Virus record (IMG/VR): IMGVR_UViG_3300021091_004015
Span: 38,673 to 102,672 of that record
Length of the DNA stretch: 64,000 bases
Strand: one strand, 5' to 3'
Source: a virus
The notes beneath the pieces were generated by a model. That model had not been told where the DNA came from and did not search any database. It saw nothing but the letters and a program-made list of their open reading frames with translations. The translations under genes and the position numbers were made by a program. Positions 1 through 64,000 of this stretch are shown here, piece after piece (the first letter of the stretch is position 1; every line of letters begins with the position of its first letter).

Positions 1-449
1 GTCTTGGTGATTGGTCTTTTGGTGGATTTGAATCTATTAAAGAATTTTGGGACCGAATTGTTTGTAAAAACATTCACCTTGTTCTTGGTAACCATGACCA
101 TCACATTGAAAAAAACCGTGAAGGAATTCAAGGACTGTTCAAATCAGTAGAACATTATAATACTCTTGTGGTTGGGGGGTATACTTTCCGTTTAATGCAC
201 TACCCAATCAGTTCTTGGGATGGTCTTAACAAAGGAATAATGCACCTACACGGTCACTGTCACCTACCTACAAATAAAAGATTTGGGGTTGGTCAACGTA
301 TGGACGTGGGAATGGATGGTCACCCTGATTTCCGACCATATCACGTAATTCGTGAGTGTGTTCCACTTCTAAAAAGTAGACCTGTTAAATCAGAAATACG
401 AGAAGACCACCATGTGGATGAGATTGTAAATATAGATGCAGGTCAATGA
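1..449 (+). CDS. Metallophosphoesterase, 5'-truncated by window edge
   Basis: The reading frame is open from base 3 to the TGA at 447-449, so the N terminus lies outside the window. Visible calcineurin-like metallophosphoesterase motifs are LGDW at the extreme start (metal-binding Asp), VLGNHDHH (the GNHD/E motif) and LHGHCH (the GHxH motif). These residues hold a two-metal centre that hydrolyses phosphomono- or diesters. The motif spacing is short, as in the small phage and bacterial enzymes of this superfamily; the substrate cannot be told. The ORF overlaps the next start by ATGA, so the two are probably translationally coupled. Confidence 0.85.
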   Translation, partial: LGDWSFGGFESIKEFWDRIVCKNIHLVLGNHDHHIEKNREGIQGLFKSVEHYNTLVVGGYTFRLMHYPISSWDGLNKGIMHLHGHCHLPTNKRFGVGQRMDVGMDGHPDFRPYHVIRECVPLLKSRPVKSEIREDHHVDEIVNIDAGQ

Positions 450-649
450 AAAAGAAGTTTAAGACTATAACAATTAATATTGAGTTGTCTAGCACTGATA
501 ATTTAGAAGAAATAACTTCTAAAATGATACAAAATTTATCAGATTGTGCGGTGAAAACTGTAAAATCAGAAAAAAAATGGTTTAGTAAAAAAGAACCAAT
601 AAAAATTAATTCAATCAGTGTTAGACAGTTCCCTTTAAATATTAATTAG
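446..649 (+). CDS. Hypothetical protein, 67 aa
   Basis: A 67-residue Lys-rich protein starting inside the stop of the phosphoesterase gene (ATGA overlap). No domain is recognised. Its last 8 bases overlap the 3' end of the convergent minus-strand gene. The ATGA coupling is the main support that it is real. Confidence 0.6.
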   Translation: MKKKFKTITINIELSSTDNLEEITSKMIQNLSDCAVKTVKSEKKWFSKKEPIKINSISVRQFPLNIN

Positions 650-1241
650 TTTTTGGTGGTAAAGGAGGGTCAAGTAAAAATTTCTCATTTAACCAATTCC
701 TAAGTTCATTCTCAACAAAGTAATCAGGAACTACCTCATCATCAGGTGTTTGACTTGCAATTTCTGATATGTATTTAGCAAATTTAACTTTGTATTTTTC
801 ATTCATTAGAGTCATTAATCCATCAGAAATAAAAAATATTTTAGATAGAGGGTCCTCAACACCAAGTTCTCCTTCAACAACATCGAAAGATTTCATTATT
901 GCTTTACCCCACCAAGTCTTGTAGGTTTCGGTATCCTCTAATGCAGGTCTAATTATTTTGTTAATTGCTCTTGTTATAGAAGCCGCGGCTCCTACAAGTA
1001 ACAATTGTGGAATGAACCAAGGTAATAATCTTAAAGTTGCTTTATAACCACCTTCACCTAGATGAGTGAAAATTCGTTTTCTTGTTGCCGAATCAACAAT
1101 AGCTTTTAATTGACCAAAAGTTATTCTACCTTGAGCTTTACAAAATTTTTCAGAATCACATATGTTCTTAATTGCTTCACCTGAAGGATTTATATCCTCA
1201 AACAAAGTAATAAATTGAGATTCTGTAATTAAAACTTTCAT
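642..1241 (-). CDS. Hypothetical virion-type protein with MKxLITE leader
   Basis: 199 aa. The N terminus MKVLITESQFITLFEDI resembles the leaders of several proteins later in the window (MKRLIITEEEK, MKKTVRLTESDL) and contains an LFE/D site of the form used by T4-type prohead proteases. The middle (about residues 72-95) has a hydrophobic stretch including LLPWFIPQLLLVGAAASI that could be a membrane or buried helix, and the C terminus ends in a proline cluster. No known domain is recognised. It is the only minus-strand gene in the first 6 kb. Function is unknown; a packaged internal protein is an inference from the leader. Confidence 0.65.
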   Translation of the reverse strand: MKVLITESQFITLFEDINPSGEAIKNICDSEKFCKAQGRITFGQLKAIVDSATRKRIFTHLGEGGYKATLRLLPWFIPQLLLVGAAASITRAINKIIRPALEDTETYKTWWGKAIMKSFDVVEGELGVEDPLSKIFFISDGLMTLMNEKYKVKFAKYISEIASQTPDDEVVPDYFVENELRNWLNEKFLLDPPLPPKTN

Positions 1242-1253
1242 GACAATAAATAT

Positions 1254-1284
1254 TTGTCAAAATCATTTTAATTTAGTACTTTTG
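1254..1284 (+). promoter_or_regulatory. Bacteroidetes-type promoter (early operon)
   Basis: TTTG at 1254-1257, a 19-nt spacer, then TACTTTTG at 1277-1284 (exact TAnnTTTG). Only six bases separate it from the ATG at 1291, so the transcript should be leaderless or nearly so. It probably drives 1291-3874. Confidence 0.75.
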
Positions 1285-1290
1285 TACTGT

Positions 1291-1473
1291 ATGAAAAAAC
1301 CTTGTAAAGAATGTCCCCATCTTATTCGTAATCGTCATAATGATATGATTGTGGAGTTCGGAAAAAGAACTGGAAAAAAACACAACTGTCATATGACGGA
1401 AGGAAAAAAAGATTTGTGGAATGTAACGGATAAAAAACATGAATGTTATGGAAGTAGAAATGACAACAGATAA
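1291..1473 (+). CDS. Small Cys/His protein (DUF6283-like pattern)
   Basis: The start at 1291 is chosen because a perfect host promoter ends six bases upstream; the longer frame from 1240 would include the promoter. The 60-aa product has PCKECPHL near the N terminus, then HNCHM and HECYG, a Cys/His arrangement typical of small metal-binding proteins and resembling the DUF6283 pattern (CxxCP, CHM, CxG). Its role is unknown. It overlaps the next gene by 35 bases if that gene starts at 1439. Confidence 0.65.
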   Translation: MKKPCKECPHLIRNRHNDMIVEFGKRTGKKHNCHMTEGKKDLWNVTDKKHECYGSRNDNR

Positions 1474-1657
1474 AAACGGAAGAGACATCAAAGTAGGTGA
1501 CTATGTTAAGGTGGTTAATAGAATTACTGGCTCTGTAGAAGATTCTGGTGTGATTACCAAAATTGAAGGTAATTATCTTCATCTTGGTAATGGTAAGAAT
1601 ATTGACGGAATGGTAATTAGTGATGTTTATTTTAGAGACGAAGTAATTAAATGGTGA
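1439..1657 (+). CDS. Hypothetical protein, small beta-barrel-like, 72 aa
   Basis: The core DKNGRDIKVGDYVKV and repeated short beta-type segments suggest a small SH3/KOW-like barrel, a common shape for short phage proteins. In-frame ATGs at 1448 and 1460 are alternative starts that would shorten the overlap with the preceding gene. The stop overlaps the next ORF by seven bases. No specific function can be given. Confidence 0.6.
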   Translation: MNVMEVEMTTDKNGRDIKVGDYVKVVNRITGSVEDSGVITKIEGNYLHLGNGKNIDGMVISDVYFRDEVIKW

Positions 1658-1962
1658 TGGGAGAAGTAAAAACTAAATTTGGAATATATACAATGGAAAC
1701 AAAAAGTAACACACAAATAAGTACAGATAAACTCGGAGTGTTTATTGAACGACTTAAAAAAATAGGAATAGATGTAAAACTATCAGGAAACTTTCCTTGG
1801 GTTTATCTTGATGAAATCTGTGGTATAAGAGTTAAAGAAAATTTTCAAGCAAACCACGGATTTACTGTGATGTTTCTTCCAGGAAGAAATGACTCACCAC
1901 CATCCGACTTTACAGACATTAAGGAAATTTTTAATTTAATAAAAAAATATACAAAAAAATAA
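1651..1962 (+). CDS. Hypothetical protein, 103 aa
   Basis: Contains a helix (KLGVFIERLKKIGIDVKL), a beta segment ending in WVYLDEICGIRV, then GFTVMFLPGR and a C-terminal helix. The pattern looks like a compact alpha/beta domain, but no family is assigned. The ATG at 1693 (METKSNTQ) is a plausible alternative start because the first 14 codons overlap or abut the upstream stop. It sits in the 1291-3874 operon. Confidence 0.6.
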   Translation: MVMGEVKTKFGIYTMETKSNTQISTDKLGVFIERLKKIGIDVKLSGNFPWVYLDEICGIRVKENFQANHGFTVMFLPGRNDSPPSDFTDIKEIFNLIKKYTKK

Positions 1963-1965
1963 ATT

Positions 1966-2223
1966 ATGAAAACATATCGTCAAAATCTCAATATATGGTT
2001 AGAACAAAAAAAGAATAATACATCAAATGATGAAATCAAAGATGTATTATCTGAAATCCAAAAACATATTAAAAATATGGAAAAAGATGAAGAAGATATG
2101 GTAAACTTAGCATATGATTCTGGATACCACGATAAAGAACTCAAAAGAACCAAAAAGGGTAACTACTACCAAAATTATTATAAATTACACGATAAACTCA
2201 AACAATTTGTAAAATTTAATTGA
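1966..2223 (+). CDS. Hypothetical protein, 85 aa, helical
   Basis: Starts three bases after the previous stop. It is Lys/Asn/Glu-rich and predicted mainly helical (repeated charged heptad-like segments around residues 20-50). No recognised domain. The tight spacing supports co-transcription with its neighbours. Confidence 0.6.
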   Translation: MKTYRQNLNIWLEQKKNNTSNDEIKDVLSEIQKHIKNMEKDEEDMVNLAYDSGYHDKELKRTKKGNYYQNYYKLHDKLKQFVKFN

Positions 2224-2259
2224 AATAAAAATTAAAACAAATCAATAATTAAATATAAT

Positions 2260-2787
2260 ATGGACTTATCAAAACTAACAATGAAGGAACTTATTTCTTT
2301 AAGAAATAAAATTGAAGGACTTATTCATTCATATGAAGATGGGTATATCTACATTTGCTCTGTTCGTCAGTTTGGTAGTGTTTGGGAAGAAAGACCTAAA
2401 AGTTTACATTCATTAAGGGAGCTTTGTAGCGAATATAATGGAGATAATGGTATTGTTGATGTATATACTAACAACCCAAATTTGAGGTTTCCTGAAATGG
2501 AATTTTATAACTATGGGGATGTTATGTATATTCGTTCAGAAGGTGATTACAGACAATGGATTGAGTATACTAAAAGAAAAAACCTAATTGAGGATGTAAC
2601 GAAACGACTTGATGAATGGGATGAGAGTAAAAATTTACCATTTAAATACCGTCCATCTTTTGCCCCAATATGGACAAGAGAAGATGTTAGTGAATGGGTT
2701 ACAGAATTTGAGAATGCAAATTGGGATTTTACCCCACCAAACTCAATGAAGTCGGATGATTTTAATGAAGATAATATAGAATCATAA
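2260..2787 (+). CDS. Hypothetical protein, 175 aa
   Basis: The N-terminal helix LTMKELISLRNKIEGLIHSY is followed by a Tyr/Trp-rich alpha/beta region. No motif I can assign. It ends two bases before the RNA ligase gene and is preceded by a 36-base AT-rich gap without a clear promoter, so it is probably in the upstream operon. It may work with the ligases, but this is positional inference only. Confidence 0.6.
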   Translation: MDLSKLTMKELISLRNKIEGLIHSYEDGYIYICSVRQFGSVWEERPKSLHSLRELCSEYNGDNGIVDVYTNNPNLRFPEMEFYNYGDVMYIRSEGDYRQWIEYTKRKNLIEDVTKRLDEWDESKNLPFKYRPSFAPIWTREDVSEWVTEFENANWDFTPPNSMKSDDFNEDNIES

Positions 2788-2788
2788 T

Positions 2789-3874
2789 ATGGAAAGAAAA
2801 TTAGCAAGTGTTAGAGTTATCGGGGATATCCAAAGAATCCCTGATGCTGATATGATTGAATTGGCCATCGTTGATGGTTGGAAAGTTGTTGTTGCTAAGA
2901 ATGTTGGTCATAAGGTAGGTGATAAAGTTGTTTACTGTGAAATTGATTCATTCTTACCAATCAGAGACGAGTTTGAATTCTTAAGAAAGAGTTCACACAA
3001 AAAGATGGGTGACCAAGAAGGTTTCCGTTTAAAAACTATTAAACTTCGTGGTCAAGTATCACAAGGTTTAATTTTACCTTTATCTGTTTTAAAAACTACT
3101 GATATTCCTATGATGACAACATCAAAACAAGAATGGGGTATTCAGTATGAAATGTTTGCAGAAGATGGTTTTCCTATGGTTGGAATTGGTGATGATGTTA
3201 CTGAAATATTAGGTATTGTTAAATACGAACCACCAATCCCTGCAGAACTTACAGGAAAAGTAAAAGGATTGTTTCCATCTTTCTTACGTAAAACCGATGA
3301 AGAGAGAGTCCAAAACTTGGCTAAAGAATACCAAGGATACAGATTCACCTCCGCTCATAAATTCTACGTAACTGAAAAGTTGGACGGTTCTTCAGCAACA
3401 TTTTACTTTAAAGATGGTGTATTTGGAGTGTGTTCTCGTAATTTAGAATTAACTGAAAGTGAAGGAAATACTTTTTGGAAAGTTGCTCGCGAATTAAAGT
3501 TAGAGGAATTATTAGGTGAATTAGATAACAATATCTGTTTGCAAGGTGAGTTAATTGGGGAAGGTATTCAAGGAAATCCGTACAAAATTAAAGGTCAAAC
3601 AGTTCGATTCTTTAATGGTTTTAATATAGACACTCAAGAGAATATTCCATTTTTAGAGTTTGTTGAGTTAGTTCAAAAAATGAAATTAAAAACGGTTCCA
3701 ATATTAGACTTTGAATTTAATTTACCTGACACGATTGATGATATGTTAGAATATGCCAACCAAAAGTCCGAATTAAATTCTAACTTTGATAGAGAAGGTG
3801 TGGTTGTTCGTTCTTACGATAGAAGAATTAGCTTTAAAGCAATTAGTAATAAATTTTTATTAAACGAAAAATAA
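2789..3874 (+). CDS. RNA ligase, DRB0094 (Rnl5)-like
   Basis: A 361-aa ATP-dependent RNA ligase. The first 120 or so residues look like the N-terminal OB-type module of the Deinococcus DRB0094 family (WKVVVAKNVGHKVGDKVVY and GLILP). The nucleotidyltransferase core follows: motif I EKLDGSS with the AMP-accepting Lys197, LQGELIGEGIQGN (motif III region), REGVVVRS (motif IV) and SFKAISNKF (motif V, catalytic lysine). The family seals 3'-OH/5'-phosphate nicks in RNA. It is last in the 1291-3874 operon and adjoins a second, unrelated RNA ligase, which suggests RNA repair such as restoring tRNAs cleaved by host defence nucleases. No end-healing kinase/phosphatase is visible in the window. Confidence 0.88.
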   Translation: MERKLASVRVIGDIQRIPDADMIELAIVDGWKVVVAKNVGHKVGDKVVYCEIDSFLPIRDEFEFLRKSSHKKMGDQEGFRLKTIKLRGQVSQGLILPLSVLKTTDIPMMTTSKQEWGIQYEMFAEDGFPMVGIGDDVTEILGIVKYEPPIPAELTGKVKGLFPSFLRKTDEERVQNLAKEYQGYRFTSAHKFYVTEKLDGSSATFYFKDGVFGVCSRNLELTESEGNTFWKVARELKLEELLGELDNNICLQGELIGEGIQGNPYKIKGQTVRFFNGFNIDTQENIPFLEFVELVQKMKLKTVPILDFEFNLPDTIDDMLEYANQKSELNSNFDREGVVVRSYDRRISFKAISNKFLLNEK

Positions 3875-3877
3875 TAC

Positions 3878-3885
3878 TATATTTG
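3878..3885 (+). promoter_or_regulatory. -7 element before second RNA ligase
   Basis: TATATTTG (exact TAnnTTTG) ends four bases before the ATG at 3890, predicting a leaderless mRNA. I see no good -33 TTTG, so it may be weak or activator-dependent. Confidence 0.55.
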
Positions 3886-3889
3886 CAAC

Positions 3890-4942
3890 ATGTTAGAATT
3901 GTTGAACAAATATTACGAGGATGGGTTGGTGACAAAACAAGTTCATCCAACTCTTCCTTTGTCTATATGGAACTACACCCCAAAAGTACAATATGGTCTT
4001 TTATATAATCAATACGCTTTATGGGATGAGGTAACTACTCAAGCAAGAGGTTTAGTTGTTGATGAAAATAGTAACGTTGTTGCAAGACCATTTAAAAAAT
4101 TTTTTAATATAGAAGAAAAAAGATTCACACCAACTAAAGAATTTGATGTGTATGAAAAAATGGATGGTTCTTTAGGTATATTATTTAACTATGAAGGTGA
4201 ATGGATATTTGCATCTAAAGGTTCTTTTACTTCAGACCAATCAGCCGAATTCAAAAAAATATTTGATGAAAAATATTCGACTAATTTATTAGACTTTTCT
4301 TGTACTTATTTGTTTGAAATATTATATCCTGAAAATAGAATAGTGGTTAACTATGGTGATTTAAGAGATGTGGTATTATTAGGTAAAATAGTAACTGAGT
4401 CTGGTGAAGAACTTGACGTGGAATCATATCGGAATAACTTTAATGTTGTTAAAAAATATGATGGAATAACTGATTACACTTTTTTGAAAAAAATGGTTGC
4501 CGATAACCATGAAGGTTTTATAGTAAAATTTTTTAATGGAAATAGAATAAAAGTGAAAGGAGAAGAATATCTTCGATTACATAAAATAATGACTAACATA
4601 TCAACTACTTCTGTTTGGGAAGTTTTAAGTAATCAAGGAGATATAGGTGAATTATTAAATGATGTTCCTGATGAATTTTATGATAAGATAAAATCTTATG
4701 AAAAGGATTTAAAATACCATTTTCATCAAATAAATGAGTATTGTGGTAAACTACATGATGGTTTTAGATATGGTAAGTATGGTGATGTTGACCCTGAACC
4801 AACTAAAAAAGAATTTGCAGAATTTGTTATGAGAAATGTAACAAAAACTGGTTTACGTCCTGTACTATTTGCTATGTGGGATAAAAAACCATATGACTAC
4901 ATAATATGGAGATTATTAAAACCTGAGTTTAGAAAACTATAA
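3890..4942 (+). CDS. T4 Rnl1-like RNA ligase
   Basis: 350 aa, near the length of T4 RnlA (374 aa). Motif I is YEKMDGSLGI with the predicted adenylylated Lys90 (T4 uses Lys99). LFEILYPENRIV fits motif III/IIIa, NHEGFIVKF motif IV and RIKVKGEEYLRLH motif V. The C-terminal helical part (from about residue 235) replaces the tRNA-specificity domain of T4 Rnl1. T4 Rnl1 repairs host tRNA-Lys cut by the PrrC anticodon nuclease; a similar anti-defence role here is inferred. It has its own leaderless-type promoter and a strong terminator directly behind it. Confidence 0.88.
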   Translation: MLELLNKYYEDGLVTKQVHPTLPLSIWNYTPKVQYGLLYNQYALWDEVTTQARGLVVDENSNVVARPFKKFFNIEEKRFTPTKEFDVYEKMDGSLGILFNYEGEWIFASKGSFTSDQSAEFKKIFDEKYSTNLLDFSCTYLFEILYPENRIVVNYGDLRDVVLLGKIVTESGEELDVESYRNNFNVVKKYDGITDYTFLKKMVADNHEGFIVKFFNGNRIKVKGEEYLRLHKIMTNISTTSVWEVLSNQGDIGELLNDVPDEFYDKIKSYEKDLKYHFHQINEYCGKLHDGFRYGKYGDVDPEPTKKEFAEFVMRNVTKTGLRPVLFAMWDKKPYDYIIWRLLKPEFRKL

Positions 4943-4974
4943 AAGTATGACGAAAAGTCATACTTTTTTTTTTT
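4941..4974 (+). terminator. Rho-independent terminator after RNA ligase
   Basis: A perfect 11-bp stem AAAAGTATGAC / GTCATACTTTT around a short A-rich loop, followed by an uninterrupted T tract. Confidence 0.9.
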
Positions 4975-4980
4975 ATAAAG

Positions 4981-4987
4981 TATTTAT
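4981..4987 (+). promoter_or_regulatory. TATTTAT motif (putative late promoter)
   Basis: TATTTAT, 17 bases upstream of the ATG at 5005 and directly after the terminator, so a new promoter is needed here. Confidence 0.5.
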
Positions 4988-5004
4988 TAAGTAAAATTAC
5001 TTAA

Positions 5005-5613
5005 ATGGTTAGTATAGAAATTATTGTTGCCTTTATTACAGGTATATTTGGACCTTTAACGGTTATATTTATAAGACATTTATTAGAAAAAAATAAGAAA
5101 AAACCTGACATGGTTCATGATACACTTAGAGTCAGTGAATTAATAAATCAAAAAATAGAACACATTAGAGAAGAGTTTAATGCCGATAGAGTATGGGTTA
5201 CACAATTTCATAATGGAGGTAATTTCTACCCGACAGGAAAATCTATGGCTAAGTTTTCAGTTATGTATGAATCTGTAGGTTCAGGAGCGTCATCCGTACA
5301 GTCAAATTTTCATAACATACCCGTTAATCTATTTTCAAAATCAATAAATCAGTTATTACATAACGATGTTATAGAAATTCCTGATTATAAAGACGAATCA
5401 ATTGCAACATATGGTTTAAAATATATTGCGGAAGATACGGGATGTAAATCAGGTTATCTATTAGCAATAAAAACAATTGATGACAAATTTATTGGTACAT
5501 TAGGTTTAGACTTTATCAAGAAAAAAACTAAGCTTGATATAGAATCTATAAATCATTTAGAAGTTCACGCATCTCAAATAGGAGGCGTTTTAATGACCCA
5601 TTTAGAACAATAA
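5005..5613 (+). CDS. Membrane-anchored GAF-like domain protein
   Basis: 202 aa. Residues 3-26 (IEIIVAFITGIFGPLTVIFI) form one N-terminal transmembrane helix followed by a basic stretch (EKNKKKP), so the rest should be cytoplasmic. The soluble part, with VWVTQFHNGGNFYP near residue 70, a central variable segment and GYLLAIKT plus FIGTLGLDF, has the order of a GAF/PAS-type sensor domain. No effector domain is attached. The ligand is unknown; sensing infection state or a membrane signal is speculation. It is flanked by TATTTAT motifs on both sides, so it may be transcribed singly. Confidence 0.65.
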   Translation: MVSIEIIVAFITGIFGPLTVIFIRHLLEKNKKKPDMVHDTLRVSELINQKIEHIREEFNADRVWVTQFHNGGNFYPTGKSMAKFSVMYESVGSGASSVQSNFHNIPVNLFSKSINQLLHNDVIEIPDYKDESIATYGLKYIAEDTGCKSGYLLAIKTIDDKFIGTLGLDFIKKKTKLDIESINHLEVHASQIGGVLMTHLEQ

Positions 5614-5625
5614 AATAAATCTCTA

Positions 5626-5632
5626 TATTTAT
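5626..5632 (+). promoter_or_regulatory. TATTTAT motif
   Basis: Five bases before the ATG at 5638; if it acts like a -7 box the M15 peptidase mRNA would be leaderless. Confidence 0.45.
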
Positions 5633-5637
5633 TAGAG

Positions 5638-6846
5638 ATGATAATTTATATTTTAGAAGGACCACAATTAGTAGATACTTCAAAGTACACAGGTATTAAT
5701 TTTAAAGATAGAGTAGTTGGTAGTAGTACACCATCTAAAGACAAAATTAATCCATCTTTATTAGCTGATGTTGACAAAGCTGCAATAATCGCGGGCACCA
5801 AAGCAAGTGTTACAACTGCGGTTACAGGGCACAGACCTGGGTCAAGACACAATCCTGGAGGTTTGGCGGTTGATTTGGCGATGTTTGATGGTAAGGGTTA
5901 TGGTAGTAAAGAGGATGCTAAAAAGAAAGGTATATATGATAAAATAGAAAAATTTGTCAAAGCCTTAGAAAGTATGGGTTATAAGGTAAATTCAGAAAGG
6001 GGGAATGACAAGGCTGTTTTATGGTTTGGTTTTCCTAATCACCATCATCATGTTCATGTCTCAAGACTATCGGATGATGGAACCTCAACTTCATCTTCAT
6101 CCTCATCAGAAGATTCTGATAACAATTCCGATGATAGTAGTGAAACTACAAAAACAACAACCTCACCACCTCCAACAGACAGTAAACCAAAGGGTTTGGA
6201 TTTCAACACCCTTGGGTTGATTAGTGCTTTAGGTAGATTATCCGAAAACAAAAAAAATAAAAACATGGGTAGATTATTAAATGAAATAGAAAAAATTAAT
6301 AGGATTAATAAAGTAGTTATTTCCGAAGGTGCTTTACAAGTTTCTTATCCTAAGATTGTTTTTACACCGTCTGAATCAAATTTCCAAAATACAAATAAAA
6401 ATCTTTTAACTGATTTAAATTCAATTGGGTCTGAAAAAAATATTACGGTAAATATAACTGGCAGTACTCCCGATTCTGTATATGTAATTTTAAATGATGT
6501 TATAAAAAGTAAATTAACTGAAAAAGGATACGGAGGCGGTAAAACTCAAAACCCTAATAAATATTATATGGATTATAATGGGTCAATTTACGTGTTTAAT
6601 AACACAGTTACTTCACAAACTACGGATTCGGCAACAACCACAACAACAACTAAATCATCAACGAGCTCAACAACTAATACAACAACTTTAAAAATAGATA
6701 CTAGTAGTGCTCAAACGGCTGCCGATTCATTAATTGATTCTGTATTAAGTGGTTTTGTGGCACCATTCGCAACTTCTGAAAGTGTTGGTAATAAAAAAGA
6801 AAAACTTCTAAATGAGATTAATCGTATTAAAAAAAATATGATATAA
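5638..6846 (+). CDS. M15-type peptidoglycan peptidase with long Ser/Thr-rich tail
   Basis: 402 aa. Residues about 60-150 carry the zinc D-Ala-D-Ala/L-Ala-D-Glu peptidase signature: TGHRPGSRHNPGGLAVDLAM (SxHxxGxAxD type) and the C-terminal metal motif HHHHVHVS. This family cuts peptide cross-links or stems in peptidoglycan. A Ser/Asp/Thr linker follows (about 150-185), then a segment GRLLNEIEKINRINKVVISE and a small alpha/beta domain, a second Thr/Ser linker and a final helix EKLLNEINRIKKNMI that echoes the GRLLNEIEKINRI helix. There is no signal peptide, so it is either a virion-carried lysin or needs a holin. The stop lies within the minus-strand terminator that follows. Confidence 0.8.
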   Translation: MIIYILEGPQLVDTSKYTGINFKDRVVGSSTPSKDKINPSLLADVDKAAIIAGTKASVTTAVTGHRPGSRHNPGGLAVDLAMFDGKGYGSKEDAKKKGIYDKIEKFVKALESMGYKVNSERGNDKAVLWFGFPNHHHHVHVSRLSDDGTSTSSSSSSEDSDNNSDDSSETTKTTTSPPPTDSKPKGLDFNTLGLISALGRLSENKKNKNMGRLLNEIEKINRINKVVISEGALQVSYPKIVFTPSESNFQNTNKNLLTDLNSIGSEKNITVNITGSTPDSVYVILNDVIKSKLTEKGYGGGKTQNPNKYYMDYNGSIYVFNNTVTSQTTDSATTTTTTKSSTSSTTNTTTLKIDTSSAQTAADSLIDSVLSGFVAPFATSESVGNKKEKLLNEINRIKKNMI

Positions 6847-6868
6847 AAAACCCCACCTTTCGATGGGG
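6845..6868 (-). terminator. Minus-strand terminator of the lipoprotein gene
   Basis: Read on the minus strand, a CCCCA/TGGGG hairpin (arms 6851-6855 and 6864-6868) is followed by six Ts. On the plus strand there is no T tract, so it serves the lipoprotein gene. Confidence 0.75.
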
Positions 6869-6877
6869 ATAACCAAA

Positions 6878-7036
6878 TTACTTAGTTTTTACCGTGTCTA
6901 CTTTGTTTGTAGCAGTTGAGTCAACAACTTCACTTGTTGTACTTACACTGTCAGTTGCAGGAACTTCGTTTGAAGTTGCTCCACCTCCGCATGATGCTAA
7001 CAAAACAATAAGACCACCAAAAATTAACTTTTTCAT
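6878..7036 (-). CDS. Small lipoprotein, 52 aa
   Basis: Translates as MKKLIFGGLIVLLASCGGG followed by a Thr/Ser/Val-rich tail ending in VDTVKTK. It is a textbook lipoprotein signal: KK, a hydrophobic core, then the lipobox LASC at residues 13-16 with Cys16 as the lipidated residue. The mature peptide would be only about 37 residues of flexible, acidic/Thr-rich sequence. The CGGG following the cysteine resembles the Bacteroidetes lipoprotein-export context, which can place lipoproteins on the surface. It is encoded alone between a plus-strand lysin and the RNA-gene region, with its own terminator. A superinfection-exclusion or envelope role is inference. Confidence 0.8.
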   Translation of the reverse strand: MKKLIFGGLIVLLASCGGGATSNEVPATDSVSTTSEVVDSTATNKVDTVKTK

Positions 7037-7183
7037 ATTATTTATTGTTTTAGATACAATAAATATAGGTTTAATGTTTATAAATCAATAACCAATTAAT
7101 TAATTTTTATTAAATTAATATAGAAACCAATATTTCCGAAATGACTGTTTCGGAACTTTTTTATTTTTTTTTTCTTAAAGTAC

Positions 7184-7213
7184 TTGTCAGAAAGAAAAAA
7201 ATGTTTAACTTTG
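7184..7213 (+). promoter_or_regulatory. Host-type promoter P1
   Basis: TTG at 7184-7186, 19-nt spacer, TAACTTTG at 7206-7213. First of three tandem promoters with nearly identical -7 boxes. Confidence 0.8.
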
Positions 7214-7221
7214 TAAAACAA

Positions 7222-7250
7222 ATCAGAAATAACTGATAACGTTCTTTTAA
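7222..7250 (+). promoter_or_regulatory. Leader hairpin plus boxA-like element behind P1
   Basis: Stem ATCAG (7222-7226) / CTGAT (7233-7237), then AAC and GTTCTTTTAA (7241-7250). The arrangement is repeated at 7613-7641 with a compensatory base-pair change. GTTCTTTNA matches the rRNA-leader boxA core bound by NusB/S10. Confidence 0.6.
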
Positions 7251-7283
7251 ATAATTTAGTATTAACTTTTAAAAACTCGAAAA

Positions 7284-7448
7284 ATGAGTGAAGGGACACA
7301 AGTTCTTGATAACTTGATTTTTTCCTACATTGGAAAAAACGGTGTTAGGTACCACACCCCAAATCCAAATTTAGCACAGGCACGTGCTAATTTTTACGAG
7401 ACATACACTGTCTACGTAACTAAAGTGGAAGAGGTAGAGGGAAAATGA
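7284..7448 (+). CDS. Small ORF, 54 aa, behind P1
   Basis: Begins MSEGTQVLDNLIFSYIG and ends VTKVEEVEGK. It lies 70 bases downstream of P1 and its hairpin/boxA leader, and ends before P2. No family is recognised. The ORF has a balanced composition and an in-frame ATG in a good position, but its short length means a non-coding transcript with a chance ORF is still possible. Confidence 0.5.
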   Translation: MSEGTQVLDNLIFSYIGKNGVRYHTPNPNLAQARANFYETYTVYVTKVEEVEGK

Positions 7449-7466
7449 AAAAAGTTAACAAAGTAC

Positions 7467-7496
7467 TTGACAATTAAAAAAAATTGTTTAACTTTG
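7467..7496 (+). promoter_or_regulatory. Host-type promoter P2
   Basis: TTG at 7467-7469, 19-nt spacer, TAACTTTG at 7489-7496. The predicted transcript starts with a different short hairpin (CCTTT/AAAGG, about 7502-7516) and has no clear boxA. Confidence 0.75.
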
Positions 7497-7572
7497 TAAA
7501 ACCTTTCAGATAAAGGTTGGAATTACCGTAAAACAAAGGTCTCCTAAATCTGAAAAAAAAAGTAGAGAAAAA

Positions 7573-7604
7573 TTTGGAAGTTTAAAAAATTGTTCTTAAC
7601 TTTG
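7573..7604 (+). promoter_or_regulatory. Host-type promoter P3 (large RNA)
   Basis: TTTG at 7573-7576, 20-nt spacer, TAACTTTG at 7597-7604. The only thing it can drive for the next kilobase is non-coding sequence. Confidence 0.8.
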
Positions 7605-7610
7605 TAAAAC

Positions 7611-8530
7611 AAATCGGAAACGTCCGATAACGTTCTTTGAAATTTTAGATATCCATTCAGGAGTAGATTAAAATCTTAGGATTTGAAACTGAAACTGATA
7701 AAGATATTGGGCCGTATATAGTCCATAAAATAAACCTCGAAAGGGGGATAAAGTGGAACCATCAGTGTTAGTGGTTCTGCGGTTTGGGAAACCGAACTCG
7801 AGTATACAAGTGGGATATCAGTGAGCCTGTAGTACCGAGGATAACTTCGTAGGGAAATGGAAAACTGAATAGGCAATGTGGATTGTCTGTTTGAGGTGGG
7901 AACACCAATAAGAATAACCCATAGGAATCAAGTGAGAAATGTATTTCCAAATACATGATTGCGGGTTCCAATATGAGAGGTGACTTAAAACCGAAGGGGT
8001 AATACCTGAAGGTAAGATAGAGAACGAGTGGTGTCGCTACTATCCTTACCACAGACCCACCAAGGTCTTGGTACGAAGTAATCTTAAAATATGGAGGTAG
8101 GGATATCTCACGGAGTAGTATAGTATTCTGTTTCTCAAAAGGAAATGGAGCTTAAGGTGGACCACTACTTCGATTCATCCACGACACAAAAACTTTACTA
8201 TTATTGAAGTAACATTTAAGAACATAAAGGAAAAGTGTCCATCAGGTTTTGGTGAAAGGTGACTACATAGTAATGAGCCGTTCATTGCACACAAGGACCC
8301 CAAGTCTGAGTGTAGTTTTACCAAAGACCTCTAGTCCCGCAAGGATTTATTGGGGAGGCATCCTCGAAGAGAGTTGAGTAATAAGAGAGTAACCAAAATC
8401 TCAAGGAGTGGTAAACCTAAAAGACCGTCACTGAGGAATACTTCTTAAAAGGAAGTGGATAAGAGTAGAAACAATAATGACTCTAAAGGTTCTCAATTAA
8501 CAGGTGTAATCTCAGCCTTTTTTTAGCTAT
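7611..8530 (+). ncRNA. Candidate large structured non-coding RNA (5' part)
   Basis: About 0.9 kb with no credible ORF on either strand, visibly more GC-rich than its neighbours and full of local helices. Examples are GGAACCA/TGGTTC (about 7755-7777), CGGTTT/AAACCG (about 7779-7794), GGTAAGATAG/CTATCCTTACC (about 8011-8050), AATGA/TCATT (about 8272-8286) and GGAGG/CCTC (about 8354-8365). It follows P3 and an rRNA-like boxA leader, and no convincing terminator appears until 9535. Position (phage, next to a tRNA, about 1 kb, ornate) recalls the GOLLD/ROOL classes of large phage RNAs, but I cannot match their consensus by eye. I do not recognise group I, group II or RNase P cores. The exact 3' end is uncertain. 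Confidence 0.65.
7613..7641 (+). promoter_or_regulatory. Leader hairpin plus boxA behind P3
   Basis: Stem ATCGG (7613-7617) / CCGAT (7624-7628), then AAC and GTTCTTTGAA (7632-7641). Compared with the P1 leader, the fourth pair changes from A-T to G-C on both arms, evidence that the stem is selected. GTTCTTTGAA is the same string as the B. subtilis-type rrn boxA core. Confidence 0.65.
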
Positions 8531-8575
8531 ACATTGTTAAACGTAAAAAGGTAGTTCGTTAGTTTAAAAATGATA

Positions 8576-8582
8576 TATTTAT
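8576..8582 (+). promoter_or_regulatory. TATTTAT motif
   Basis: Four bases before the ATG of the GIY-YIG gene, so the nuclease may be expressed late and separately from the surrounding RNA. Confidence 0.45.
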
Positions 8583-8586
8583 ATAT

Positions 8587-9123
8587 ATGAAATATACAAT
8601 TTACAAAATTACAAATACGTTAAATAACAAAATTTACATAGGTAAGCACCAAACAGAAAATATTAATGATAGTTATTTTGGTTCTGGTGTTTTATTAGAG
8701 AAAGCAATAAAGAAATACGGTAAAAAATTTTTCACTAAAGAAATTTTGTTCATATTCAATACCGAGAATGAAATGGATTTAAAAGAACGAGAGATAGTTA
8801 CCGAAGAATTCATTAAAAGGAAAGATACATATAATAAATCCTTGGGGGGTGAAGGAGGTTCTAATTTCAAAGGAAAAAAACATACTAATGAAACTAAACA
8901 AAAATTATCAGATATTAGTAAAGGTAGAATTTTTTCTGAAGAAACAAGAAATAAAATTTCTGAAGGAAATAGAAAAAGAGTTCTTAGTGAAAGTACAAAA
9001 CTAAAACTTTCCGAAAAGGCGAAATTAAGATTTCAAAATGAAGAAACGAGAAAAAAACATTCTGAAATAATGAAACAGTATTATACAAAAAATATCGTGG
9101 TGGTTTCCAGCTCGGTCTCATAA
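8587..9123 (+). CDS. GIY-YIG homing endonuclease (Seg-like)
   Basis: 178 aa. The N terminus YTIYKITN...IYIGKH is the GIY-YIG motif, followed by YFGSG and a conserved Glu-rich segment. The C-terminal half is a run of NUMOD3-type DNA-binding repeats (GKKHTNETKQKLSDISKG, IFSEETRNKISEGN, LSESTKLKLSEKAK). This is the architecture of T4 Seg free-standing homing nucleases, which cut a recipient genome and spread themselves. The last ten codons and the stop run into a tRNA: the TAA at 9121-9123 lies in the tRNA anticodon loop. That suggests the element landed in or beside a tRNA and took its C terminus from it. Confidence 0.85.
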   Translation: MKYTIYKITNTLNNKIYIGKHQTENINDSYFGSGVLLEKAIKKYGKKFFTKEILFIFNTENEMDLKEREIVTEEFIKRKDTYNKSLGGEGGSNFKGKKHTNETKQKLSDISKGRIFSEETRNKISEGNRKRVLSESTKLKLSEKAKLRFQNEETRKKHSEIMKQYYTKNIVVVSSSVS

Positions 9124-9157
9124 GCCGAATACGGGGGTTCGAGTCCCTCACCCGCTA
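9101..9157 (+). tRNA. tRNA-Met(CAU), 3' part only
   Basis: Clear anticodon arm TCGGT-CTCATAA-GCCGA (9112-9128, anticodon CAT at 9119-9121). T arm GGGGG-TTCGAGT-CCCTC (9133-9149). 3' acceptor strand ACCCGCT (9150-9156) with discriminator A9157 and no encoded CCA. TTTCCAG before it fits the 3' side of a D arm. The matching 5' acceptor strand (AGCGGGT) and 5' D-stem (CTGG) are not directly upstream, where the GIY-YIG gene lies, and I could not find them elsewhere in the region. It is either a tRNA interrupted in the D arm, a remnant, or a tRNA-like part of a larger RNA. Confidence 0.7.
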
Positions 9158-9534
9158 CTAAGTGACTCCAAACAAATGATAGGTCGGTAATTAACGATAT
9201 CCCGTGAAGTTATGAGTATAAACTAACCTTCAAAATTCTCGTAAAGGTTTTTGGTGATTGTTCTGTAGTTGATAACGACCAATTTTAATCCTTAAAAATT
9301 AATAAAAAATGAATTCTACCTTGAGGTGTCAATCCAAAGACTGAAGAAGTTTGAGAAAAAAATTGGTAAGGGACCTCTTTTTAGATGTGGGTACTATGAT
9401 AACCACAGTGTTTAGGTCTTAAAACGGAAAACACATAAAACAAATAGTCGTGAATACTAGTCACCACCCAACGTCACAGGGTTCTGTAGTTGTCTCACTA
9501 ACAACTCGGTAGGTTTAGATTCCTAGGACAAACA
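9158..9534 (+). ncRNA. Non-coding stretch between tRNA part and terminator
   Basis: About 380 bases without an ORF. It contains TTGGT...ACCAA (about 9251-9282), GTGG/CCAC (about 9386-9404) and a hairpin GTTGT-CTCACTA-ACAAC (about 9488-9504) with a seven-base loop like an anticodon arm. A 12-mer GTTCTGTAGTTG occurs twice (about 9259 and 9481). It probably belongs to the same transcript as 7611-8530, split by the homing gene, and ends at the 9535 terminator. No known RNA family is recognised. Confidence 0.5.
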
Positions 9535-9579
9535 AGAGGGAAGAACTAACGTAATGTTAAATTCTTCCCTCTTTTTTTT
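9535..9579 (+). terminator. Strong rho-independent terminator of RNA region
   Basis: An 11-bp stem AGAGGGAAGAA (9535-9545) / TTCTTCCCTCT (9562-9572), extended by an inner TAAC/GTTA helix, followed by eight Ts. Confidence 0.9.
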
Positions 9580-9653
9580 ATTTTATATTAATTCATAAGG
9601 TAGACTTGCTCATTCAAAACATTATTGTGACAACTTTTAAATCTTAGTTTTTG

Positions 9654-9660
9654 TATTTAT
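9654..9660 (+). promoter_or_regulatory. TATTTAT motif
   Basis: Four bases before the ATG of the T9SS cargo gene at 9665. Confidence 0.45.
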
Positions 9661-9664
9661 TATT

Positions 9665-11878
9665 ATGAGAAATATTTTAGCACTTTTAACCTACCTAATT
9701 AGTTTTGTCGGTTTCGGACAATACTGTCCATATTTAGGTCCTGACCAATTATTACCTTGCGGGTCCAACTCAACAACACTTACCGCGGACTTAACCCAAT
9801 GTGGAGTTGGGGGTATTAATCCAAATCAAACAACAAATTATAATGTAACAAATATACCTTACGTTGCTCAAGTAAATAACGGTACTAATTTAACAATGAC
9901 CGATGATTCCCAACAGGGTCCGTTTAATATAGGTTTTAATTTTTGTTTTTTTGGTACGACGTATACTCAATTTTGGATAGGGTCTAACGGATGGATATCT
10001 TTTTCGCCAAACCAACCAACAACATTTACTTCTCAATCAATACCAACAACTAATGGCTTAGTACCAAAAAATTGTATAATGGGTCCTTGGCAAGATTGGC
10101 ACCCTGGAATTGGTGGTCAAATAAAATACCAAGTTCAAGGAGTTGCACCTTGTCGTAAATTAATTGTTAGTTGGGTTAATATGCCAATGTATTCATGTAC
10201 TTCTAATCTTGGTACGTTTCACATTATAATTTATGAAACAACTAATATCATAGAAAATCACATTCAAAGTAAACCTGCATGTCTACAATGGCAAAATGGA
10301 ACTTCTGTTGAGGGTATCCATAATTTAGCAGGTACAATTGGGATAACAGTACCAGGAAGAAACTCAACCGCTTGGGTTGCACAAAATGATTCTTGGAGAT
10401 GGACACCTTCAGGACCTGTAGTGACTCCGACATTAACTTGGTATCAGGTTGGTAATCCTATACCAATAGGGACGGGTCCATCAATAACGGTTAACCCACC
10501 TGCCGCGGGAGCGAGTTACACCTGTCATTTTGTATATCCGACATGTAATGCAGGATGGGTAACATGTAATGGTTCACTTGGTTTAGGTCCTGATACTGTA
10601 TTAGTTGTTCCTGGTCCACCTAATTTACCTTTACCAACCATAATATCTAATGAACCAACTTGTAACGGGTATTGTGATGGTAGTCTTATAATAACTCCGA
10701 ATGGAGGTAATGGAGCTCAAACAATTTCATGGAATGGACCCCAATCTGGATTCAATCCAAACAACCTATGTTCAGGGAATTATGTTTTTACTTTAACAGA
10801 TGCTTTAGGGTGTACAATAACAAGTAACGTTACATTAATGGACCCTCCACCACTAATTATAAACCCTATTGTTGGTGAGGATACTATATGTATTAATTCT
10901 ATTAGTGATTTTTATAACACAACAAATTTAATTACGGGTTTAAATTATGTTTGGTCAACAACCAACGGAATTATTAATAACGGACAAGGAACAAATCAGA
11001 TTACTGTTGACGTTAATGGTACCCAATCAGGTTTTTACAATAACATGATAACTGTATACGGTATTGACGGAAACGGATGTCAGTCTCAAACAGAACTAAT
11101 CGATATAACTATTTTTAATCTTACACCTTTTATAAATCCTGTCGGTCCATTCTGTTCTTATGACGAATTTGTTACTTTAGAATCATCACCTATTGGTGGT
11201 TATTATACAGGAAATGGTGTTATAAATAATGATTTTTTTCCCATAAATGCGGTTGGTAATAATCTTATAACGTATACTTACACACAAAGTGGATGTTTGT
11301 TTACAACAACCGAGACAATTATTGTTTACCCACAACCGATAATTGAAACCTTAACACCGTCAAACCCATTTTTTGAAGTTTGTATGGGAGATTCGGTTAA
11401 CATCAATTTTGAATTGACATCAAATCCTCAAGGAATTAATCAATGGTCATTTATTGATAGTATTTATAATACCCAAGCATACAATCAAACTTTTAGTAGT
11501 GAAGGAACTTATATAATTTCAGTTACCACAACAACAAACGGATGTATTTCTAACCCAGAACAAACTACAGTTATTATTGACGAATGCCCTGAAGAGTTGA
11601 TATATATACCAAACTCATTCACACCTGATGGAGATGAACATAACAATATATGGAAACCTGTATTTACATCAGGACTTGACCCATATGATTTTAGAATGGA
11701 AATCTATAATAGATGGGGAGAATTAATATGGGTTAGTGAAAACCCTTTAGTTGGGTGGGACGGTACTTTTAATGGTAACTACTGTCAAGACGGTGTCTAC
11801 TTATGGAAGTTAGAATTTGGTATACCCGAAAATGACGGAAGAAAAAAAATGTTTGGACATTTAACAACTTTTAGATAA
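9665..11878 (+). CDS. Secreted protein with SprB repeat and T9SS type B sorting domain
   Basis: 737 aa. Residues 1-19 form a Sec signal peptide (ILALLTYLISFVGFGQ). A beta-sandwich domain follows (FNIGFNFCFFGTTYTQFWIGSNGW, about 75-100, through about 240) of the kind seen at the start of Bacteroidetes surface proteins. Residues about 325-395 are a SprB repeat (TCNGYCDGS, NLCSGNYVFTLTDALGCT). Two or more Ig/PKD-like beta domains follow. Residues about 647-737 are the gliding-motility-associated C-terminal (CHU_C, type B) sorting domain: IPNSFTPDGDEHNNIWKP, FRMEIYNRWGELIW, GWDGTFNG, DGVYLWKLEF. Such proteins leave the host cell through the type IX secretion system found only in Bacteroidetes. 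It is monocistronic, with a terminator behind it. A role in altering the host surface or adhesion is inference. Confidence 0.88.
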   Translation: MRNILALLTYLISFVGFGQYCPYLGPDQLLPCGSNSTTLTADLTQCGVGGINPNQTTNYNVTNIPYVAQVNNGTNLTMTDDSQQGPFNIGFNFCFFGTTYTQFWIGSNGWISFSPNQPTTFTSQSIPTTNGLVPKNCIMGPWQDWHPGIGGQIKYQVQGVAPCRKLIVSWVNMPMYSCTSNLGTFHIIIYETTNIIENHIQSKPACLQWQNGTSVEGIHNLAGTIGITVPGRNSTAWVAQNDSWRWTPSGPVVTPTLTWYQVGNPIPIGTGPSITVNPPAAGASYTCHFVYPTCNAGWVTCNGSLGLGPDTVLVVPGPPNLPLPTIISNEPTCNGYCDGSLIITPNGGNGAQTISWNGPQSGFNPNNLCSGNYVFTLTDALGCTITSNVTLMDPPPLIINPIVGEDTICINSISDFYNTTNLITGLNYVWSTTNGIINNGQGTNQITVDVNGTQSGFYNNMITVYGIDGNGCQSQTELIDITIFNLTPFINPVGPFCSYDEFVTLESSPIGGYYTGNGVINNDFFPINAVGNNLITYTYTQSGCLFTTTETIIVYPQPIIETLTPSNPFFEVCMGDSVNINFELTSNPQGINQWSFIDSIYNTQAYNQTFSSEGTYIISVTTTTNGCISNPEQTTVIIDECPEELIYIPNSFTPDGDEHNNIWKPVFTSGLDPYDFRMEIYNRWGELIWVSENPLVGWDGTFNGNYCQDGVYLWKLEFGIPENDGRKKMFGHLTTFR

Positions 11879-11884
11879 AACAAT

Positions 11885-11916
11885 AAACCCCATCCTGAAA
11901 AGGTGGGGTTTTTTAA
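11885..11916 (+). terminator. Bidirectional terminator between T9SS gene and tmRNA
   Basis: AAACCCCAtCCT/AGGTGGGGTTT hairpin followed by six Ts on the plus strand. On the minus strand it follows the tmRNA 3' end and is trailed by TTTATTG, so it may serve both. Confidence 0.85.
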
Positions 11917-11917
11917 T

Positions 11918-12315
11918 TGGTGGAGGTATGCGGAGTCGAACCGCGTCCTGCTCACATTACCTACTAAGGACTACACGCTTAGGTCAACATTTGAGCTAAT
12001 GTTCCGAAATTTCACAATTCCCTTATTTTTAAAGTGGTTCGGTTTACTGAGAACTAATCCTCCACTTGTTCCTTTTCGGGTAGAAACCACACCTTTGTAA
12101 AGACTTCTGTTCCTGGGTTATATGTCCACCGACCCGAAGGTTTCGCTTAATCTGATTAAGCTACCGCCACTTCCTCAGTACGAACAAGTCCTACTGCAGA
12201 AAGTTTGTTGATAACGTTGCCGTTTATCGATTTTGAACCATTTTAACAAGGTTAGATTCATCCTTGACGTGCCCCGAGTAACTAACTATGACAGTCAATT
12301 TCCAAGGTTACCCCC
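11918..12315 (-). ncRNA. ssrA: tmRNA (transfer-messenger RNA)
   Basis: 398 nt. The 5' end GGGGGTA pairs with the 3' TACCTCC to give a 7-bp acceptor stem containing the alanine-identity G3-U70 wobble. The 3' end has discriminator A and an encoded CCA. The T arm is GCGG-TTCGACT-CCGC. The tag frame ends GTG GCG GTA GCT TAA, the stop at 12156-12158 lying in the perfect hairpin GCTTAAT-CAG-ATTAAGC as in helix 5 of known tmRNAs. Starting from a GGC resume codon at 12221-12219 the tag has 21 codons, beginning G-NVINKLSAVG and ending RTEEVAVA. That is about twice the usual length and does not end in ALAA. The resume codon is inferred from Bacteroidetes tags, which usually begin with Gly. tmRNA with SmpB rescues stalled ribosomes and marks the product for proteolysis; no SmpB gene is seen here. 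Confidence 0.9.
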
Positions 12316-12339
12316 ATATGTTAAAGAACTTTTGTTTTA

Positions 12340-12370
12340 CAAATATACAAAAAAAATCCTTATTATCAAA
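12340..12370 (-). promoter_or_regulatory. tmRNA promoter and boxA-like leader
   Basis: On the minus strand: TTTG (12370-12367), 19-nt spacer, TATATTTG (12347-12340). The short leader that follows contains GTTCTTTAACA (about 12329-12319), nearly the E. coli rrn boxA (CTCTTTAACA). It would be removed by RNase P to give the G1 end. Confidence 0.8.
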
Positions 12371-12378
12371 TTTTTCAA

Positions 12379-12385
12379 TATTTAT
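12379..12385 (+). promoter_or_regulatory. TATTTAT motif
   Basis: Ten bases before the ATG at 12396, overlapping the divergent tmRNA promoter region. Confidence 0.45.
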
Positions 12386-12395
12386 TTGTATAAAT

Positions 12396-13781
12396 ATGTC
12401 AGAACAGGAAGAACTAAAAAATGATGCCTATAAAGGTAGTAAAATCTTATATGAAGATGATAATATTATCTTCCTGAAATGTCTTTCCTATGAATCCGCA
12501 AAATATTTTGGACCTCCATTCTTATGGAAAAAATGGAACACTCATAAATACGGTGACACTTTTATAGTTGTTGATAAAAAAGGTAACGATTGGTCCCCGA
12601 CAAAATCTTATGTTATTAGTGTTAGTGATTATGGTACACATTATTTAGATGATGAAGACCAAGAAATTAAAACATCAACTTTTTTTCATTGGTTCCCACA
12701 AATAGAAAACCTTGTTTATAAAACAATTCCAGCACAAAATATTTACCAAATTTTAAAAAAAATAAAAAATGGTGAAGAATACTCAAGTCACACATTAAAT
12801 AGGTATGATGATTTAATTAGTGGTTTTCGTTTTAATAAAAATTCACCTGGTAAAAGTATGGTACAATTAACATTTGACTATAATGAAGATTATTTTAAAT
12901 TATTTGACTTGGGTGAAGGTGATATTTGGTTTTTAAGAAATTTGTTTTCTTATTATGATAGTGATATGGGATTTTACCAATCTGATTATGCCTACGAAGA
13001 TTGGGGGAATGGTTATTTATTGTATGAATTTAACGAAGAAAATAGACGTAAAGTTTTGGAGATAATGTCATTTTTTAACCCAAATTTAAATAAAATGGAG
13101 GACTCAACAAACCCTCAAATTGCCAAATTACTAATTGGTACATTCCAAAGACAAACTGAAAATATTGTTGATGATTACCAATCAGAAAAAGAATCGTGTA
13201 TGTCAAGAACCGCTCAAAAAGAAATAACTGATGACTTAAAAGATAAGTTTACTAATTATGGTATTTTTGAAAAAAATATGTTTAATAAATATGTGACAAC
13301 GGTCAATGTTTTATTATCTCTTTATAAGAAATATGGAGACCACGATTTAACAATACAGGAATTAATGAGTAAATTAGCTCATGAGTTTAGTGTTGGTCCT
13401 TATGAAGAATATATGTACGAGTATGGTTGTGATGATTTTGATAGTGAATCATTTAATAATTACGTATCAGGTCAACTAGATAAAATATTAGAAGAAATTG
13501 AGGAGAGCGACAGATTTAGTAATTTAGAAGAATTTAAAAAGGTTAGTAGCGAAGTCCGTAAAAATTACGACTTTGATAAATGGTACTCAACCCCAAAAGA
13601 TAAATCCTTAAAATTCAATATTAGGTTTATAGACCCATTCACAAATAAAATTACAATAGTCACTCAAAGACAATTCGAATCCACTCAAAACAGGAATCTA
13701 ACTCTTGATGAGTTTAATTCTTTTTTATATAATTTGGAATTATTTGAAAGAAAATTTTTGAAATCCCGAAAAAAGTTGTAA
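12396..13781 (+). CDS. Hypothetical protein, 461 aa
   Basis: The start at 12396 (MSEQEELKND) is chosen because the longer frame from 12288 would lie inside the divergent tmRNA gene and its promoter. The protein is rich in Tyr, Asp, Lys and Asn. It begins with a compact alpha/beta region containing two Trp-rich segments (PPFLWKKWNTHKYGD, TFFHWFPQIENLVY), then a long helical part with acidic patches. I recognise no family. It lies between the tmRNA and the metallopeptidase; its stop codon overlaps the next gene's -7 box. Confidence 0.75.
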   Translation: MSEQEELKNDAYKGSKILYEDDNIIFLKCLSYESAKYFGPPFLWKKWNTHKYGDTFIVVDKKGNDWSPTKSYVISVSDYGTHYLDDEDQEIKTSTFFHWFPQIENLVYKTIPAQNIYQILKKIKNGEEYSSHTLNRYDDLISGFRFNKNSPGKSMVQLTFDYNEDYFKLFDLGEGDIWFLRNLFSYYDSDMGFYQSDYAYEDWGNGYLLYEFNEENRRKVLEIMSFFNPNLNKMEDSTNPQIAKLLIGTFQRQTENIVDDYQSEKESCMSRTAQKEITDDLKDKFTNYGIFEKNMFNKYVTTVNVLLSLYKKYGDHDLTIQELMSKLAHEFSVGPYEEYMYEYGCDDFDSESFNNYVSGQLDKILEEIEESDRFSNLEEFKKVSSEVRKNYDFDKWYSTPKDKSLKFNIRFIDPFTNKITIVTQRQFESTQNRNLTLDEFNSFLYNLELFERKFLKSRKKL

Positions 13782-13786
13782 CTTTG
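13757..13786 (+). promoter_or_regulatory. Host-type promoter of the metallopeptidase
   Basis: TTTG (13757-13760), 18-nt spacer, TAACTTTG (13779-13786), then only four bases to the ATG at 13791. The mRNA is predicted to be leaderless. Confidence 0.75.
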
Positions 13787-13790
13787 TAAT

Positions 13791-14618
13791 ATGCAAAGAG
13801 ATTACGAATTATTAAAGAGTGTTTTGTCCGTTCCATCTAAAACGTATCAAGAAGAACGTATGATTAAATTCCTAACCGAATGGTTAACGGAAAACAACTT
13901 CCCATTTTTTGTTGATAAAATGAACAACATCTATGTTACAAAACAAACAGATGAAAATATTGAGTATTTTCCTTGTGTAGTTGCACATACGGATACCGTT
14001 CATAATATTGACACGATTAATATACGTGAAGGTAATTTACCAAACGCTCAGAATGTTTTAAAACCCGCATTAAAGGCTTATAACAATGAAGGATTACCAA
14101 CAGGTATTGGTGGTGATGACAAATGTGGTATATACGCTTGTTTAGAATTGTTAAAAGAAATACCGAATCTAAAAGCGGCTTTCTTTGTGTCTGAAGAAAC
14201 AGGTTGCCATGGCTCAAGAAATGCCGATAAAGAATTCTTTGGTAATGTTGGTTACGTTATTGAATTTGATGCTCCTGGTAATTGGATGGTTAGCGAATAT
14301 TGTATGGGAGTCCAATTATTTGAACGTGGTACCGAATTTTTTAAATCTTGTAATGAGGCTTTAACTGAGGGGTTCGAAAATCGACAAAAATACCAAGCAC
14401 ACCCGTATACTGATGTTTACGCTTTAAAACAGTTATTTGATTTTGCTTGTATCAATTTCTCTATTGGTTATTACAATTATCACACCCCTAATGAATATGT
14501 TGTTATTGAGGATGTTTACAGTGGTATCGAAACGGGTAAAAAAATGATTGAGAGGTTAGGTAACACTAAACACACTTTCATTCCGAAACGAAAACAACAA
14601 CAAACATTGTTTGGATAA
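13791..14618 (+). CDS. M20/M42-type zinc aminopeptidase
   Basis: 275 aa, shorter than cellular peptidase T (about 400 aa) because the dimerisation/lid insert is reduced. Metal and catalytic motifs are in order: VVAHTDTVH (HxD), GIGGDDKCG (bridging Asp), FVSEETGCHGS (catalytic Glu-Glu), IEFDAP (metal Asp) and YNYHTPNEY (last His). Such enzymes trim short peptides in the cytoplasm. Transcribed from a host-type leaderless promoter, it lies between a phage tmRNA and a phage Clp unfoldase. A role in finishing degradation of tagged peptides or recycling amino acids is therefore plausible but inferred. Confidence 0.82.
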   Translation: MQRDYELLKSVLSVPSKTYQEERMIKFLTEWLTENNFPFFVDKMNNIYVTKQTDENIEYFPCVVAHTDTVHNIDTINIREGNLPNAQNVLKPALKAYNNEGLPTGIGGDDKCGIYACLELLKEIPNLKAAFFVSEETGCHGSRNADKEFFGNVGYVIEFDAPGNWMVSEYCMGVQLFERGTEFFKSCNEALTEGFENRQKYQAHPYTDVYALKQLFDFACINFSIGYYNYHTPNEYVVIEDVYSGIETGKKMIERLGNTKHTFIPKRKQQQTLFG

Positions 14619-14620
14619 AA

Positions 14621-14646
14621 AAAAGGGGGATTATTCATCCCCTTTT
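14621..14646. terminator. Bidirectional terminator between peptidase and Clp genes
   Basis: AAAAGGGGGAT/ATCCCCTTTT hairpin with T runs on both strands; it overlaps the last codons of the clp gene. Confidence 0.85.
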
Positions 14647-16673
14647 TTCTTTCTACCCTTTTTAACAGGTACTGTCTTTATTTTGATTTCTTTTTCTTCT
14701 ACGTATAGAATATATTTTGTTTGTTCATTTATATTACCTTTTAATACTTCTTCGGAAATAAAGTCCTCAATCTTATCTTGTATTGCTCTTTTAATAGGTC
14801 TTGCCCCGTAAGTTTCATCAAACCCAACTTCAGAGATTAAATCTAAAATAGTATCATCATAAGTAATCTGATATTTCAGATTAACCAACCTTTCAAATAA
14901 TTTATCAAGTTCCAATTTAACTATCGATTTAACTTCATCCTTTTTAAGAGAATTAAAGATAACTATTTCATCAATCCTGTTTAAGAATTCAGGTGCAAAA
15001 AACTTCTGTAATTCCTTCTTCAACAAGTCTCGTTTATATTCCTCCTCAATATATGTATTGTTATTACTTTTAAATCCGACACCAGAACCAAAATCCTGTA
15101 ATTTTTTAACTCCCAAATTAGATGTCATAATGATGACACAATTTTTAAAATTAATCTTTCTACCAAGACCATCAGTAATATGACCATCATCTAAAACTTG
15201 TAATAGTGATGAAAAAATATCTTTATTCGCCTTTTCAATCTCATCAAATAAAATAACAGAGTACGGTTTATTTTTAACTTGTTCAGTTAGTTGTCCACCT
15301 TCATCATAACCTACATATCCTGGAGGTGCCCCGATTAATCTTGAAATCGTATGTTTCTCTTGAAACTCCGACATGTCAACTCGAATTAAATTTTCTTCAC
15401 TACCAAATATTTCTTTTGCTAATTGTTTTGCCAAATATGTTTTACCAACACCTGTGGACCCTAAGAAAATAAAAGAACCTATCGGTTTATTAGGGTCTTT
15501 AATACCTAATCTATTTCTTCTGATTGATTTTGCAATTTTAGAAACCGCTTCAGATTGACCAATAACTTTATTACCTAAACTCTCTTCTAATTTAGTCAAT
15601 GATTGAGTCTCATCAGAATTTAATTTTGAAATCGGAATTTTAGTCATGTTTGAAACTACTTCATAAACTAATTCGAGACTAACTTCTCGTTTTTGGTTTT
15701 GTAATTCAGATTCAAATTTTTTCTTTTCGGAGTCTAATTTATCTAAAATTCGTCTTTCTTTATCTCTTAAATTTGCAGCCTCTTCGTAGTTTTGTTTTTT
15801 TACAACTTCAATTTTTTCTAATTTAATATCCTGAGCTTGTAATTTTAATTTTTCAATAATTTCAGGCATTTTTATATCAACTTGACTTCTTGCGCCAACC
15901 TCATCTATAATATCAAACGCTTTATCTGGAAATTCCCTATCTGTGATATACCGTTCAGCCAAATCAACACATAAGTTAAGTATTTCATCAGTATATGAGA
16001 CTTTATGGTATGTCTCGTACTTGTCTTTTGCATGTTTTAAAATCTCTAAAGTTTCTTGTTTTGTTGCAGAATCAACAATTACTTTTTGAAATCTCCTTTC
16101 TAATGCTCCGTCCTTCTCGAAATTTTTTCGATATTCATCAAGTGTTGTGGCACCAATACATTGTATTTCACCTCTCGCTAATGCGGGTTTAAATATATTT
16201 GACGCATCCAAGGAACCTGAAGAATTACCAGCACCAACTATTGTATGAATTTCATCTATGAATACAATAATATTTGAATTGTTTTGAAGTTCATCAATTA
16301 TTACTTTCATTCTTTCCTCAAACTGACCTCGGTATTTTGTACCTGCAACAATTGAGGTCATATCTAATGATACAATTCTTTTATCAGTTAAGTTTCTTGG
16401 ACATTCCCCATTGAATATCTTAATAGCTAATCCTTCGGCAATTGCAGTTTTACCACAACCTGGTTCGCCAATAATGATTGGGTTATTCTTTTTTCTTCTT
16501 GAAAGAATTTGTGCAATTCTTGTTATCTCACGTTCTCTACCAATTACAGGGTCTAATTTACCTTCTTCCGCTAACTTTATTAAATCTCTACTAAAATTGT
16601 CCAAAACAGGTGTCGGGGAATTCTCGTTACCTTTACCTTTGTTTTGGTTACTACCATCCTTAGATTCTATCAT
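14631..16673 (-). CDS. ClpC-like AAA+ unfoldase without N domain
   Basis: 680 aa with two AAA+ modules. D1 Walker A is GEPGCGKT (about 69-76) and Walker B IIVFIDEIH. D2 Walker A is GSTGVGKT and Walker B VILFDEIE. A ClpC-type coiled UVR-like insert (VKKQNYEEAANLRDKERRIL) sits between them. The loop GVGFKSN at residues 531-537 matches the VGF ClpP-docking tripeptide of ClpC (IGF/IGL in ClpX/ClpA), so it should dock on ClpP; no clpP is present here, so host ClpP would be used. The usual repeat-type N-terminal Clp domain, which binds adaptors and some substrates, is missing: only about 20 low-complexity residues precede D1. This is unlike ClpB, which lacks a docking loop. It unfolds proteins for degradation, possibly those marked by the phage tmRNA. 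Confidence 0.9.
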   Translation of the reverse strand: MIESKDGSNQNKGKGNENSPTPVLDNFSRDLIKLAEEGKLDPVIGREREITRIAQILSRRKKNNPIIIGEPGCGKTAIAEGLAIKIFNGECPRNLTDKRIVSLDMTSIVAGTKYRGQFEERMKVIIDELQNNSNIIVFIDEIHTIVGAGNSSGSLDASNIFKPALARGEIQCIGATTLDEYRKNFEKDGALERRFQKVIVDSATKQETLEILKHAKDKYETYHKVSYTDEILNLCVDLAERYITDREFPDKAFDIIDEVGARSQVDIKMPEIIEKLKLQAQDIKLEKIEVVKKQNYEEAANLRDKERRILDKLDSEKKKFESELQNQKREVSLELVYEVVSNMTKIPISKLNSDETQSLTKLEESLGNKVIGQSEAVSKIAKSIRRNRLGIKDPNKPIGSFIFLGSTGVGKTYLAKQLAKEIFGSEENLIRVDMSEFQEKHTISRLIGAPPGYVGYDEGGQLTEQVKNKPYSVILFDEIEKANKDIFSSLLQVLDDGHITDGLGRKINFKNCVIIMTSNLGVKKLQDFGSGVGFKSNNNTYIEEEYKRDLLKKELQKFFAPEFLNRIDEIVIFNSLKKDEVKSIVKLELDKLFERLVNLKYQITYDDTILDLISEVGFDETYGARPIKRAIQDKIEDFISEEVLKGNINEQTKYILYVEEKEIKIKTVPVKKGRKKKGDE

Positions 16674-16732
16674 ACTAATACGTTTTCAAAAAATATAATA
16701 TTTAATTTACTATTTTCAACTCAATTAAAATA

Positions 16733-16739
16733 TATTTAT
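16733..16739 (+). promoter_or_regulatory. TATTTAT motif
   Basis: Four bases before the ATG at 16744; it overlaps the earlier in-frame ATG at 16738 and so favours the later start. Confidence 0.45.
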
Positions 16740-16743
16740 GAAT

Positions 16744-17082
16744 ATGAGTATAAGGAAACATTATAGTAAATACGTTGAAACTTTAAAAGCCGATAATGAC
16801 TTATTGGAGACTTATAGAGATTTAAGAAGAGCGTTTCAAAGAGAAGGGTGGACAGAGAAAGATTTACAAAATCCTCCTTATTATCCAAACGATATCATGA
16901 GAAATTTTCAAAATTTTAGTATCCTAAGAGATAAATTATTTTCTGAGTTAAGAAGTTTCTTTGATATTGACCATAATGAATTTGTAGATTATCTTCAAGA
17001 TAAACTTAAAATAATAAATTTAGAAATACCATTAGAAGATGGCAATATTGAAAGAGGAAATCAAGGGGACGAAGATTATTAA
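16744..17082 (+). CDS. Hypothetical protein, 112 aa, helical
   Basis: MSIRKHYSKYVETLKADNDL... is a mostly helical, charged protein with YRDLRRAFQREGWTEKDL near the middle. No family is recognised. It is divergent from the clp gene and its tail overlaps the KTSC gene by 44 bases, an unusually long overlap here, suggesting coupling. Confidence 0.6.
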   Translation: MSIRKHYSKYVETLKADNDLLETYRDLRRAFQREGWTEKDLQNPPYYPNDIMRNFQNFSILRDKLFSELRSFFDIDHNEFVDYLQDKLKIINLEIPLEDGNIERGNQGDEDY

Positions 17083-17281
17083 TGAAGTCCAATCATCAAA
17101 TTTAGTTAAGACTGAATATGATACCGAAACAAAAAAATTGGTTGTTGAATTTAAAAACGGCTCTAAATACGAGTATGATGAAGTACCTCATCAAATTTAT
17201 ACTCAATTTAGATTATCCGAGTCACAAGGTAAATTTTTTACAAGCAAAATTTCAAAAACCTTTAAATACAAAAAATTATGA
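17039..17281 (+). CDS. KTSC domain protein
   Basis: 80 aa. Residues 17-75 fit the KTSC family: SSNLVKTEYDTETKKLVVEF, GSKYEYDEVP, then a helix ending SQGKFFTSKISKTF. KTSC domains are small alpha/beta units found alone or fused to lysyl-tRNA synthetases and in many phages; their biochemical role is not settled. No alternative in-frame ATG avoids the 44-base overlap with the upstream gene. The stop abuts the TATTTAT motif of the next gene. Confidence 0.75.
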   Translation: MAILKEEIKGTKIINEVQSSNLVKTEYDTETKKLVVEFKNGSKYEYDEVPHQIYTQFRLSESQGKFFTSKISKTFKYKKL

Positions 17282-17288
17282 TATTTAT
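17282..17288 (+). promoter_or_regulatory. TATTTAT motif
   Basis: Five bases before the ATG at 17294. Confidence 0.45.
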
Positions 17289-17293
17289 GGGTA

Positions 17294-19633
17294 ATGAGCA
17301 ATTTACAATCTATCTTAAAAAGTTTTAATTTAAAAGACAATCTTAACCCAAAGATATGGGTTAATCCAAAATCTTCAAATACAAAAATGGTCCCTAAAGT
17401 TAGAGAGACCCTGTTAGAGATTGCTAATGATTTTATAGAATTTTTAGATGTTGATATTATAGTGTCTGATGTTGTAATGACAGGTTCATTGGCCAATTAT
17501 AATTGGTCTAACTATTCTGATGTCGACATCCACATAATTGTTGATTTTAGTCAATTTCCTGAAAATGTAAAAACTTTATACGAAGAGTTGTTCTACTTAA
17601 AAAAAGCAATTTACGGTAATAAACAAAATATTAAAATTTTTGGGTATGACGTTGAGCTTTATGTTGAGGATGAGAATATTGAAAAGGATGTAAAGAACAT
17701 TGCAATCTACTCAATATTATATGATGAATGGAAAAGTTCACCTAAAAAAGATTTAGTTAATATTAATAAAACCAATGTAACTGAAAAAGCTAAACAATGG
17801 ATGAGAATAATCGATGGTGTTGCGGAAAACATACAAGACGAGGATATTGACACCGCAAAATCATTAATCAAAAAATACGTTAATAAAATCAGAAAATATA
17901 GAGAATGTGGTTTAGAGTCTGGTGGGGAATATTCTGATGAAAATCTTGTATTTAAAATATTGAGAAGAAATGGTTACCTTGAGAAAATTAAAAGTATGAA
18001 AAATAAATTGGTCGATAAAAGATTATCCTTAAAAGAAGCGACGACAACCATCGGTGGTAAATTTAAAGTAGACATTGAAAATGGTCCATCTAACCATGGT
18101 AAACGAGCCTTTGGTAATTGGCAATCGGATAATGCTTGGGATATATTCGCCCCTGCAGGTACTGTGGTTAATTCATATACTGAAGGTACCGTAATAAAAA
18201 TAAGGGACACAGGTAAAAATTCAGGTAAAGTATTTGGTACACAAGTCTCAATAACAGGGACTAATGGATATCCTGATATTTTTTATACTCACCTGAAGAA
18301 TGTAAAATTACAAAAGGGCGATAAAGTTAAAGTGGGTGATGTTATTGGGCTTATATCTGAATGGGTCGGTCATGATAATATGACTCACGTTCATATTGGA
18401 TTACCAAGAGGAAAACATTTAAGAGATTTATTAAAGAATTCAGATAAAATATTTGTTGGTTCTGCAGGTGGAAGTGGAAAAACTGTTCCACCACCATCAG
18501 ACGATTCTTTACCATTAAAAAGAGATAGTGAGATAGATAAAAAAATAGTAGATTCTGCAAATGAATTGATTAAAGATAATTCTGAGTTTGCTAATACTAA
18601 AAAAGAAAATGTTATCACAACTTTAGAAAATGCCGAAGAAGGAAAAAATAAAATTTTAAGTGAGTTTTATAAATTAGTACAATCTAAAAAAGAACTCAAA
18701 AATCTTAAAGGTGTTGAATCAACAATCCCTGTTGACAGAGGAGTTGAATTACTTCAAATAGCACTACAGTTTTTAGGGTTCCTATTACCTAAATGGGGTG
18801 TTGATGGTAAATTTGGAAATGAAACTGAAATAGCGGTTAAAGACTTCCAAAAGAAATACAAATTGGATGGGGATGGAACTATGTCAAGTGAAGACTTAAC
18901 AAAATTATTTTCCATTTTAGTTTTAAAAGATTTTAACGATTCTAATATGTCATCAATTGAAAAAGATGAAGACCCAAATTTAACAAATGATTCTAAAGTG
19001 ATGGGGAATGTTAAAATAGTTGGTAGTTATAATAGTTCACAAAAAAATATTATTTCATCATTAATTGATGAAATGAAAAGAGTGGGTATTACTGATTCTT
19101 ACGCTCAAATAGGTATTTTATCGGTTATTGACAAAGAGAGTAATTTTAAAAGTTTTAAAGAAGTTGGTTATTGTGGGACTTCAGATAGTAGAATTGTTAG
19201 TATCTTTGGTAACAAAAGAGGTAACATGTGTAAATCTCTTAAATGTAATGACGCGAAATTTTTTGATTGTCTTTACGGATATAAATCAGGTTTAAGTTTA
19301 GGAAACGACCAACCTGGTGATGGATGGAAATATGTTGGTAGAGGTCTTAATGGTCTTACAGGTAAAGCAAATTATCGTAAATACGGTGGAATGGTTGGAG
19401 TGGATTTAGTATCTAATCCTGAGTTAATGGAAGACCCTAAAATTGCTGCTAAAGTTGCAATTACATATTTTACTAAAGGTAAATCAGCAAGTTCTCTCCC
19501 TAAATTTAAATCAAAAGAAGATTCAGTTAACTACTTTGCGGATTTAAATGCTGGTAGGAGGAACTCTTCATTTGGTAGAGGTGCTGCAATTGTGTCATCT
19601 AAAAAATTTGACGTAGATAATAATATCACCTAA
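17294..19633 (+). CDS. Four-domain fusion: nucleotidyltransferase + M23 + PG-binding + GH19
   Basis: 779 aa in one unbroken frame. Residues about 35-150 are a pol-beta-type nucleotidyltransferase fold (MTGSLANYNWSNYSDVDIHI, with the GS...DxD pattern) followed by a helical region to about 245. Residues about 250-380 are an M23 LytM-type metallopeptidase (NAWDIFAPAGTVV, FYTHLKNV, THVHIG) that cuts peptidoglycan cross-bridges. Residues about 479-545 are a peptidoglycan-binding helix bundle (WGVDGKFGNETEIAVKDFQK). Residues about 580-770 are a GH19-type glycoside hydrolase (DKESNFKSFKEVGY, VGRGLNGLTGKANYRKYGG) that can cut glycan strands. LSLKEA at the first junction resembles the prohead-protease sites seen elsewhere. 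It looks like a virion- or baseplate-borne lysin with an unexplained nucleotidyltransferase head. Confidence 0.85.
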   Translation: MSNLQSILKSFNLKDNLNPKIWVNPKSSNTKMVPKVRETLLEIANDFIEFLDVDIIVSDVVMTGSLANYNWSNYSDVDIHIIVDFSQFPENVKTLYEELFYLKKAIYGNKQNIKIFGYDVELYVEDENIEKDVKNIAIYSILYDEWKSSPKKDLVNINKTNVTEKAKQWMRIIDGVAENIQDEDIDTAKSLIKKYVNKIRKYRECGLESGGEYSDENLVFKILRRNGYLEKIKSMKNKLVDKRLSLKEATTTIGGKFKVDIENGPSNHGKRAFGNWQSDNAWDIFAPAGTVVNSYTEGTVIKIRDTGKNSGKVFGTQVSITGTNGYPDIFYTHLKNVKLQKGDKVKVGDVIGLISEWVGHDNMTHVHIGLPRGKHLRDLLKNSDKIFVGSAGGSGKTVPPPSDDSLPLKRDSEIDKKIVDSANELIKDNSEFANTKKENVITTLENAEEGKNKILSEFYKLVQSKKELKNLKGVESTIPVDRGVELLQIALQFLGFLLPKWGVDGKFGNETEIAVKDFQKKYKLDGDGTMSSEDLTKLFSILVLKDFNDSNMSSIEKDEDPNLTNDSKVMGNVKIVGSYNSSQKNIISSLIDEMKRVGITDSYAQIGILSVIDKESNFKSFKEVGYCGTSDSRIVSIFGNKRGNMCKSLKCNDAKFFDCLYGYKSGLSLGNDQPGDGWKYVGRGLNGLTGKANYRKYGGMVGVDLVSNPELMEDPKIAAKVAITYFTKGKSASSLPKFKSKEDSVNYFADLNAGRRNSSFGRGAAIVSSKKFDVDNNIT

Positions 19634-19660
19634 ATAAATCGATAATTAAGTTAAACGATA

Positions 19661-19667
19661 TATTTAT
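19661..19667 (+). promoter_or_regulatory. TATTTAT motif
   Basis: 33 bases before the ATG at 19701; first promoter of the internal-protein/head gene run. Confidence 0.5.
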
Positions 19668-19700
19668 AAATAAAATAATTTAAACAAAAACAAAAATAAA

Positions 19701-21056
19701 ATGGGAAATTTGAGACCAATTGGTAGTGAAAAACTACAAGGAATGGACAAAATAAATCGTATTTTACAAATAGCGAAATATAATGAGCATATCCCAACTC
19801 CAATCAATGAGAATAAATCTTTGGAGTATCAAAAAACATTATCAGATGGTAATACATATGTTATTGTAAAGGAGAATAATGGTTACATAATTAAAAAGGG
19901 GTTGAATGAATCGGTTGCTGATTATATGGAATCAATGAAAGATAGAAAATACTACCCATCATATTCTCAAGCTCTTAAGAGATTAAACATTATGGCCAAG
20001 GAAATTAATTCTTCTGAAGGTTATATTAAAAATATTTCTTTATTTGAAAGTGAGGATGATGTGGAAGAAAAATATTTTCTTAAGTTAGATGGTGGTGAAA
20101 CTAATGAACAGGATGTTCCCGCTCCTGCTCCTGCACCCGCACCCGCTCCTGCACCCGCTCCTGCACCCGCTCCTGAAGCACCTGTAGATGCTGATATGGG
20201 AGGTGCTGATATGCCAGATGAAGAACCTGAAGATGACATGGATATGCCAGATGAAGAACCTGAAGATGATGAAGATGTTACGTTTAAAATGATTCAAAAA
20301 CTAACAGGTAAATTGGCTCAAAAAATTAGAACTTTTATGGAAGACGAAGAAAATGAAATGTCTTCTAAAGATATTAAATATGTAATTAACTCCGTAGTTT
20401 CCGCAATTGATTTAGATTCATTAGAAGATGACGATTTAGATGAAATTATTTCTAAATTAGAAGGTGAAGAAGAAGGTGAAGAAGAAGGTGAAGAAGAAGG
20501 TGAAGAAGGTGGTGAACCAATGCCGTCACCTGAAATGCCGTCACCTGAAGTGGCTCCCGCACCTCCAGCGGCACCTGCGACGGGTGAAGTTGCCGAGTAT
20601 GATGACTTAGACGATGGTAAAGAATTTGTTGATGATATTTTTAGTGAAGAGGAAGATTATGAAAATTACGGTAAAAATCGTGGTTATAGAGGTAAGAAAC
20701 ACAGGTTTACAGAACTTGGAGAAGATGAGTCAGGTGCGGTAGAAGGAATGATTGAAGGTTTATTTAGTGAGTCTAAAGTCGACAACATTTTGAAAAAATA
20801 TTTTAGAGTTGATGAAAAGGAGAGAGTTATCTTAGAAGAAAAGAAAAAACAAAAAAGTGTTTTAGCTGAAAAAACAAATAAAAATATTGTTAGGATTAAA
20901 AATTTATCTGAGACAGTTGCTCAAGAGATATCATCAAGTAAGTTAATTAAAAAATACCCAAATTTAAAGTTTGTTGGAAAGTCACAACAAAATAATTTAA
21001 TATTTGAGAATAATAGTAGAAGAATTAAAGTAACTCCTAAAGGAAGTATTTTATGA
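19701..21056 (+). CDS. Acidic virion-type protein with Pro-Ala linker
   Basis: 451 aa. The N-terminal helix MDKINRILQIAKYNEHIPTP is followed by INE/N, a candidate prohead-protease site. Residues about 140-158 are an uninterrupted Pro-Ala repeat. Two DMPDEEPEDD repeats follow, then a helical domain (VTFKMIQKLTGKLAQKIRTF), then EEEG repeats and a second P/A-rich linker. The C-terminal 130 residues are basic and helical. It fits a packaged or scaffold-associated protein; no enzymatic motif is seen. The repeats in DNA (about 20119-20175 and 20461-20515) are short-period and prone to length change. Its stop overlaps the next start by ATGA. Confidence 0.75.
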   Translation: MGNLRPIGSEKLQGMDKINRILQIAKYNEHIPTPINENKSLEYQKTLSDGNTYVIVKENNGYIIKKGLNESVADYMESMKDRKYYPSYSQALKRLNIMAKEINSSEGYIKNISLFESEDDVEEKYFLKLDGGETNEQDVPAPAPAPAPAPAPAPAPAPEAPVDADMGGADMPDEEPEDDMDMPDEEPEDDEDVTFKMIQKLTGKLAQKIRTFMEDEENEMSSKDIKYVINSVVSAIDLDSLEDDDLDEIISKLEGEEEGEEEGEEEGEEGGEPMPSPEMPSPEVAPAPPAAPATGEVAEYDDLDDGKEFVDDIFSEEEDYENYGKNRGYRGKKHRFTELGEDESGAVEGMIEGLFSESKVDNILKKYFRVDEKERVILEEKKKQKSVLAEKTNKNIVRIKNLSETVAQEISSSKLIKKYPNLKFVGKSQQNNLIFENNSRRIKVTPKGSIL

Positions 21057-21463
21057 GTTATTTAATTTATGTAAATGAATTAGGTGCAAATTATAAAGGG
21101 GAAACAACTTATGAATTCATTTTCTCCGATAATTTGGAAAATGTATGGGGAGATTCTTGGGAATCAAAACCATCGAATGGTTACCCATCTCCACCCGATT
21201 TAGATTACATAGAAAAAGTTGGAGTTTTGAAGACAGATAAGACAACATTATCAGTTATTCAAAACTCTGATTACTTTTCAATGGTTGACGCAATTGATAG
21301 AGTTATAGCGTTGGCGTGGGAAGATGAAAACGAAACAACCAATTTTGACTTAGTTAAAAGATTGGTATTTAGTTTTGGTCAAACTGAAGACTCCGTAAAA
21401 GATAAATTATATGAACGAGATTTCGTTCTTGAATTTGAGAAGAAAGTGGTTTATGAAAAATAA
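21053..21463 (+). CDS. Hypothetical protein, 136 aa
   Basis: MSYLIYVNELGANYKGETTYEFIFSD... is a compact alpha/beta protein with a Trp/Pro-rich centre (WGDSWESKPSNGYPSPPDLDY). It overlaps the upstream gene by four bases and the downstream one by eleven, so translation is likely coupled. No known family is recognised; its position in the virion-protein run suggests a structural or assembly role. Confidence 0.7.
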   Translation: MSYLIYVNELGANYKGETTYEFIFSDNLENVWGDSWESKPSNGYPSPPDLDYIEKVGVLKTDKTTLSVIQNSDYFSMVDAIDRVIALAWEDENETTNFDLVKRLVFSFGQTEDSVKDKLYERDFVLEFEKKVVYEK

Positions 21464-22439
21464 TAAAAAAATACTATCTTTGTTAAACCATGGGTTTAAA
21501 GGTTCGTTACTTAATACGCTAAACGAAGCTCAAATCAATTCAATGTATAGTAGATTAGTTGAAAATAAAAAAGAAACTAAAGAACAACAAATTGTAAACA
21601 CTCAAACAATGGTTTTTGATTCTTCTAAAGAAGACCAAAAGGCTAAATTAAATCAAATGTTAAAAGACCCTTCTAAATTACAAGGTCAAAACATAGAAGT
21701 TAAAGAAGATGAAGAATCAGATATTAATTGGGGATTAACAGGTCATGACCAAGAACCAATTCAAAAAGGACCTACAGGTGACGGGGACCCAAATTCAATC
21801 CAAGAGAAAGAATTAATGGAAAAATTCGTATCTAAAAAACAACAAAAATATTTTTTTGCGAAATGTGGTGATGGAAAAACAAAAGAAGAAAAAAAATGGT
21901 GTAAAATGGCTGAAGAATTTGCGGAAAAAACAAATTTTAAAAAACTACCTAAAACTAAAAAGAAAGAAACCAAAGAAGAATTCACCATGAAAAATTATTT
22001 GGATAAAGTGGGTAGTGCTTATGCAAATAACATGAAAGGACAATTAAGTAAAATGGCAAAAGAAAGTATCAATAAAAAAGAGTTAGAAAAAGGTATTATG
22101 TCTTTGGTTGAAAAACATATTACACCTAAAATGAGTAAAAGGGATTTACTAAATTTGGTTTTTGAACAAGGAACTAAAGAAAAGGAGAGAACTAAGGAAA
22201 AAGAAAAAACTAAAAGCCCTGAACGTGATAATCCGTATGCTCCTAAACCTGGACCAAAGAAAAGTCCAAAAGCGGGAGATACCAAGATTGCACCTCCAAT
22301 ACCTAAAACACCTACAAAACCTGGTAAACCTGATACAAATACCCCATATAACCCTAAAGTTAAACCCGCACCAAAAGCTGACAAGGGAAAACTACCTAAT
22401 TGGTTGACATTTGATGCTATTGGAATTAATCTAAAATAA
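21453..22439 (+). CDS. Internal virion-type protein, Lys/Pro-rich tail
   Basis: 328 aa from the ATG at 21453 (MKNNKKILSLLNHGFKGS). The longer frame from 21411 only adds residues deep inside the previous gene. The leader ends NTLNE/A, a candidate prohead-protease site matching the capsid protein. The SKKQQKYFFAKC segment (about residue 128) is followed by a Cys and helical parts. Residues about 250-310 are a Lys/Thr/Pro-rich disordered tail, and the protein ends PNWLTFDAIGINLK. No enzymatic motif. Confidence 0.7.
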   Translation: MKNNKKILSLLNHGFKGSLLNTLNEAQINSMYSRLVENKKETKEQQIVNTQTMVFDSSKEDQKAKLNQMLKDPSKLQGQNIEVKEDEESDINWGLTGHDQEPIQKGPTGDGDPNSIQEKELMEKFVSKKQQKYFFAKCGDGKTKEEKKWCKMAEEFAEKTNFKKLPKTKKKETKEEFTMKNYLDKVGSAYANNMKGQLSKMAKESINKKELEKGIMSLVEKHITPKMSKRDLLNLVFEQGTKEKERTKEKEKTKSPERDNPYAPKPGPKKSPKAGDTKIAPPIPKTPTKPGKPDTNTPYNPKVKPAPKADKGKLPNWLTFDAIGINLK

Positions 22440-22440
22440 G

Positions 22441-23784
22441 ATGAGTGTTAATTATAAAATGGAAAAAATATTAAGAGCAAAAACTAATTTAGAAAAAAAA
22501 TTAGTTAGAGAAGGTTTAACTTATAATGAGAAATCATTATTAAATGAAATCAAAAAAAGTTTAACTGAGGCACCCATAGATTATGAAGGTCCTGAAAGAA
22601 TGGGTCAGGATGTTGAGAGAAAAATAACACAGAGAGAGACTCCATTTCATGGTCACCCCGCAATACCTCAAGAACAAAGAGATTTTATCGAGGTGATTGC
22701 ATCAAAAAGATTTAAAGACTCAGTTGATAAAGTAAGAAGATTTTTAGGTAATACCCAACCTCTACAAGGACCAAACTCTTTTATGAACTTGATGATGATG
22801 GGTATGCAATCATTACAACAAATTTCATCTATTGAATCAAGAAATAAACAAAGACTTGAAGAATTAGCGGTTGAGTTGGTTAAAAAAGAAATGGGGATTC
22901 CTGAAGGAGCTTTACAATTCGACGCCGAATTAGTTAGTGGACCTATGAGTGCCGCTCAAGGGATGCAAACCCAATCACAAAATCCTTCTGAAGATGAGAT
23001 TAAAGATGCTTTTAAAGAAGGTGAAGAACATACCGAAGATTTATTAAACTTTGTAGATGAGTTCGAAAAATTCAATTTAGAGAAAGCAAAAAGACGATTT
23101 ATAAATTCTTTAATACAAGGTGCGGCGTTCAAGGGTGGACACATGTATGTCTTGGCGGCTGATGAAATAAACAATATTGACCCAAGATTATTACAGATGT
23201 ATGGTGTTAACCAATCATTAATGGAACATCTATATTGGGTTTTCCCTGATATGGAAAATATGGCGGGTTCGGGAGGTGGACAATTAGGTCAAAGTGAAAT
23301 TGATGATGAGACCGACCCACCAACAGTAAAGGCTAGGGCAGGTACTTTTCCGTTATTAATTCATGAATTGGTAAAAGGTGTTTATGAAGTATTTGGTACT
23401 CACGGATTACCTGATGACCCAAGACAACAAGAAATGGTTATGGGTTCTGAAGATACATTACCTGCTGAGATTTGGGATTCAAGATTAGGACCTATTTTTT
23501 GGGAAAAATTTGTTGCGACATACCCGATAGAATTATTCGAGGATGATATGAAACACATCCAACATTATCTATTTATGAGATTTTCTAAATTAGATGCGAA
23601 TGAATTCTTTAGAGTTGCCAAACTTATATTACAAGGAGACCCTAAAGGACAACAATTCATTCAAAGGATGGTTGATGAAATAGTTTCAGAATTAAAAAAA
23701 CAAGAATATGAAAGAAGTATGAATCAATATGACGATGACGATGATGATTATGACGATATCGACCTTTCACAATTAGGATTATAA
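22441..23784 (+). CDS. Virion structural protein candidate, 447 aa
   Basis: The N terminus is helical (MEKILRAKTNLEKKLVREGL) and ends SLTE/A, again of the prohead-protease type. A conserved-looking helical body follows with DKVRRFLGNTQPL, an MMMGMQSL methionine patch and a long C-terminal domain (FPLLIHELVKGVYEVFGTHGLP). The acidic end is DDDDDDYDDIDLSQLGL. It starts one base after the preceding gene and is followed by a terminator, closing this transcription unit before the terminase. A portal- or core-associated role is possible but unproven. Confidence 0.7.
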   Translation: MSVNYKMEKILRAKTNLEKKLVREGLTYNEKSLLNEIKKSLTEAPIDYEGPERMGQDVERKITQRETPFHGHPAIPQEQRDFIEVIASKRFKDSVDKVRRFLGNTQPLQGPNSFMNLMMMGMQSLQQISSIESRNKQRLEELAVELVKKEMGIPEGALQFDAELVSGPMSAAQGMQTQSQNPSEDEIKDAFKEGEEHTEDLLNFVDEFEKFNLEKAKRRFINSLIQGAAFKGGHMYVLAADEINNIDPRLLQMYGVNQSLMEHLYWVFPDMENMAGSGGGQLGQSEIDDETDPPTVKARAGTFPLLIHELVKGVYEVFGTHGLPDDPRQQEMVMGSEDTLPAEIWDSRLGPIFWEKFVATYPIELFEDDMKHIQHYLFMRFSKLDANEFFRVAKLILQGDPKGQQFIQRMVDEIVSELKKQEYERSMNQYDDDDDDYDDIDLSQLGL

Positions 23785-23803
23785 AATACAAAACAACAAA
23801 AAT

Positions 23804-23835
23804 AAACCCTCATTTATTAAATTAAGTGAGGGTTT
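23804..23835 (+). terminator. Rho-independent terminator
   Basis: AAACCCTCA/TGAGGGTTT stem with a 14-base AT loop, then TTTAATATTT. Confidence 0.75.
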
Positions 23836-23838
23836 TAA

Positions 23839-23845
23839 TATTTAT
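23839..23845 (+). promoter_or_regulatory. TATTTAT motif
   Basis: 14 bases before the terminase ATG at 23860, immediately behind the terminator. Confidence 0.55.
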
Positions 23846-23859
23846 AGTAAAATAGTTTT

Positions 23860-25635
23860 ATGAGTTTAACAAAAGAACAACTTCTTTTAGAGTATGTTAA
23901 GTGTATGAGAGATACTCCATACGCATTAAGAACCTATTTGCAAACATATGACAATACAGTATCAAAATATGTACCGTTAGAATTATTTCCAGACCAAGTA
24001 ACATTACTTGAAGACTATGAGCAGTATAACGAAAATATCGCATTAAAGTACAGACAGGCAGGTGTATCAACAGTTACAGGTGCTTGGATTTCTAAAAAAT
24101 TAGTTTTTGCTAAAAAAGAAAAACCTGAAAAGATTCTTATTATCGCTAACAAATTGGACACTTCTATTGAAATGGCAAATAAAATTAGAATGTTCGTTAG
24201 CCAATGGCCGTCTTGGACGGGTGTTGACATTGACCCTAATAAAAAATCAACTAAACATTACAAATTAACCAATGGGTGTGAGGTTAAGGCGGTTGCAACA
24301 TCTAAAGACGCCTTACGAGGATTTACACCTACTGTACTTGTATTTGATGAGGCGGCTTTTATCGAAGCGGACAGTGATTTTTGGGCGGCTTGTATGGCCT
24401 CATTATCTACGGGAGGTAAAGTAATCGTAGTTTCCACACCTAACGGATACGACCCAATCTATTATGAAATTTATGACCAATCATTACGTAACATGAACGA
24501 TTTTAAGATTACTGAAATGTATTGGTTTAGAGACCCAAGATATACCAAAGATTTATTCTTTATTAAAACTGAAAGTATAATACACTACTTATTAAATAAA
24601 GAAGAATATAATGAATCTGATTTTATAAAGTGGGAAGAAAAACCTTTTGAGAATAGGGATTATAAAGAAGTAAAAGAGTTAATGAATCAAGGTTATAAAC
24701 CATGTTCTACTTGGTTTGAGAACATGGTCAAAAAACTTAAGTATGATAAGAGAAAAGTATCTCAAGAGTTAGAATGTAACTTTTTAGGTTCGGGTGATAA
24801 CGTATTCGATTCTTTAATGTTACAAAAAATTAAAGAGAATTCTATTAAACCCCCGACAAACAAAATGATGGGTAATGCTTTATGGATATGGAAAGAACCC
24901 ATTGTAGGTCACAAATATGTTATGGGAGTTGATGTATCAAGAGGAGATAGTGAAGATTTTAGTTGTTTCCAAATCATTGATTTTGATAATAGAGAACAAG
25001 TTGCAGAATACGTTGGTAAATTACCTCCTGACACAATGGCTGAGATATGTTATAAATGGGCCAACATGTATTCTTGTTTTGTGGTGATTGATATTACAGG
25101 TGGTATGGGTGTTTCTACCGCAAGGAAAATGCAAGAAATGGGTTATAAAAATTTATACGTTGATGGTATTGATGTTTCTAATAAATGGAAGTATGACCCT
25201 AAAGCATTAGAAAAAATCCCTGGAATAAATTTTAATAATAAACGTGTACAGATAATTGCTTCATTTGAGGAGGTAATGAGACATGAGTTTAAAATATACA
25301 GTTCCCGTTTATTTAACGAGATGAATACATTTGTATATATTAACGGAAGACCTGACCACCAAAAAGGTCATCACGATGACCTTATTATGGGTATTGCCAT
25401 GGCAACCTATGTTGCTGAATCGTCATTTAGTAATTTAACAAAAGTAACTGAACATACTAAAGCAATGATTGATTCATGGTCGGTTAGTAATAATGAAAAT
25501 GTATCACAACAAATAGCGTTTAATCCCGTGATACCGCATTACAATGAAAGAATATCACAATTTAATTCAGGTCATATACCAAGAGAAGAATATATGAAAC
25601 ACGCTTGGTTATTTGGTGGTAGACAATATTTATAA
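23860..25635 (+). CDS. Terminase large subunit (gp17-like)
   Basis: 591 aa, close to T4 gp17 (610 aa). The ATPase part has a deviant Walker A (YRQAGVST, about 64-71), Walker B TVLVFDEAAFIE (about 160-171) and the coupling motif VSTPNG. The RNase H-like nuclease part has GVDVSRGDSED (first acidic residue), VVIDITGGMG and HHDDLIMGIAMA (last acidic residues). It cuts concatemeric DNA and drives headful packaging into the prohead through the portal. The gene lies directly upstream of a small basic ORF and the portal, in T4-like order. Confidence 0.93.
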   Translation: MSLTKEQLLLEYVKCMRDTPYALRTYLQTYDNTVSKYVPLELFPDQVTLLEDYEQYNENIALKYRQAGVSTVTGAWISKKLVFAKKEKPEKILIIANKLDTSIEMANKIRMFVSQWPSWTGVDIDPNKKSTKHYKLTNGCEVKAVATSKDALRGFTPTVLVFDEAAFIEADSDFWAACMASLSTGGKVIVVSTPNGYDPIYYEIYDQSLRNMNDFKITEMYWFRDPRYTKDLFFIKTESIIHYLLNKEEYNESDFIKWEEKPFENRDYKEVKELMNQGYKPCSTWFENMVKKLKYDKRKVSQELECNFLGSGDNVFDSLMLQKIKENSIKPPTNKMMGNALWIWKEPIVGHKYVMGVDVSRGDSEDFSCFQIIDFDNREQVAEYVGKLPPDTMAEICYKWANMYSCFVVIDITGGMGVSTARKMQEMGYKNLYVDGIDVSNKWKYDPKALEKIPGINFNNKRVQIIASFEEVMRHEFKIYSSRLFNEMNTFVYINGRPDHQKGHHDDLIMGIAMATYVAESSFSNLTKVTEHTKAMIDSWSVSNNENVSQQIAFNPVIPHYNERISQFNSGHIPREEYMKHAWLFGGRQYL

Positions 25636-25647
25636 TAAAATAAAACT

Positions 25648-25797
25648 ATGGGTCTAACAAGTAGAAAAAGGTCGGGTAAAAAATTTAATGGAAGTAAGCT
25701 AAATGTTCCTGGTCAAGGAATTAGTTCTGTTAAACCTGGCGGTGATAATAAAATAAATCAACAAAAAGGTAGTGATAGTAAAGGTAATAATCAATAA
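25648..25797 (+). CDS. Small basic protein, 49 aa
   Basis: MGLTSRKRSGKKFNGSKL followed by a Gly/Lys/Asn-rich tail ending SKGNNQ. It sits twelve bases after the terminase stop and before the portal's TATTTAT motif. It is very basic and low in hydrophobic residues, so probably disordered or DNA-binding. No family is recognised; retention between terminase and portal suggests a packaging or neck accessory, by position only. Confidence 0.6.
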   Translation: MGLTSRKRSGKKFNGSKLNVPGQGISSVKPGGDNKINQQKGSDSKGNNQ

Positions 25798-25798
25798 C

Positions 25799-25805
25799 TA
25801 TTTAT
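25799..25805 (+). promoter_or_regulatory. TATTTAT motif
   Basis: 30 bases before the portal ATG at 25836. Confidence 0.45.
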
Positions 25806-25835
25806 ATTACTTCTGTTTGTGATTAAATTAATTAT

Positions 25836-27644
25836 ATGGAAAATAATAACAATAATCTAACGGTTTGGCAAAGGTTGTCCCATGCACTCGGACCCAATGC
25901 CTTATTGAATCAAGATTACCCAACGTACAAATTTGATAAAAAAGATTTATTAAAAACTACTTCAAAACAAGAATACGATAGAGAGTTATTACAAGCTCAA
26001 CAAACTATGTATTTGTCGGGTCAATGGACCAAGATTGAAAGTAACTTATATACTCAGGCGGTCTATTACGAACCAACAAGGTTAGCATCATTTTATGATT
26101 ATGAATCTATGGAATACACTCCTGAGATTTCAGCCGCGTTAGATATATACGGTGAAGAATCAACAACTGTTGACCAAAATGGTTATATGTTACAAATTTA
26201 TTCGGAATCTAAACGTATTAAAGGAATATTAGCCGATTTATTTAACAATGTGTTAGATATTAATACTAATTTACCAATGTGGACAAGAAACACATGTAAA
26301 TATGGTGATAATTTTGTTTACTTAAAATTAGATTCAGAAAAAGGTGTGGTTGGTTGTATGCAATTACCAAATATCGAAATTGAAAGACTAGAGAGAGGTA
26401 TGCCTGCACAAGCAACAAGACAGAATATTGAGGAGCCTGCAGAGAATAAAGGTCTTAGATTTAAATGGAAAATTAAAGACATGGAATTTAATGCTTGGGA
26501 GATAGCACATTTTAGATTGTTAGGTGACGATAGAAAACTTCCATACGGAACATCTATGTTAGAAAAGGCAAGACGTATTTGGAAACAATTATTATTATCT
26601 GAAGACGCTATGTTAATTTATAGAACATCAAGAGCGCCTGAAAGAAGAGTATTTAAAGTTTTTGTCGGTAATATGGATGACAAAGACGTTGAGGCATACG
26701 TACAAAGAGTTGCCAATAAATTTAAAAGAAATCAAATAGTAGATGACAAAACAGGTAATGTTGATTTAAGATTTAATCAGATGGCCGTAGACCAAGATTA
26801 TTTTATTCCTGTTCGTGACCCTGCACAAGCATCACCTATTGACACTTTACCTGGGGCTCAAAATTTAGCTGAAATTGCTGATATTGAATATATTCAGAAA
26901 AAATTATTAACCGCATTACGAGTACCTAAAGCGTTTTTAGGATTTGAAGAACCTGTTGGTGAAGGTAAAAATTTATCGTTACAAGATATTCGTTTTGCAA
27001 GAACTATTAATAGAATACAAAAATGTATGATTGCAGAATTAAATAAAATTGCGATTATACATTTATTTCTGTTAGGTTTTGAAGATGAGTTAGGTAATTT
27101 TACATTAGGATTAACTAACCCATCAACACAAGCTGATTTATTAAAAGTTGACGTTTGGAAAGAAAAAATATTATTATATAAAGACGCAGTAACCGCAATA
27201 GAAGGTATTGCTCCTGTATCAGTTTCATGGGCCAAAAAACATATTTTAGGTTTCTCAGATGAAGAAATAAAACTTGATTTACAACAACAAAGAATTGAAA
27301 AGGCCGTTGGTGCTGAATTAACTAATACTGCAACAATTATAAGTCACACAGGTTTATTTGATAATGTTGATAAACTTTATGGTTCCAAGTCAGGTGATAC
27401 TGCGGGAGGAGGGGCCGCCCCACCACCTCCAGGCGGGGGGGATATGGGAGCACCTACACCACCTCCTGGACCTGAACCTGGCGGTGATGCGGGAGTAACC
27501 CCTGAATCATTAAATAGAGATAATTTAAAAATATTACTAGAATCTGATTCTTTAACTGACGATGGTTCCTACATAGATTTATCCAAAGCGAAAAATTCTT
27601 TGGGTGAAATTGAGGATAGATTGAATAAACTTTTAGGTGATTGA
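25836..27644 (+). CDS. Portal protein (gp20-like)
   Basis: 602 aa (T4 gp20 is 524). Features in common with T4-type portals are an N-terminal region ending YESMEYTPEISAALDIYGEES, LPMWTRNTCKYGDNFVYLKL, the central RRVFKVFVGNMDDKDVEAYV and NQMAVDQDYFIPVRDPAQ. The stem/crown segment is EYIQKKLLTALRVPKAFLGFEE. The C-terminal 100 residues are a Gly/Pro-rich extension (about 515-555) followed by a helix. The dodecameric portal forms the DNA gate at one capsid vertex and nucleates the prohead. It is next to the terminase it docks with. Confidence 0.92.
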   Translation: MENNNNNLTVWQRLSHALGPNALLNQDYPTYKFDKKDLLKTTSKQEYDRELLQAQQTMYLSGQWTKIESNLYTQAVYYEPTRLASFYDYESMEYTPEISAALDIYGEESTTVDQNGYMLQIYSESKRIKGILADLFNNVLDINTNLPMWTRNTCKYGDNFVYLKLDSEKGVVGCMQLPNIEIERLERGMPAQATRQNIEEPAENKGLRFKWKIKDMEFNAWEIAHFRLLGDDRKLPYGTSMLEKARRIWKQLLLSEDAMLIYRTSRAPERRVFKVFVGNMDDKDVEAYVQRVANKFKRNQIVDDKTGNVDLRFNQMAVDQDYFIPVRDPAQASPIDTLPGAQNLAEIADIEYIQKKLLTALRVPKAFLGFEEPVGEGKNLSLQDIRFARTINRIQKCMIAELNKIAIIHLFLLGFEDELGNFTLGLTNPSTQADLLKVDVWKEKILLYKDAVTAIEGIAPVSVSWAKKHILGFSDEEIKLDLQQQRIEKAVGAELTNTATIISHTGLFDNVDKLYGSKSGDTAGGGAAPPPPGGGDMGAPTPPPGPEPGGDAGVTPESLNRDNLKILLESDSLTDDGSYIDLSKAKNSLGEIEDRLNKLLGD

Positions 27645-27651
27645 TATTTAT
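27645..27651 (+). promoter_or_regulatory. TATTTAT motif
   Basis: 15 bases before the ATG at 27667, straddling the end of the portal gene. Confidence 0.5.
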
Positions 27652-27666
27652 AATAAAAAATACAAG

Positions 27667-28383
27667 ATGGTTAAGTTTGGATTATTAAAATCAAAGATAG
27701 AAAAAGTATTAGTTGAGTCGTACTCAAATGATACTTTTAAAGAAGAATTGAAAAGATTTAAAGTATATGTTTTAGAGAATAAAAACATTAGTAAATTATT
27801 TTATCTTTATGACGAATTAAATTATAAAAGAGGGTTAAATGATATCCTTGCAAATGATTATATAAATGAATGTATAACCATTTACGAAAACACAATTAAT
27901 AAAGTTAAAGAAAAAGATATTTTAAGATTAAAAAATTGGGTAAGTAACGTCAATTCAAACAACGACTATCCTGAAATTGATAGTTTATTTTCCACTGATG
28001 TTTTAACAATTGAATCTAAAATAAAAAGTAAAAAAATAATTAAAGAATCGTTAACAAAACCAAAACCTATACAAAAAGAATATGTTCATCTACCATTAAG
28101 TACTATGGTTGGAATAGCAAATAAAACAATTTCTAGTTACGTTGAAAGTTTAAATGAATCTGAAAAGAAAGAATTAATTGATTTTTTAAACACTGACGAT
28201 TCATCTCTAAATAATGATTTTAATGAGGTTAAAAATCAGGTAATTAATAAATTATCAAATCTTAAAAAAGGTTCCGATTCGGAAACATTATCCCGAATAA
28301 ACGAAACTATCGAGAGAGTATCATCAGAAAAATGTAACAAGTTTACACTATTCAAACTGAAAAAACTAAAAGAAAATCTTTAA
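27667..28383 (+). CDS. Hypothetical head-region protein, 238 aa
   Basis: The start at 27667 (MVKFGLLKSKIEKVLVES) is preferred because earlier in-frame codons have no ATG and lie in the TATTTAT motif. The leader ends KVLVE/S, a possible protease site. It is helical and Lys/Asn-rich throughout. Its place between portal and protease corresponds to T4 gp67/gp68 core proteins, but no sequence match can be claimed. It overlaps the antisense bS21 gene by four bases at its 3' end. Confidence 0.65.
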   Translation: MVKFGLLKSKIEKVLVESYSNDTFKEELKRFKVYVLENKNISKLFYLYDELNYKRGLNDILANDYINECITIYENTINKVKEKDILRLKNWVSNVNSNNDYPEIDSLFSTDVLTIESKIKSKKIIKESLTKPKPIQKEYVHLPLSTMVGIANKTISSYVESLNESEKKELIDFLNTDDSSLNNDFNEVKNQVINKLSNLKKGSDSETLSRINETIERVSSEKCNKFTLFKLKKLKENL

Positions 28384-28574
28384 TCTAAATTAGATTTAAA
28401 TTTTTGTTGTACGTATTTAGCTTTTTGAAGTTCCTGTCTTTTTATAACTGATTTCTTTATAAAAGTTTTTCTATTATTTAATTCAGACATTTGTCTTATC
28501 TTAATAATTTTACTTTTGTATTGTTTTAGAGCTTTCTCTATTGAGTTTTTATTATCCACTTTAACTATTATCAT
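28380..28574 (-). CDS. rpsU: Ribosomal protein bS21
   Basis: 64 aa, the usual bS21 length. MIIVKVDNKNSIEKALKQYK aligns directly with the bS21 start, which has an MIIVPVKEGENIDKALK-like pattern. The basic helices SELNNRKTFIKKSVIKR and the QELQKAKY tail match the rest of the family. bS21 sits on the 30S platform next to the anti-Shine-Dalgarno end of 16S rRNA. In Flavobacteriia that end is held by bS21, bS18 and bS6, and this controls how SD sequences are read. A phage copy could replace host bS21 on ribosomes. It is the only minus-strand gene in the head cluster and has its own host-type -7 box. Confidence 0.9.
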   Translation of the reverse strand: MIIVKVDNKNSIEKALKQYKSKIIKIRQMSELNNRKTFIKKSVIKRQELQKAKYVQQKFKSNLD

Positions 28575-28618
28575 ATACTACATATATCTTAAAAATTTTC
28601 TTTTTTTGACTATTGATA

Positions 28619-28626
28619 CAAATATA
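28619..28626 (-). promoter_or_regulatory. Host-type -7 element for bS21
   Basis: TATATTTG on the minus strand, 45 bases before the bS21 ATG. The -33 region is only T-rich, without a clear TTTG. Confidence 0.5.
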
Positions 28627-28666
28627 CTTATTTTTTTGAAAAATAAACTTAAAAATATGGAATTTA

Positions 28667-29113
28667 ATGAAAAAGGGGAAAACCTCAAAAATCGCAGGGT
28701 TCAGAACTGCCAAAGTTATTTATGGTACAGTGGACTCATTTAATCTAAGGTCACTGTATTTAAACATTCAAACATGGGTAGAACCAATTATAGACTCGGA
28801 AAATTGGAGTCGAGTCGTACAAAATCTAAGTAGAACAATAAAACATGTTGTGTTAGATTCATTAGATAAATCAATCTTTGATGATAAATTTATTGTTGAT
28901 TTAGATTTAAGGTCGAGTGGGTTAACATTAGGAAAAAAATCATTTCTTAACCTTGAAATAAATTTATACTTAAAGGAAGAAGGTATTGATTTTAAATCAA
29001 ATAGTTTAAGAGGTTCACTAAAAAAATTATCCCGAGACGTTTTCCAAAAAGGATTTTTAGAGAGTAGGTATTTCACCTATTATTTAAGCAAAAAAGATAA
29101 AGTAAAAGTATAA
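28667..29113 (+). CDS. Hypothetical head-region protein, 148 aa
   Basis: MKKGKTSKIAGFRTAKVIYGTVDSF... has alternating beta and helical segments and a basic C terminus ending KKDKVKV. A frame starting at 28516 overlaps it and the bS21 gene and is not preferred. It lies between portal and prohead protease; no family is recognised. Assembly or core function is a positional guess. Confidence 0.65.
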   Translation: MKKGKTSKIAGFRTAKVIYGTVDSFNLRSLYLNIQTWVEPIIDSENWSRVVQNLSRTIKHVVLDSLDKSIFDDKFIVDLDLRSSGLTLGKKSFLNLEINLYLKEEGIDFKSNSLRGSLKKLSRDVFQKGFLESRYFTYYLSKKDKVKV

Positions 29114-29128
29114 ACTCAAATACTTCAA

Positions 29129-29135
29129 TATTTAT
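29129..29135 (+). promoter_or_regulatory. TATTTAT motif
   Basis: 14 bases before the protease ATG at 29150. Confidence 0.5.
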
Positions 29136-29149
29136 AATTAAAATTGACA

Positions 29150-29875
29150 ATGAGTTTACAAATAATACAACCAGGCCAAGTAGGTAAAGGAATTCTTATC
29201 GAATATGACGCAGGATTTATTAATCCTAAAGATAAGTATAATTCTGAACTAATCAGAGAATCCAAAAATTTCATGGACCATACAAAACCTTTTGAATTTT
29301 ATGCAGTATTACAAAAATATAATACACCAAATAGGAACGGTAGAATTTACCCTGAAAGGATTTTAAAAAGAGAAGCTGATAATTACAAAAAAATGATTGA
29401 AAAGGGGACATCATTATCTGAATTGAATCACCCTGAATCTTCTCTTATAGACTTAGATAGAGTATCTCATATTATAACTGATGTATGGTGGGATGGACCA
29501 ATATTAATGGGTAAATTAAAATTACTTACAAGCCCAGGATTTCATGAAAGAGGTGTGTGTTCCACAAAAGGTGATTTAGCGGCAAACTATTTAAGACAAG
29601 GGGTAACTCTTGGTATTTCTTCTCGTGGGGTAGGTTCATTAAAAAAGGTTGGGGAACAAAATGAAGTGCAGGATGATTTTGAATTGATTTGTTTTGATTT
29701 AGTTTCGTCACCATCAACACCTGGGGCTTATTTATTTTTAAATCCTGAAGACAAAAATAATTTCGAGGAAAATCTTGATGAGGAGAAAAAAATGTCAATT
29801 GAAAGAAATGTTGGACAGTCAGGAAATAAATCACTTGACTTAATGAGAAAGTTATCCGATTATTTAGGATACTAA
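29150..29875 (+). CDS. Prohead core protease (gp21-like, peptidase S77)
   Basis: 241 aa from the ATG at 29150; the TTG six bases upstream is less likely. RNGRIYPERILKRE near residue 60 is followed by the His motif SLSELNHPESSLIDLDRVSH. The serine segment is LGISSRGVGSL, and the acidic segment FELICFDLVSSPSTPGA comes last. This His-Ser-Asp order is that of T4 gp21, which degrades the scaffold and trims head proteins after [LI]xE. Genes for a scaffold-like and a capsid protein follow directly, as in T4. Its likely cut sites can be read in many proteins of this window. Confidence 0.9.
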   Translation: MSLQIIQPGQVGKGILIEYDAGFINPKDKYNSELIRESKNFMDHTKPFEFYAVLQKYNTPNRNGRIYPERILKREADNYKKMIEKGTSLSELNHPESSLIDLDRVSHIITDVWWDGPILMGKLKLLTSPGFHERGVCSTKGDLAANYLRQGVTLGISSRGVGSLKKVGEQNEVQDDFELICFDLVSSPSTPGAYLFLNPEDKNNFEENLDEEKKMSIERNVGQSGNKSLDLMRKLSDYLGY

Positions 29876-29887
29876 AAAAATTTATTT

Positions 29888-30097
29888 ATGGACGAAAAAT
29901 ATTTCATTGCCCGAGTTACCATTGATATGGTAGATTCAGAATCAGGTAAAGTAAAAAAACAAAAAGAAGAAAAGTTAGTTAAGGGTTATAACCCAACTGA
30001 TGTTGAAGCTAAAATTACTAAGGTGTTTGAGCATTATACACAAGATTGGCGAATAACCGCTATTGTTGAAAGTAAAATAGATGAGGTGATAGAATAA
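29888..30097 (+). CDS. Small DUF4494-like protein, 69 aa
   Basis: YFIARVTIDMVDSESGKVKKQKEEKLVKGYNPTDVEAKIT resembles the beta-hairpin/helix pattern of DUF4494, a small protein family common in Bacteroidetes and their phages. Function is unknown. It starts 12 bases after the protease stop and is followed by a terminator, so it probably shares the protease transcript. Confidence 0.65.
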   Translation: MDEKYFIARVTIDMVDSESGKVKKQKEEKLVKGYNPTDVEAKITKVFEHYTQDWRITAIVESKIDEVIE

Positions 30098-30126
30098 TTA
30101 GATTTCAATAGTTTAATTAACATAGA

Positions 30127-30158
30127 AAAGGGGGTCAATAGACCTCCTTTTTGTTTTT
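30127..30158 (+). terminator. Rho-independent terminator
   Basis: AAAGGgGGTC/GACCtCCTTT stem (bulged), followed by TTGTTTTTTG. Confidence 0.75.
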
Positions 30159-30239
30159 TGTCAAAAATAGAAATATTTATGGAATATAAAAACTAATTGT
30201 TGAAACAGTTAAAAATAAAACTTTTTTAACAATTGGTAA

Positions 30240-30246
30240 TATTTAT
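30240..30246 (+). promoter_or_regulatory. TATTTAT motif (tandem with one at 30174)
   Basis: 21 bases before the scaffold ATG at 30268; a second TATTTAT at 30174-30180 lies further upstream. This 170-base gap otherwise holds only the terminator. Confidence 0.55.
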
Positions 30247-30267
30247 TATAAAAATAAAAAACGCAAA

Positions 30268-32001
30268 ATGGCAAAAGAAAAATCATTAGTAGAAGAAGCA
30301 ATCATCCAAATGAAGAATTTGGAAGAGGCGGTTGCCGAAAATGCAAAAGGAATACTTGCATCAACGATGAAGCAAGAAATCAAAGATTTAGTAAAAGAAT
30401 CTCTATCTGAACAAGATGAAGATGAGGTTGAAACAGATGTTGACATTGAAGATGACGCAGACATTGATATGGATGCCGAAGATGATATGGATACAGATAA
30501 CGACTTAGGTGATGAAGACATTGACGTTGATGTAGATGCGGATTCTGAAGATGTAATTGACTTAACAGGTCAACCTAGTTCTGAAGTTCTTAAAGTGTTT
30601 CAATTACTTGGACCTGAAGACCAAATAGTGGTTACTAAAGACCCTAATGGGAACATAAACTTAAAAGATAACGAAACAAACAAAGAATATATGATAGTAG
30701 GTGAAAACATTGAAGAAGAAGATTATCTGAACGAATACTCTGAATTAGGTGATATGAATGAAGAAGATTGGTCGACAGATGGAATGAATAATGAAGATAT
30801 CGATGCTCTTGTTGAAAGAGTTTTTGGTGTTGAAGATGAATATTCTGAAGATTCTGACTATGATGACACTTCTGACTTTGTTGGACTTGGTGGTATGGAC
30901 GAAGGTGTTTACGCTGCCGTTCGCGAAGATTATGACGATGAAGCAAATATGGGTGCCTTAGATGAAGATGATTTCGATAGTATTGATATGAACAAAATGT
31001 ACGGAGACGAAGGTGCTGACCAATTAGGTGAGGATAACGATGATATCGTTTACGAAATTGAATTTGATGGAGAAGAACCTGAACTTTCTGAACGGGGCCA
31101 CTCTAGATATCGTGATTTAAAATACCATTTTGGTAGACGTGGTGAAGATGAAGATGAATATGACACTACGGATGACTATAAAGATGGAGATTATGATGAA
31201 CTTGAAGAATGGTCTTGGGGTGGTGCTTTAGCAGGAGGAATATCAGGAGGATTAGGTATTGATGAAGATATGGAAGAACCTGTAATGGAAAGTAAAAAAA
31301 TGTCACGTAAAATACCTGGAGTCGGAATGGGTAAACCTAAATTTTCTTATGATGGCAAACCTAACCAAAACTTACGTGTGAAAAAACAAGGTTACGGTGG
31401 TAAAGGAATTGGATTTGGAAACGCTAAAAAAGCATCTAAGTTTGACGCTGACAAAGATAATGGTCAAATGGATGGAGAATTTAGAGTTAAACCTAAAAAG
31501 TTTGAAGCAAAAGAAGCGGCACGTACATATGGTAATGGTTCTAAATCAGGAAGAGGGCTTAGAAAAGGAATCACTCCTAATAGAAACCTTACGTTTGAAA
31601 ACGTTGACGCGAGAGAAATACAAATCCTTAGAGAAAAAAATGAAGAATACAGAAAAGCATTAAATATCTTCAGAAATAAATTGAATGAGGTTGCGGTGTT
31701 TAACTCAAACTTGGCTTACGCTACACGTTTGTTTACAGAACACTCAACGTCTAAACAAGAAAAAATAAATATATTAAGAAGATTTGATTCTGTAGAAACT
31801 ATTAAAGAGTCTAAGAATTTATATCACCAAGTTAAGGATGAATTATCTGTGTCATCAAACCAATCACCAATCAACGAATCATTTGAAAGAGTAATTGAAA
31901 AAACTCCTTCTACAGGTTCAGCGGTTAACTTGATTGAGTCTAAGACATATGAAAATCCACAATTCTTAAGAATGAAAGACTTAATGTCAAAATTAAGATA
32001 A
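30268..32001 (+). CDS. Acidic scaffold/prohead core protein (gp22-like by position)
   Basis: 577 aa, extremely acidic in the first 320 residues (runs of Asp/Glu with few aromatics), then a basic Gly/Lys-rich part (about 350-445), then coiled-coil helices (REIQILREKNEEYRKALNIFRNKLNE). The last residues are LRMKDLMSKLR. Position between the gp21-like protease and the capsid gene is exactly that of T4 gp22. Internal [LI]xE-type sequences such as VMESK and SLSEQ would allow self-destruction of the scaffold during maturation. Sequence identity to gp22 is not visible; the assignment is by context and composition. Confidence 0.75.
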   Translation: MAKEKSLVEEAIIQMKNLEEAVAENAKGILASTMKQEIKDLVKESLSEQDEDEVETDVDIEDDADIDMDAEDDMDTDNDLGDEDIDVDVDADSEDVIDLTGQPSSEVLKVFQLLGPEDQIVVTKDPNGNINLKDNETNKEYMIVGENIEEEDYLNEYSELGDMNEEDWSTDGMNNEDIDALVERVFGVEDEYSEDSDYDDTSDFVGLGGMDEGVYAAVREDYDDEANMGALDEDDFDSIDMNKMYGDEGADQLGEDNDDIVYEIEFDGEEPELSERGHSRYRDLKYHFGRRGEDEDEYDTTDDYKDGDYDELEEWSWGGALAGGISGGLGIDEDMEEPVMESKKMSRKIPGVGMGKPKFSYDGKPNQNLRVKKQGYGGKGIGFGNAKKASKFDADKDNGQMDGEFRVKPKKFEAKEAARTYGNGSKSGRGLRKGITPNRNLTFENVDAREIQILREKNEEYRKALNIFRNKLNEVAVFNSNLAYATRLFTEHSTSKQEKINILRRFDSVETIKESKNLYHQVKDELSVSSNQSPINESFERVIEKTPSTGSAVNLIESKTYENPQFLRMKDLMSKLR

Positions 32002-32044
32002 TAAAAAATAAATAAACAAAAAAGCAAATAAAAAACCAAAAAAA

Positions 32045-33925
32045 ATGGGAGCATTATTAGAATCAGGTCTTGTTGGTAACATCGGTCTTAAGCACCTTAA
32101 AGTTATCAAAGAAGATACAATTAACAAATGGGATAGATTAGGATTCCTAGAAGGTCTAAGAGGACATTTAAAAGAGAACGTAGCTCAGTTATATGAGAAC
32201 CAAGCGTCTCACCTAATTAATGAGGCAACTTCTGACGGTTCTTCAGGTTCATTTGAAACTGTTGTTTTCCCAATCGTTAGACGTGTATTCTCTAAATTAT
32301 TAGCTAACGACATCGTGTCTGTACAAGCTATGAACTTACCTATCGGTAAATTATTCTACTTCGTACCTAAAATCCAAGGGTATAAAGATGGTAGTTATGA
32401 TGCGGCGACTTATTCAGGTGGTTCAGGAGAACATTACGGTCCTGTTGGAGCAGTAAACGGTTTAACTGCTGACCAAGCTAAAGCTGGTCAAGGTTATACT
32501 ACAGGTACTGCGTCTAATTACAATCCTACTTACAAGAAAAATCTTTACGATTTATTCTATGAAGGTAATGAAGGTCAATTAGACCCTCCAGGATTATTTG
32601 ATTACTCTAAAGGTCAGTGGTCGGCGATTACTGCAACTACAGACGTACAAGTTTGGAATGGTTCTAACTTAGTTGACGCTGATGGTCAATACAATGGCGA
32701 AAACGTAAGAAAAGTAATCGTTAAAATGTGTGGTTTTGCTAACACAGGTAATGGTAAATTAATCGGACCTGATGGAAATGAGTATGATACTGAATCATTC
32801 TTAGCAGACTTAAGAGTATTCGCTAACGAAAATTTCACAGATGATGATTCACCATGTAATGTTGTTTTTGCTGACGACGCTAAAACTATACCAAATTCTT
32901 TATTGTTCCGTGTAGTTACACAACAATATGGACAAGGAATTGTTTCTAATTTATCAACAAGAGCACAAGCATCTTGGCCTACAGAAGGAAATGGTGGATA
33001 CTTTAATGATATTTGTACTCCTGATGGATGTATCTTTTTAGAAGTTGACCTTTCTTGTCCTGTATGTGCTAACTGTAACGCAACATCTTTAGATGGTTAC
33101 ACAGGTACTACAATCGATACATTAGGTCTTAATGACTTCACTGCAGTATTTAGACGTTACAAAGAACTTGAATTCGAAGACAAAATCGGTGAGGTTTCTT
33201 TCGACCTTGAGTCTGTAACAGTTTCTGTAACTGAAAGAAAATTAAGAGCACAATGGTCACCTGAATTGGCTCAAGACGTAGCGGCATTCCACAACATCGA
33301 TGCTGAAGCTGAATTAACGGCTTTATTATCTGAACAAGTTGCGGCAGAAATCGACCGTGAAATCTTAAGAGACCTTAGAAAAGGTGCGGCTTGGAACTTA
33401 CGTTGGGATTACAACGGATGGAGAAGAATCAACGCTACTACTGCGTATACACAAAAAGACTGGAACCAAACATTGATTACTGCAATCAACCAATTGTCAG
33501 CACAAATCCACAAATCTACTTTAAGAGGTGGAGCTAACTGGATTGTTGTATCTTCTGAGGTTTCTGCGATTTTTGATGATTTAGAATACTTCCACGTATC
33601 TAACGCGTCTCCTGAGCAAGACCAATACAACATGGGTATTGAAAGAGTTGGTACATTATCAGGTCGTTACCAAGTTTACCGTGACCCTTACTTCCCACCA
33701 AACCAAATCTTAATTGGTCACAAGGGAACGTCATTGTTAGACACAGGTTACATCTACGCACCGTATGTACCTCTACAATTAACACCTACAATGTATAACC
33801 CATTCAACTTTACACCTATCAAAGGTATTATGACAAGATACGCTAAGAAAATGGTTAACAACCGTTTCTATGGTAGAGTAACTGTTGATGGTATCCGTAC
33901 ATTCGACTTAAGAGAATTGAGATAA
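32045..33925 (+). CDS. Major capsid protein (gp23-like)
   Basis: 626 aa. The N-terminal delta domain ends ENQASHLINE/ATSDGSSG, so cleavage after Glu60 is predicted; T4 gp23 is cut after Glu65 in FLTE/AEIGG. Next comes FETVVFPIVRRVFSKLLANDIVSVQAM (the gp23 FPxVRR-type region). The long insertion domain around 110-345 contains a CPVCANC cysteine cluster. The HK97-fold core follows: EFEDKIGEVSFDLESVTVSV, LRAQWSPELAQD, HNIDAEAELTALLSEQVAAEIDREIL. Codon use is richer in C-ending codons than in its neighbours, as expected for a highly expressed gene. Confidence 0.93.
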   Translation: MGALLESGLVGNIGLKHLKVIKEDTINKWDRLGFLEGLRGHLKENVAQLYENQASHLINEATSDGSSGSFETVVFPIVRRVFSKLLANDIVSVQAMNLPIGKLFYFVPKIQGYKDGSYDAATYSGGSGEHYGPVGAVNGLTADQAKAGQGYTTGTASNYNPTYKKNLYDLFYEGNEGQLDPPGLFDYSKGQWSAITATTDVQVWNGSNLVDADGQYNGENVRKVIVKMCGFANTGNGKLIGPDGNEYDTESFLADLRVFANENFTDDDSPCNVVFADDAKTIPNSLLFRVVTQQYGQGIVSNLSTRAQASWPTEGNGGYFNDICTPDGCIFLEVDLSCPVCANCNATSLDGYTGTTIDTLGLNDFTAVFRRYKELEFEDKIGEVSFDLESVTVSVTERKLRAQWSPELAQDVAAFHNIDAEAELTALLSEQVAAEIDREILRDLRKGAAWNLRWDYNGWRRINATTAYTQKDWNQTLITAINQLSAQIHKSTLRGGANWIVVSSEVSAIFDDLEYFHVSNASPEQDQYNMGIERVGTLSGRYQVYRDPYFPPNQILIGHKGTSLLDTGYIYAPYVPLQLTPTMYNPFNFTPIKGIMTRYAKKMVNNRFYGRVTVDGIRTFDLRELR

Positions 33926-33944
33926 TCAAAATCTTAAAAATAAG

Positions 33945-33976
33945 AAAAAGGTCAGATAAATCTGACCTTTTTTTTT
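33945..33976 (+). terminator. Strong terminator after capsid gene
   Basis: AAAGGTCAGAT/ATCTGACCTTT stem followed by nine Ts. Confidence 0.92.
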
Positions 33977-34067
33977 GTTTGATAATTTAAATTGATACTT
34001 TGCTCATTTAACTAAAAATTAATAAAACTTATTAAGTGTTTATACTTATTATTAATTTAATTTAGAA

Positions 34068-34074
34068 TATTTAT
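34068..34074 (+). promoter_or_regulatory. TATTTAT motif
   Basis: 29 bases before the ATG of the broken T9SS gene at 34104. Confidence 0.4.
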
Positions 34075-34103
34075 AAATTACAATAATCTTAAAAAAAATA
34101 ACT

Positions 34104-34386
34104 ATGAAGTTTATATTAATGATATTAGTTTTTTTAATGTCATTTGTAACTGTAGGACAAGTATCAGGTAGGTATTCTTTCTCATCATCAAGTGGAACAT
34201 ATACACCAATAACAGGTGGTGTTAATTATGATAATTTTACCAATTGGAATAATACCGCGTATTCAGGAACATTACCTAATAGTACCGCAGGTTTTTTAGA
34301 TGATAATGTATCATCCGCTTTATTACCTATAGGGTTTAATTTTTGAGGTGTATGAAGACGGGACAATGAAAAAAATAATTAGGTAA
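34104..34386 (+). pseudogene. Remnant of a T9SS-secreted protein (N terminus joined to C terminus)
   Basis: The first 80 codons encode a signal peptide (MKFILMILVFLMSFVTVGQ), then YSFSSSSGTYTPITGG and SSALLPIGFNF. This is the start of the beta-sandwich domain typical of Bacteroidetes T9SS cargo; the intact 9665 gene has FNIGFNFCFFG at the same point. The frame then stops at TGA 34344-34346. One base over, the frame from about 34336 reads LIFEVYEDGTMKKIIR and stops at 34386, which looks like the last strands of a T9SS type A sorting tail. It is best explained as a large internal deletion plus frame change. A short secreted 80-aa peptide could still be made. Terminator and promoter motif remain. 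Confidence 0.65.
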
Positions 34387-34411
34387 AGTGGGGAAACCCA
34401 CTTTTCTTTTT
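34385..34411 (+). terminator. Rho-independent terminator
   Basis: Perfect AAAGTGGG-GAAA-CCCACTTT hairpin followed by TCTTTTT. Confidence 0.88.
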
Positions 34412-34450
34412 AGATAATGAATTCTAAATGTTTTTTTTTAACTAATAAGA

Positions 34451-34457
34451 TATTTAT
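34451..34457 (+). promoter_or_regulatory. TATTTAT motif
   Basis: 17 bases before the ATG at 34475. Confidence 0.5.
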
Positions 34458-34474
34458 TTATAAACAATGTAATT

Positions 34475-35494
34475 ATGAAAAAATTGTATTTTCTAAATGA
34501 AGAAGAAAAAGAAAGAATTTTAAAACTTCATAAGAGTGCCACAAGAAAACAATACATAACCGAAGACATGGATAATAGAATGTGTGAGGGATGTGGTAAA
34601 TCAGATATGTATGAATATTCTGAATTAGATGAAGCTGATGCGGGAGCGGTAGCGACAGGACTTGCTTTAGGTGGTGTTGTGGGAGCCGCTTTGGCTTATG
34701 TTAATTCATCTGCAGGGTCTTATAATGGTGTTAAAAAAATATTTGACGCTTGTAATGCTTCAGGTATGGGTAAATCAACAATGAACGGAGGAACTCTCGA
34801 TAGTATCTCAAAACAAGTGAGAACCGCAATTGATGGATGGGGTACCGATGAAGATGCTATTAAATCGGCATTAGGACAAATCGCAACAATTCCTGATTTA
34901 TGTGCGGTTAATAAAAGATATGCTGAAAATTACCCTGGTAGTACATTATTAGGTGATTTAGATGGTGATATCGATAGTGATAGTGAATGGAATAAATATG
35001 TATACCAACCATTATTAGCAGCTAAAAGAAAATCAGAAGAACTTGGAGCAGGAAAATCTTCAGGAGGAGGTATGTTCGGAGCAATTTCAAGAAGTGCTAA
35101 AGCCGCGATGATTGCGTCTATGGTTAAATGGCAACCTTCGTGGGCTAAATATAAATGTATCCTTAACAATAAGGACGCTAAACCAGGTAAAATGTCTAAT
35201 GGTAGTTATGCAATCACAATCGGTGGTTCTGTTTATTATGACAACGGAAGATATAAAGCTCCTGATGGTACTATGAAATCGTATACATGTCCTGGCTCAA
35301 CAGTAACCCCAACAACCTCAAGTAAAACTTCTACATCAAGTAAAACCTCAACAACAGGTAAAACCGCAACTAAAACACCAAGTCCTGTGGCTCAATCCAA
35401 TGTAAAACAAGTCCAAAAACTTGTTGGAGTTGCGGAAACAGGTGTGTTTGATGATGTGACTGCTAAGGCAGTTAGAACTAAATTAGGAATTTAA
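34475..35494 (+). CDS. Virion-type protein with annexin-like repeat and PG-binding tail
   Basis: 339 aa. The leader MKKLYFLNEEEKERILKLHK ends in YITE/D, a candidate protease site. A CEGCGK pair lies near residue 40 and a Gly/Ala-rich hydrophobic helix (ATGLALGGVVGAALAYV) near 62-80, which could span a membrane. Residues about 110-175 (RTAIDGWGTDEDAIKSAL, then KRYAENYPGSTLLGDLDGDI) have the GxGTDE and downstream Y/DL pattern of an annexin repeat. After a Ser/Thr/Lys linker, the last 35 residues (VKQVQKLVGVAETGVFDDVTAKAVRTKLG) look like half of a peptidoglycan-binding domain. It may be packaged and delivered into the envelope during entry. It is the first of three related genes. Confidence 0.7.
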   Translation: MKKLYFLNEEEKERILKLHKSATRKQYITEDMDNRMCEGCGKSDMYEYSELDEADAGAVATGLALGGVVGAALAYVNSSAGSYNGVKKIFDACNASGMGKSTMNGGTLDSISKQVRTAIDGWGTDEDAIKSALGQIATIPDLCAVNKRYAENYPGSTLLGDLDGDIDSDSEWNKYVYQPLLAAKRKSEELGAGKSSGGGMFGAISRSAKAAMIASMVKWQPSWAKYKCILNNKDAKPGKMSNGSYAITIGGSVYYDNGRYKAPDGTMKSYTCPGSTVTPTTSSKTSTSSKTSTTGKTATKTPSPVAQSNVKQVQKLVGVAETGVFDDVTAKAVRTKLGI

Positions 35495-35515
35495 TAAATT
35501 AAGAAAAATATAATC

Positions 35516-35971
35516 ATGAAAAGATTAATTATAACTGAAGAAGAAAAAAGAAGTATTCTTTTAAAACACGGTAGTAAATCATTTTTAAATGAGGCTGCTA
35601 AAGACGATATTATGGCAATACAAAAATCTTTAGGTTTAACTGCGGATGGTGTGGCAGGACCTAAAACAATCTCATCTATTATCGCAAAATTAGGTGGAGG
35701 TTCATCAGCGGCGGCGACCAATAAAACCGCAACACCTACGACACCTGCAACACCAACAACCCCTACTACACCTACTACACCAACAACCCCTACTACACCT
35801 ACTACACCAACAACCCCTACTACACCTACTACACCTGCCGCGGCTACCACTACAACATTCTCAGCGGCACCTGTTGCGGGGGCAACAACTTTAGAACAAG
35901 CTTGTGGTACAAGAAAAACTAATAAAGACTATAGACTTTGTAAAAAAGTATTTAACAAAACTACCAAATAA
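35516..35971 (+). CDS. Short PG-binding-like protein with Thr-Pro linker
   Basis: 151 aa. Leader MKRLIITEEEKRSILLKHGS and FLNE/A site, then IMAIQKSLGLTADGVAGPKTI, a peptidoglycan-binding-type helix unit. About 30 residues of TTP/TPT repeat follow, then a C-terminal segment with two cysteines (QACGTRK, RLCKKVF). The DNA repeat is a short tandem array with exact 27-base units (about 35751-35835). It starts 21 bases after its neighbour and shares the leader and tail type, suggesting duplication. Confidence 0.7.
   Translation: MKRLIITEEEKRSILLKHGSKSFLNEAAKDDIMAIQKSLGLTADGVAGPKTISSIIAKLGGGSSAAATNKTATPTTPATPTTPTTPTTPTTPTTPTTPTTPTTPTTPAAATTTTFSAAPVAGATTLEQACGTRKTNKDYRLCKKVFNKTTK
35751..35835 (+). 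repeat. 27-bp period TTP/TPT coding repeat
   Basis: Near-exact short-period array coding for the Thr-Pro linker of the 35516 gene. Confidence 0.75.
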
Positions 35972-35973
35972 TT

Positions 35974-36477
35974 ATGAAAAATACTAATATACTTAAAGAA
36001 ATAAATGAAATGAAATATCTCTTTGACTATAGGAGAGGTAAAGTTATTTCTGAACAAGAAAGTTCTGATGTGACAGATTTTGTGGTTGGTGGTAAACAAG
36101 AAGTTAGTGTTGGACCTAAAACTGTTGCTCCGACCGTATCAAGCACTCCTTCAACAACTACTAAAACAACTAGAAAAGCCACAGGTTTAGAAGTTCAAAA
36201 ATTACTCAATACAAAATTTAGTGCTGGTTTAAAAGAGGATGGTAGAGTTGGTCCTTTAACTCTTGGTGCAATTATGAACGCTCTCGAGGGTTCATCAGGT
36301 TCATCTGCAGGAACCTCAACAGGAGTATCCACAACACCTACTACTACAGTAGCGGGTGGTTCAGTAACTTCAACAACTACGGTTGCTGGCTCAACAACAC
36401 AAACTTCAACCGACGCAGCATCAGGAGGTGGTGGTATAGACCCTAATGTGGTGGGACAAGAATTTAATTTTGGTTAA
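35974..36477 (+). CDS. Short PG-binding-like protein, third of the set
   Basis: 167 aa. MKNTNILKEINEMKYLFDYRRG with a VISE/Q candidate site, a Thr/Ser linker, then GLEVQKLLNTKFSAGLKEDGRVGPLTLGAIMNAL, a peptidoglycan-binding-like helical unit. A long Thr/Ser/Gly tail ends in GQEFNFG. It starts two bases after its upstream neighbour, so the three genes form one operon ended by the 36499 terminator. Confidence 0.7.
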   Translation: MKNTNILKEINEMKYLFDYRRGKVISEQESSDVTDFVVGGKQEVSVGPKTVAPTVSSTPSTTTKTTRKATGLEVQKLLNTKFSAGLKEDGRVGPLTLGAIMNALEGSSGSSAGTSTGVSTTPTTTVAGGSVTSTTTVAGSTTQTSTDAASGGGGIDPNVVGQEFNFG

Positions 36478-36498
36478 AAAATAAAATATAGTATAATA

Positions 36499-36530
36499 AA
36501 AAGACCGACTACAAATCGGTCTTTTTTATT
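36499..36530. terminator. Bidirectional terminator
   Basis: AAAAAGACCGA/TCGGTCTTTTTT hairpin between convergent operons, with T runs on both strands. Confidence 0.88.
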
Positions 36531-36765
36531 ATATGTCATCTTCAGTTCCCTTCCCAACTTGTTCCCTACTTAATACTCTAATACATTTAGAAATAACTTC
36601 AGACTCACCAAGAGTAAAGGCACTCATATTATGACAATATTTAATCGCTTCAACCAAAAGATAAATTGCTCTGTCCTTATCCATAGTATCGAGTAATACC
36701 TCTAAATGATTTTCATCTTGTAGTTGTATATTATTAAATAATTTTCCGTATAATTTTTCTTCCAT
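36529..36765 (-). CDS. Hypothetical protein, 78 aa
   Basis: MEEKLYGKLFNNIQLQDENHL... is acidic and helical, with DRAIYLLVEAIKYCHNMSAFTLGESEVIS in the middle. No family is recognised. It is separated from the next upstream minus gene by four bases, so the two are a small operon. Confidence 0.6.
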   Translation of the reverse strand: MEEKLYGKLFNNIQLQDENHLEVLLDTMDKDRAIYLLVEAIKYCHNMSAFTLGESEVISKCIRVLSREQVGKGTEDDI

Positions 36766-36769
36766 AATT

Positions 36770-37183
36770 TTAATTTAATGAACCGTTAACCTTTTCCAAA
36801 ATTGTATGTAAGGAATAGTTTATTTGAGACTTAATTTGATTTTCTAAATCAATTCTTATTTTTTCTGTTTTATTATCATACATATTTGTTAATCTATCCC
36901 AATCCCTCTGTACTAATCTAACATCATAATGATATACATGATTAGTCATACTTACTCGTCTATCATCTAAAATAACAAATAAATCAAGAGTTGTATTTCT
37001 GATATAACGTTTACCTGATAGAGGAGCGATTAAAAACTTAGAATCGTCATGTCTAATTAAACCTCTACAAATACTAACACAAGTCCTTTCATTTTCCGAC
37101 AATTCATCATCCTCAGACTTCATGAATTTATATTTTAATAATAATGACCACTTAACGTACAACCTTTTAAAAATTCTCCTCAT
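36770..37183 (-). CDS. Hypothetical protein, 137 aa
   Basis: The start at 37183 (MRRIFKRLYVKWSLLLKYKF) is preferred to 37204 because the first seven codons of the longer frame are an AT-rich run like the promoter-leader sequences of this genome. A basic amphipathic N-terminal helix is followed by a beta region (SKFLIAPLSGKRYIRNTTLDLFVILDDRRVS) and a C-terminal helix. Function unknown. Confidence 0.6.
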   Translation of the reverse strand: MRRIFKRLYVKWSLLLKYKFMKSEDDELSENERTCVSICRGLIRHDDSKFLIAPLSGKRYIRNTTLDLFVILDDRRVSMTNHVYHYDVRLVQRDWDRLTNMYDNKTEKIRIDLENQIKSQINYSLHTILEKVNGSLN

Positions 37184-37266
37184 AATTTTATTTTTTATAT
37201 TCAATTAAGTATAGGATAAAATATTGATAAAAACAGGTCTTGTTAAAAGTTTTTACATTATTAAAA

Positions 37267-37273
37267 TATTTAT
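37267..37273 (+). promoter_or_regulatory. TATTTAT motif
   Basis: Four bases before the ATG at 37278, supporting that start over the in-frame codon at 37224. Confidence 0.5.
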
Positions 37274-37277
37274 AGAT

Positions 37278-37901
37278 ATGGATGAATGGATTGACGTTAA
37301 TAAATTACCAATAAATGAAGCAACGATGACTTCATTAACTGCAGGTGTTTATAACGGTCCACAAGAATTAGGTATAAAAAAATGGAAAAAATCCGAAATG
37401 GGTCCATTTTACGTAAGTTTAAAAAATGAACTTAATAAACTTAGTAAACAAAAAACTCTAAAGAATAATAAAGCTCGTGTAGTAGGAATGTGGGAAAAAG
37501 GTACTGATGGTACTTACGATGTTCCGACACATGATGTACACACTATTAATGAAGATTTAGCGGTTTGGTTTGGTACTAAAAAGAAACCAAAAGGTTCTTC
37601 ACAACCAAAAGGTCCTTGGGTTAACATATGTCGTAAAGATAAGGACGGTAAACATCCTCCATGTGGAAGGCCTAATACTGATAAAGGTGCGTACCCTAAG
37701 TGTAGAGCGGCGGGTGTTGCGGGTAAAATGTCTGATTCACAAAAGAAAGCGGCGTGTCAACAAAAAAGAGCGGCTGAGAAAAAAGATACACAAAGTGGTA
37801 AAGGTCAAAAACCTGTGATGACATCATACAAACCAAAAAAGAAAAAGACTCTTGAGGAGTCTTTATCTAAAATTATTAATAGAGTTTTAAATAGTCTTTA
37901 A
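37278..37901 (+). CDS. Virion-type Cys-rich basic protein (DUF5872-like)
   Basis: 207 aa. The leader MDEWIDVNKLPINE/A carries the same NE/A site as the capsid protein. Residues about 115-175 hold GPWVNICRKDKDGKHPPCGRP, YPKCRAAGVAGKMSDSQKKA and ACQQKR, four cysteines in a Lys/Arg-rich frame typical of a small phage domain of unknown function. The C-terminal helix LEESLSKIINRVLNSL resembles the leaders of neighbouring minus-strand proteins. It may bind DNA inside the head. It is a lone plus-strand gene; its last 15 bases overlap the HNH gene. Confidence 0.65.
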   Translation: MDEWIDVNKLPINEATMTSLTAGVYNGPQELGIKKWKKSEMGPFYVSLKNELNKLSKQKTLKNNKARVVGMWEKGTDGTYDVPTHDVHTINEDLAVWFGTKKKPKGSSQPKGPWVNICRKDKDGKHPPCGRPNTDKGAYPKCRAAGVAGKMSDSQKKAACQQKRAAEKKDTQSGKGQKPVMTSYKPKKKKTLEESLSKIINRVLNSL

Positions 37902-38369
37902 CAAGTTAATAAAATTAGTCCACGTATTTAAATCGTTCTCATTTCTACCTATATTGGCGGAATAACAACATAATACAACATTTTCTTTAGTGTAACCTTT
38001 ATTTCTATCTAACCTATCTAAAGAAGGTTGTTGGGGATGTTTCTTATAGTTTGATGGTATTAAAGGGACTTTAAACCAATAACACAAACCGTTTTGTTTT
38101 TCAAACATCTCATTAATATCACTAACCGTTAAAGTATTTTCTAAGTTACGATGTTTTGAATCATTTATTAAGGTATTTTGCCAAAGTCTTACTCTTCTTT
38201 CTTTTTGTTTAATACTCTCCTTGATTCTATGTTTAGGTTCTAATCTTTTTTTTCGTTTATATTCTCTTGTATCAATTAAAATACATTCTTTACATTTACT
38301 ACCTCTTTGTGTTTTATAAAAATCATTTTCTGACTTTATTTTACCACATTTACTACATTGTTTATCCAT
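37887..38369 (-). CDS. HNH endonuclease with zinc ribbon
   Basis: 160 aa from MDKQCSKCGKIKSENDFY; the frame extends to 38393 but this ATG fits the domain start. The N terminus has CSKCGK...CKECI, a zinc ribbon. The C-terminal part QNGLCYWFKVPLIPSNY, PSLDRLDRNKGYTKENVVLCC is an HNH-like module with a conserved LDRLD..KGYxxxNV pattern. It is probably a free-standing homing endonuclease placed next to a virion gene. It overlaps the convergent 37278-37901 gene. Confidence 0.8.
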   Translation of the reverse strand: MDKQCSKCGKIKSENDFYKTQRGSKCKECILIDTREYKRKKRLEPKHRIKESIKQKERRVRLWQNTLINDSKHRNLENTLTVSDINEMFEKQNGLCYWFKVPLIPSNYKKHPQQPSLDRLDRNKGYTKENVVLCCYSANIGRNENDLNTWTNFINLLKTI

Positions 38370-38406
38370 ACTAATAAATGTATGGGTAAACATTAAAATA
38401 CAAAAA

Positions 38407-38429
38407 AAAAGAGACGTTTAGTCTCTTTT
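38407..38429 (-). terminator. Terminator of the long minus-strand operon
   Basis: AAAAGAGAC/GTCTCTTTT stem followed on the minus strand by nine Ts; it lies just behind the stop of 38435-38899. Confidence 0.82.
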
Positions 38430-38434
38430 ATTTT

Positions 38435-38899
38435 TTAACAATAAGGTGGTGAACATCTCTTTTTACCATCGAGACCTTTTATCTTTCCTTTACAAACTTG
38501 TACTCCATGTCCATTACTATATGCACTGGGAAATACGTCGTACCTCGCCTTGGCGGCCGCTTTACCACGAGCACATAATTTAGTACCCGTTTTCTTTCTA
38601 CCTTCCATCATAACCATATCTTTATCATCTATATTCATAGATAATTCCATACCATCTTTTTTTGACTGATTCATTATAAAATCAAAAACTTGGTCTAAAG
38701 TATTTTTAGATTCTGCAATATGGTCTTGTGCCCAATCGTGACCATTCTCTAAAATAGATTCTACCATGTTACGGTCTAAATCTAATAGTAAATCACATTG
38801 TCTTCTCATTTGTTCTAAATTAGAAAAGAACATATATCTACTACTTTCGTACGCCTCTTCCCTTAAAACTTTTTTTATAAGTGTATTTAAATTTTTCAT
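38435..38899 (-). CDS. Virion-type small protein with C-terminal Cys motif
   Basis: 154 aa. The leader MKNLNTLIKKVLRE/E matches the basic amphipathic leaders of its neighbours. The central helical part is acidic. The C terminus GTKLCARGKAAAKARYDVFP, VCKGKIKGLDGKKRC is a basic cysteine-containing module, a recurring small domain in phage head-associated proteins as I recall it. It overlaps the upstream gene by four bases (ATGA). Confidence 0.65.
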   Translation of the reverse strand: MKNLNTLIKKVLREEAYESSRYMFFSNLEQMRRQCDLLLDLDRNMVESILENGHDWAQDHIAESKNTLDQVFDFIMNQSKKDGMELSMNIDDKDMVMMEGRKKTGTKLCARGKAAAKARYDVFPSAYSNGHGVQVCKGKIKGLDGKKRCSPPYC

Positions 38900-39207
38900 A
38901 TATTAAGATATTTCACATATGCTTTATCTGCATATTTTATGAACTTTTCACCATATATTTTGGCTAATCTATCCATAATTAATTGGGGATTTTTTCTCAT
39001 GTATCTTAAAATGTCAGCAGGGATTTGCTCATCATATTTACCAAATAAAGATTCAATCTCCTTTTCTCTTGGTTGCATTCTAACATTAGGTTCGACACTA
39101 AATTTAGAATTACCAATCTCGTCATCAAATTCTTCGTCAGATTCATTAATAACTCTTTTAATGATTCGATTTAAATCTGATTCCGTTAATCTTACTGTCT
39201 TTTTCAT
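38896..39207 (-). CDS. Virion-type small protein, MKKxxRLTE leader
   Basis: 103 aa. MKKTVRLTESDLNRIIKRVINE/S is almost the same leader as in the next gene upstream; the body then differs completely (an acidic stretch, then helices LFGKYDEQIPADILRYM). Such leader sharing with different bodies is the pattern of T4 internal proteins. No domain is recognised. Confidence 0.65.
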   Translation of the reverse strand: MKKTVRLTESDLNRIIKRVINESDEEFDDEIGNSKFSVEPNVRMQPREKEIESLFGKYDEQIPADILRYMRKNPQLIMDRLAKIYGEKFIKYADKAYVKYLNI

Positions 39208-39213
39208 TGTTTA

Positions 39214-39447
39214 TTAATTTGAACCTGAATGGTGTCTACGACCTTCCATCTTTTCATAATAACCCTCTTTAGAACCTTTCCAATCCCAAGGTAAGTCATT
39301 TTTAATATTATAATCTAATTGTTTGTCATCAACACCTTTAAGTTTTCTCATCAATTTTTTTATTAATGTTTCTTTTTCTTCTTCTTTGATGATTCTCTTA
39401 ACAATATTATGTAAATCGTTTTCAGTTAATCTTATTATCTTTTTCAT
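39214..39447 (-). CDS. Virion-type small protein, MKKxxRLTE leader
   Basis: 77 aa. MKKIIRLTENDLHNIVKRIIKE/E leader, then a basic helix and a short tail GYYEKMEGRRHHSGSN. About a third of the protein is leader. No domain is recognised; it lies in the operon behind baseplate-type genes. Confidence 0.65.
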   Translation of the reverse strand: MKKIIRLTENDLHNIVKRIIKEEEKETLIKKLMRKLKGVDDKQLDYNIKNDLPWDWKGSKEGYYEKMEGRRHHSGSN

Positions 39448-39448
39448 A

Positions 39449-39637
39449 TTAATTATAATATCCGTTTATCCCCCCTAATTGTACGGCATCTAATTGCATT
39501 ACAGTTCTTGTGTTACCAGACGCATCTATACCATCAGTCCATATTGGGTGTGGAGGAAAGACAGTTAAAGTATTCCCACTACAATCAAGTATACATAGAG
39601 GTTGTTCAGTGTTAGCGCTAAAAATTTCTTCGGCCAT
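39449..39637 (-). CDS. Hypothetical protein, 62 aa
   Basis: MAEEIFSANTEQPLCILDCSGNTLTVFPPHPIW... is a short beta-rich protein with Pro/Gly turns and no charge-rich helix. One base separates it from the upstream structural gene. A small tail/spike accessory is possible; no family is recognised. Confidence 0.55.
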   Translation of the reverse strand: MAEEIFSANTEQPLCILDCSGNTLTVFPPHPIWTDGIDASGNTRTVMQLDAVQLGGINGYYN

Positions 39638-39638
39638 T

Positions 39639-41099
39639 TTATTTTTCGTTTACTATTTGAAACTTTATTTGTCTTTTATAGGTGTTCACCTCACCCGAAC
39701 TCTCAACTTTTAAATCGATGAAATATTCGTTTGGTATTTTATCTCGAGTATCAAAAATAAAAAAGTACTCATTAGGTGTTCTGTTAACCATAGTCCATTG
39801 TTGTACCTCTACTTCAGTTTGACCTTCTCGAACATATACTCTATAATAAATATCAACTTTTTGTAATAATTTTTGAGTTGTAAAGGATTGTTTTACAATA
39901 ACCCCAACTTTTCTGACATCACTATTTAAAATTTTCTCATCTTGTTTGATACCATAATAGTCAAACCCGTATAATTTAGGCTCTACCGAACTTGTTCCAA
40001 TTTGTATTGAGTTTTTAAATGGATATAGAGTGAAGTCATTTAGTATTGGTGAAATAAAAAAACCGTTTAATTCTAAGTTGTACCATTTATCTGAAAAAGT
40101 ACAAGGTGTTTTATAACCAACTAATGGAGGTACCACAACTTCATAGACACCATTGGTTCTTCTACATGTCGGTAGTCCCGTTAAAATTGGTGTTCCCGAA
40201 TTATCTAATATATCTACTAATGGATTTGAGTCTAAGTTAATCGGATTACCATTTTCATAGAGGTATAGATATAATTTATTTACTTTACCTAAAGTGAAAA
40301 GATTCCTATCGTCATCAATTGAGTCATCATAATTAGTTTCTAAATGAGGTTCGTAAAACGTTTGAGTGTGTCTTGTAAAAAATTGTACTTCATAAGCATC
40401 TGATAAACCTGTTAAATTTTCTAATTCAGGTTTAAATGCGATTCCCCATCCCGCAACATTAATTAATGAACCATCGATTATAGAATTGATTTCGTTAGTC
40501 ATATCAAAGGCAATATTTTCATTACCAAATTCAAAATGTTGGACATCAATAATGGTTAATGCACTAAAAGGTACATTCCCTAAATTTTTATTATTATAAA
40601 TTCCTGGTTCTGACCAATCATCTATTGTTGTTCTTTGGTAAAAATTTGATGGTCTATTAGAATAATTTCTATCATAATCAATCTCGTATTGTAAGTCGGC
40701 AAAATCATACCCAACCCCTTCGTCCCATAATTGAGGTGTCGATGGGTCGTCATTAATATATGGTATTCTAAATAAAATTAAGTCAAATGAGGTAGCTCTT
40801 TGTCTTGATTGTGATGTTGTGGTATTTAATAACTCAGGGTTAAAAGTTGAGGTGTTTACCATTCGTAATGTATGTTTAACACCGTCACCTACACAATTTG
40901 TGTTTATTGTACCTTCATTTATTTTTTCTAAAAGAAGAGATAAATCCAAATCAAATATAAAACGACTATATCCATTTGGAAATGTTGAGCTTGCTAGTTC
41001 ACCAAAGAATATTTCAGTAACAGGGTTTCTACCTGTATTGGTGTAACTATTGGAAATTATAGTATTGTTCCTGCTAAAATATGAATTATTTATTGACAT
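39639..41099 (-). CDS. Tail/baseplate-region structural protein, 486 aa
   Basis: The start is the ATG at 41099 (MSINNSYFSRNNTII); a TATTTAT motif lies 15 bases upstream. The protein is beta-rich with many Tyr/Asn/Asp residues. An N-terminal DNA/structural-like domain (SRFIFDLDLSLLLEKI...) is followed by Ig-like beta domains in the second half (KLYLYLYENGNPINL, VEVQQWTMVNRTPNEYFFIF). No enzymatic motif. Position after the OB-fold hub-like gene suggests a baseplate or tail component. Confidence 0.65.
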   Translation of the reverse strand: MSINNSYFSRNNTIISNSYTNTGRNPVTEIFFGELASSTFPNGYSRFIFDLDLSLLLEKINEGTINTNCVGDGVKHTLRMVNTSTFNPELLNTTTSQSRQRATSFDLILFRIPYINDDPSTPQLWDEGVGYDFADLQYEIDYDRNYSNRPSNFYQRTTIDDWSEPGIYNNKNLGNVPFSALTIIDVQHFEFGNENIAFDMTNEINSIIDGSLINVAGWGIAFKPELENLTGLSDAYEVQFFTRHTQTFYEPHLETNYDDSIDDDRNLFTLGKVNKLYLYLYENGNPINLDSNPLVDILDNSGTPILTGLPTCRRTNGVYEVVVPPLVGYKTPCTFSDKWYNLELNGFFISPILNDFTLYPFKNSIQIGTSSVEPKLYGFDYYGIKQDEKILNSDVRKVGVIVKQSFTTQKLLQKVDIYYRVYVREGQTEVEVQQWTMVNRTPNEYFFIFDTRDKIPNEYFIDLKVESSGEVNTYKRQIKFQIVNEK

Positions 41100-41114
41100 C
41101 AATTACTTTATTAA

Positions 41115-41121
41115 ATAAATA
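41115..41121 (-). promoter_or_regulatory. TATTTAT motif (minus strand)
   Basis: 15 bases before the ATG at 41099, next to the stop of the upstream gene. Confidence 0.45.
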
Positions 41122-42699
41122 TCAATTAATTCTGATATTTTGATTTAATATAGTATTTTCAGCATCTGCTAATAATTGGTCAATCTCAGTTGTACTCTGT
41201 AGATTACCCGCAGCTACGGGTACAGGTGGCATTGTTGCAATAGGATGTACGTGACCTTTTATAAATAACATTATTTTTCTTAACAATGTTATTAATTCAT
41301 CTCCTCTAACTGTTGGGTAAGTTTGGTTTAATATAGTTTTGGTACCTTGACCGATAAAACTATCTTGCTCTACCCCGTATAACGAATTTAATAATTTGGT
41401 ACTTTCATTACCTCTTGGTCCTTCAGAGTCTTGAGATATTAAATATAATCTTTGTGCCCCTAAAACCCCATAAGTAATAGCCGAACCCTCAAAATCAAAT
41501 GGAGTAACTGTTGATGTAACAACTTCACTTTGTGGACCTAATAAGGCGTTACCATTTTTATTTTCTGAAACTAAAAAGAAACCGCTCGATACTTTACCAG
41601 GACTTAATTTTATTTTAGTGTAAAATTTAATATAGTTATTTAATTCTGCAATATCATTATTGGTTTCCGTCGGTGAAAATTTATTTCCTTTTTGAAAAGT
41701 TGCGATTGATGGGGTTGTAATAAATGGAAATTGGTCTGTAACAACATACGTTGGGTATGGGGATACATTGACGTTAGAGGTAAAAACACCATCAATATAT
41801 TTGTTTATAATAAAGACTACCTCATCAAAACTTTTATTTGTAAAACGAATTTCATTTAACAATGTATAATCGGACCCTGGACTTAATTGAGTTATTGTTT
41901 TCGCTTTGAAGTTTTTAGTGTTAACCATATCAGAATTAGGTGTCACATTGTATACACCGACACTACCGTTAAAAACATTTTGAGTATTCTCAAGATTTTC
42001 AATATCCCAGATAACCATTTTTTTAACCACTTTAACAACCTCTTTTAAATTAACTCTAACTTCAGGTTCTAAATTTTTCTTAGTTCGACCAAAAATAGAT
42101 AATTGTAAAAATGCTCTATTAGAATTACCTACAGGTGGAAAAGTACTTTTACTTAAAGGTTCAATTACCTTACCCGCCCTAATTAGTACTGTATCTTTTT
42201 TTACAATAACATCTGCACTACCTCTACCTAATAAACCGTTGTCTAAAGGTTCAGGAAAAATTCCATATGTTTTTGGTTTATCTCTATATGTACCATCAGG
42301 ATTTCTTAAACTACGACCCTCTTTAATTTGGTCACCAGCCGCTAAATATTTCTTCGCACCCTCATTATACTCAAACGGGCTAGTTAGTGGTGATGAAAAT
42401 GGTCCTTGTATGTAGAATTGATTTTCATATAAGAATTTTTTGTTCTGATAAATAATGTGAACATATTCTTTATTTTCAGGGACTTGGCTAATATAAAAAG
42501 GTAATAAAGGTAAGAACACAAAAGGGTCTTTTGATGTCCATTCATCACCTTCTTTAAATTCTACTGCTTTTTTAGCTGATTCGTAATCAACATATGGTGC
42601 AGGTATAACTCTAAGTCTACCCAGCATCATAGGGTCCTTGTTATCATAAACAGTCCCCTCAAAAATTATTTGATACTTATTTTGTTCGGTTATTTTCAT
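41122..42699 (-). CDS. Baseplate hub/spike-like protein with OB domain
   Basis: 525 aa. The N terminus YQIIFEGTVYDNKDPMMLGRLRVIP is the OB-fold opening seen in gp5/VgrG-type proteins (xGxVxxNxDPxxxGRVRV), followed by FVFLPLLPFYISQVPENKEYVHIIY. A long beta-rich middle lacks a visible lysozyme domain, unlike T4 gp5. The C-terminal GHVHPIATMPPVP recalls metal-binding HxH segments near spike tips. It is likely a central hub or spike part of the contractile tail; the wall-cutting activity may be supplied by the separate 5638 or 17294 products. Confidence 0.7.
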   Translation of the reverse strand: MKITEQNKYQIIFEGTVYDNKDPMMLGRLRVIPAPYVDYESAKKAVEFKEGDEWTSKDPFVFLPLLPFYISQVPENKEYVHIIYQNKKFLYENQFYIQGPFSSPLTSPFEYNEGAKKYLAAGDQIKEGRSLRNPDGTYRDKPKTYGIFPEPLDNGLLGRGSADVIVKKDTVLIRAGKVIEPLSKSTFPPVGNSNRAFLQLSIFGRTKKNLEPEVRVNLKEVVKVVKKMVIWDIENLENTQNVFNGSVGVYNVTPNSDMVNTKNFKAKTITQLSPGSDYTLLNEIRFTNKSFDEVVFIINKYIDGVFTSNVNVSPYPTYVVTDQFPFITTPSIATFQKGNKFSPTETNNDIAELNNYIKFYTKIKLSPGKVSSGFFLVSENKNGNALLGPQSEVVTSTVTPFDFEGSAITYGVLGAQRLYLISQDSEGPRGNESTKLLNSLYGVEQDSFIGQGTKTILNQTYPTVRGDELITLLRKIMLFIKGHVHPIATMPPVPVAAGNLQSTTEIDQLLADAENTILNQNIRIN

Positions 42700-42908
42700 T
42701 TTTTAATTCTTGAGTCGTATTCTTTTTTAACCGTATTATATGTTAATTCTAACTTATCTAAATGTTGTGTTAATTTAATAACCGTTTCTTTAGTAAGATT
42801 AAAATCTTCATTAATAAAGTCCATAACAAATTGTAAATCTTTATTTGAATGTGATTTAAAATCTTTAATTATCTTTAATACCTTTTCAGCGTCTTGTTTT
42901 TTACTCAT
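42696..42908 (-). CDS. Hypothetical protein, 70 aa, coiled coil
   Basis: MSKKQDAEKVLKIIKDFKSH... is a Lys-rich amphipathic helical protein (VIKLTQHLDKLELTYNTVKKEYDSRIKK). The start at 42908 leaves one base after the upstream stop and is preferred to 42926. Its stop overlaps the next gene by four bases, so it is coupled to the hub-like gene; it may be a chaperone or connector. Confidence 0.6.
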   Translation of the reverse strand: MSKKQDAEKVLKIIKDFKSHSNKDLQFVMDFINEDFNLTKETVIKLTQHLDKLELTYNTVKKEYDSRIKK

Positions 42909-42909
42909 A

Positions 42910-44817
42910 TTACATTTTTTTACCAAATGAGGATGCAGGTACTGTGAGACCTGCAGGTGTTATTGCTAAGGCTCCAATCGCAACTTGTACTTTACCATTT
43001 TCAGATTCTTCTTTCGCCATGGCCTTCATTTGTGAAAATTTAGACAAAATATCTAAGTTAGGACTTCCATCAGGCATTGCACCTGTAGGAACACCTATTT
43101 TTTGTAGTTCTTCTATAGCCCCAATAAAGGCTCTAGATTCGGAATAACCATCTAATATTTGAGATGCAAATAGTAAAGGTAATGGTATTTGAATTCCCCA
43201 TCCTGTACCCGCAATTTTTAACAACCATAAGATTTCATCGATGACACTCTTACACCTTCTCCAATCACTAATAAATTGAGCAACAGTTAACAATAACTGT
43301 ATTAATTTTAAAATCATTGTAATTCTTTTATCACTTTGTTCTCTGGCAATATCAGTAATTACTTGTTGAATTAAATTTCTAATGTCCCGTTTAATTAATT
43401 CAAATAACTCTTTTACGAAAATGGCACCTACTTTAGAAACTAAATTGATGACGAATTCCTTGAATAGTTTTGCAAACTCTATGTAGCTTTTTACAAGGTC
43501 CACAATTTGATTACCAATCGATTTTAACATTATAAAAATCGGTAATAAAATTTTAGGTGATAAAAGTGAATACACAATCCCTTGAGCCATTAATTTTACA
43601 AAATTAAGGTCTAACGCCGCATCTATATTACCTTCGATGGCTAATCCTTGCCATTGAGGGTTATTACTAATTGATTGGGTAATTGCGTCTGCGGCATTAA
43701 CTAAATCACTATCAGGAACAAATTGTAAATTTTCTAACGAATCAATAATGGCGTCAGCATCTATAGGAAGTTTTACATTACCACAATCCTGATACTCAAC
43801 AACCCCATTTTTTAAATTATCAACTCTAAGGTCAATATTTCTTAAATCTATTTCAGTAAACTCGAAGAAGGAGTCATCAACTCCATCTAATTCAGCAATT
43901 TTAGCAATTCCACTAACATCAATTTCTTTTGTATTGTCAAAACAAAGACCTAAGATTCTTTGTAATATTAAAGCAAATTTACTAGCGTCGCCCGCTTGGT
44001 TAATTCCGATATTCGCTTTAATAGATATCGCCCCCGTTAAAGATTCTATGATGTAGGCAATCATAGTTGTGAAATCAACTATTTTTATTGTTTTATAATA
44101 ATCGGCCAGAAACTCCCCAACTTTGTTAACATTATTAATTCTGTTATATAATGTTACCTTGAACCAAGGTCCTGTTTGTCCTAAATTATCCTGTTCTACA
44201 TATTGTATATCAAATAAATCTTGACCTGATTTACCAACATAATTTTGTCCGTTATCAATTGAATATGGTTGTCCACTTTGTATTCTTAGATACAATTCTT
44301 TGTTCATTGAAAATGGGTAAGTTTGTATTTGAACAGGATTTTTTTCATACATAACTTTACCAGGAGATTCAACAGGGTCTTTAATTAATAACCCTCCAAT
44401 ATCTACTGAAGGTACTTTAATATATAAAACTTGAGCATCAAACGTTTGTTGTTGGTCACACCCAACCGCGGTTAAACACTCCTCTAATAAAATTTCTTGT
44501 ATCTTGGGTTCGATGTTCTTTAACGTTTTTAGTAATAAGTTTTTAATATATTTAATAGAATTACTACCTTTACCCCCTGTTAAATTGTTAATATCTAAAA
44601 GTTGCTCAAGCTGATTCTTAACTTGTTTTTCAAAACTTTTGGTTTTTTTCTTTACATCATTTAATGATGAAGTAATATCAGATTTGGTTTTTTCAAACGA
44701 CTCACCTGCCTTTTTTTTCGCCTTTTTATAATCAGACTTAAGTTCTGTATACGCCTTAGTCGCAGTGATTTTGTCCTGTGCTTTCTTATAATCAGCATTT
44801 AAATCTAATGACGCCAT
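42910..44817 (-). CDS. Large tail/baseplate-region protein, 635 aa
   Basis: The N-terminal 100 residues are coiled coil (TKAYTELKSDYKKAKKKAGE). A mixed alpha/beta middle follows, then a very hydrophobic helical region (about 400-560) including SPKILLPIFIMLKSIGNQIVD and IRNLIQQVITDIA that could insert into a membrane. Gly/Pro-rich turns and ITPAGLTVPASSFGKKM end the protein. I do not recognise a family. A tape-measure-like or baseplate membrane-contact role is a guess from the coiled-coil and hydrophobic parts. Confidence 0.6.
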   Translation of the reverse strand: MASLDLNADYKKAQDKITATKAYTELKSDYKKAKKKAGESFEKTKSDITSSLNDVKKKTKSFEKQVKNQLEQLLDINNLTGGKGSNSIKYIKNLLLKTLKNIEPKIQEILLEECLTAVGCDQQQTFDAQVLYIKVPSVDIGGLLIKDPVESPGKVMYEKNPVQIQTYPFSMNKELYLRIQSGQPYSIDNGQNYVGKSGQDLFDIQYVEQDNLGQTGPWFKVTLYNRINNVNKVGEFLADYYKTIKIVDFTTMIAYIIESLTGAISIKANIGINQAGDASKFALILQRILGLCFDNTKEIDVSGIAKIAELDGVDDSFFEFTEIDLRNIDLRVDNLKNGVVEYQDCGNVKLPIDADAIIDSLENLQFVPDSDLVNAADAITQSISNNPQWQGLAIEGNIDAALDLNFVKLMAQGIVYSLLSPKILLPIFIMLKSIGNQIVDLVKSYIEFAKLFKEFVINLVSKVGAIFVKELFELIKRDIRNLIQQVITDIAREQSDKRITMILKLIQLLLTVAQFISDWRRCKSVIDEILWLLKIAGTGWGIQIPLPLLFASQILDGYSESRAFIGAIEELQKIGVPTGAMPDGSPNLDILSKFSQMKAMAKEESENGKVQVAIGALAITPAGLTVPASSFGKKM

Positions 44818-44818
44818 T

Positions 44819-45193
44819 TTATTTATTCATTTTATATGTGTCGTTTGGTTTAGAAATATCTTTCTCTAACAAGTTTTGTATTATATCACCATCGACATCT
44901 AAATCGGATATTGAGAACGATTCTTTATTAGAATTACTTTTTTCCCATATACTTGCTTGTAACTTAGAGAGTGAAAGTTTTTTCTCAACACAATCGTTTA
45001 TTATTTTTTGTTGTTTTTCAATCACAGGACCAATAAGAGTCATGTCTTCAGGTTCCTTCATCATTGACAACATTTTATTCTGAATTCTAATAGCAGTGTT
45101 TCTTTGCTCAACTAATTCATTGTATATTTCTTGCATCAATGAAAGTATAGATTCTTTACTTAAATTAATTTCTTTTTTTTGAGGTCTTCCCAT
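44819..45193 (-). CDS. Hypothetical coiled-coil protein, 124 aa
   Basis: MGRPQKKEINLSKESILSLM... opens with an AT-hook-like GRPQKK, then helices forming a probable coiled coil (QEIYNELVEQRNTAIRIQNKML). An acidic C terminus includes SISDLDVDGDIIQNLL. One base separates it from the following gene. It neighbours the sigma factor; small size, N-terminal basic motif and helices would fit a transcription or packaging accessory, but this is unproven. Confidence 0.6.
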   Translation of the reverse strand: MGRPQKKEINLSKESILSLMQEIYNELVEQRNTAIRIQNKMLSMMKEPEDMTLIGPVIEKQQKIINDCVEKKLSLSKLQASIWEKSNSNKESFSISDLDVDGDIIQNLLEKDISKPNDTYKMNK

Positions 45194-45198
45194 GTTTA

Positions 45199-45205
45199 AT
45201 AAATA
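45199..45205 (-). promoter_or_regulatory. TATTTAT motif (minus strand)
   Basis: Five bases before the ATG at 45193, just behind the sigma-factor gene. Confidence 0.45.
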
Positions 45206-45221
45206 TTTTTATTTACATTTT

Positions 45222-45971
45222 TTATTTAACCATTTTCTCAACTAAATCAAGATAAATTATTTTGTATTTTTTCATTGAACTTCTAATCTCTTTTGTTGTT
45301 AGATTAGTCATTTCTCTCAGTGAGAGTAAGATTATATTTTTATTGAATTTGTTGTTAGACGCACCTACAAAAATGTTTTCGTAATTATCGAAAATTTCGT
45401 AAAGTGCGTGACCTAGTTTAATCTCATTTTCATTTAAATTTTCTTCTTTTAAAAAAGTATCTAACTCGACTAAGAAATTTTGGATTACTTGGGCTGAATC
45501 GGGAGTGTCGTTTTCTATACTATACGAAAAATCTTCATTGTTTTCTAAATCAAAAGAAATGTCTTCATATGAAATTTTACGATTTATCTCTTTTTGGTCT
45601 TTTATTATCTGACCCATCAAATAATTCTTACAAATCGTCCCAAAATATGAGTAAGCCTTCTTTTCTTTAGAAGGTTTAAACTTATCAATTTTAGTCATTA
45701 AGAAAGAATGAGTGTCAATATGAATTTCATAAAAATCCATATCTTTACGGTATAATTTATATCTCCTAATAATAGAAGATATCATCTTATCCAAAGGTTT
45801 CCTTAAAAAGTCATTGTATATTTTATTTTTTTCTTCAAATGTCTCGGCTTGTAAAAATTCAATTACCGCCAACTCTTCACGTACATCAAAATAATTAGAC
45901 TGTTTAGGTTTTCTACCTTTTCTTTTTAATTCTACATCAGTATTTCCCGATATATTTAAAGATTCAGTCAT
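45222..45971 (-). CDS. Late-transcription sigma factor (gp55-like)
   Basis: 249 aa (T4 gp55 is 185). The core KAYSYFGTICKNYLMGQIIKDQKEI (about 115-140) matches sigma region 2 as in gp55, where a YxTxxxxNxFxxRIxKE-like helix recognises the melted promoter. DFYEIHIDTHSFLMTKIDKF before it fits region 2.1. The basic N-terminal KRKGRKPKQSN and a C-terminal domain with REMTNLTTKEIRSSMKKYK resemble a region-4-like helix-turn-helix, which gp55 lacks. It would direct host RNA polymerase to phage late promoters; the TATTTAT motif in this window is the candidate target. Start/stop overlaps place it within the long minus operon. Confidence 0.8.
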   Translation of the reverse strand: MTESLNISGNTDVELKRKGRKPKQSNYFDVREELAVIEFLQAETFEEKNKIYNDFLRKPLDKMISSIIRRYKLYRKDMDFYEIHIDTHSFLMTKIDKFKPSKEKKAYSYFGTICKNYLMGQIIKDQKEINRKISYEDISFDLENNEDFSYSIENDTPDSAQVIQNFLVELDTFLKEENLNENEIKLGHALYEIFDNYENIFVGASNNKFNKNIILLSLREMTNLTTKEIRSSMKKYKIIYLDLVEKMVK

Positions 45972-46775
45972 TTAAACTTCTTGAGCATCATATTTTATGG
46001 CTCTGTCATTGATAAAGAAATATTCTTTTTTGGCCGAATCAATCCAAAATCTAACTTCTTCTTCACTAAGTACGTTATCACCATTCTTATAATTCCAGAA
46101 AATAGACCCTTCTCTTAAATTTGTGTGTTTATAACCTATCTTAGGAATTGACATAATTCTTATAGAATTGTGAGTCATCCTTAAAAAGAATTCATACCCA
46201 AAAGTTAATTTGAATGATGGTTTTAATAACCCAAAATTTAAAAAAGAATCCTTTTTAATAACCATTCCTGAAATTTGAAAATTTTGATAAGTTTGTAATG
46301 TGTCATTAGTTAACACACCCATTTCAGAACTAATATTTAAAGCGAATGTTGCCTCATTAGTGAACCCTGCAAATTGACCTTTTTCATCTGTATCAACCAC
46401 TATTGGTAGAAAAGACTCAACATCAGGGTACGATTCTGAATATTTTTTAACATTATTAAACCATATTTTTGAATACTCATCGTCAAATTCAAAAATTGAA
46501 ATCCATTTTGAGTTAGCATTTCTAACCCCATAATTTACCTGTTCTGAAAAATTAGGTTCTTTTGTCCATAAAACTTTATTCACTTTTAAATCTGAAAAAT
46601 CAAAAGAGTCCAAATATTCAACTAATTGAGTTTCATTAGTATGTACTATAACTAATTCATTTATTTTGGTTTTTTGTATTTTTAATGATTCGATTGCTTT
46701 TGTAAAGTATTCGTCAAAACCTCTAGCACCTGAAGATTTGATAGGTAATATTACTGATACGTCAAATTTTTCCAT
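45972..46775 (-). CDS. Family 2-type glycosyltransferase
   Basis: 267 aa, GT-A fold: FDVSVILPIKSSGARGFDEY at the N terminus, ELVIVHTNE, NSKWISIFEFDDEYS with the DD metal-binding pair (about residue 97), and GYEFFLRMTH near the acceptor side. There is no membrane segment, so it acts in the cytoplasm. The acceptor could be a phage protein, DNA or a host glycan. It is directly upstream of the sigma gene in the same operon. Confidence 0.75.
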   Translation of the reverse strand: MEKFDVSVILPIKSSGARGFDEYFTKAIESLKIQKTKINELVIVHTNETQLVEYLDSFDFSDLKVNKVLWTKEPNFSEQVNYGVRNANSKWISIFEFDDEYSKIWFNNVKKYSESYPDVESFLPIVVDTDEKGQFAGFTNEATFALNISSEMGVLTNDTLQTYQNFQISGMVIKKDSFLNFGLLKPSFKLTFGYEFFLRMTHNSIRIMSIPKIGYKHTNLREGSIFWNYKNGDNVLSEEEVRFWIDSAKKEYFFINDRAIKYDAQEV

Positions 46776-46796
46776 ATTGTTTTTAATTTTAATTTT

Positions 46797-47858
46797 TTAT
46801 TCTGCTGGTTGTAATTTAGATAATTGCTCTTCAAACGATATTTGACGAGATTTAAGATAGTAGTCAAATAATTTTACAGTATTCTTATTGAAATTTTCTT
46901 TAATCTGTAATTCCCCGACAGTTTTTTTCATACCATCAAATAGAGTTTCATTTAAATTATCCTCTAACCAATTTTGTAATACATCTGCAATAAAATCTAC
47001 AATTTGGTTTTTATTGTTAATCCAAATACCATTATCTTCATTTAACCAATGAGGTAATAAATTAGGAACTAATCCTAAAACAGGTATACCTGATTTCATA
47101 GATTCGAGAGGGAATGTCCCATAGGAACTTGTCTCATCAATCCAAACAGAAAGGAAACAATCGTTAAGTGAATTTGCAAATTCTTTTTCACTCAATCCTC
47201 TCATATCTTTAAATGTAATCCATCTATACTGAGGAAATTTAATATAAAAAGTTTTAATTATATTTGCAGTGTCTCTTGGTTCTCTTGTATGAATAGCAAT
47301 AATTGGTTTTGGTGGTAATGTTTGATTTTTAAAATTATCAGAAATAAAAGGTTCTAACACATCAATAGATAACCCTCTCATTACGTTTGTAATATATTCT
47401 TTTTGGAATTCTGAAGTAGTAATACATTTAAAAAATCCTAATTGGTTCCATGTCTGACCTGGTTGTAAAGTCTCTAACATATGGTCATACGCTTGACAAA
47501 GAACTATTTTACCACAAGGTAATTTAGTAATCTGACTCATTACAAATCCGTAAAGTTCAGGAATAACAATAAAGTCTTCAGGTGCGACTTGTAGATTCTG
47601 ACCCTCAATAGGTTGATGAGGTAATCTATCCATATAATCCTGACCTAACCAATTAGCAACACCTGCGTAGTCAGACTTTTCATGTAGAATTATTGGGTTG
47701 TACCCATTATCTAATAAGGCAATACCCAAGTTATATATGTAGGATATAGATGCCTTTGCATTACCCTTAGTATCTTGTACTAATAGATAAATTTTAGATT
47801 TTTTGTTTTTTAAGTTCTCAATCGACTTTTCTAATTTTGTAATTTGTTCCTGATTCAT
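46797..47858 (-). CDS. GT-B-type glycosyltransferase
   Basis: 353 aa. After a Lys-rich N-terminal helix, KIYLLVQDTKGNAKASISYI opens a Rossmann half. KIVLCQAYDHMLETL and CITTSEFQKEYI lead to the linker, and the second half ends ETSSYGTFPLESMKSGIPVLG, the nucleotide-sugar-binding E...P..E..G pattern of GT4-like enzymes. It is predicted cytoplasmic. It is the second of four glycosyltransferase genes in this operon. Confidence 0.75.
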   Translation of the reverse strand: MNQEQITKLEKSIENLKNKKSKIYLLVQDTKGNAKASISYIYNLGIALLDNGYNPIILHEKSDYAGVANWLGQDYMDRLPHQPIEGQNLQVAPEDFIVIPELYGFVMSQITKLPCGKIVLCQAYDHMLETLQPGQTWNQLGFFKCITTSEFQKEYITNVMRGLSIDVLEPFISDNFKNQTLPPKPIIAIHTREPRDTANIIKTFYIKFPQYRWITFKDMRGLSEKEFANSLNDCFLSVWIDETSSYGTFPLESMKSGIPVLGLVPNLLPHWLNEDNGIWINNKNQIVDFIADVLQNWLEDNLNETLFDGMKKTVGELQIKENFNKNTVKLFDYYLKSRQISFEEQLSKLQPAE

Positions 47859-47859
47859 A

Positions 47860-48129
47860 TTAATATTTATTTAATAATTTTTTATTTAAAAGACTATTAA
47901 AAGCGATTTTAAACGGTATAGATAACTCATTATTTTTAATACCTAACGTTTCATCGACTTCCTCAATTTCGGTTAATAACACATCTGTTAATAATTTAAC
48001 CATATCGTATTTAACAACACTAATATGGTTTTCTGCAGAACCCGAATAATCTTTCCGGGGTTTTGCGTTTGTATACTTCTCAATAGCATCTAAATCAAGA
48101 TAGTAGTGTTCATTTAAAATTTTTAACAT
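47860..48129 (-). CDS. Hypothetical protein, 89 aa
   Basis: MLKILNEHYYLDLDAIEKYTN... is a helical acidic protein (VVKYDMVKLLTDVLLTEIEEVDE). It overlaps the HAD-like gene stop by one base and lies one base from the downstream GT-B gene. No family is recognised. Confidence 0.65.
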   Translation of the reverse strand: MLKILNEHYYLDLDAIEKYTNAKPRKDYSGSAENHISVVKYDMVKLLTDVLLTEIEEVDETLGIKNNELSIPFKIAFNSLLNKKLLNKY

Positions 48130-48725
48130 TATAAAAACTTTTTTAGTTCATCTTCCAATTCCTTTATAGTACTAATTGTGTTAGGATGGTCGATATGTTT
48201 ATTATATTCAGTTTCGAATTTTATTAAAATTTTGTCTGAAGGATATTCTAATAATAATGATGGGTTGGATGTAAGTAAAATGTCTATTTGTTCCCACATT
48301 GATTTTATTGTATAATTACTATAAAAAAATACTCTTTCTAATTGACATCCGAATTTTGAAAGGAAGAATAGTGAAGCTGGCTTAGACCTACCGATTTCGT
48401 CTGAAACAACTATAAAATCATGGTTATCTCTAAGATTAACATACACATCGTTTAAATCATTAAAAGTTGTATATTCAGTAGACTGAGAGTGACCAAAAAT
48501 CTCCATTGGGAATTCCTCATATAAAAATGAAAATAAATCATCAGGTTCTTTAAATTTAAAGTGTTCTCCTAAATTTAATGAAGTTACAGGTAGAATCATT
48601 TCATATTTAAAGTCTGACTCATCTTCTATCCCTTCTGTTTTTTGAATTAAGAATTTATCGTAGGTTTGTTCTATTTTACCAATCGTATTTCTTAATACAC
48701 CATTAATTTCAATCCCTATTCTCAT
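48129..48725 (-). CDS. HAD-fold protein with degenerate catalytic motif
   Basis: 198 aa. The opening RIGIEINGVLRNTIG aligns with HAD motif I (DxDGVLR), but the two aspartates are replaced by Glu and Asn. FIVVSDEIGRSKPASLFFL fits the motif II serine region, and ILLTSNPSLLLEYP replaces the motif IV DD/DNP. Loss of the nucleophile suggests a non-catalytic or altered enzyme. It overlaps the PhoH gene by 17 bases. 5'-nucleotidase or sugar-phosphate phosphatase ancestry is inferred. Confidence 0.7.
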   Translation of the reverse strand: MRIGIEINGVLRNTIGKIEQTYDKFLIQKTEGIEDESDFKYEMILPVTSLNLGEHFKFKEPDDLFSFLYEEFPMEIFGHSQSTEYTTFNDLNDVYVNLRDNHDFIVVSDEIGRSKPASLFFLSKFGCQLERVFFYSNYTIKSMWEQIDILLTSNPSLLLEYPSDKILIKFETEYNKHIDHPNTISTIKELEDELKKFL

Positions 48726-49449
48726 CTTCGTATTTTTCTAATATTTTAGCAATTAAAGGGTTTCGCACATTTTTAGCGTTTCTAAAATCGTAAACCCCGA
48801 TATCATTAATATTTTGAAATTTCTGTAATGCGTCATATAAACCTGATTGTTTTTTATCTTTGTATCTATCTGTCTGTTCCAAATCCCCAGAAATAAAGAA
48901 TTTACTATTAAAACCAATCCTTGTCATTAATAATTTAATTTGGTTAGGTGTTGCGTTTTGAGCTTCCTCAAAAACTAAGATTGAGTTGTCTATATTCATA
49001 CCTCTCATGTAAGCGAGTGCAAACACTTCGATAATTTCAGCCTCTTTTAATTTTTCTCTAGCGTCTTTACCAATAATTTTATTTAATAAGTAATATGAAG
49101 GGAAAATATAAGGGTCTAACTTTTCTTCTAAATTTCCTGGTAACGAACCAAGTTTTTCTTCCGCTTCTACCGCAGGTCTAACAATTATTAGTTTTTCATA
49201 TGAGTTATTCGGGTCAATTAATAAATCTACCGCCGCTTTCATTGCTATATAAGATTTACCAACACCTGCAGGTCCCGAACAAATTGTAATTTGATTTTCT
49301 TTTAAAATTTTATAATACTCTTCTTGATTTGGTGATAAAAATTTATTTTTTTGTTTTTTCTTAACTACCGAATTAATGAATTCTTTTCTTGAGAATGGTT
49401 TAACTTCAGAGTCCTCAGACAATGGAGGTTGTTTTTTTCTTTGAGTCAT
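48709..49449 (-). CDS. phoH: PhoH-like ATPase
   Basis: 246 aa from MTQRKKQPPLSEDSEV; the in-frame start at 49491 would include AT-rich leader. Walker A is ICSGPAGVGKSYIAMKAAVD, then YEKLIIVRPAVEAEEKLGSLPG (the PhoH RPxVxxxxxLGFLPG signature) and Walker B SILVFEEAQNATPNQIK. RIGFNSKFFISGDLEQTD and a C-terminal arginine-rich helix complete the fold. PhoH proteins are RNA-linked ATPases very common in large marine phages; their role in infection is unsettled. Confidence 0.9.
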   Translation of the reverse strand: MTQRKKQPPLSEDSEVKPFSRKEFINSVVKKKQKNKFLSPNQEEYYKILKENQITICSGPAGVGKSYIAMKAAVDLLIDPNNSYEKLIIVRPAVEAEEKLGSLPGNLEEKLDPYIFPSYYLLNKIIGKDAREKLKEAEIIEVFALAYMRGMNIDNSILVFEEAQNATPNQIKLLMTRIGFNSKFFISGDLEQTDRYKDKKQSGLYDALQKFQNINDIGVYDFRNAKNVRNPLIAKILEKYEDENRD

Positions 49450-49521
49450 ATTTTTAATTATATTTATAAAAATATATTTTATTTTTAACAAATGTGAATA
49501 CGAAAATTATTTACGTATATA

Positions 49522-51030
49522 TTACATAACAATTATGTGTTTCTTTATCTTTTCTAAATTATTAATAACAAAAGGTTGTAAGGATTGAAAATAGTCTGTT
49601 TGTACTTTTAAAAGGTTGTCACTGTCCTCATTTCTGGTTTGACTTTCTAAGTGATACGCAACTAAAGAACCGTCATAATAATTATCAAATCCTAATGTTA
49701 CACATTTTAAATTCAACTCTACGTCCTCAAAACAACTAATATAATTTTCATTAAAATAACCACATTTCTCAAAAACATTTTTACGTATCATCAATAATGC
49801 CGCAGTAGAACCCACAACTTTTTTTACATTGGTTGTAAAATTGTAATACGATTTTAAATTAGAGTGTGTCACTTGGAAAGCTCTTTTTTTATCAATGAAT
49901 GTGACAATACCATCATGTTGTATTGTGTTATCTTCATAATGAAGTCTTGCACCAACAGTACCAACCTTTTTATTGTCATTAAAAATTTTTAACATTCCGT
50001 ATACAACGTTATTTAATAATTTAATATCGTTGTTTGAAAATAACAAATATTCATAATCACTTGAAATGTGATTTTTAACTATATCGTTATTTATCTGTGC
50101 AAAATTATAATAGTCATACTCGATTAGTTTTATATTACCCATTGGTAATATATTATTTTTAATCCATTCTTTTTCTTCTTTAGAAGACCCTGTATCACCA
50201 ATAAAAATATCAAATAAATCACTATTACAGTTTTTATAAAATGATTCTACACAATTAAATAAAAGATTAGTTTTACCTTTAGTGACAATAACGATTCCCA
50301 CTTTACCAATATTCTTGATTGTTTTTTCAGTTATTTCAGGTATATAAACATCATTAGGTTTTAAATCTATTGGTAAATTTTTACCCCACTTTTCTAAAAA
50401 TTTATCTTTAGACTCAAAAAATTCTTGATTAGGTTGACCTATTGATTCGTGAGTAATTTCAAATGACGAAGTTACTCCTAGTTTAACGTTATCTAAATAA
50501 TTTGGGATGCAAAAACCGTGGTCATAAAAATGAAATTTACCAAAGGATTGGTCAAATAAATGTTTTATTTTTGTTTTATCAAATGAAATAAATAATCCAT
50601 CAACACTTACAACAGGAATTAAAAAAGGTAATTTGGGTGAATACTTACTTAAAAATTTTTTACCTCCTTTTGGATGGTGGTATACTTGACCAACCATTGT
50701 CTGTTGCATCCTTTCCCAATAAACACCTGATGAAGGGAAATAACAAGTACCTGCTTTTCCAATTATACCGAATTCGGGATTATTAGAAAAATCCTCAAGT
50801 AATTTAACGCCCCATCCTTTTTCTAATTTAATATCGTTATGACAACAAACAATAATGTCATACTTAGCTTCTTTGATTCCTTGATTGTAAACTTCAGATA
50901 GTGAATATTCATTATGATTTACATAAGGTAATACTTGTACCCACTGAAGTCCTGATGTTAGTATAAGATGGTCATTAAATTTATCATTATACTCTTTGTC
51001 TTTATGTGTTGAATAGATTATTGTTATCAT
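49522..51030 (-). CDS. Tandem glycosyltransferase (StrF-like + GT2)
   Basis: 502 aa with two GT-A modules. Residues 1-215 (MITIIYSTHKDKEYNDKF, YDIIVCCHNDIKLEKGWG, HDH-type end FHFYDHGFC) look like the StrF/GT2_5 family. Residues about 225-490 (KVGIVIVTKGKTNLLFNCVE, YLLFSNNDIKLL, FEKCGYFNENYISCFEDVELNLKC) are a classical GT2 with an NND metal motif and an ED catalytic motif. It overlaps the MTase-GT8 gene by 29 bases. Two sugar transfers by one chain suggest synthesis of a short oligosaccharide. Confidence 0.8.
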   Translation of the reverse strand: MITIIYSTHKDKEYNDKFNDHLILTSGLQWVQVLPYVNHNEYSLSEVYNQGIKEAKYDIIVCCHNDIKLEKGWGVKLLEDFSNNPEFGIIGKAGTCYFPSSGVYWERMQQTMVGQVYHHPKGGKKFLSKYSPKLPFLIPVVSVDGLFISFDKTKIKHLFDQSFGKFHFYDHGFCIPNYLDNVKLGVTSSFEITHESIGQPNQEFFESKDKFLEKWGKNLPIDLKPNDVYIPEITEKTIKNIGKVGIVIVTKGKTNLLFNCVESFYKNCNSDLFDIFIGDTGSSKEEKEWIKNNILPMGNIKLIEYDYYNFAQINNDIVKNHISSDYEYLLFSNNDIKLLNNVVYGMLKIFNDNKKVGTVGARLHYEDNTIQHDGIVTFIDKKRAFQVTHSNLKSYYNFTTNVKKVVGSTAALLMIRKNVFEKCGYFNENYISCFEDVELNLKCVTLGFDNYYDGSLVAYHLESQTRNEDSDNLLKVQTDYFQSLQPFVINNLEKIKKHIIVM

Positions 51031-52348
51031 AAATTTCGTCGAATTTATCTTTCATTTCATGAAAGAATGGTGTTATTAAAGTTTGATGTGGAAAATCAAT
51101 ATAGTTATCATCATTAAAAGTTGGTTTTGGTCCATGAAAATGTAAAATTTTAATGCCATTAAACGGACCCCAATAAGGTTTATAATTAAACCTATAGTTT
51201 AATCTTTCAATTGATTCATTATAAAACATTTTGTACGCGTCTTGGTCGTACACATTAAATTTACTTAAATTTAATTTAATAAATTCAACGAACTCATTAT
51301 AGGTATCTTTTAAATACCTCCAATTAATCCACATTACGCCGCTATTCATATCCCAATGTTTACCAACTTTTGTAAATTCCCCAGCACACATAAATGTATT
51401 AGGTTTGTTATCTAAAATGTCAGAAATATCTGACATAAACATAACATCATTATCGGTATACAAAACATAATCATCTTTAATATCAAGAGATTCACACACA
51501 ATTGGTATATCAACTCTTAAAAAGGCTCCATAAGCAATTGTGTCATCACCGTAGTGTTTTTTTAAATCATCATAAAATGTTATCCTATGGTTTATTACTG
51601 TAACACCAAGTTTAGTTAATTCCTCGATATGGGAATCTTCTTCACCATCAAGTATTAAGATAGGTGTTAAAAACGGATTTGTTTTTTTTGCGGTTATCAC
51701 CGCAACTTTATACATCTTTATATAGTTTAAATAACTATTTTGATTATGAGTGTTTAATCCAGTAAACCAATAAACATTCTTTGTTTGGTTATCTTTATTA
51801 GAAATTAATTTATACCAAGAACCGTCACCATAACTATTATCAGGTTTACCTAACATTTCGTTGACCGCAACTCTAACACCCGCAATATGTCTATGAACAT
51901 TAACAAACTCATCAGTTTGATAATCATGACCTGAAATAACTTTTTTAACCAACGGACTCCAATGAACGATGTCATTTTTAACACATTCATATTTATGACA
52001 GGCATCAATATAAACCATATCACATTCTATAGAATAATCTGTAGTATAACCTTTAATTTTTCTAATATTTCCGTATAAAGAAGCTCTCAAATCAAATTGT
52101 TCCTCAACATCAACGTAATCGGCATAACTAGCGGAATCCGCATCATCAAATCCACCTTCCCAAGAGTCAATACATATTATAATTCCGTTTGGGAATTCTT
52201 GAGCGAAGATTGCACTACTCTCACCCATATAGGAACCTAACTCAACAATTGTAGGAGATTCCCCTAATATGGGTTTTAAATCTTGACATAATTTTCTTAA
52301 CTCTAACTCAAAATCATGAGTTCTCATTACAGTCTTCAATTCTTTCAT
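51002..52348 (-). CDS. Methyltransferase-GT8 glycosyltransferase fusion
   Basis: 448 aa. Residues about 1-165 are a class I SAM-dependent methyltransferase (PTIVELGSYMGESSAIFAQE, ICIDSWEGG, MVYIDACHKYECVKNDI). The rest is a GT8-type enzyme: VLYTDNDVMFMSDI (DxD), MNSGVMWINWRYL, YDQDAYKM, and ILHFHGPKPTF (the GT8 HxxGxxKP end). Such a fusion could cap a glycan by methylation and add a sugar. It overlaps the dUTPase gene by four bases. An in-frame ATG seven codons downstream (MRTHDFELE) is an alternative start. Confidence 0.8.
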   Translation of the reverse strand: MKELKTVMRTHDFELELRKLCQDLKPILGESPTIVELGSYMGESSAIFAQEFPNGIIICIDSWEGGFDDADSASYADYVDVEEQFDLRASLYGNIRKIKGYTTDYSIECDMVYIDACHKYECVKNDIVHWSPLVKKVISGHDYQTDEFVNVHRHIAGVRVAVNEMLGKPDNSYGDGSWYKLISNKDNQTKNVYWFTGLNTHNQNSYLNYIKMYKVAVITAKKTNPFLTPILILDGEEDSHIEELTKLGVTVINHRITFYDDLKKHYGDDTIAYGAFLRVDIPIVCESLDIKDDYVLYTDNDVMFMSDISDILDNKPNTFMCAGEFTKVGKHWDMNSGVMWINWRYLKDTYNEFVEFIKLNLSKFNVYDQDAYKMFYNESIERLNYRFNYKPYWGPFNGIKILHFHGPKPTFNDDNYIDFPHQTLITPFFHEMKDKFDEIYDNNNLFNT

Positions 52349-52944
52349 ATTCCTGTAGAACCAAATCCATTCTCCCCTCTATCTTTATTTTTTTGATTTT
52401 TATTTTCGGTTAACTCTACCCATTTACCATTTACTACAGGACATAAAACCGCTTGAGCAACTTTCATTCCTTTTGGAATCATAACATTATAGTTGTTGGT
52501 GTTAAATATAATCACCTGTATCTCTCCTGTATAACCATTATCTACAGTACCTGGTGAATTTAATACCATTAAACCTTGTTTTAAAGATAACCCACTTTTA
52601 GACCTTACCTGAATTTCATATCCGTCTTTAATGTCTAAAGAAATTCCTGTTGGTACCAAAACTCTACCAAATGGAGGGATATCAACGTCAATTACAGAAT
52701 GTAAATCAAATCCTGAATCGCTTGGATAATTGTATTTTGGCTCAACGGAATCAGGGTGTAACTTTACAAATCCAAGAGGTAATTTAGGGTTGTAGTTGGA
52801 TAAATCATCCTCGAGAGATTTCATATCTAACCCAAAGTCATTTAAAATCATATCATAATCCAACTCACCGTTCCCACTCTCATCAATCATTTTTTGGAGT
52901 TTTTTTGCATACTCACTTAAGTCTAAATCATCAAGTCCATTCAT
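52345..52944 (-). CDS. dut: dUTPase
   Basis: 199 aa. All five trimeric dUTPase motifs are visible: I SDSGFDLHS, II VRSKSGLSL, III GTVDNGYTGEIQVI (catalytic Asp and Tyr), IV near PKGMKVAQAVLCP, V RGENGFGSTG. It hydrolyses dUTP to dUMP and keeps uracil out of phage DNA. About 65 acidic residues precede the core (LDDLDLSEYAKKLQKMI), an N-terminal extension compared with the usual 140-150 aa enzyme. It overlaps the exonuclease start by one base. Confidence 0.93.
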   Translation of the reverse strand: MNGLDDLDLSEYAKKLQKMIDESGNGELDYDMILNDFGLDMKSLEDDLSNYNPKLPLGFVKLHPDSVEPKYNYPSDSGFDLHSVIDVDIPPFGRVLVPTGISLDIKDGYEIQVRSKSGLSLKQGLMVLNSPGTVDNGYTGEIQVIIFNTNNYNVMIPKGMKVAQAVLCPVVNGKWVELTENKNQKNKDRGENGFGSTGI

Positions 52945-53654
52945 TATTGTAAATTTTTTAATTTTTTAATTGTGTCGACTAAAACAACAACATCTTTTTC
53001 ACAGTATTCTGAGATTGATTTTAAATCTTGTTTTTCCCAATAGGTTTCATGTACCTTATCACCTGTAACTTCACCATCTTTAGGTGTTGGGATTTCTAAA
53101 CAACTACACATTAAATCTAATGAACCAATTGAGGAGTACGCTCCGTATTGCCAAATTTCTTTAGTGTCAATTGCCTTTACTTCCCATGGTTTTGTATCAT
53201 AAGATGGAAGAATTTTTGACGGCATAATACCATTGATAATCATTCTTTTAGCTAACATCGGGATATCAAAATTCTTAAGATTGTGACCACATAAATAAAA
53301 ATCTAATTTGTGACACCTATCAAGTAAATTTCTAACTTGGATTAATAATTCTTTTTCGTTATTACCTGAAAAAGTTTGTTTTTTAACATCTCCATTATCC
53401 ATAACAAACGCCATTGATACACAAACTATTTTTGCAAACTCAGGTACTAGAGCAGCTCTTCGTTTAAACATAAAATTTTTAGAGTCGATGTCAACCGTAG
53501 CATCTTCAGGGAATCTTTTTTGGAACCAATCAAAATACTTTTCAAATTGACTAGCAATCTCAGGACTAAATTTTTGACAAGAATCATAGTCGGGACAACC
53601 CCCGACAGTTTCAATGTCTAAGAATAAAATTTTTGTAATTGGTATATTAATCAT
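52944..53654 (-). CDS. DEDD 3'-5' exonuclease (PolB exo2-like)
   Basis: 236 aa. ILFLDIETVGG carries the first Asp/Glu pair, LCGHNLKNFDIPMLAKR the second, and SISEYCEKDVVVLVDTI the YxxxD (DEDDy) end. This resembles the stand-alone predicted polymerase-B-type 3'-5' exonucleases (PF10108). It would degrade or proofread single-stranded DNA or RNA ends. Four bases separate it from the upstream glycosyltransferase. Confidence 0.87.
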   Translation of the reverse strand: MINIPITKILFLDIETVGGCPDYDSCQKFSPEIASQFEKYFDWFQKRFPEDATVDIDSKNFMFKRRAALVPEFAKIVCVSMAFVMDNGDVKKQTFSGNNEKELLIQVRNLLDRCHKLDFYLCGHNLKNFDIPMLAKRMIINGIMPSKILPSYDTKPWEVKAIDTKEIWQYGAYSSIGSLDLMCSCLEIPTPKDGEVTGDKVHETYWEKQDLKSISEYCEKDVVVLVDTIKKLKNLQ

Positions 53655-53657
53655 AAC

Positions 53658-54875
53658 TTATTTAATTAGTGATTTGTAAAATTCTTTTCGCAAAGTAGTA
53701 ACATTTTGCAAATTGTATTTGTCTTTAACAGTTTCATATAGTCTTTCACCCATATCTGTCATTAGGTTTGGATTTTGTAATAATTTTTTAATGAATTTAT
53801 GCCAATCACTATGATTTCTATTTTCATTAACTAACATAGCATTACCATCAACAAACTCACCATTTTTTAGACAATGTTTAAGGTCTATAGTGTAAGGTCC
53901 TATTTCGGAAGCGATTAATGCCTTTTTATAAAATCCCGCCTCAATCACTTTTAATTGAGATTTCATTCTATTGAATATGTGGTTTTTGATTGGAGCTAAA
54001 GATATGTCAAACTTAGAGTAGTTAGAGGCATATTGTGTTACAGGTCTTGTCCATACTCTAACATAAGGTAATGACTTATCAGTCATATAATTTTTTTCCT
54101 CATACAACGTTAGATATTTTTTATAGTCTTCATCGATAATACTATATTTATCTGTAAATATTTCTTCATAACGAGCCCAAACAGTTTCTTCAGGTCTAAT
54201 TGGTCTTTGTTTTTTTTCTCCCGTTTGTTTGTTAATTTCTGTTATATGACCTCTAGTATCGAAACCACATAAAACATATTGTATGTTATTTTTTAATGAA
54301 CTGTTTTTTGTTACAAATCCATCTAATAACTTTAAATCATGTAAGTGGGAAGAACCACCTAACCAACCAACTCTAATTCTATCAGATTCTAATGTTGGTT
54401 CTTTAAACTGAGGTTCATTTGGGTCCACTGCATTTGGTAAAACAATTACGTTTTTGTTAAATTTACGTATTTCATTTGCAAATATTTCAGTAGTTGTTGT
54501 AACATAACTAGCTTCTTTTAGATTAGCAACAATTTTTTCATGTATTTTTTCTTGTAAAATAATACTATGGATAGGATGTTCTTTTGTCGGTAACCAATAA
54601 TCATCAATATCAACTACTACAACAATACCCATTGATTTTAAATTTCTAATTATCGCAGGACAGGAGTCGTAATTTTGACCAATGTTTCTATGTACATGGA
54701 CTATTTGGTACTTCTTCCAATAATTGGGGTCACTAATTCTTGGTTCATAATCGATATCGACATGAAAATCATCATTATACATGTTTTGTAACATTATATG
54801 GGGGTCAATCGACCTAAATTTACCAACACCTGTACGGTCTGATGGTAATACTAAAACTTTAATTTTTTCTGACAT
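53658..54875 (-). CDS. Glycosyltransferase, GT4-like
   Basis: 405 aa from MSEKIKVLVLPSDRTGVGKF; a longer frame to 54950 would add hydrophobic AT-rich codons overlapping the upstream terminator. The GT-B pattern is KYQIVHVHRNIGQ, VVVDIDDYW, VLPNAVDPNEPQ, RVGWLGGSSHLHDLKLL and KVIEAGFYKKALIASEIGPY. DIDDYW is typical of phage GT4-like enzymes. It is first in the long minus operon after the 54943 terminator. Confidence 0.8.
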   Translation of the reverse strand: MSEKIKVLVLPSDRTGVGKFRSIDPHIMLQNMYNDDFHVDIDYEPRISDPNYWKKYQIVHVHRNIGQNYDSCPAIIRNLKSMGIVVVVDIDDYWLPTKEHPIHSIILQEKIHEKIVANLKEASYVTTTTEIFANEIRKFNKNVIVLPNAVDPNEPQFKEPTLESDRIRVGWLGGSSHLHDLKLLDGFVTKNSSLKNNIQYVLCGFDTRGHITEINKQTGEKKQRPIRPEETVWARYEEIFTDKYSIIDEDYKKYLTLYEEKNYMTDKSLPYVRVWTRPVTQYASNYSKFDISLAPIKNHIFNRMKSQLKVIEAGFYKKALIASEIGPYTIDLKHCLKNGEFVDGNAMLVNENRNHSDWHKFIKKLLQNPNLMTDMGERLYETVKDKYNLQNVTTLRKEFYKSLIK

Positions 54876-54942
54876 ATTTTTATATATAACATAGAAAATA
54901 TAGTCAGATAAACAGACATTATCAATATAATAATAAATAAAA

Positions 54943-54964
54943 AACCCCATCGATTGACGGGGTT
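54943..54964 (-). terminator. Minus-strand terminator
   Basis: AACCCC/GGGGTT stem read on the minus strand, followed by a T-rich run; ends the 57561-54969 operon. Confidence 0.8.
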
Positions 54965-54968
54965 CAAG

Positions 54969-55562
54969 TTATTGTACTTTTTTAATTTTGGTTACCTTAC
55001 CTTCAAAAATGTGTTTTCCAACTTTAAATTGGAAAAGCTCATTTGATTTTTGGGTTGATTCGGTCAACAAACCGTTTTCAGATAAAACTTCTTCAACAGT
55101 TTCTCTCACAATATCTTTAATTTGTTTTGCGGTAAGTGAACTACTAATTTGATTTGGATTAGTTTGTTGTCTTTTAGGATTTGTCTCATTTATGACATTA
55201 CCATTAGAATTCATTAACCTCGTAGCTTTCTCAACTAACTCATTTGATAAAGTGGGACCTGACATACCATTAGGTTGTGCAATTGGATATTCTATCATAA
55301 GTTGTTTTATTTCATCTGGTAATTTAGACCCCATAATTCTATCTACCGTAGGTGTTTCGGTATTATAAATTGGTTTTGATTGTTCCATCATAAATTCTTG
55401 TGGAATGTTGTAATTAGCTTTAGGATTATCAAAATTTTCAGTATTGGGAATGTTGTAATTTGCCAATGGTACATTTTGACCACTTCTCGGCATTTGATTA
55501 TGAATATCCATCATTTTTTTGGATATCATTAATTTTTGTAATAAATCATTTTCGTTTGTCAT
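54969..55562 (-). CDS. Hypothetical Asn/Gln/Pro-rich protein, 197 aa
   Basis: The N-terminal helix LLQKLMISKKMMDIHNQM is followed by two NYNIP-type repeats and an Asn/Pro-rich, probably unstructured middle. The helix TAKQIKDIVRETVEEVLSE and a beta end (FQFKVGKHIFEGKVTKIKKVQ) complete it. No enzyme motif. It lies in a minus operon of five genes that look structural or regulatory. Confidence 0.6.
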   Translation of the reverse strand: MTNENDLLQKLMISKKMMDIHNQMPRSGQNVPLANYNIPNTENFDNPKANYNIPQEFMMEQSKPIYNTETPTVDRIMGSKLPDEIKQLMIEYPIAQPNGMSGPTLSNELVEKATRLMNSNGNVINETNPKRQQTNPNQISSSLTAKQIKDIVRETVEEVLSENGLLTESTQKSNELFQFKVGKHIFEGKVTKIKKVQ

Positions 55563-55564
55563 AT

Positions 55565-55966
55565 TTAAATGTTTTCTTCTTCATTATTAAAGACCGCGTT
55601 AATCACTACTCTTTTCATACTTCTATCACCTCTTGGATTATAACCAGGTTTTGGTGTGTTAAAATTTTCAGCGGTCGGTTTAAATGATAAAATTTTATCA
55701 AGTCTAAAAAGTCTCCACCCAGGTAATGGTTGTTCACCTTTATATCCTGTGTGTGAAGAACCTTCTTCATCCCAAGCTCTTAAAACAGGGTTATCCGCTT
55801 TACTGTAACCAAAACAAACAGGTTCAATAACACGTAATCCCCTACCACCTGGCTCGTCACCATCATAATAAATTACTATTTTTTGTTTTTTCTTAATAGA
55901 ATCTATTATAGACTCGACAGAAGCTACTTCTAAAATAAGTGATTTAGTTATGTTGTAAAGTTTCAT
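55565..55966 (-). CDS. WYL-like domain protein
   Basis: 133 aa. After MKLYNITKSLILE (LE/V candidate site), residues 18-100 follow the WYL-domain pattern: SIIDSIKKKQKIVIYYDG, RGLRVIEPVCFGYSKADNPVLRAW, GWRLFRLDKILSFKP. WYL domains bind ligands or nucleic acids and often regulate defence loci; stand-alone versions occur in phages. Here there is no DNA-binding helix-turn-helix. It overlaps the upstream gene by one base. Confidence 0.7.
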   Translation of the reverse strand: MKLYNITKSLILEVASVESIIDSIKKKQKIVIYYDGDEPGGRGLRVIEPVCFGYSKADNPVLRAWDEEGSSHTGYKGEQPLPGWRLFRLDKILSFKPTAENFNTPKPGYNPRGDRSMKRVVINAVFNNEEENI

Positions 55967-56262
55967 TACGCGGATGGTGTTGTGTATGGTTTGTTAGGTT
56001 GATATTCGTTAATAACTATTTCAGCTTTTCTTTCCAAAATATCTTGGATTGCTCCTGCTCCTTGGTTATAAACATCTAAAAATCCTCCCGTACCTTTACC
56101 TTGCTCATCACCATCGGCTAAAGCATCAGGATTAACACTTGAGTATTCATTTGCGGTCTTTTTAAAATCATTTTTAGGTAATAATTTAGCTCTTTCCGCC
56201 TCAGCTATTGAACTTAACTCATTTTTAGGTTGTTCAAAATTTAAAGGTTCATTTACTGCCAT
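55966..56262 (-). CDS. Hypothetical protein, 98 aa
   Basis: MAVNEPLNFEQPKNELSSIAEAERAKLL... is acidic and probably partly disordered, with a short helix IQDILERKAEIVINEYQ near the end. No family is recognised; it is in an operon with the WYL-like gene (one-base overlap). Confidence 0.6.
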   Translation of the reverse strand: MAVNEPLNFEQPKNELSSIAEAERAKLLPKNDFKKTANEYSSVNPDALADGDEQGKGTGGFLDVYNQGAGAIQDILERKAEIVINEYQPNKPYTTPSA

Positions 56263-56264
56263 TT

Positions 56265-56735
56265 TTAAATTATTTTTTTAATTAAGTCGTTTATGCGTTT
56301 TAGGCTTTCGGTAACCTCCAAATTATAATATTCGGTGTTACTACTATGACTTTTTGATGGTCTATTTAAATTGTTTATTCCATTTTTTTCATGTGGGTCT
56401 ATAAATTGGTTAGGAAGAACTTCAGACCTATTTTGTTTTAAACTATGTACACCATCCCTCATTGATGTTAGGGTATTATCAACCCAATTTCTAACATAAT
56501 GACCTCCATTTAATATAAATGGTAAATCGTTTTCTCTTCCATTGAATGAATCAAACCAATTTTTCATTCTTTTTAGTTGTTGGTATGAAATTTCACCATT
56601 ATCTCTAAGTTCTTTATTTCTTCTAAAACCTTCGGTGTTTTCATCCGCACCTTGAGCTGCGTCATGACATTGTTTTAAATAGGTCATAACATCTTCAGGT
56701 AATTGGACTTTATTTCCGTATAAATCTTTATTCAC
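56265..56735 (-). CDS. Hypothetical protein, 156 aa
   Basis: MNKDLYGNKVQLPEDVMTYLKQCHDA... contains GEISYQQLKRMKNWFDSFNG and FILNGGHYVRNWVDNTLTSMR, a helical conserved-looking body, and a C-terminal amphipathic helix LEVTESLKRINDLIKKII. That helix resembles the leaders of packaged proteins but sits at the other end. It overlaps the upstream gene by eight bases. Confidence 0.65.
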   Translation of the reverse strand: MNKDLYGNKVQLPEDVMTYLKQCHDAAQGADENTEGFRRNKELRDNGEISYQQLKRMKNWFDSFNGRENDLPFILNGGHYVRNWVDNTLTSMRDGVHSLKQNRSEVLPNQFIDPHEKNGINNLNRPSKSHSSNTEYYNLEVTESLKRINDLIKKII

Positions 56736-57561
56736 TGGTTTTTAAAATACTTATAAGTTTATTAATACTTATACCTTCTTTGTCGGCAATTTTTTTAATT
56801 GATTGTAAGTTTTTAACTAATATTTTACTAACAGGGGAATCTTTTCTAACAACGTCAGAATAATCACTATCCTTTTTAGATAACATATCCTCAACCATTT
56901 TAATCATTCTTTGTTTTTGTGCCTCTTCTAAAGAACCCTTCTCAACTAAACGTTGTTTAAGTTTACCCTTTTTTCTTTTTTGACCTTTTAATTTACCAAA
57001 GTCATTAGTCCTCTCAACAGGGTTATCAACACCCATATCTTTAAGAGTTTTTACTGATTCGATAAAATCCATATCTTTAGTTTCTTCATAACCAAAGGCA
57101 TCTGAAAAATCAATCTCTTTAACAATATCTCCATCCTTTTCTTCACTTTCACCGTAATAAACTCTATAACCTCTAGTTACAGGGTCATTGGTTTGTCTTG
57201 TGGCAACAATAGTTTGGTCCATTGTCTTCTTTGGGTGTAAGTACATATTAATAAATGGAATACTTGAGTCTCTAAAGGTACCGTCAGAACCTATTAATTC
57301 ATTTATTTCTTTAGTATCACTAACATCATCAAGTTCTTTTTCAATATCCTTCTTTTTAACTTTTTCTTTCTTGGTTAAAAATTTTTGGACAATTGATTTA
57401 ACTTTTTTCTCATCTTTTTTATTGAAGTCTTTTTTGTTATCGGTTTTTCTAGATTCGGATAAAGTTTCCGCAACAGAATAATATAGGGAAATTTTATCAC
57501 CTTTATCTTTAAGGAAAAAATAACAATTATTATTAAAGTATTCTTTATTAAAATTAATCAT
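56728..57561 (-). CDS. Hypothetical Lys/Asp-rich protein, 277 aa
   Basis: The N-terminal 30 residues are aromatic and hydrophobic (NNNCYFFLKDKGDKISLYY) with an ETLSE/S site. A highly charged coiled region follows, then a beta part (PFINMYLHPKKTMDQTIVAT, GYRVYYGESEEKDGD), then another helical end. Function unknown. It is the first gene of the minus operon, divergent from 57613. Confidence 0.6.
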   Translation of the reverse strand: MINFNKEYFNNNCYFFLKDKGDKISLYYSVAETLSESRKTDNKKDFNKKDEKKVKSIVQKFLTKKEKVKKKDIEKELDDVSDTKEINELIGSDGTFRDSSIPFINMYLHPKKTMDQTIVATRQTNDPVTRGYRVYYGESEEKDGDIVKEIDFSDAFGYEETKDMDFIESVKTLKDMGVDNPVERTNDFGKLKGQKRKKGKLKQRLVEKGSLEEAQKQRMIKMVEDMLSKKDSDYSDVVRKDSPVSKILVKNLQSIKKIADKEGISINKLISILKTSE

Positions 57562-57574
57562 GACTTTTTTATCA

Positions 57575-57581
57575 ATAAATA
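57575..57581 (-). promoter_or_regulatory. TATTTAT motif (minus strand)
   Basis: 13 bases before the ATG at 57561, back to back with the plus-strand copy at 57595. Confidence 0.55.
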
Positions 57582-57594
57582 CTTCGTTTTAATG

Positions 57595-57601
57595 TATTTA
57601 T
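57595..57601 (+). promoter_or_regulatory. TATTTAT motif
   Basis: 11 bases before the ATG at 57613; forms a divergent pair with 57575. Confidence 0.55.
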
Positions 57602-57612
57602 CATAAAAAAAG

Positions 57613-60462
57613 ATGTCGAGTCAAAATATAAATCAATATGTAAGGAACAACCTATACCCAAAACTTTATTTGGATAGTTATGATATGTCCCTAACATCTG
57701 ATGAAACAGATTTTAATCAGGAGGTTGTTTTCTCACCTTATTTAATCGCTCAAACATATGGTAATAAACTACCAATCAATATTGACATAAATAATATTGA
57801 TACCGTCCAAAATTTAAATTTAACATATAAAAATTATAACAATAACAATATTTTTGTTTCTCAAAATTATTACAACCCTGATAAATTAGATTTGAAATGT
57901 TTTACTGCAGAAACTTCATGTGATATAGGTTTAACAGGAATTGATAACGGTTTAGTAAATAAAATGACAGGTCAAACCATAACATTTACTAAAGGTTTAT
58001 TTTCAGATTTTTTAAAATTTGATAGGTTAAGTTTTGATAGAAGATTCAAAATGTTCCAAGTAACGGGGTATACAAATACTCCAAATGTAAGATTTTCTGG
58101 TTTTAATAATACCGTATTATATGAAGTCGTTAGTAAAAACGACCCTGTAATCGGTAGATACCACGAATTATATGGAGGGTTTTATCAAGGGTTTTATAAA
58201 CTTCATGGTTATGATTATGAAATTTTTCCTGAAAGGATGACCAAAGGGTGGTCGGTCGAAATGATTCTTAAACCGAGATTATTTAATGAATATGTACTAG
58301 GACCTGGCGAGACAACATTAAATGGGATATACCCAAATAATAAAAATACATTTTTTTATTTTGGTACTAGAGCCGAGAATAAGTTTTATCATCATGCGGA
58401 TGGTACTCCTGATTGTTTTACAGGTTATACTCGAGTAACAACTCCTTTAACGGGTTTAAGTACATGCGCATGTTGTGATTTAACAATAAAGAATAGTAGA
58501 TGTATATATGTATACCCGCCAAGGTCTAAGGATGGTAAACATGACCCTAGAGTTAATTATGGTTGTGATACATGTGGTGGTTTAAAGACAAAACAGTTAT
58601 CATGCGGGTGTGGTTGCGACAAACCACAATGTGAGAATTGTGGGTGGGAATGTCAAACACACATTTGCCCAACAACACCCACCCCAACCCCAACTCAAAG
58701 TCCTACACCAACCCCAACAAGTAATAATTGTATTGTTACCCCTACTTGTACACCTACATGTACTAAGTGTGATACTTGCGATGACTGTTTAGATTGTAAA
58801 CCTGAAGGTTTTTCTTCTATTGAGGACACTTGTGAAAAGGACCCATTATACGACTCAATGTCAAATGCTTTTTCATTAAGATTATGTGGAGACCCTAAAA
58901 ACCCAAAAATAGGTGTTAGATTTTTAAGATTTACAGGTGATTGTACAACTTCAGGAGAGTGTTCTACTAGTGGAATCACATACTCAACGGGATATACTAT
59001 AACTGATATATGTACACCACCAATATACCCAAGATGTGAAAAAGAAAATCCTGCTTGGTTAAATGAAGAACATTGGTTCCAAGTTAATGTTGTTTGGGAA
59101 AGATATACTTGGTTCGATTACTGTGATTTAAAATATCGTGGTGGATTAGGTGATATAACTAAACAAGTTTATTTAGAATCTTTAGCAAATAATACAACCT
59201 CATTAATTAGTACTCCTTACACAAAAGAAAATGGTAAAGTTGCTGAAAAAATGGATATCATCAATTTAAATGAAAAATGGTTAATTGAGGGTAAAATGAG
59301 AAAGGGTAGATTAAAAATCTACATTAATGGTAAGATATTTCACACTATCGAGGATTTTGAGGAAATTATACCAAGAGCTCTAAATACTGATAAAGAAAAA
59401 CAGGTTGGTGTACCATTTAATATCTCATGGGGCGGAGGAACACAAGGGCTTAGAGAAAACTTAACCTTCTCCTCAACAACAATTCCTAATGGACCCTATA
59501 TCCAAGACCCTGAGTGTTTTCCAACTAATGATTTAACGGCAACAACATTCAATGGGTTAACTACTAATATTTTAATCGAACAAAATTTTGCAGGTACTTT
59601 TGATGGAGGAATCTCACAATTTAGAATGTATGTAGAACCATTATCGGCACCTGAAGTTAAACACAATTTTAAATTACTTGTAAGTAAATTTAATATGTTT
59701 AATCCAGATTGTCCTAATTGTTCAACAACAATATGTAAACCTGACGACATTACTTATATACTTTCTGCAGATACTCCAACCACAACAACTGAAGACCCAT
59801 TTGGTAACGAACCTTTAGGTAGATTATATATTGAGGATTTAAGAGATAAAAATTATTTGATTGAAAGGAAGTTAAAATTAACTCCTAATAAACCAACTAC
59901 AATGTATTGGGAGTCCGATGAATGGTGGGGAGACCAAGGAAAAACTTCTGAATGTGTTGGTTACGCTTGGGCTCATTGGGTCGAGGACGGGCCAATCAAA
60001 CATAGCGGTATCGCTCCAATAGTTCACCCAACAATTATTTATAAAGAAGCTCAAAAAATAGATGAGTGGCCTGGTGAAAATTATAAAGGAACTTCTGTTA
60101 GAGCGGGGGCCAAATATTTAAAGAGTATTGGTAGAATTGAGCAATATTTATGGACTTATGATATAAACGTTTTAATATCGACTGTATTAACTAAAGGACC
60201 TGTTGTTGTCGGTACTAATTGGTACTCATCGATGAATAGACCTAATATTAATGGTTTAATGAAAGTTTCGGGTTTCAAGATTGGAGGTCATGCCTATGTT
60301 ATCAATGGTGTTGATACAATTAAAAAACAATTTAGAATTAAAAATAGTTGGGGTCGTTCTTGGGGTAAACAAGGACATGCCTTTATTTCTTTTAATGATA
60401 TGAATAAACTTATTAGACAAAACGGTGAAGTTTGTTTAGCTATAGAAAAAAGGTCTAACTAA
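57613..60462 (+). CDS. Large virion/surface protein with papain-like C-terminal peptidase
   Basis: 949 aa. The first 330 residues are beta-rich with a LamG-like feel ([18 protein letters not shown]). Residues about 300-400 hold a Cys-rich segment ([18 protein letters not shown]) and a PTPTPT linker. A second lectin-like beta domain follows ([35 protein letters not shown]). The last 190 residues are a papain-type cysteine peptidase: [12 protein letters not shown] with Cys781 six residues after Gln, [11 protein letters not shown] with His893, and [12 protein letters not shown] with Asn911. There is no signal peptide, so it is likely a virion fibre or adhesin with proteolytic activity or self-processing. 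The stop overlaps the next start (ATGA). Confidence 0.82.
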
Positions 60463-61025
60463 TGAGTGAAATTATAGTAATAAAAAGTATAAATTACGAT
60501 GGTGAATTGGCGAATGTGTTATTTAAACCATCGGGGTCTAACAAAGTCATTAATTTGGGTAATATTACATTACCTTTTGAATTCGACCCTTCTTTATTAG
60601 TTCCTCCTTTAAAACCATATGGTGATTACACTATTTTCCTTGTTGAGGAAAGTTGTACTTATTATTTAAACGTTCCTGCACCAACTCCAACTCCAACACC
60701 TAGTAACACAACTACAAAAACCCCCACACCAACACCAACTCCTACCCAAACACCAACTCAAACTATTGACCCTTGTAAATTTATTACACCAACACCAACT
60801 AAAAGTGTTACACCAACTAAAACACCTAAATCATCTCCAACACCTACACCAAGTTGGGACCCGTGTATAACACCATTCCCAACTAAAACTCCAACACCTA
60901 CTAATACTCAAACGCCTACATTAACTCCAACACCAACACTTATTACTTATTATATCACGAGTGAATCGGGTAATCCTATAATTTCTGAAGATAATAATTA
61001 TATTATTCCTGAAGATTGTGAATAA
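60462..61025 (+). CDS. Thr-Pro repeat protein, 187 aa
   Basis: The N-terminal 75 residues form a small beta domain ([34 protein letters not shown]). Residues about 75-160 are PTPTPT-type repeats interrupted by two short DPCxxxxTP segments. The end is a short beta strand pair ([20 protein letters not shown]). It overlaps the preceding gene by ATGA and precedes a giant gene of the same type, so the three probably form one surface structure. Confidence 0.75.
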
Positions 61026-61045
61026 CGATAAATATATATTATTAA

Positions 61046-64000
61046 ATGATTCAATCAATAGAAATAACTGGTGCGTCAGGTACAGGTCCTTACGACATTG
61101 AGGTATGTGATATCACATTATCATTGTGTGTACCAATTGCGTCATCAGTTCCTATACCACCAACCTATCAATTTACATTACCTAACGTTTTAAGTGGTGC
61201 AACTGAAGTTGTTGTAAGATTAATTGATTCTGAGGGATGTCCTTGTTTACAGGTATGCCCATGTATTTTACCTAGCCAAACGCCAACATTAACCCCTACA
61301 ATAACACCAACAATGACAGTTAATTGTAATTGTCTTGAGTTTAATAATGAGGATGTTATTGAACATACAATTTCTTTTATTGATTGTAGTGGTAATAATA
61401 TAGACACTGTTATTTCACCTGAAACGGTATTAACTTTTTGTGGTAAAAGTCCTTCAGTTAGTAGCCCTTCAGTTATTGTTACAATAGGGGATTTTTGTGT
61501 TGGAGGAGTGTGTCCTCCCCCACCACCGACATTAACTCCTACACAAACACCGACTAACACCTCAACACCAACAATTACACCAACAAAAACATTGGTACCT
61601 TTAGTGGGATATTTCCAATATTGTTGTGACCCGTCAAATATTGTTATTATCTCAACAATTCCTCTTAGTTATTATCCATTGAGTGGAGTTTATTATGTTG
61701 AAAGTGCAGGTTTTAATGGTTGTGTTACTTCAATACCTCCAACATTTTCACCTAATGCGTATGTTTACATCGATGCAATATCGTTTACTTCATGTTCTGA
61801 TTGTGAATCAACTTATCCATGTCCTTCACCAACCCCTACTGTAACACCTACCATCACCCCAACGGAAACCGTTACACCCACTGTAACATCGACCCCAACT
61901 ACAACGCCAACAGTTACACCAACGGAAACCGTTACACCCACTGTAACATCGACCCCAACTACAACGCCAACAGTTACACCAACCGAAACTGTCACTCCAA
62001 CAGTTACTATAACACCTACTAATACCGTCACTCCAACAGTTACTAAAACATCAACTCCTACTATTACTCCCACTAAAACTTCAACTGTTACCCCAACTGT
62101 AACTAGAACCCAAACGATTACACCAACTAATACGGTAAGACCAACTAATACTCCTACCAATACTATAACTCCAACAAAAACTCAAACACCAACTATTACA
62201 CCAACACACACAATTACTCAGACTAATACGGTAACGCCAACTAACACTGTTACCCCAACTAATACCATTACCCCAACAATTACAAGAACTCCAACTAATA
62301 CCATAACACCAACTAATACACCTACTAATACTGTAACTCCGACTAATACTATAACTCCAACTAATACTGTAACTCCGACTATAACACCTACTAATACCAT
62401 TACCCCAACAATTACAAGAACTCCAACTAATACCATAACACCAACTAATACACCTACTAATACTGTAACTCCGACTAATACTATAACTCCAACTAATACT
62501 GTAACTCCGACTATAACACCTACTAATACTGTAACTCCAACTAATACTATAACTCCAACTAATACTGTAACTCCATCTATCACGCCTACTAAAACTGTAA
62601 CACCTACTAATACTATTACTCCAACTATTTCATTAACACCAACAAGAACTCAAACTCCAACTATAACACCTACTAATACTGTAACTCCAACTAATACTGT
62701 AACTCCATCTAATACTGTAACTCCGACTATAACACCTACTAATACTATTACTCCAACTATTTCATTAACACCAACAAGAACTCAAACTCCGACTATAACA
62801 CCTACTAATACTATTACTCCAACTAATACTATAACTCCAACTAATACTGTAACTCCGACTATAACACCTACTAATACTATTACTCCAACTAATACTGTAA
62901 CACCTACTAATACTGTAACTCCAACTAATACTGTAACTCCAACTAATACACCTACTAATACTGTAACTCCGACTATAACACAAACACCAACTAATACTGT
63001 CACCCCTACAGTTACTCCAACTATTTCATTAACACCAACAAGAACTCAAACTCCAACTATAACACCTACTAACACTGTAACTCCAACTAATACTGTAACT
63101 CCGACTATAACACCTACTAATACTGTAACTCCAACTAATACTGTAACTCCGACTATAACACCTACTAATACTGTAACTCCGACTAATACTGTAACTCCAA
63201 CTAATACTGTAACTCCGACTATAACACCTACTAATACTATTACTCCAACTAATACTGTAACTCCAACTATAACACCTACTAATACTATTACTCCAACTAA
63301 TACTGTAACTCCATCTATCACGCCTACTAAAACTGTAACACCTACTAACACTGTAACTCCAACTAATACTGTAACTCCAACTAATACTATAACTCCAACT
63401 AATACTCAAACTCCATCTATCACACCTACTAAAACTGTAACTCCAACTAATACCATAACACCAACTAATACTGTAACTCCGACTAATACTCAAACTCCAT
63501 CTATCACGCCTACTAAAACTGTAACTCCAACTATAACACAAACACCAAGTAATACTGTAACTCCGACTATAACACCTACTAATACCATAACACCAACAAG
63601 AACTCAAACTCCAACTATAACACCTACTAATACTATTACTCCAACTATTTCATTAACACCAACAAGAACTCAAACTCCAACTATAACACAAACACCAACT
63701 AATACACCTACTAATACTGTAACTCCGACTAATACTGTAACTCCGACTAATACTATAACTCCATCTATCACGCCTACTAAAACTGTAACACCTACTAATA
63801 CTATTACTCCAACTAATACACCTACTAATACTGTAACTCCAACTAATACTGTAACTCCATCTATCACGCCTACTAAAACTGTAACACCTACTAATACTAT
63901 TACTCCAACTAATACACCTACTAATACTGTAACTCCAACTAATACTGTAACTCCATCTATCACGCCTACTAAAACTGTAACACCTACTAATACTATTACT
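61046..64000 (+). CDS. Giant Thr-Pro repeat fibre-like protein, runs off window
   Basis: Starts [20 protein letters not shown]. Two or three small Cys-containing beta modules (for example [25 protein letters not shown]) separated by short TPT linkers occupy residues 1-260. From about 61828 the frame is almost pure TPTxTPTxTV for more than 720 codons to base 64000, with no stop seen. The start lies 20 bases after the previous stop. Long Thr-Pro stalks suggest an extended, possibly glycosylated fibre. All other frames here are antisense shadows. The C terminus is outside the window. Confidence 0.8.
61861..61980 (+). repeat. Exact 60-bp tandem duplication
   Basis: 61861-61920 and 61921-61980 are identical base for base (20 codons each), within the Thr-Pro coding region. 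Confidence 0.95.
62261..62524 (+). repeat. Exact 132-bp tandem duplication
   Basis: 62261-62392 and 62393-62524 are identical (44 codons each). The unit itself is built of shorter TPT(N/I) repeats. Confidence 0.92.
63779..64000 (+). repeat. 96-bp tandem repeat, at least 2.3 copies
   Basis: Units start at 63779, 63875 and 63971 (32 codons each), the last cut off by the window end. Confidence 0.88.

Follow-up and report, generated by a model that had tools for sequence, protein, structure and literature searches.

The locus analyzed here lies in a stretch of viral DNA of 64,000 nucleotides (the window), which was taken from a virus record of 102,672 bases. It belongs to a T4-like phage, as indicated by terminase, portal, and head protein matches of T4 type. 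On the plus strand it consists of a promoter-like element, a hairpin, and a boxA-like sequence, followed by a GOLLD RNA, a homing endonuclease gene, the remnant of a tRNA-Met gene, and a non-coding region (the tail) that closes with a putative intrinsic terminator. According to Infernal, GOLLD occurs only once in the whole record. A CHU_C protein (type IX secretion domain) is encoded just downstream of the GOLLD locus, which together with the promoter style points to a Bacteroidota host. Two different RNA ligase genes are located upstream of GOLLD (2789–3874 and 3890–4942; PF09414 and PF09511), whereby a link to RNA repair is possible. Furthermore, the phage encodes a tmRNA on the minus strand (11918–12315; 81.7 bits with Rfam) that was missed by ARAGORN in the window. 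Among 73 GOLLD loci, 9 have a tmRNA downstream of GOLLD and in opposite orientation according to ARAGORN, and Rfam also found tmRNAs in the loci L028, L089, and L092.

GOLLD RNA and its leader

The Infernal search yielded a match to the complete GOLLD model RF02032 (positions 1–416 of 416) at 8111–8518 on the plus strand, whereby the score of 314.4 bits compares to a gathering cut-off of 150 bits. Thus, this stretch is a member of the family and represents the GOLLD 3' domain. The region 7640–8518 also folds more stably than shuffled sequences (z -3.48; single sequence, 20 shuffles). A large structured non-coding RNA resembling GOLLD, as suspected in the original prediction, is therefore present. 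ROOL, OLE, and HEARO are likewise large structured RNAs from bacteria or phages (PMC12286853, available text), whereas the Infernal check proposed for them gave no match in 7000–9700 at E ≤5. That the whole region constitutes an entirely new class of ornate RNA, as its architecture and a tail without usable Rfam match might suggest, is highly improbable in view of the full-length RF02032 match far above the cut-off; the idea is refuted for 7641–8518 and survives for the tail only.

In order to define a set of GOLLD loci, viral contigs were scanned for an exact motif, which yielded 72 loci and, together with the window copy, a total of 73. The window region 7611–8110 was matched in 72 of these 73 loci (blastn, E ≤0.01; the window copy counted), and the 14 best blastn matches listed span about 500 nt. 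Locus L072 is cut off inside GOLLD and cannot contain this upstream part. Since nearly all loci match the region, the roughly 500 bases ahead of the Rfam model are the conserved GOLLD 5' domain, assigned to 7641–8110 on the plus strand. The all-pairs tree-aware covariation test revealed nine significant pairs for the 3' domain, all of them within the RNAalifold structure (35 rows), and five for the 5' domain, of which four lie within the RNAalifold structure (37 rows) and all five show at least 80% standard pairs. Both domains served as a positive control for the same test on the tail. With about 470 nt (5') and 408 nt (3'), i.e., about 880 nt for the whole GOLLD, the predicted domain sizes fit those of the published env-38 GOLLD RNA, which comprises residues 1–420 and 421–833, respectively, and forms a homo-14-mer cage (PMC12286853, available text). 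GOLLD often occurs near tRNA islands, and env-38 GOLLD is located downstream of a Met-tRNA (PMC12286853, as far as its text was available). Among the loci of our set, a tRNA-Met upstream of GOLLD is found in 14 of 57, at 950–1500 nt before the GOLLD 3' end (e.g., L002 and L064). The 5' domain of the GOLLD family is structured and less conserved, and a linker of variable sequence may contain a tRNA in some members. In the window, the alignment to RF02032 has a low-confidence stretch at about 8172–8217, and the tRNA is located 3' of GOLLD and outside the linker. Partial matches to the RNA, with about 69% identity, were obtained in two uncultured phages that have sizes of 635 and 642 kb.

About 900 bases without genes, with many helices and with raised G+C content, had been predicted for this region. 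Counting ORFs of at least 40 aa, the plus strand of 7641–8586 carries a single ORF of 42 aa, and on the minus strand three ORFs of 66, 94, and 49 aa fall within GOLLD. The G+C content amounts to 0.38–0.43 over GOLLD, compared to 0.20–0.32 over 7000–7624 and 0.35–0.37 over the tail; since some nearby genes reach 0.40–0.45, this rise is only local.

Ahead of GOLLD, the plus strand carries, within 7597–7640 and in this order, TAACTTTG (7597–7604), a leader hairpin (7613–7628), and GTTCTTTGA (7632–7640). TAACTTTG is promoter-like and follows the consensus TAnnTTTG, a promoter type of Bacteroidota. The hairpin was detected by the consensus scan and shows, by eye, paired changes in many, though not all, relatives. 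Among 64 testable loci (33 distinct leader strings), 63 have GTTCTTTGA in front of GOLLD, compared to 16 of 1289 random windows taken from these loci; in 48 of the 64, TAnnTTTG is located 20–60 nt upstream of GTTCTTTGA. Thus, promoter-like element, hairpin, and boxA-like sequence, all three expected from the original prediction, are in place, and an rRNA-type leader is nearly universal in this set of GOLLD loci. A second leader copy with 88% identity is located at 7205–7252 in front of a 54-aa ORF (at 7284), for which no PHROGs match was obtained; the hairpin stems of the two copies differ, by eye, by one paired change.

For comparison, 20 16S leaders were collected from the family to which a Flavobacterium genome belongs, and the 18 with at least 250 nt upstream were used. 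GTTC[AT]T[AT][AG]A, a looser pattern without a background rate, is present in 16 of the 18, and in 15 of the 18 TTTGCA is found up to 90 nt before it. The leader of the window thus shares with the Bacteroidota rRNA operon leader a TAnnTTTG promoter followed by a boxA of GTTC[A/T]TTGA type. It differs in that it precedes a phage non-coding RNA and in that the 16S leaders mostly carry GTTCATT, the predominant host variant; the exact GTTCTTTGA occurs in one of the 18, and in none of 60 genomes was it found before 16S with a gap of 61–91 nt. We read GTTCTTTGA as a candidate boxA of the rRNA antitermination system with its Nus factors.

A homing endonuclease in the tRNA-Met gene

Downstream of GOLLD, a gene at 8587–9123 (plus strand) encodes a GIY-YIG/NUMOD3 homing endonuclease (PF19835, PF07460, phrog_314), whereby the PF19835 match of 25 bits lies exactly at the cut-off. 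Its stop codon falls inside the anticodon loop of a tRNA-Met remnant, which extends from the D-loop to the 3' end (9100–9159, plus strand; 27.9 bits) and has no 5' acceptor strand. The Rfam tRNA match at 9099–9157 stays just below the cut-off of 29 bits. ARAGORN found no tRNA at the remnant with bacterial settings and drew a poor one with the relaxed mitochondrial setting. A complete cloverleaf, for which both acceptor strands are required, is absent from this site, and the tRNA is intact in relatives. In L072, GOLLD, an intact tRNA-Met, and the tail follow each other in that order without a nuclease gene; the window follows this locus as far as 8537, and the agreement resumes at the D-loop of the tRNA (about 9100). 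Comparison with the insertion-free loci L072, L079, L081, and L086 therefore delimits an inserted block on the plus strand at 8538–9099 (borders approximate), which contains the homing endonuclease and replaces the 5' part of the tRNA-Met. The same insertion is shared by L009, L030, L039, and L042, which do not differ from the window in the stretches that were compared.

The nuclease gene is thus an insertion in the tRNA-Met gene 3' of GOLLD. It had been proposed that the nuclease splits one RNA. This did not hold: what was hit is the tRNA gene, which has GOLLD on one side and a separate module of 420 bases on the other. An intron or a split RNA around the nuclease was rejected, because insertion-free sites have a tRNA at the break and no intron matched; Rfam gave no match to a group I intron core, nor to the other intron models that had been suggested for checking, in 7000–9700 at E ≤5. 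The enzyme resembles the SegD/SegE-like GIY-YIG endonucleases of T-even phages, with which it shares phrog_314, PF19835, and blastn matches to phage seg genes. It differs from them by its location in a tRNA gene beside GOLLD without a match to intron RNA. The tail regions of L043 and L026/L037 are nearly identical (93–94%), whereas their tRNA-Met genes differ, as would be expected for a tRNA that is exchanged as a cassette.

A GOLLD-linked 3' module

The region 9160–9579 on the plus strand contains no ORF of at least 40 aa over its 420 bases, and the window sequence 9158–9580 shows 86% identity to L072. As had been expected, GIY-YIG gene, 3' part of a tRNA-Met, further non-coding bases, and a terminator thus follow each other. 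A junction pattern, consisting of the tRNA 3' end and AGTGACTC, retrieved 33 viral loci. A tail pattern that uses neither tRNA nor GOLLD retrieved 57, of which 25 were new (L090–L114). Twelve of these 25 match tail profiles with E values of 1e-34 or better, and all twelve have GOLLD. Tail profiles and GOLLD were both without a match in the remaining 13, which were judged to be chance matches. Overall, the tail was found in 47 loci that form 13 groups of similar tails (window copy included), whereby L076 and L077 were counted on the junction pattern and weak matches to the tail core model R1 (see below) only. GOLLD is located directly upstream of the tail and on the same strand in 46 of the 47 loci, and in the remaining one (L089) the contig is cut off with only 114 nt upstream. 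In the opposite direction, the tail was detected in 20 of 63 GOLLD motif-scan loci with 600 nt downstream, a count for which the profiles would miss tails diverged like that of L076, and was undetected in the other 43, of which four have a tRNA. GOLLD therefore does not need the tail.

The spacing between GOLLD and tail falls into three types. It amounts to 82–92 nt in 29 loci, where a tRNA has its place; this class was assigned by spacing, with ARAGORN run on some of the loci and no tRNA called in L043. It is 638 nt in the five loci of the window type, and 17–22 nt without a tRNA in the 12 loci of the L092/L094 clade. These observations bear on the question whether the tail represents a small RNA in its own right, which would share transcript and terminator with GOLLD, be freed by tRNA processing, and not touch the cage. 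That the tail is separable from GOLLD, and that 29 of 47 tail loci have the spacing for an excisable tRNA, would agree with such an RNA. We consider it rather unlikely, since no tail was found away from GOLLD and since visual inspection of the short gap in the L092/L094 clade revealed no other known site for cutting. The 12 tRNA-less loci contain only two distinct tail sequences, which makes the case for a joined molecule weaker.

In order to analyze the tail structure, 15 tails were aligned with MAFFT without reference to structure (alignment A2). On A2, a structure with 27 pairs in five helices is paired in 82.6% of the cells, and 17 of the 27 pairs are changed on both sides. Its covariation score of 0.393 exceeds the shuffle mean of 0.182 and was reached in 0 of 500 shuffles; slid versions gave at most 0.190. 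The comparison with the slid versions is biased toward this structure, since it had been picked by eye from the very sequences on which it was counted. Further pair types, one of the five measures, were not above shuffles (138 of 500). The core of the tail at 9382–9531 (plus strand) was used for the model R1, to which it scores 123.9 bits, a value that is not independent because the window tail core was included in building R1. All helices of this core are given on the plus strand, and arm-swap folding tests were run on clade representatives. Helix A (9386–9407, UGUGG/CCACA) is paired in 100% of cells and appears in the MFE and centroid folds, and four of its five pairs never vary. Helix B (9408–9434, GUGUUU/AAACAC) gave 188 of 20000 in the arm-swap test and helix D (9510–9525, UAGG/CCUA) 653 of 20000. 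Helix C (9488–9506), which has a near-invariant loop of UCACUAA type, gave 5 of 20000 and in the pair-count test 0 of 20000, the latter with a small bias since the best of two loop lengths is picked per sequence. Helix E was not significant (2072 of 20000). For a possible pseudoknot that joins the loop of helix D to a stretch further downstream, the value was 243 of 20000, whereby the best duplex in L001 and L006 differs from the proposed one. An alternative alignment (A3) was set aside for A2, because its counts lean on the model. The four weakly matching sequences that it contains (from L061, L014, L063, and a second site in L086) were judged to be chance and dropped from the all-pairs test. 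R1 finds L076 and L077, which were outside the training set, at the tail position with weak E values of 0.003 and 0.009.

The unit is closed by a predicted intrinsic terminator at 9536–9579 (plus strand) with a stem formed by 9536–9545 and 9562–9571 and eight T, which is present in the MFE and centroid folds. The consensus scan, whose rule allows short loops only, did not list it. All 16 tails cut for alignment end in a stem and a T-run. By eye, GGCUA/UAGCC could pair across the terminator stem in L024, L026, L028, and L053, and GGUUA/UAACC in L011, so that a pseudoknot could form at these tail 3' ends.

The homologue covariation check that had been suggested for this RNA was positive for both GOLLD domains and mixed for the tail, with the A2 counts in favor and the all-pairs tree-aware test against. 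The latter detected no significant tail pair on three MAFFT alignments (16, 15, and 21 rows) nor on a second 16-row MAFFT alignment, and on a CM-fitted alignment it detected two significant pairs, both off-structure. Moreover, the window tail (9160–9579) alone folds with z -1.08, and 11 of 100 shuffles fold as well. Together with the stem and T-run at the end of these 16 tails, the weak folding and the negative all-pairs test would suit a fast-evolving 3' trailer with termination and protection from 3' exonucleases as its sole function. Such a trailer is improbable, as the loops are invariant while the stems change and mostly stay paired, and as alignments between clades show 65–69% identity over more than 500 nt. 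Overall, we take the tail helices, above all helix C, as well supported, and the complete tail structure is not established.

Searches against known RNAs gave no usable match for 9160–9579 in Rfam 15 (E ≤5); a patAB match with 23 bits (cut-off 92) sits on the terminator and was rejected. Rfam likewise returned nothing at E ≤0.5 for the tails of L028, L053, L089, and L092, and two tail queries had no blastn match among 50,697 phage records (E ≤0.1). The tail was also dismissed as a relative of GOLLD itself, since R1 matches the window only at 9382–9531 (E ≤1). The tail pattern has 83 matches in bacterial genomes, none of them with GOLLD, and the sole weak profile match among them (L174, E 0.009) was judged to be chance. 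R1 had no match in 395 and RF02032 none in 198 Bacteroidota genomes, whereby no positive control matched, so that absence is not established. In the available text of the literature mentioning GOLLD, a scope outside which the original and the mycobacterial GOLLD papers lie, no such 3' module was found. By these searches, 9160–9579 is a putative new structured module in no Rfam family tested, and it is for this part that the earlier idea of a new class stands, whereas it fell for 7641–8518 with the RF02032 match.

The transcription unit and its proposed product

The locus encodes an RNA of a known family and shows two additional features, an rRNA-type leader and a GOLLD-linked 3' module. With GOLLD as otherwise known it shares the full-length 3' domain, the conserved 5' domain upstream, the phage location, and the tRNA-Met neighbour, whereas it differs by the boxA-type leader and by the 420-nt structured module, which is present neither in the Rfam model nor in the available text of PMC12286853.

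As the original prediction had it, the arrangement reads as a single transcription unit. We infer that the locus probably gives rise to one transcript that comprises leader, GOLLD, an optional tRNA, a 3' module acting with GOLLD, and the terminator. In this model, a T4-like phage of a Bacteroidota host would transcribe about 7610–9579 as one unit, whereby the boxA leader would load host rRNA antitermination factors, so that the polymerase reads through the long untranslated RNA. The product would be the GOLLD RNA with its 5' and 3' domains, which is expected to form an RNA cage. In most tail-bearing relatives, the tRNA-Met would be excised by RNase P and RNase Z, which would release GOLLD at its 3' end and the module at its 5' end. 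In the tRNA-less clade, GOLLD and the module would remain joined. In the phage of the window, tRNA processing should be lost, because the GIY-YIG homing endonuclease is inserted in the tRNA gene. The module may work with GOLLD either as a third domain of the cage or as a partner RNA for it. The former is possible, short of being probable: the tail would then constitute a third structural domain of a GOLLD subfamily with a cage subunit of about 1.3–1.45 kb, and a tRNA could be placed between cage and new domain.

A conserved module found only beside GOLLD together with a conserved leader offers direct handles on the function of GOLLD. The natural loci with and without tRNA or tail may be used to find out which parts assemble, what the cage contains, and whether tRNA cutting shapes the ends. 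Finally, judging from its boxA-type leader, GOLLD seems to be handled by the phage in the manner of an rRNA, i.e., as an abundant and untranslated RNA that is shielded from early termination.
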